Source: Syntrophomonadaceae bacterium (GTDB lineage Bacteria; Bacillota_D; Dethiobacteria; DTU022; PWGO01). Taken from it: a DNA stretch of 11,054 nt. The stretch is from contig PWGT01000010.1 of the NCBI GenBank assembly GCA_003554535.1, positions 1 through 11,054 of the forward strand, read 5' to 3'. The translations under genes were made by a program, and so were the position numbers. Below the pieces are notes generated by a model. That model was given only the letters and a program-made list of their open reading frames with translations. It did no database searches and was not told where the DNA came from. This document shows positions 1 through 11,054 of the stretch, one piece after another (positions within the stretch are counted from its first letter, which is position 1; the number at the start of each line of letters is the position of its first letter).

Positions 1-40
1 AATTAACTTATTATTTAGACTTCTTCGAGGAGGGCTTTTT

Positions 41-1564
41 TTGGGCAGTAATAATTTCCTGTACTTGTTTTTTAGGAGCATTAAAATATTTTTGGTTGTT
101 TTGTTTTTTTTGGGGATAGCTTCTATTTCTGTTAACTCAAAAGCCCAAGGCCATTACTCTAATGAAGGAGAAGGACCTGTTGAATATAAGAGCGTTCCGG
201 TTTTTTCTACAATGCCTTTCTTCATGCAAGAAATTTTAGAAGAGAGTATGGGGCGAGTGGATGAATTACTGGGTAAATTTATAGGTCAATTTTACCCTAC
301 TAACCAGGAAATGTTGCTGGGAACGCCTACCCTCGGAAACTTGATAAGCGGTCATATGCAAAGAATTACTGAACCAGCTTACTGGTCGAATTACTTTACT
401 GAAGCACTGGTTAATGGAGTTTTTGTAATTCCTAAACCGATAGATGTGGTCAAACCGGAAATAATTCTACCTACCGAGGAAATTAAAGAAGGCGACGAAA
501 GCTTAACTTTGCCCAGGCGAGAAATAGATCTCAGCGAAGTTACTTATGAATGGCAGGGAAGAGAGAAGACTATTGAGGAATTTGTAATTACCACCCCTAC
601 AGATTGCCTGGTAGTACTACATGATGGAGAACTGGTCTATGAAGATTATGCTGATGGCTGGAATCCCGATATGAGGGGTCAGCCCTGGTCCGTAACTAAA
701 TCTTTTACGTCTGCTCTGGTAGGCATTGCTTGGGAAGAGGGGAAAATTCATTCCGTCCACGATCCCATTGAGAAATATATCCCTGAATTAGAAAATACTG
801 ATTGGGAGGGTGCTACCATTGAAAATTTACTCCAAATGGAATCTGGCACCTATTGGGATGAAGATTTGCCTGTACTGGCTTTCAATTGTCAGGTGCAACA
901 GTGGACGGGGTTATTTCTTGATTATCTAACCGACAGTTTATTGGGGGCGAGCCGCAACGAATACCTCAAGTCAATGGAACGTGTTGCAGATCCAGGTGAG
1001 GAGTTTCGTTATAATAGCGGCGACACCCAGGTATTGGCCTGGCTGGTTGAATCGGTTTATGATGATTCATATGCGGAAGTAATGTCTGAAAAACTATGGA
1101 AACCGGCAGGAATGGAAGGAAATGCAAGAGTGATAGCCGATAGAGAAGGAGGGGCTATTGCTTCTCAAGGCCTGTATGCCAAACCTTATGATTTGGCTCG
1201 TTTCGGCGAAATTTACCGTAATAATGGAAAAACTCCGGAAGGCAAGCAGATTATTTCAGAGGAATGGGTAAAAAAATCAATTGATTTTACGGAAGCTTCT
1301 GATGGTGATTACGGCTATCAGTGGTGGTCAAGTGAAACTATAGAAGATCTTTTTGAGGCTTCGGGCTTTCAAGGCAATAAGGTAAGCATTTCTCCAGAAA
1401 ATAATTTAACTGCAGTTCGGCTCAGCCATCACCTGGGAGCAAATTTGCGGCCCAATGGAGATAACCCTTTTAAGTTAGACACTTATGGATTTGAAGTGGA
1501 AATGGGGGGTGACGAATGGGAGCAGGCATATGCTGCCATTGCTGAGGAGTTGGAAGCCGAGTAA
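41..1564 (+). CDS. Exported serine hydrolase, class C beta-lactamase / 6-aminohexanoate-dimer hydrolase (NylB-like) fold
   Basis: 507 residues from a TTG start; GAGGAGGG at 27-34 is an ideal Shine-Dalgarno six bases upstream and no better start is visible. Residues 14-31 form a hydrophobic signal-peptide core after Arg12/Lys15, with a plausible cleavage after S-K-A (residue 35), so the enzyme should act outside the membrane. The penicillin-recognising fold occupies about residues 185-480. The SxxK motif is S217-V-T-K220, the second motif is Y324-N-S, and an H-H-L-G stretch near residue 463 stands where the KTG/HTG box lies. Family members hydrolyse esters, amides or peptides through an acyl-serine intermediate; the substrate cannot be read here. 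About 150 residues lie between the signal peptide and the fold, longer than in NylB, where the nucleophile is near residue 112. It is first in the window, so its upstream context is missing. The fold and active site are secure, but calling it a beta-lactamase resistance enzyme would be unjustified. Confidence 0.9.
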   Translation: MGSNNFLYLFFRSIKIFLVVLFFLGIASISVNSKAQGHYSNEGEGPVEYKSVPVFSTMPFFMQEILEESMGRVDELLGKFIGQFYPTNQEMLLGTPTLGNLISGHMQRITEPAYWSNYFTEALVNGVFVIPKPIDVVKPEIILPTEEIKEGDESLTLPRREIDLSEVTYEWQGREKTIEEFVITTPTDCLVVLHDGELVYEDYADGWNPDMRGQPWSVTKSFTSALVGIAWEEGKIHSVHDPIEKYIPELENTDWEGATIENLLQMESGTYWDEDLPVLAFNCQVQQWTGLFLDYLTDSLLGASRNEYLKSMERVADPGEEFRYNSGDTQVLAWLVESVYDDSYAEVMSEKLWKPAGMEGNARVIADREGGAIASQGLYAKPYDLARFGEIYRNNGKTPEGKQIISEEWVKKSIDFTEASDGDYGYQWWSSETIEDLFEASGFQGNKVSISPENNLTAVRLSHHLGANLRPNGDNPFKLDTYGFEVEMGGDEWEQAYAAIAEELEAE

Positions 1565-1567
1565 AGA

Positions 1568-1592
1568 TCACAGAAGCCCCCTCCCTCTGTGA
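1568..1592 (+). terminator. Small hairpin with C-rich loop after the serine hydrolase gene
   Basis: The arms TCACAGA (1568-1574) and TCTGTGA (1586-1592) are perfectly complementary around an 11-base pyrimidine-rich loop, and the structure starts 4 bases after the stop codon. No strong T-run follows (only CCCTTTT around 1602-1608), so it is a weak intrinsic terminator or a 3'-end stability hairpin. The layout resembles the element after cysE (7575-7604), suggesting a dispersed intergenic repeat. Confidence 0.4.
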
Positions 1593-2144
1593 CCAATAGC
1601 TCCCTTTTGAATAGTTAGCTTTATTTTGCAATCTCCTTTAATTTATAATTTAAGTTTTTGTTGTCAGACAATTTAATTAAATACAAATATTTTTTTAAAA
1701 AATATAAAAATCAGGAAGGATTTATCTTTTCGGTAAAGAAATATATAACATACCATATAGTATAATTTGAAAAAAACATTGAAAAATTAACAGTCTCGGG
1801 CTTGCTAAAACCATCCAATAATAAACTTCGCAACATTTTTATGGAGAAACTTAGAAAAATAATCTTTATTATTATCAACATGTTCCCAGACTCTTGCCAA
1901 TAGCTCAACAGACTTGCTGCAGTAGCGACTATACAAAGAGCCATTAACAGTGAAAATATTTACCCGGCCTTCACCGGTAAGGTTATACAAATAAATAAAG
2001 GGGGGTATAGCTAAAAATTAATAATATCAGTGTTTTTAGCCTGTTTTTTTTAGTACGAAATTGAGTCAATAATATGAGCAACATCCAAACTGGAAATTTA
2101 AGGCCTAATTGGATGGTGCCCATAGTATACAAGGAGGAAAAATT
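1593..2144. other. AT-rich intergenic stretch with no supported gene
   Basis: About 550 bases separate the serine hydrolase from the carboxylase operon. The sequence is very AT-rich at 1620-1790, with long A and T runs. Two overlapping minus-strand open frames of 61 and 77 codons (between 1711 and 1990) were examined; neither has a good ribosome binding site or a recognised domain, and they could at most be decayed remnants. The right part (2010-2051) holds a dyad with a T-run, listed separately, and should also carry the promoter of the carboxylase operon. I could not identify a convincing -35/-10 pair there. Confidence 0.5.
2010..2051 (+). terminator. AT-rich dyad followed by a T8 run, upstream of the carboxylase operon
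   Basis: GCTAAAAA (2010-2017) and TTTTTAGC (2033-2040) form a perfect 8-bp inverted repeat with a 15-base loop. Three bases later there is a run of eight T (2044-2051). On the + strand this has the shape of an intrinsic terminator, but the stem is A-T rich and weak. It could instead be an operator or a leader element of the operon that begins about 95 bases downstream. The role is uncertain; the dyad itself is plainly visible. Confidence 0.35.
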
Positions 2145-3578
2145 ATGACGGGAGATAACACCCTTAAATTGGTTGATGAAACATTGCGTGATGGAACCCA
2201 AAGCCTGTGGGGAATGATGATGAGCTATCATATGATTGAACCGGTTGTCGGCGAAATCGGTGAGATTGGTTTTGATACTGTCATGCCACCGGTGCATGGT
2301 GCTTATCCCACGATTTGGGCTCGTTTCTTTAAGGAAGATCCCCGAGAAGTGCTTCGCATGGTAAGGAATAAGCTAACAAATACCAAATCTAATGTTCGCA
2401 TAATCGGCGTGGGTACAGCGACGAATCTCTCAAAACCGTTTGAAAATAAAACGGTTGCAAAGATGTGCTATCAGTATTTAAAAGAGGCTGTGCCACAGAT
2501 CAATGAGTTTGCATTGATTACTTGTACCCAGGATGAGCTTAGGAGAATATACCCGGTAATATTCCCAACGTTCCGTTCACTGGGAATAGAGCCAATACCC
2601 TATTTGGGCATCGGGCACAGTTCCCGTTTTACTGAAGAATACTACGCCTCTCAAACGAAGGAGATTGTTGAGAAATATAAGCCTAAATCTATATGTATTA
2701 AAGATGTGAATGGATTGCTGACTCCGGAACGTCTCCGGAAGATTCTCACCGCTATACAGGAGGTCGCCGACGGTACGCCTTTCGAGTTCCATGGGCATGG
2801 CATGAACGGCTTACACAGCTATAACGCTGTGGTGGCCATGCAGATGGGAGTGAGGAAAATATCCACCTGTATTCCTCCTTTGGCATATGATTCAAGCCAC
2901 CCTTCAGTATTCAATGTTATCAGTAATGCAAAGGAAATGGGTATAAGCCCCGATATGGATGTGGATGTGGAAAAGATGAAAGAGGTAAGCGAGCGTTTAA
3001 CTAAAATAGGGGAAGCTTATGGTCATCCCGTTGATAATCATCTCCTGCCCTTTGATTTAACAGACTATAAACACCAGATTCCCGGGGGCGTGATCTCCAA
3101 TACCAAAACACAACTGGCGCAATTAGGTCTTTCAGACATGATTGAGGATGTACTGGAGGAAATTCCGCGTATTTTGGAGGAGCTTGGGTACCCCCAAATG
3201 GTTACCCCATTTTCGCAGTTCATTGTGACTCAGGCTGTTCTTAATGTACACGCGGGACGCTGGGAGCAATGCCTTGACTCCATAATCGAGTTTGCTGCCG
3301 GTATGTTTGGTTATGAAGAGGCCGGGGTCCCTTATATGGATCAAAATCTCAAAGATAAGCTTTTTAGCCTTCCCCAGGCTAAGGCGATTATAGAAAGAGC
3401 TGATAATTATGACGAGTATATTAATGAAGACCTTTCGGAAGCAGAATGTATGAAAAGAGCTGGTCTATCGCCTGATGATAGCCTCGAAAGGTACGCCCTG
3501 AAAGTATGTATGGAAGGCGAAGACGAACTGGCTAATGTTACCCAAGGTGGACCTGATTTTTATAAAAAGTATCTATAG
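2145..3578 (+). CDS. Biotin-dependent carboxyltransferase subunit (pyruvate carboxylase B / oxaloacetate decarboxylase alpha-like)
   Basis: 477 residues from ATG at 2145, chosen because AAGGAGGA (2131-2138) lies at ideal distance; an upstream in-frame TTG at 2109 lacks such a site. The N-terminal TIM barrel carries the DRE-TIM signature D11-E-T-L-R15-D16-G-x-Q19-S, giving the substrate arginine and metal aspartate. K176 in ICIKDVNGLL matches the carbamylated lysine, and H206-G-H208 supplies the metal histidines. A PYC/OADA-type domain follows (about 311-370: HQIPGG..SN, then EEIPRILEELGYP and TPFSQ). It should move the carboxyl group from carboxybiotin to an acceptor, in this fold normally a 2-oxo acid such as pyruvate. 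Unlike single-chain enzymes it has no biotin domain; that is the next gene. The segment around 231-244 (TCIPPLAYDSSHPS) departs from the usual TSQP consensus, with Ser240 where pyruvate carboxylases use the proton-shuttle threonine. The acceptor is therefore open. No OadB-type sodium-pump gene is present, so carboxylation is more likely than decarboxylation. Confidence 0.85.
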   Translation: MTGDNTLKLVDETLRDGTQSLWGMMMSYHMIEPVVGEIGEIGFDTVMPPVHGAYPTIWARFFKEDPREVLRMVRNKLTNTKSNVRIIGVGTATNLSKPFENKTVAKMCYQYLKEAVPQINEFALITCTQDELRRIYPVIFPTFRSLGIEPIPYLGIGHSSRFTEEYYASQTKEIVEKYKPKSICIKDVNGLLTPERLRKILTAIQEVADGTPFEFHGHGMNGLHSYNAVVAMQMGVRKISTCIPPLAYDSSHPSVFNVISNAKEMGISPDMDVDVEKMKEVSERLTKIGEAYGHPVDNHLLPFDLTDYKHQIPGGVISNTKTQLAQLGLSDMIEDVLEEIPRILEELGYPQMVTPFSQFIVTQAVLNVHAGRWEQCLDSIIEFAAGMFGYEEAGVPYMDQNLKDKLFSLPQAKAIIERADNYDEYINEDLSEAECMKRAGLSPDDSLERYALKVCMEGEDELANVTQGGPDFYKKYL

Positions 3579-3673
3579 TAACTGCCTGAAAATGCTTCAG
3601 AGAATGCAACTCTAATCAGTTGAAAATAATTAGTGCCAAATTATAAAAAAATTGAAGAGAGGTGGAGTTAGTT

Positions 3674-3937
3674 ATGACAGCAGCAAATAAGAATGACCTT
3701 GTGCCAATTCAAGCGACGGTAACCAGTGTTTTCTATCGCAAACCCAGGCCCGGAGAACCACCTTTCGTGGAGGAAGGTGATCATATTGAAGAAGGCACTA
3801 CAGTCTGTTTGTTGGAAGTAATGAAGTGTTTTAATTCAGTCAGCGCCGGCGTCAAAGGAAAGGTGGAGCAGATTCTTGTGGAAAGTGGGGACCTGGTAGA
3901 GAAAGGAGATACATTAATGCTCATTAGGCCGGAATAA
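3674..3937 (+). CDS. Free-standing biotin carboxyl carrier protein, 87 residues
   Basis: Starts at ATG 3674 with AGGTGG at 3660-3665; a GTG at 3662 in the same frame lies inside that ribosome binding site and is less likely. Only the biotinyl domain is present. The beginning (PIQATVTSVFYRKPRPGEPPF) resembles the AccB-type 'thumb' entry, followed by V-x-x-G-D-x-I-x-x-G and the biotinylation motif E48-V-M-K51. Lys51 is the predicted biotin attachment site, in an EVMK context rather than the commoner EAMK, and C-F-N follows where AccB usually has (M/L)MN. The domain ends with G-D-x-x-x-K-G-D-T-L-M. It should shuttle carboxybiotin between the biotin carboxylase (next gene, 45 bases on) and the carboxyltransferase (95 bases upstream). 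AccB proteins normally have a long N-terminal segment, absent here. A biotin protein ligase must act on it from elsewhere in the genome. Confidence 0.87.
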   Translation: MTAANKNDLVPIQATVTSVFYRKPRPGEPPFVEEGDHIEEGTTVCLLEVMKCFNSVSAGVKGKVEQILVESGDLVEKGDTLMLIRPE

Positions 3938-3982
3938 TGATTTAGACAAATTCCTTTATGAAATTTTGAGGTGAAATAATTT

Positions 3983-5353
3983 ATGAAAAAGAGGAAAGTG
4001 CTTGTTGCCAACAGAGGTGAGATTGCCGTCCGCATTATCAAGGCTTGCCAGGATCTTGACATAGAGACCGTATTGGTTGCTTCAGAAGCTGATACGGAAA
4101 GTATGGCAGCGAAACTGGCGGATGAGGTTGTCTGTATTGGCCCTCCCCATGTTACCTTGAGTTATCTTGATTTAGCAAAAATTATTGATGCTGCTCTCCA
4201 GACCGGCGCAGATGCAATTCACCCGGGATATGGCTTCCTTGCTGAAAATCCGGAATTGCCTGCAGCTTGTGAGAAGAACGATATCGTTTTTATTGGTCCC
4301 CGTTCGGAAACGATGCAGCAATTGGGGGACAAAATAAGTGCGCGAAGTCTGGCTGAGAAAAACGATATTCCCATGACGGATGGTAGTAAAGGTCTTAGAA
4401 GTTTTAAGGATGTAGAAGCTGAAGTTCAAAAAATAGGATCTCTCCCCGTTGTATTTAAGGCGGCTGCCGGCGGTGGCGGACGGGGGATGCGTATCGTCAC
4501 TGAACAAGGCAACTTGAAAGATGCTTTCGATATAGCTTCTAATGAAGCACTGCAAGTCTTTGGTGATGCGACCTTGTTTGTAGAGCGCTATGTACAGAAT
4601 GCCCGGCATGTGGAAGTACAGGTAATCGGAGATAATTTCGGGAATTTAATTCATTTAGGACAAAGAGACTGTTCCGCGCAGAGGCGTTACCAGAAAATAA
4701 TCGAAGAAGCTCCTCCGCCCAATCTTCCCGATGATTTAAGGAATAAAATGCTGGATGCGGCCGTAGAGCTTACTTCAAGTGTTGGTTATAATAATGCGGG
4801 CACGGTGGAGTTCTTAGTTGATAAAGATCGTAATGAATTTTATTTTATGGAAGTTAACTCTCGTATTCAAGTTGAACATCCCGTCACCGAGGAGATAACG
4901 GGTGTGGACTTAGTGAAGGAGCAGATTCAGGTTGCCTTTGGCGCCCCTCTCTCATTGAATCAGGAGGACATAGACTTCCAGGGCCATGCTATCGAATGCC
5001 GCATCACTGCCGAAGATGCCAGAGATAGTTTTATGCCATCGCCTGGTGACATAACATACTTTGCTTTGCCCGGTGGCAAGAATGTCCGAATAGACACCCA
5101 CTGCCATCAGGGATGCACAATCAGTCCATATTATGATCCGTTATTAGCCAAGCTGATTACTACAGGTAATACCCGCGCAGATGCATTAGCGAATATGGAA
5201 ACTGCACTGGCGGAATTTAAAATCGAGGGAATAGAAACTAATATTTCCTTCCTCCAATTCTTGGTTAAGCAGCTTGAGTTTGCGGCAGGAGATATACAAG
5301 TTAATTGGATAGAACATACGATTTTACCTAATTTTGTAGAATTACTAAAATAA
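3983..5353 (+). CDS. accC: Biotin carboxylase subunit (AccC family)
   Basis: 456 residues from ATG 3983, with TGAGGTGA at 3967-3974 as ribosome binding site. It makes carboxybiotin on the carrier protein from ATP and bicarbonate. The full ATP-grasp biotin carboxylase is visible: N-terminal VLVANRGEIAVRII (6-19), G-Y-G-F-L-A-E-N-P (82-90), K117 and K159 for ATP, the glycine-rich loop AAGGGGRGMR (161-170), RRYQK with K238, and E290-V-N292-S-R294-I-Q-V-E298-H-P-V-T-E, which match E. coli AccC E288, N290, R292 and E296 with an offset of two. R340 in ECR matches E. coli R338. All catalytic residues are therefore present and the length is that of AccC. The gene order carboxyltransferase, carrier, biotin carboxylase suggests a dedicated complex rather than fatty-acid acetyl-CoA carboxylase. 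No accA/accD-type carboxyltransferase lies in the window, but sharing this subunit with acetyl-CoA carboxylase cannot be excluded. Confidence 0.93.
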   Translation: MKKRKVLVANRGEIAVRIIKACQDLDIETVLVASEADTESMAAKLADEVVCIGPPHVTLSYLDLAKIIDAALQTGADAIHPGYGFLAENPELPAACEKNDIVFIGPRSETMQQLGDKISARSLAEKNDIPMTDGSKGLRSFKDVEAEVQKIGSLPVVFKAAAGGGGRGMRIVTEQGNLKDAFDIASNEALQVFGDATLFVERYVQNARHVEVQVIGDNFGNLIHLGQRDCSAQRRYQKIIEEAPPPNLPDDLRNKMLDAAVELTSSVGYNNAGTVEFLVDKDRNEFYFMEVNSRIQVEHPVTEEITGVDLVKEQIQVAFGAPLSLNQEDIDFQGHAIECRITAEDARDSFMPSPGDITYFALPGGKNVRIDTHCHQGCTISPYYDPLLAKLITTGNTRADALANMETALAEFKIEGIETNISFLQFLVKQLEFAAGDIQVNWIEHTILPNFVELLK

Positions 5354-5357
5354 GATA

Positions 5358-5444
5358 ATGCAAAGTGAAGTTATAGGTGAAAACGAGGAAGGTTTACTGG
5401 GGGTCAAATGGGCAGCTGCCGCAGTACACATGTTTCAGAAATAA
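5358..5444 (+). CDS. Possible 28-codon micro-ORF after the biotin carboxylase gene
   Basis: An ATG only 4 bases after the biotin carboxylase stop opens a 28-codon frame ending in TAA at 5442-5444. The product is acidic at the front (E4, E8, E10, E11) and then helical and alanine-rich (G-L-L-G-V-K-W-A-A-A-A-V-H-M-F). This loosely recalls the short acidic-plus-alanine segments (E-x-x-A-x-I-A-A-A-x-A-x-Y) seen in small subunits of biotin-dependent decarboxylases and carboxylases. No Shine-Dalgarno is visible, so translation would depend on coupling to the upstream stop codon. The position in the operon, base composition and clean stop make it worth recording, but it is short enough to be chance. 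Confidence 0.3.
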   Translation: MQSEVIGENEEGLLGVKWAAAAVHMFQK

Positions 5445-5508
5445 AATAATATTTGAGTTAAAATATTAACTAACTGACTCAAGAGTAGCTTGATAGGTGG
5501 TGGAGAGT

Positions 5509-6468
5509 TTGAAAAATGTAGCAGTTACTGGGGCGGGAGGGTTTTTGGGCAGAAAAATTATTGAAAGGCTCCTGTCCCACCCAGAAGTTAATTCATTATT
5601 GGCTATTGATGTCAAGCCTTTACCCCAAGACTTCCAATCAGGTAAGTTAACTTTTTACCAGCTTGATATTCGAGATAAACAATTGGCAGAACTTTTTGAT
5701 CAATACGAAGTGGATACAGTGTTTCATCTGGCGTTTGTGGTTAACCCCATTCGGAACCTTAAAGAGATGGAGTCTATAAATGTAGAAGGAAGTAAAAATG
5801 TGCTGAATGCAGTTGTTTCCCAAAGTATTAACCACTTGCTTGTATCTTCTTCCACTTCTGCATTTGGGGCATTCCCCGATCACCCCACTTGGTTAACAGA
5901 AGATACACCGGTTAGGAAACATAACCGTTACATGTATGCCCGGAACAAATATGAAGTAGAAAAACTTTTGGAAGCATTTGTCCGGGAAAATCCCCATATA
6001 AAGACTTCAATTATTAGGCCCTGCATAATTTGCGGGCCCCAGTTGGATAATTATGTATCCCGGATGCTTGTAAGTTGGCCCTTTTTAATACAGATTGGCA
6101 AGGGACGTCCTTATATGCAGTTTGTGCATGAAGAAGATGTGGTAGATATGTTCATGATGATATTTGAAAATGAATTTACGGGTATTTATCATTGCGCCGG
6201 TGAGGGAATTATTTCTACTGAGGAAATAGCAAAGCTTGCCGGAATAAAAATACTTCCTTTGCCGCCCTGGGTAGCTTACCCTTTGACCAATATGTTGTAT
6301 CTGTTACGCTTTCCAGGTGTAGAGGCTCGGGCAGGGATGCTGGATTTTATCCGTTATCGTTGGACTGCTTCAGATGAAAAAACAAGGGATAAATTAGGAT
6401 TTAAACCTCGTTATAGCAGCGAGCAGGTGGTGAAAATTTTAATCCACTCAAAGAAGAGCAAGGAATAA
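5509..6468 (+). CDS. Extended short-chain dehydrogenase/reductase, NAD-dependent epimerase/dehydratase family
   Basis: Start assigned to TTG 5509, because AGGTGGTGGAG (5495-5505) is the ribosome binding site and the in-frame GTG codons at 5497 and 5500 lie inside it; this gives 319 residues. The Rossmann nucleotide motif T7-G-A-G-G-F-L-G14 comes at once, and Asp34 after the second strand (LLAIDVK) favours NAD(H). The active site shows the S-S-S-T stretch at 113-116 and Y143-A-R-N-K147 (YxxxK). N-V-E-G-S-x-N-V-L and I-I-R-P-x-x-I-x-G-P are typical of the UDP-glucose 4-epimerase-like extended branch. The C-terminal half binds the substrate and is not diagnostic. It lies 155 bases after the biotin carboxylase gene with no convincing terminator between (only an AT hairpin, AGTTAA/TTAACT, at 5456-5471), so it is probably on the carboxylase transcript. 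Whether it acts on a sugar nucleotide or on a metabolite of the carboxylase pathway cannot be told. Confidence 0.85.
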   Translation: MKNVAVTGAGGFLGRKIIERLLSHPEVNSLLAIDVKPLPQDFQSGKLTFYQLDIRDKQLAELFDQYEVDTVFHLAFVVNPIRNLKEMESINVEGSKNVLNAVVSQSINHLLVSSSTSAFGAFPDHPTWLTEDTPVRKHNRYMYARNKYEVEKLLEAFVRENPHIKTSIIRPCIICGPQLDNYVSRMLVSWPFLIQIGKGRPYMQFVHEEDVVDMFMMIFENEFTGIYHCAGEGIISTEEIAKLAGIKILPLPPWVAYPLTNMLYLLRFPGVEARAGMLDFIRYRWTASDEKTRDKLGFKPRYSSEQVVKILIHSKKSKE

Positions 6469-6472
6469 ATGC

Positions 6473-6500
6473 TTTACAAAGCCTGTGATTATAGTAAAAT
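6473..6500 (+). promoter_or_regulatory. Likely SigA-type promoter for the serine acetyltransferase gene
   Basis: TTTACA (6473-6478) and TAAAAT (6495-6500) each match the -35 and -10 consensus at five of six bases and are separated by 16 bases. They begin 5 bases after the stop of the upstream epimerase gene. Transcription would start near 6507, leaving a leader of about 68 bases, too short for a T-box. This suggests that the acetyltransferase is transcribed separately from the carboxylase operon. Confidence 0.55.
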
Positions 6501-6574
6501 TTATATAGGAATACTTATGTTTGAAATAAGTTTTCTGGATAAGTTATTATGTTTTGCCATTTGGAGGGGTGTTT

Positions 6575-7552
6575 GTGAGTAAAAGCAAGAAAAATAATAA
6601 CGCAGAAAATTCTCAGCCTAATTCCTGCTTGAATGAAGAGTTGGTTGCCGAGTACAGGGAAAAATTACCGTCTCTTGTGGGCAATATAATTAGTAGCTAT
6701 GAAAAGAAATCACTTACCAGCCATGTGGATTATGAACCCATACCTTCGCAGGAATTAGCAATTGAGATCATTAACTATTTTTTTAAAATATTATATCCCG
6801 GCTATTTCAATTCAGAAAAACTTGATCCGGCCAATTTACAGTTTTATGTAGGTAATTATGTTACGCGGCTTTATGATTTGCTAGCTGAGCAAATTTCCTG
6901 TTGTATAAGACATGATTGTTTGCGCTACGAAATGAGTTGCCAGGAGTGTATGGAAAAAGGGTATGATATTTCTTTACAAGTGTTGAATAGAGTTCCTTAT
7001 TTACGGGAATTACTGGCTTCCGATGTGCAGGCTTCTTATGAAGGAGATCCTGCGGCCAAAAGCTATGATGAAATTATTTTTAGTTATCCCGGGATATTTG
7101 CCATTACCGTCTACCGGGTAGCTCATGAGCTTTATAAGTTCGATGTACCGTTGCTACCCCGGATTATGACCGAGTATGCTCACAGTATCACCGGGATTGA
7201 CATTCACCCGGGGGCTCAAATAGAAGAACGTTTTGTTATAGACCATGGCACCGGGGTGGTTATTGGGGAAACAACTCATATTGGAAGAGATGTTCGCATT
7301 TACCAGGGGGTTACCCTGGGAGCTCTTTCTTTGCCTAAAGATGCCGGCGAAAAGTACCGCTACAAAAAACGGCATCCTGATATTGAAGAAGGAGTAATAA
7401 TATATGCCGGCGCTACTATTTTAGGAGGCGAGACCACTATCGGAGCCCGTTCAGTAATTGGCGGTAATGTTTGGCTTACTGAGTCTGTTCCTTCGGATAC
7501 GCATGTGCTTATCAAAGACCCCCAACTTGTTTACAAGAATAACATGAAGTAA
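6575..7552 (+). CDS. cysE: Serine O-acetyltransferase (CysE/EpsC type)
   Basis: 325 residues from GTG 6575, preceded by GGAGGGG (6563-6569); the in-frame ATG-less extension upstream to 6554 runs through the ribosome binding site. It makes O-acetylserine from serine and acetyl-CoA, the committed step of cysteine synthesis, in the cytoplasm. The C-terminal left-handed beta-helix has the CysE signature D209-I-H-P-G-A, then I-D223-H224-G-T-G-V-V-I-G-E-T, matching the catalytic Asp/His pair (E. coli D143/H158). Next come Q-G-V-T-L-G-A and, after a charged loop, R266-H-P with the CoA-site arginine, then hexapeptide repeats to about residue 305. The roughly 200-residue N-terminal helical part is long, as in the EpsC-like branch. 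It contains five clustered cysteines (C109, C110, C115, C122, C125). The tail ends N-N-M-K, not in the isoleucine that docks CysE into cysteine synthase, so that complex is not expected. No cysK is in the window. Confidence 0.93.
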   Translation: MSKSKKNNNAENSQPNSCLNEELVAEYREKLPSLVGNIISSYEKKSLTSHVDYEPIPSQELAIEIINYFFKILYPGYFNSEKLDPANLQFYVGNYVTRLYDLLAEQISCCIRHDCLRYEMSCQECMEKGYDISLQVLNRVPYLRELLASDVQASYEGDPAAKSYDEIIFSYPGIFAITVYRVAHELYKFDVPLLPRIMTEYAHSITGIDIHPGAQIEERFVIDHGTGVVIGETTHIGRDVRIYQGVTLGALSLPKDAGEKYRYKKRHPDIEEGVIIYAGATILGGETTIGARSVIGGNVWLTESVPSDTHVLIKDPQLVYKNNMK

Positions 7553-7574
7553 CCACTCTTAGCCCTTTCCTAAT

Positions 7575-7651
7575 GTGACAAAATTGCCCCGTCCCCACCG
7601 TCACTTCTTTGTCCCTTCCCCCTCAGGGGGAAGCCGGGATGGGGGTGTTTT
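7575..7651 (+). terminator. GC-rich composite hairpin element after cysE
   Basis: Three nested or neighbouring inverted repeats are visible. GTGAC (7575-7579) pairs with GTCAC (7600-7604) around a C-rich loop. CCCCGTCCC (7587-7595) can pair with GGGATGGGG (7636-7644), nine base pairs with one G-U. TTCCCCC (7616-7622) pairs with GGGGGAA (7626-7632) around a TCA loop. T4 (7648-7651) follows. The structure could end the cysE transcript. Its composition is far more GC-rich than the surrounding AT-rich spacer, and it looks like one of the dispersed intergenic palindromes common in Clostridia; that comparison is from memory. Confidence 0.5.
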
Positions 7652-7654
7652 CCC

Positions 7655-7682
7655 TTCACATTCCTCATTGCTATGATATAAT
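7655..7682 (+). promoter_or_regulatory. Strong extended -10 promoter for the 5'-nucleotidase gene
   Basis: TTCACA (7655-7660, five of six -35 bases) and a perfect TATAAT (7677-7682) are 16 bases apart. TG at 7674-7675 adds an extended -10 (TGaTATAAT). Transcription would begin near 7689, giving a 67-base AT-rich leader with no obvious structure. This is the best promoter match in the window and makes the 5'-nucleotidase an independent unit. Confidence 0.75.
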
Positions 7683-7755
7683 AGCGAATAAAATCTAGAT
7701 TAACTAAAAGAAACTATTTTTACCAAAATAAACTCTTTTTCAAGGAGAAAAACTT

Positions 7756-9783
7756 ATGGAACAACCCAAAAATTATTTTTCCGTGACAATTATTATTTAT
7801 ACAATGTTGATTTCTTTTTTTATCTTAGGATTTCTAACTAAACCAGTAATGGCGGAAGAAGATGTGTCAAGGGAGATAGATTTCACCATCCTTCACACCA
7901 ATGATGAGCATTCTGCAATTATGCCGGCCCCGCTCGTGGATTACTTTCCAGAAGGAGACGATCCCACTCGTGGTGGGTTTGCCCGTATGGCAACAGCGAT
8001 TGAAAATCTTAAAGAGCAAAAAGAACAGCAGGAAGAACCAGTACTCCTTTTTAATGCAGGCGATTTTATCGGGGGCGGGGCATTTGGTTGGATGGCGCCC
8101 ATGGCAAACAATCCGGATCCTGAACTTGCCATAATGCAAGAGATGGGCTATGACGCGGTGACTATCGGAAACCACGAATATGATTATGGCCCCGACATTC
8201 TGGCTGATTATTTGATTGAAGCAGGTTACCCGGAAGCCCACGCGGATACAAAAGTAATAGCATCAAATACAGAAGCTCCGCCAGGACATCCTTTGCATGA
8301 CAACGATCTTTATCGCGGGCACGGAATTTTTGAATTGGAAGATAAACTTAAAGTAGGTGTCTTTGGATTAATTGGTAACCAGGCCTTGCTGGTCTCTGCA
8401 GATACAGGGGAGCTGGAATTTCCTGATCAGCACGAAGTTGCCCGGAATTCCATCGAGGAGCTTGAAGAGCAAGGCGCAGATGTTATTGTAGCTCTTACCC
8501 ACTCTGGAATAGAAGAGGATCGGGAATTAGCCCAAAATGTAGACGGAATTGATGTCATAGTTGGCGGCCACTGTCACACTGCCCTGGATGCACCTATTAA
8601 AGAAGATGATACTCTAATTGTGCAGGCCGGCTCCCATGTGGAATATTTAGGCTGTTTGGAGTTGTCTTATAACCTGGAGACTGAACAAATTTCAGTACGC
8701 AACGATGAAAACCAGCAGCCGTTTTTAGTGCCTGTGGATGCTGATTTTTCGCCACAAGAGAATATTGAGGCTTATATAGATGAATACCTTGCAGAATTAA
8801 ACGAGATTGTGAGTGAACTTACTGACGGTGATTACCAGGATATTCATGAAATAGTGGCTTATTCTGATTTCAAACTTGAAAACGGCGGAAAGCCACAAGA
8901 AACACCAGCCGGGAACTTCATTACGGATGCCATACGCTTTGGGGCAGAAGAAGTTATGGGCAAAAATGTAGATGTGGTTTTACAGACTAATGGTGGCATT
9001 AGACAGGGGATCTATCCGGGAGAAGAGCATTCGCCGGGGGAAATATCTTTTTACGAGATTACGGAAGCGGTGGGGATTGGCTATGGAGAAGATGGTTACC
9101 CCGGTTACCCGCTGGTTTCTTTTTATCTTACCGGTTCAGAGTTGTTATGGGTCCTGGAAGCTTCTGCTTTCCTGGGGGAAGGAGTTTCATATACTTCTTT
9201 TTTACAAGCTTCCGGGGTAAGGTACAGTTATAACCCGGACAATGCTGTGATGTTCTCAATCCCTTTCTTAGATGTTCCCGTTCCCAGCCTTTCTGTAATA
9301 GAGGCAGAAGTTTATCAGGGAGATGGCAAGCAACCTGCAGGCAATAACGGAAATTTTGAAACCCTGGAACGAGATGATACGCTGTATCATGTAGTTACTG
9401 GCACCTCACTTTTTTCATATATTCAAATGGCTGCGGATATACTTCCCCAATTTATGGAACCCAAAGATGAGCAAGGCGAACCTCTGGATCTGGACAATCC
9501 AGAAAAGTATTTTGTTCACCGCAATGACGGACGTGAATTGAAATTGTGGGAAACCGTGGTTATGCATGCTGAAAATCAGCCTGCCGGGGAAGATGAAATG
9601 CCCACTATTTCTGACTATTATGAGGAGGCTTCCTTCAGGATTATTCAGGAGGAGAGTTTTCCCAATGTGGTTTGGTTTTTGGCTATTTTAATTGCAATAA
9701 TAGCTGGAGTGATTTTCCTGGTGCGATGGCGTCGCTTGCGTAAAAAGGAAAAAATGCGCAGTCAATACAAATATTTGGTTTAA
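7756..9783 (+). CDS. Exported, membrane-anchored 5'-nucleotidase / metallophosphoesterase (UshA/YfkN-like)
   Basis: 675 residues from ATG 7756, with AAGGAG at 7742-7747. Residues 8-30 form a signal-peptide core with likely cleavage after V-M-A (33). The calcineurin-like metallophosphatase domain (about 41-280) has all two-metal motifs: H47-T-N-D50-E-H52, G102-D103, G138-N139-H140-E141, H249 and G271-H272-C-H274. The C-terminal 5'-nucleotidase domain (about 365-600) shows T-P-A-G-N387-F-I-T-D-A and T-N412-G-G-I-R416. Such enzymes release phosphate and nucleosides from extracellular nucleotides or related phosphoesters; here the substrate could be nucleoside monophosphates, 2',3'-cyclic nucleotides or UDP-sugars. 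One hydrophobic helix (about 638-656) followed by an Arg/Lys-rich tail anchors it with the catalytic domains outside. There is no LPxTG motif. The helix-plus-basic-tail end resembles a sortase anchor without its signal, so simple membrane anchoring is the best reading. It is a single-gene unit with its own promoter. Confidence 0.93.
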   Translation: MEQPKNYFSVTIIIYTMLISFFILGFLTKPVMAEEDVSREIDFTILHTNDEHSAIMPAPLVDYFPEGDDPTRGGFARMATAIENLKEQKEQQEEPVLLFNAGDFIGGGAFGWMAPMANNPDPELAIMQEMGYDAVTIGNHEYDYGPDILADYLIEAGYPEAHADTKVIASNTEAPPGHPLHDNDLYRGHGIFELEDKLKVGVFGLIGNQALLVSADTGELEFPDQHEVARNSIEELEEQGADVIVALTHSGIEEDRELAQNVDGIDVIVGGHCHTALDAPIKEDDTLIVQAGSHVEYLGCLELSYNLETEQISVRNDENQQPFLVPVDADFSPQENIEAYIDEYLAELNEIVSELTDGDYQDIHEIVAYSDFKLENGGKPQETPAGNFITDAIRFGAEEVMGKNVDVVLQTNGGIRQGIYPGEEHSPGEISFYEITEAVGIGYGEDGYPGYPLVSFYLTGSELLWVLEASAFLGEGVSYTSFLQASGVRYSYNPDNAVMFSIPFLDVPVPSLSVIEAEVYQGDGKQPAGNNGNFETLERDDTLYHVVTGTSLFSYIQMAADILPQFMEPKDEQGEPLDLDNPEKYFVHRNDGRELKLWETVVMHAENQPAGEDEMPTISDYYEEASFRIIQEESFPNVVWFLAILIAIIAGVIFLVRWRRLRKKEKMRSQYKYLV

Positions 9784-9908
9784 AAAGATATCACTAAAGT
9801 ATAACTAAATATGTATAAATTTGAGGATTTATCTACTTTTACCATCAAAAATAAGGACTTTTTTTATTCAAAATAGGGATTTTCCCAATTTCATTTTATG
9901 CTGTTTTG
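9784..9908. other. AT-rich spacer after the 5'-nucleotidase gene
   Basis: This stretch is part of the gene-free interval up to 10145. It is AT-rich, with A and T runs and only weak dyads (for example GGG at 9877-9879 against CCC at 9885-9887, followed by scattered T). I see no clear intrinsic terminator and no open frame with a ribosome binding site. Confidence 0.4.
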
Positions 9909-9938
9909 GTCTATTATTATATTAACACAATAATAGAC
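9909..9938. promoter_or_regulatory. Perfect 10-bp inverted repeat at the probable promoter of the riboswitch transcript
   Basis: GTCTATTATT (9909-9918) and AATAATAGAC (9929-9938) are exact reverse complements separated by 10 bases, so the half-site centres lie 20 bases apart, about two helical turns. The right arm contains AATAAT (9929-9934), a five-of-six -10 match. TTGGTC at 9906-9911, 17 bases upstream, is a poor but possible -35. TATATT (9918-9923) is an alternative -10. The dyad thus overlaps the likely promoter and looks like an operator for a dimeric repressor. There is no T-run after it, which argues against a terminator. Confidence 0.5.
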
Positions 9939-9992
9939 GCTGCAAACCTTGGGATTCAATCAAGTAATTAAGCTTACATTAGTGGAAGTATT

Positions 9993-10102
9993 AAAAAAAT
10001 CTGACCGACAAAGGCAAACCTTTCGAAAGAAAGGGACGCAAAGCCATGGGTCTAAGGCTCTATCAGGGCTATGACCGCCAGGTTGCCGAAGCGGATTTTT
10101 TT
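9993..10102 (+). ncRNA. Cyclic di-GMP-I riboswitch (GEMM-I)
   Basis: The conserved core is directly readable. GGCAAACC (10013-10020) leads into a hairpin CCTTTC-GAAA-GAAAGG (10019-10034) with the GNRA loop. GGGACGCAAAGCC (10033-10045) follows, then a second arm with GGGTCTAAGG (10048-10057) and short helices CATGG/CTATG (10045-10049/10069-10073) and GCTC/GGGC. The closing segment is CCAGGTTGCCGAA (10078-10090). An outer P1 helix of 11 bp pairs A7-TCTG (9993-10003) with CGGA-T7 (10092-10102), with one G-U. The base before CAAACC is G (10014), the position that contacts the ligand; an A there is typical of the cGAMP-sensing variant, so c-di-GMP is the expected ligand. It sits 43 bases before the start codon of a secreted enzyme and should control that gene. 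Confidence 0.93.
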
Positions 10103-10117
10103 GGGTTTCGGGAAGTC

Positions 10118-10139
10118 GGTCCCTCATCCGGGAGGGATC
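10118..10139 (+). promoter_or_regulatory. Hairpin burying the Shine-Dalgarno sequence of the riboswitch-controlled gene
   Basis: GGTCCCTC (10118-10125) can pair with GAGGGATC (10132-10139), eight pairs including one G-U, with a 6-base loop. The right arm holds the GGAGGG ribosome binding site (10131-10136) of the gene starting at 10146. The left arm can alternatively pair with GGGA at 10110-10113, and CCGAA (10086-10090) at the riboswitch end can pair with TTCGG (10107-10111), so competing folds exist. This suggests control of translation initiation. The direction (c-di-GMP on or off) cannot be read from the sequence. Confidence 0.55.
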
Positions 10140-10145
10140 ATTAAA

Positions 10146-11054
10146 ATGAAAAGGAATGTCTGTTTTAAAGTTTTATCTGTTTTTCTTCTCTTTTTAGTTG
10201 TGTGGGTTCCCCTTTTGCCTGTTTTAAATGGAACTGATGCCAGTGCTTCCCAAGCTGATTATGGAGACGTTAATGGAGACGGCGAAGTAACTGTCAGGGA
10301 TGCGATCCTGGTATTGAAGCACGTGAGTGGATTGCTGAACCTGGAAGAAAAGTATGATAATGGGGCTTACGAGCGGGCTAATGTGTTTACCGGCACCGAT
10401 TTCGTGGGTGTGGGCGATGCTGTATTTATTTTGCGGTATGTAGTAGGGTTGCAGGATGAACTTCCCAGCGATTCTTCTGACTATGAAGAAGGCTTGGGTG
10501 GGGATGTGTATTATGAATGGGGCGAACAAAGTTCTTATTCTTTCACCGTGAAGGTAAATGTCTATAATGAGGGGAGCGATACTGCTAACAATGTTCAGGT
10601 TAACCTGCCCATGCTGGAAAATGATTCTCCATACCAGGATACCAATTTAATTGATACTAATTATCCCAACACCTCATCCAGCGGCAGAATAAGTACTTTC
10701 AATCTGGATGATTTATCACCCGGGCAATCCAAAACATTAGAAGTAAACTATAATATTGATGTGCGACCGGTGTCAGTTAACAGTGATGCAAATGGTACTA
10801 TAGAAGATGCCAAAAATATATTTGACCGTTATGCCGGAAGTGGAAATTGCCACGAACTTGCCACCCAGTTTGTAGATCACTGTCAAGATGAAGGCATTGA
10901 GGCACGAGTAGTCACTGGTTTTGCCCGCCCCCACAGAGGAGATATGACTTCCGGATGCCTTTCCGGTTGCCGTCACAGCTGGGCAGAATTTTACGTAGAC
11001 TATTTAGGCTGGGTACCTGTAGATTTAACTTTCGAATATTTTGCAGATTTTCCC
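10146..11054 (+). CDS. Secreted transglutaminase-like protein with dockerin-type repeats (partial, runs off the window)
   Basis: An open frame of 303 codons from ATG 10146 to the last base, with no stop; the ribosome binding site is GGAGGG at 10131-10136. Residues 8-27 are a signal-peptide core with cleavage likely after A-S-A (34). A dockerin-like repeat follows with a complete calcium loop D41-x-N43-x-D45-G-E47-x-x-x-x-D52 and helix AILVLKHVSGL. A second repeat (about 79-102) keeps D91 and helix AVFILRYVVGL but has V80, T82 and T84 at the first three ligand positions. Residues 120-207 look like a beta-sandwich of the DUF11/CARDB kind (TVKVNVYNEGSDTANNVQV, then LSPGQSKTLEV). From about 218 a transglutaminase-like domain begins: G-N-C235-H-E-L-A-T-Q-F, then C-R-H277-S-W-A-E-F-Y and V-P-V-D293-L-T-F, the expected Cys-His-Asp triad. 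Such domains act as cysteine proteases, transamidases or peptide-modifying enzymes. The c-di-GMP riboswitch points to a role in the switch between attached and motile life, by inference. The C-terminal part is unknown. Confidence 0.85.
   Translation, partial: MKRNVCFKVLSVFLLFLVVWVPLLPVLNGTDASASQADYGDVNGDGEVTVRDAILVLKHVSGLLNLEEKYDNGAYERANVFTGTDFVGVGDAVFILRYVVGLQDELPSDSSDYEEGLGGDVYYEWGEQSSYSFTVKVNVYNEGSDTANNVQVNLPMLENDSPYQDTNLIDTNYPNTSSSGRISTFNLDDLSPGQSKTLEVNYNIDVRPVSVNSDANGTIEDAKNIFDRYAGSGNCHELATQFVDHCQDEGIEARVVTGFARPHRGDMTSGCLSGCRHSWAEFYVDYLGWVPVDLTFEYFADFP

What the first reader, a model, noticed from the sequence alone, without database searches (positions are those of the whole stretch)
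9993..11054. c-di-GMP riboswitch controlling a secreted dockerin-transglutaminase protein
A textbook GEMM-I aptamer lies 43 bases upstream of a gene for an exported protein with a Cys235-His277-Asp293 transglutaminase-like triad. In Gram-negative bacteria the LapG protease, of related fold, is controlled by c-di-GMP through LapD to release surface adhesins. In Clostridioides difficile c-di-GMP riboswitches control a secreted protease and adhesins (established knowledge). A transglutaminase-fold enzyme placed directly under an RNA c-di-GMP switch would be a different wiring of the same logic: second messenger, extracellular cleavage or crosslinking, attachment. The target could be a surface protein encoded just beyond the window.
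Basis: partly seen in the sequence, partly recalled or inferred. Interest (0 to 1): 0.78.

Follow-up and report, generated by a model that had tools for sequence, protein, structure and literature searches.

The report
c-di-GMP riboswitch on surface transglutaminase gene
An RNA switch that senses the bacterial lifestyle signal c-di-GMP sits just before a gene for an exported transglutaminase-like enzyme; close relatives keep this pairing, and their RNA looks built to shut the enzyme off when the signal is high, as in known cell-detachment circuits.

Summary
A c-di-GMP-I aptamer (91.2 bits, cut-off 35) lies 55 nt before an exported protein with a transglutaminase-like domain, Cys235-His277-Asp293. 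The gene runs off the window, so downstream genes are unseen. The pairing is not unique: 27 of 27 testable close relatives (uncultured Bacillota) carry one or two such aptamers upstream, as do 15 of 19 distant loci fetched from one class. A 2025 survey already lists tandem c-di-GMP-I aptamers before COG1305 transglutaminase-like genes in Bacillota, as one table row. New here is the wiring. A conserved antiterminator helix pairs with the aptamer's own binding-site strand and competes with P1. Ligand should therefore favour the terminator/ribosome-site hairpin: a predicted OFF switch, so low c-di-GMP means enzyme made, the logic of C. difficile PPEP-1 and LapG. In three genomes the gene sits beside a SipW-type matrix-protein gene under its own c-di-GMP aptamer, possibly an ON switch (weaker evidence). 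The enzyme is not LapG by family. The window protein differs from relatives by an N-terminal dockerin; in two related genomes cohesin genes follow a c-di-GMP-I aptamer. Substrate, chemistry and switch direction are untested.

The parts
9993..10003 (+). 5' strand of helix P1, pairs with 10092-10102
   Evidence: sequence; helix found in 27 leaders, with pair changes on both sides
10003..10090 (+). c-di-GMP-I (GEMM-I) riboswitch aptamer
   Evidence: RF01051, 91.2 bits
10003..10009 (+). GACCGAC, aptamer strand that also forms the 5' half of the proposed antiterminator/anti-sequestor helix H3
   Evidence: complementary to 10115-10121; helix conserved, some covariation
10092..10102 (+). 3' strand of helix P1
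10086..10111 (+). hairpin H4, 10086-10092 with 10105-10111, alternative to P1
   Evidence: minimum-energy fold; coordinates
10115..10121 (+). GUCGGUC, 3' half of helix H3
10118..10139 (+). hairpin H5 (10118-10125 with 10132-10139) that buries the ribosome-binding site; in 23 of 27 leaders followed by at least 4 T in 8 nt, here not
10130..10135 (+). ribosome-binding site GGGAGG
   Evidence: sequence, just before ATG 10146
10146..11054 (+). exported transglutaminase-like protein, 303 residues seen, C-terminus beyond the window
   Evidence: export inferred from the N-terminal hydrophobic segment
10260..10454 (+). dockerin-like region (about residues 39-103); first calcium loop DVNGDGEVTVRD intact, second degenerate
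   Evidence: PF00404 22.5 bits; similar to dockerins of relatives; second-loop reading is mine
10506..10778 (+). beta-sandwich domain (residues 121-211), weak DUF11 match (21.3 bits, cut-off 24.6)
10779..11024 (+). transglutaminase-like core, triad C235 (10848), H277 (10974), D293 (11022)

Best explanation
The unit is a c-di-GMP-I riboswitch that acts as an OFF switch on a secreted or surface-held transglutaminase-like enzyme. With c-di-GMP bound, helix P1 closes the aptamer and the downstream hairpin forms. That hairpin holds the ribosome-binding site and, in most relatives, ends in a U-tract, so little protein is made. Without ligand, the aptamer strand GACCGAC (up to GACCGACAAAG in relatives) pairs with GUCGGUC, P1 is lost, the base of the hairpin opens, and the enzyme is made. 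The enzyme most likely acts on proteins of the cell surface or matrix when c-di-GMP is low, helping remodelling or detachment. In the window the dockerin would hold it on a cohesin-bearing surface protein. Shown by computation: RNA, gene, domain and triad, fold, conserved pairing, competing helices. Inferred: OFF direction, surface site, substrate, chemistry (cleavage versus crosslinking).
Against: No expression or binding data. In the equilibrium model the ribosome-binding site stays paired in both states (mean unpaired 0.09 and 0.09), so that model predicts no translational control. That forcing P1 removes H3 (0.64 to 0.00) is by construction, as the program allows no pseudoknots. The window lacks the U-tract, so the transcriptional argument from relatives does not carry over to it directly. 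Free H3 probability is under 0.5 in 5 of 27 leaders (L012 and L091 0.44; L013, L014 and L092 0.00-0.03). Some covariation measures for H3 are not above shuffles (pair types 5 against 5.0; pairs with double change 2 against 0.9, 28 of 500), its outer pairs fail in 4-10 of 27, and the shuffles overstate significance for related sequences. The window's downstream gene is unseen. No substrate is known. Only 3 loci (L007, L017, L114) show the matrix-protein gene beside the enzyme gene; many others are short contigs.
Confidence: 0.58

Rival explanations
1. The riboswitch is an ON switch: high c-di-GMP makes the enzyme, which crosslinks or matures the matrix during biofilm formation.
For: The gene neighbours SipW-type matrix genes in three loci, and in C. 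difficile c-di-GMP switches ON pili and adhesins (PMC11477304, passages). Tandem aptamers that activate are known in Bacillus (recalled). The equilibrium model shows no change in ribosome-site exposure.
Against: Antiterminator H3 uses the aptamer's own strand and crosses P1, while the hairpin is compatible with the bound aptamer: the arrangement described for the Cd1 OFF switch (PMC9262584, passages).
Confidence: 0.22
2. The enzyme is a cell-wall or general extracellular hydrolase (peptidoglycan or protein turnover, nutrient use) that c-di-GMP merely tunes, unrelated to attachment.
For: The same GACCGAC/GUCGGUC platform precedes an exported glucosaminidase gene in L030 and a similar gene in L028. 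Transglutaminase-fold proteins have many activities (general knowledge). Most loci show no matrix gene, though many are short.
Against: Genes behind c-di-GMP-I aptamers in five of the genomes include surface and secretion types: matrix proteins, cohesin genes, matrixin proteases, one protein weakly like T2SS.
Confidence: 0.3
3. It is a direct counterpart of LapG: a protease that releases one dedicated adhesin.
For: C-H-D triad and transglutaminase-like relation as in LapG (PMC3032545, passages); predicted action at low c-di-GMP.
Against: No match to LapG's own Pfam family at E up to 1. None of the neighbours tested by tblastn is constant beside it. LapG is controlled through the protein LapD, not by RNA.
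Confidence: 0.12
4. The window gene is decaying: the 99% relative P0001 runs into a different reading frame within the core.
For: P0001 is 277 aa and its last residues differ from the family, so the H and D motifs are missing.
Against: The window copy itself stays in frame through all triad residues to the window end. P0001 comes from a short contig (3408 bases) and may hold an assembly error.
Confidence: 0.07

Closest known systems
Tandem c-di-GMP-I riboswitches upstream of COG1305 ('yebA', transglutaminase-like) genes in Bacillota (PMC12452182, Table 2)
   Same: The same RNA class before the same broad enzyme family in the same phylum; 16 of the window's 27 close relatives show two aptamers.
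   Different: The paper gives one table row (P 1.08E-34); find in the main text shows no other mention (supplements not available). The window has a single aptamer and a dockerin. Whether the paper's genes belong to this subfamily was not stated in what I read.
C. difficile PPEP-1 (CD2830) under a class I c-di-GMP riboswitch, with adhesins under class II switches (PMC11477304, passages)
   Same: A secreted enzyme predicted repressed by c-di-GMP and surface proteins possibly induced, both by riboswitches.
   Different: PPEP-1 is a metalloprotease; here a cysteine transglutaminase-fold enzyme; both switches here are class I type; substrates unknown.
LapD-LapG-LapA of Pseudomonas (PMC3032545, passages)
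   Same: Transglutaminase-like Cys-His-Asp enzyme tied to c-di-GMP and attachment; active when c-di-GMP is low.
   Different: LapG is periplasmic, inhibited through LapD, and of another Pfam family; here control would be by RNA on synthesis.
TgpA periplasmic domain (6g4h, 6g49) and 3isr
   Same: The only Foldseek matches at E 0.001 or better (TM-scores low, 0.23-0.27).
   Different: TgpA is a membrane protein without this N-terminal arrangement (recalled).
Dockerin proteins of Ruminococcus flavefaciens (PMC2930009)
   Same: The paper holds both 'dockerin' and 'transglutaminase' (search listing), so the domain combination is likely there.
   Different: Fibre-degrading rumen bacterium; no c-di-GMP link known to me. 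Paper not read.

Membership tests
c-di-GMP-I riboswitch (RF01051) | covariance score over the gathering score | tested here: met
   91.2 against 35 bits
c-di-GMP-I riboswitch (RF01051) | 5'-UTR position with an expression platform of alternative helices | tested here: met
   P1 and H3 cross and H4 reuses the P1 strand; seen in the window and 26 relatives
c-di-GMP-I riboswitch (RF01051) | binds c-di-GMP and changes expression | not testable with these tools
   needs in-line probing or a reporter
Transglutaminase-like superfamily (PF01841) | profile score over cut-off | tested here: met
   53.6 against 23 bits
Transglutaminase-like superfamily (PF01841) | Cys-His-Asp triad | tested here: met
   C235, H277, D293 invariant in 46 sequences
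Transglutaminase-like superfamily (PF01841) | fold | tested here: met
Crosslinking transglutaminase (enzyme activity) | acyl transfer between Gln and Lys | not testable with these tools
   sequence does not separate protease from transferase
LapG / bacterial transglutaminase-like cysteine proteinase (DUF920) | match to its own Pfam model | tested here: not met
   not among the five families listed up to E 1
LapG system | partner LapD and substrate adhesin LapA | not tested
   not searched; the window ends inside the gene
Dockerin type I (PF00404) | profile score over cut-off | tested here: not met
   22.5 against 22.9 bits
Dockerin type I (PF00404) | duplicated calcium-binding segment | tested here: inconclusive
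   first loop intact; the region aligns over both halves to dockerin-like proteins of L162, but the second loop lacks most ligand residues by eye
BsaA/TasA-type SipW-dependent matrix protein (relative L007, not the window) | TIGR04090 and SipW-signal models | tested here: inconclusive
   TIGR04090 59.5 against 60 bits; SipW signal TIGR04088 19.1 against 19

The most novel reading that the evidence does not exclude
In this group of Bacillota two c-di-GMP-I riboswitches of opposite sense sit in one gene cluster: ON for a SipW-dependent matrix protein, OFF for a transglutaminase-fold enzyme that dismantles or releases that matrix. It would be a detachment circuit made of RNA alone, convergent with LapD-LapG and PPEP-1. 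In the window's lineage the enzyme is docked by dockerin-cohesin onto a surface that is itself under c-di-GMP control.
Probability: 0.25. Interest if true: 0.78.

Novelty: new variant of a known kind. Interest (0 to 1): 0.55.

Why it matters
It gives a concrete, testable RNA wiring of c-di-GMP to an extracellular transglutaminase-fold enzyme across a group of mostly uncultured Bacillota, with a defined antiterminator to mutate. If the OFF direction and a matrix substrate hold, it would show that bacteria have reached the same detachment logic at least three ways (LapD-LapG protein control, metalloprotease PPEP-1, and this). It also points to cohesin-dockerin surface display under c-di-GMP control.

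Tried and rejected
Extending the window: no genome is held; a viral-contig scan with the protein gave no relative. Placing the organism: the carboxylase at 2148-3575 has one 97% relative, one at 72%, and then relatives at 64% and below, the few source names including Smithella and Syntrophales, and no match at 1e-100 in 97 genomes of the relatives' class (an empty answer without a positive control shows nothing). The window's taxon is therefore open.

Calling the enzyme LapG: rejected as membership. Sequence search of solved structures gave only weak hits, the one transglutaminase being 6g49 at E 0.057. A second model from one sequence failed (pLDDT 35.6) and was not used. NCBIfam gave no family for the window protein.

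ON switch for all matrix genes: only partly borne out. Of 9 leaders examined, 3 have an 8-11 bp helix between the aptamer and the ribosome-binding region (L052, L061, L140; helix probability 0.76, 0.95 and 0.05); in the other 6 the best helix has 4-8 bp and probability 0.00-0.01. Of 19 matrix-gene loci scanned (the twentieth source, L114, overlaps L133), 7 have an aptamer.

Literature: 'c-di-GMP riboswitch' with 'transglutaminase' 3 papers; with 'dockerin' none; c-di-GMP, riboswitch and 'transglutaminase-like' 3 papers, the same three: PMC12452182 and two LapG-type papers. Searches (at least two of GEMM, riboswitch, transglutaminase, dockerin; TasA/SipW; Dethiobacter; none of the 10 listed held that word) were seen as listings; Dethiobacteria with cohesin gave one paper, by title unrelated. 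PMC11651100 was searched by find; its transglutaminase is a mouse gene. PMC6200980 held none of the terms by find. The library lacks most subscription journals and holds no bioRxiv preprints; supplements could not be read.

Full report

Relatives. A protein search gave 160 relatives, 120 listed; the GxC...RHSWxE motif is in 119 of those 120. The exception, P0001, is 99% identical but ends in another frame. Only P0001 among the 120 shares the DxNGDG dockerin motif; the relatives looked at have a hydrophobic N-terminus and a low-complexity spacer instead. One scan of genome contigs gave 24 loci: 15 titled Syntrophomonadaceae, 7 Bacillota, 1 Firmicutes, 1 Clostridia, all MAGs. Two relatives are named Dethiobacteria.

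The RNA goes with the gene. Twenty of the 24 loci have c-di-GMP-I or c-di-GMP-I-GGC aptamers directly upstream; the other 4 are cut inside the gene, as is a second gene copy in L018. Seven further close loci (L069, L077, L088-L092) also have them: 27 of 27 testable. At Rfam's gathering scores 16 of the 27 have two aptamers and 11 show one; L014 has too little upstream sequence to exclude a second. In the class of one of these genomes, 52 of 97 genomes have a family match at 1e-20. By my count 31 of these are close (below 1e-50) and 21 distant. I fetched loci for 19 of the 21 distant genomes; 15 have an aptamer 12-108 nt before the likely start (230 in L112, whose start is masked). Of the 4 without, L103 and L110 are cut near the contig end, L099 is a short frame and L113 a fragment. 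In a phylum sample 14 of 398 genomes matched at 1e-15; 5 of 7 loci scanned contain an aptamer, distance not measured, one of them (L121) from the class itself; L122 and L123 have none. c-di-GMP-I RNAs are common in the class (92 of 97 genomes), so I ran a control. In 7 genomes, 4 further transglutaminase-core genes exist; 3 lie in genomes whose aptamers were listed and have none on their contigs, and the fourth was not checked.

Prior knowledge. A 2025 survey lists COG1305 in Bacillota as enriched for tandem c-di-GMP-I riboswitches (94% double, 6% triple, P 1.08E-34; PMC12452182, Table 2; passages and first part of section 22 read; no further mention in the main text by find). The pairing itself is therefore known, though I found no discussion of it.

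How the switch should work. In 27 leaders (window plus 26; L069 was not included) the same elements recur: helix P1 around the aptamer (in the window 9993-10003 with 10092-10102, with differing but paired letters); helix H3, GACCGAC with GUCGGUC, extended in many relatives by AAAG with CUUU; a hairpin H4 that reuses the P1 3' strand (followed by eye); and hairpin H5 holding the ribosome-binding site, followed by at least 4 T in 8 nt in 23 of 27. P1 and H3 cross and cannot coexist as ordinary helices. H3 shows paired changes: in five leaders an A-U pair of the extension is G-C, and L092 has GAU with AUC for GAC with GUC. That makes 6 cells against a shuffle mean of 1.4, with the slid controls lower; but the number of pair types is no higher than in shuffles, and the extension fails in 4-10 of 27. 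P1 and H5 also vary in pairs. In 20 of 27, H3 reaches a conserved G of the aptamer; by recalled Vc2 numbering this is ligand-contacting G20. Forcing P1 abolishes H3, by construction, and completes the base of H5 (0.51 to 0.96). This is the layout reported for the OFF switch Cd1, where bound aptamer and terminator coexist and compete with the antiterminator (PMC9262584, passages). I therefore predict OFF. Against this, the model does not expose the ribosome-binding site in either state, free H3 is under 0.5 in 5 of 27 leaders, and the window has no U-tract, so its own mechanism may be translational and is the less certain case.

What it may act on. In L007 the gene stands in a cluster: matrix-like protein, [aptamer] BsaA/TasA-like protein, DUF7507 protein, [two aptamers] the enzyme, receiver-SipW signal peptidase fusion. 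L017 has the same order with a further receiver-SipW gene and a transposase-like gene (by eye) inserted before the enzyme's aptamer. L114 has aptamer, BsaA-like gene, a further exported protein, aptamer, enzyme gene. A receiver-SipW gene is near in 7 of 24 loci, many of which are short. Leaders of the BsaA-like genes in L052, L061 and L140 can pair their ribosome-binding region with aptamer strands (8, 11 and 9 bp), which would make them ON switches. The other 6 of 9 leaders do not show it, and in L140 the model gives this helix only 0.05. If both directions hold, enzyme and matrix protein are inversely controlled, as PPEP-1 and its adhesins are (PMC11477304, passages), and as LapG acts at low c-di-GMP (PMC3032545, passages).

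The dockerin. Twenty-five of 97 genomes in the class have a cohesin over cut-off. In G002 and G005 a c-di-GMP-I aptamer precedes a run of same-strand genes that includes two cohesin genes; in G005 it goes on to two proteins with dockerin-like N-termini. The same gene order is seen in G030 and G043 (L164, L165, the latter cut), where I did not look for aptamers. The window's dockerin resembles these (phmmer on a five-sequence set). Docking of the enzyme on such a surface protein is an inference; whether the window's organism has cohesins is unknown.

Verdict. RNA, gene and domain are certain. The pairing is a conserved, already listed association. The OFF platform, the inverse matrix switch and the dockerin variant are the new parts; the first is the best supported, the functional readings of the other two are weak.

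Noticed in passing
L161, L162 (G002:C59, G005:C93): A c-di-GMP-I aptamer precedes a run of same-strand genes: an unknown 513-515-aa protein, an exported 606-610-aa protein, a PPTG-type anchor protein and two cohesin proteins; in L162 two proteins with dockerin-like N-termini follow.
   Followed up: partly
L030 323-1477 (-), L028: Exported protein with a glucosaminidase domain in L030 (a similar protein in L028, not scanned) behind an aptamer with the same GACCGAC/GUCGGUC platform as the transglutaminase gene.
   Followed up: partly
L052, L061, L140: Leaders of BsaA/TasA-like genes in which the ribosome-binding region can pair with an aptamer strand (8-11 bp): possible ON switches.
   Followed up: partly
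L048 2170-4134 (-): Matrixin-type metalloprotease with a C-terminal dockerin downstream of a c-di-GMP-I aptamer; similar N-terminal sequences follow aptamers in L038 and L054.
   Followed up: partly
L007 8833-11121, L017 3388-5394 and 8881-10617: Response-regulator receiver fused to a SipW-like signal peptidase; related genes lie just behind c-di-GMP-I aptamers in L002, L003 and L004.
   Followed up: partly
L018 258-896 and 1478-2665: Two transglutaminase genes in tandem, the first cut by the contig end, aptamers between them.
   Followed up: no
G055:C1, G058:C145, G071:C327, G054:C197, G056:C84 (one search list): A further c-di-GMP-I aptamer lies roughly 1.3-1.5 kb past the distant transglutaminase match on the same strand, so the next gene may be controlled too.
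   Followed up: no
L035, L042: Actin-like gene (ALP_N, tested in L035 only) behind a c-di-GMP-I aptamer in two genomes.
   Followed up: no
window 9909-9938: Perfect 10-bp inverted repeat GTCTATTATT/AATAATAGAC between the upstream nucleotidase-like gene and the aptamer; operator or weak terminator.
   Followed up: no
window 2109-5353: Carboxylase-type set: carboxyltransferase (oxaloacetate decarboxylase/2-oxoglutarate carboxylase-like), biotinyl carrier and biotin carboxylase; the first has a 97% relative in one ENA contig, one at 72% and others at 64% and below.
   Followed up: partly
P0001: 99% relative of the window protein whose reading frame departs within the core, losing the H and D motifs: polymorphism, decay or assembly error.
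   Followed up: no
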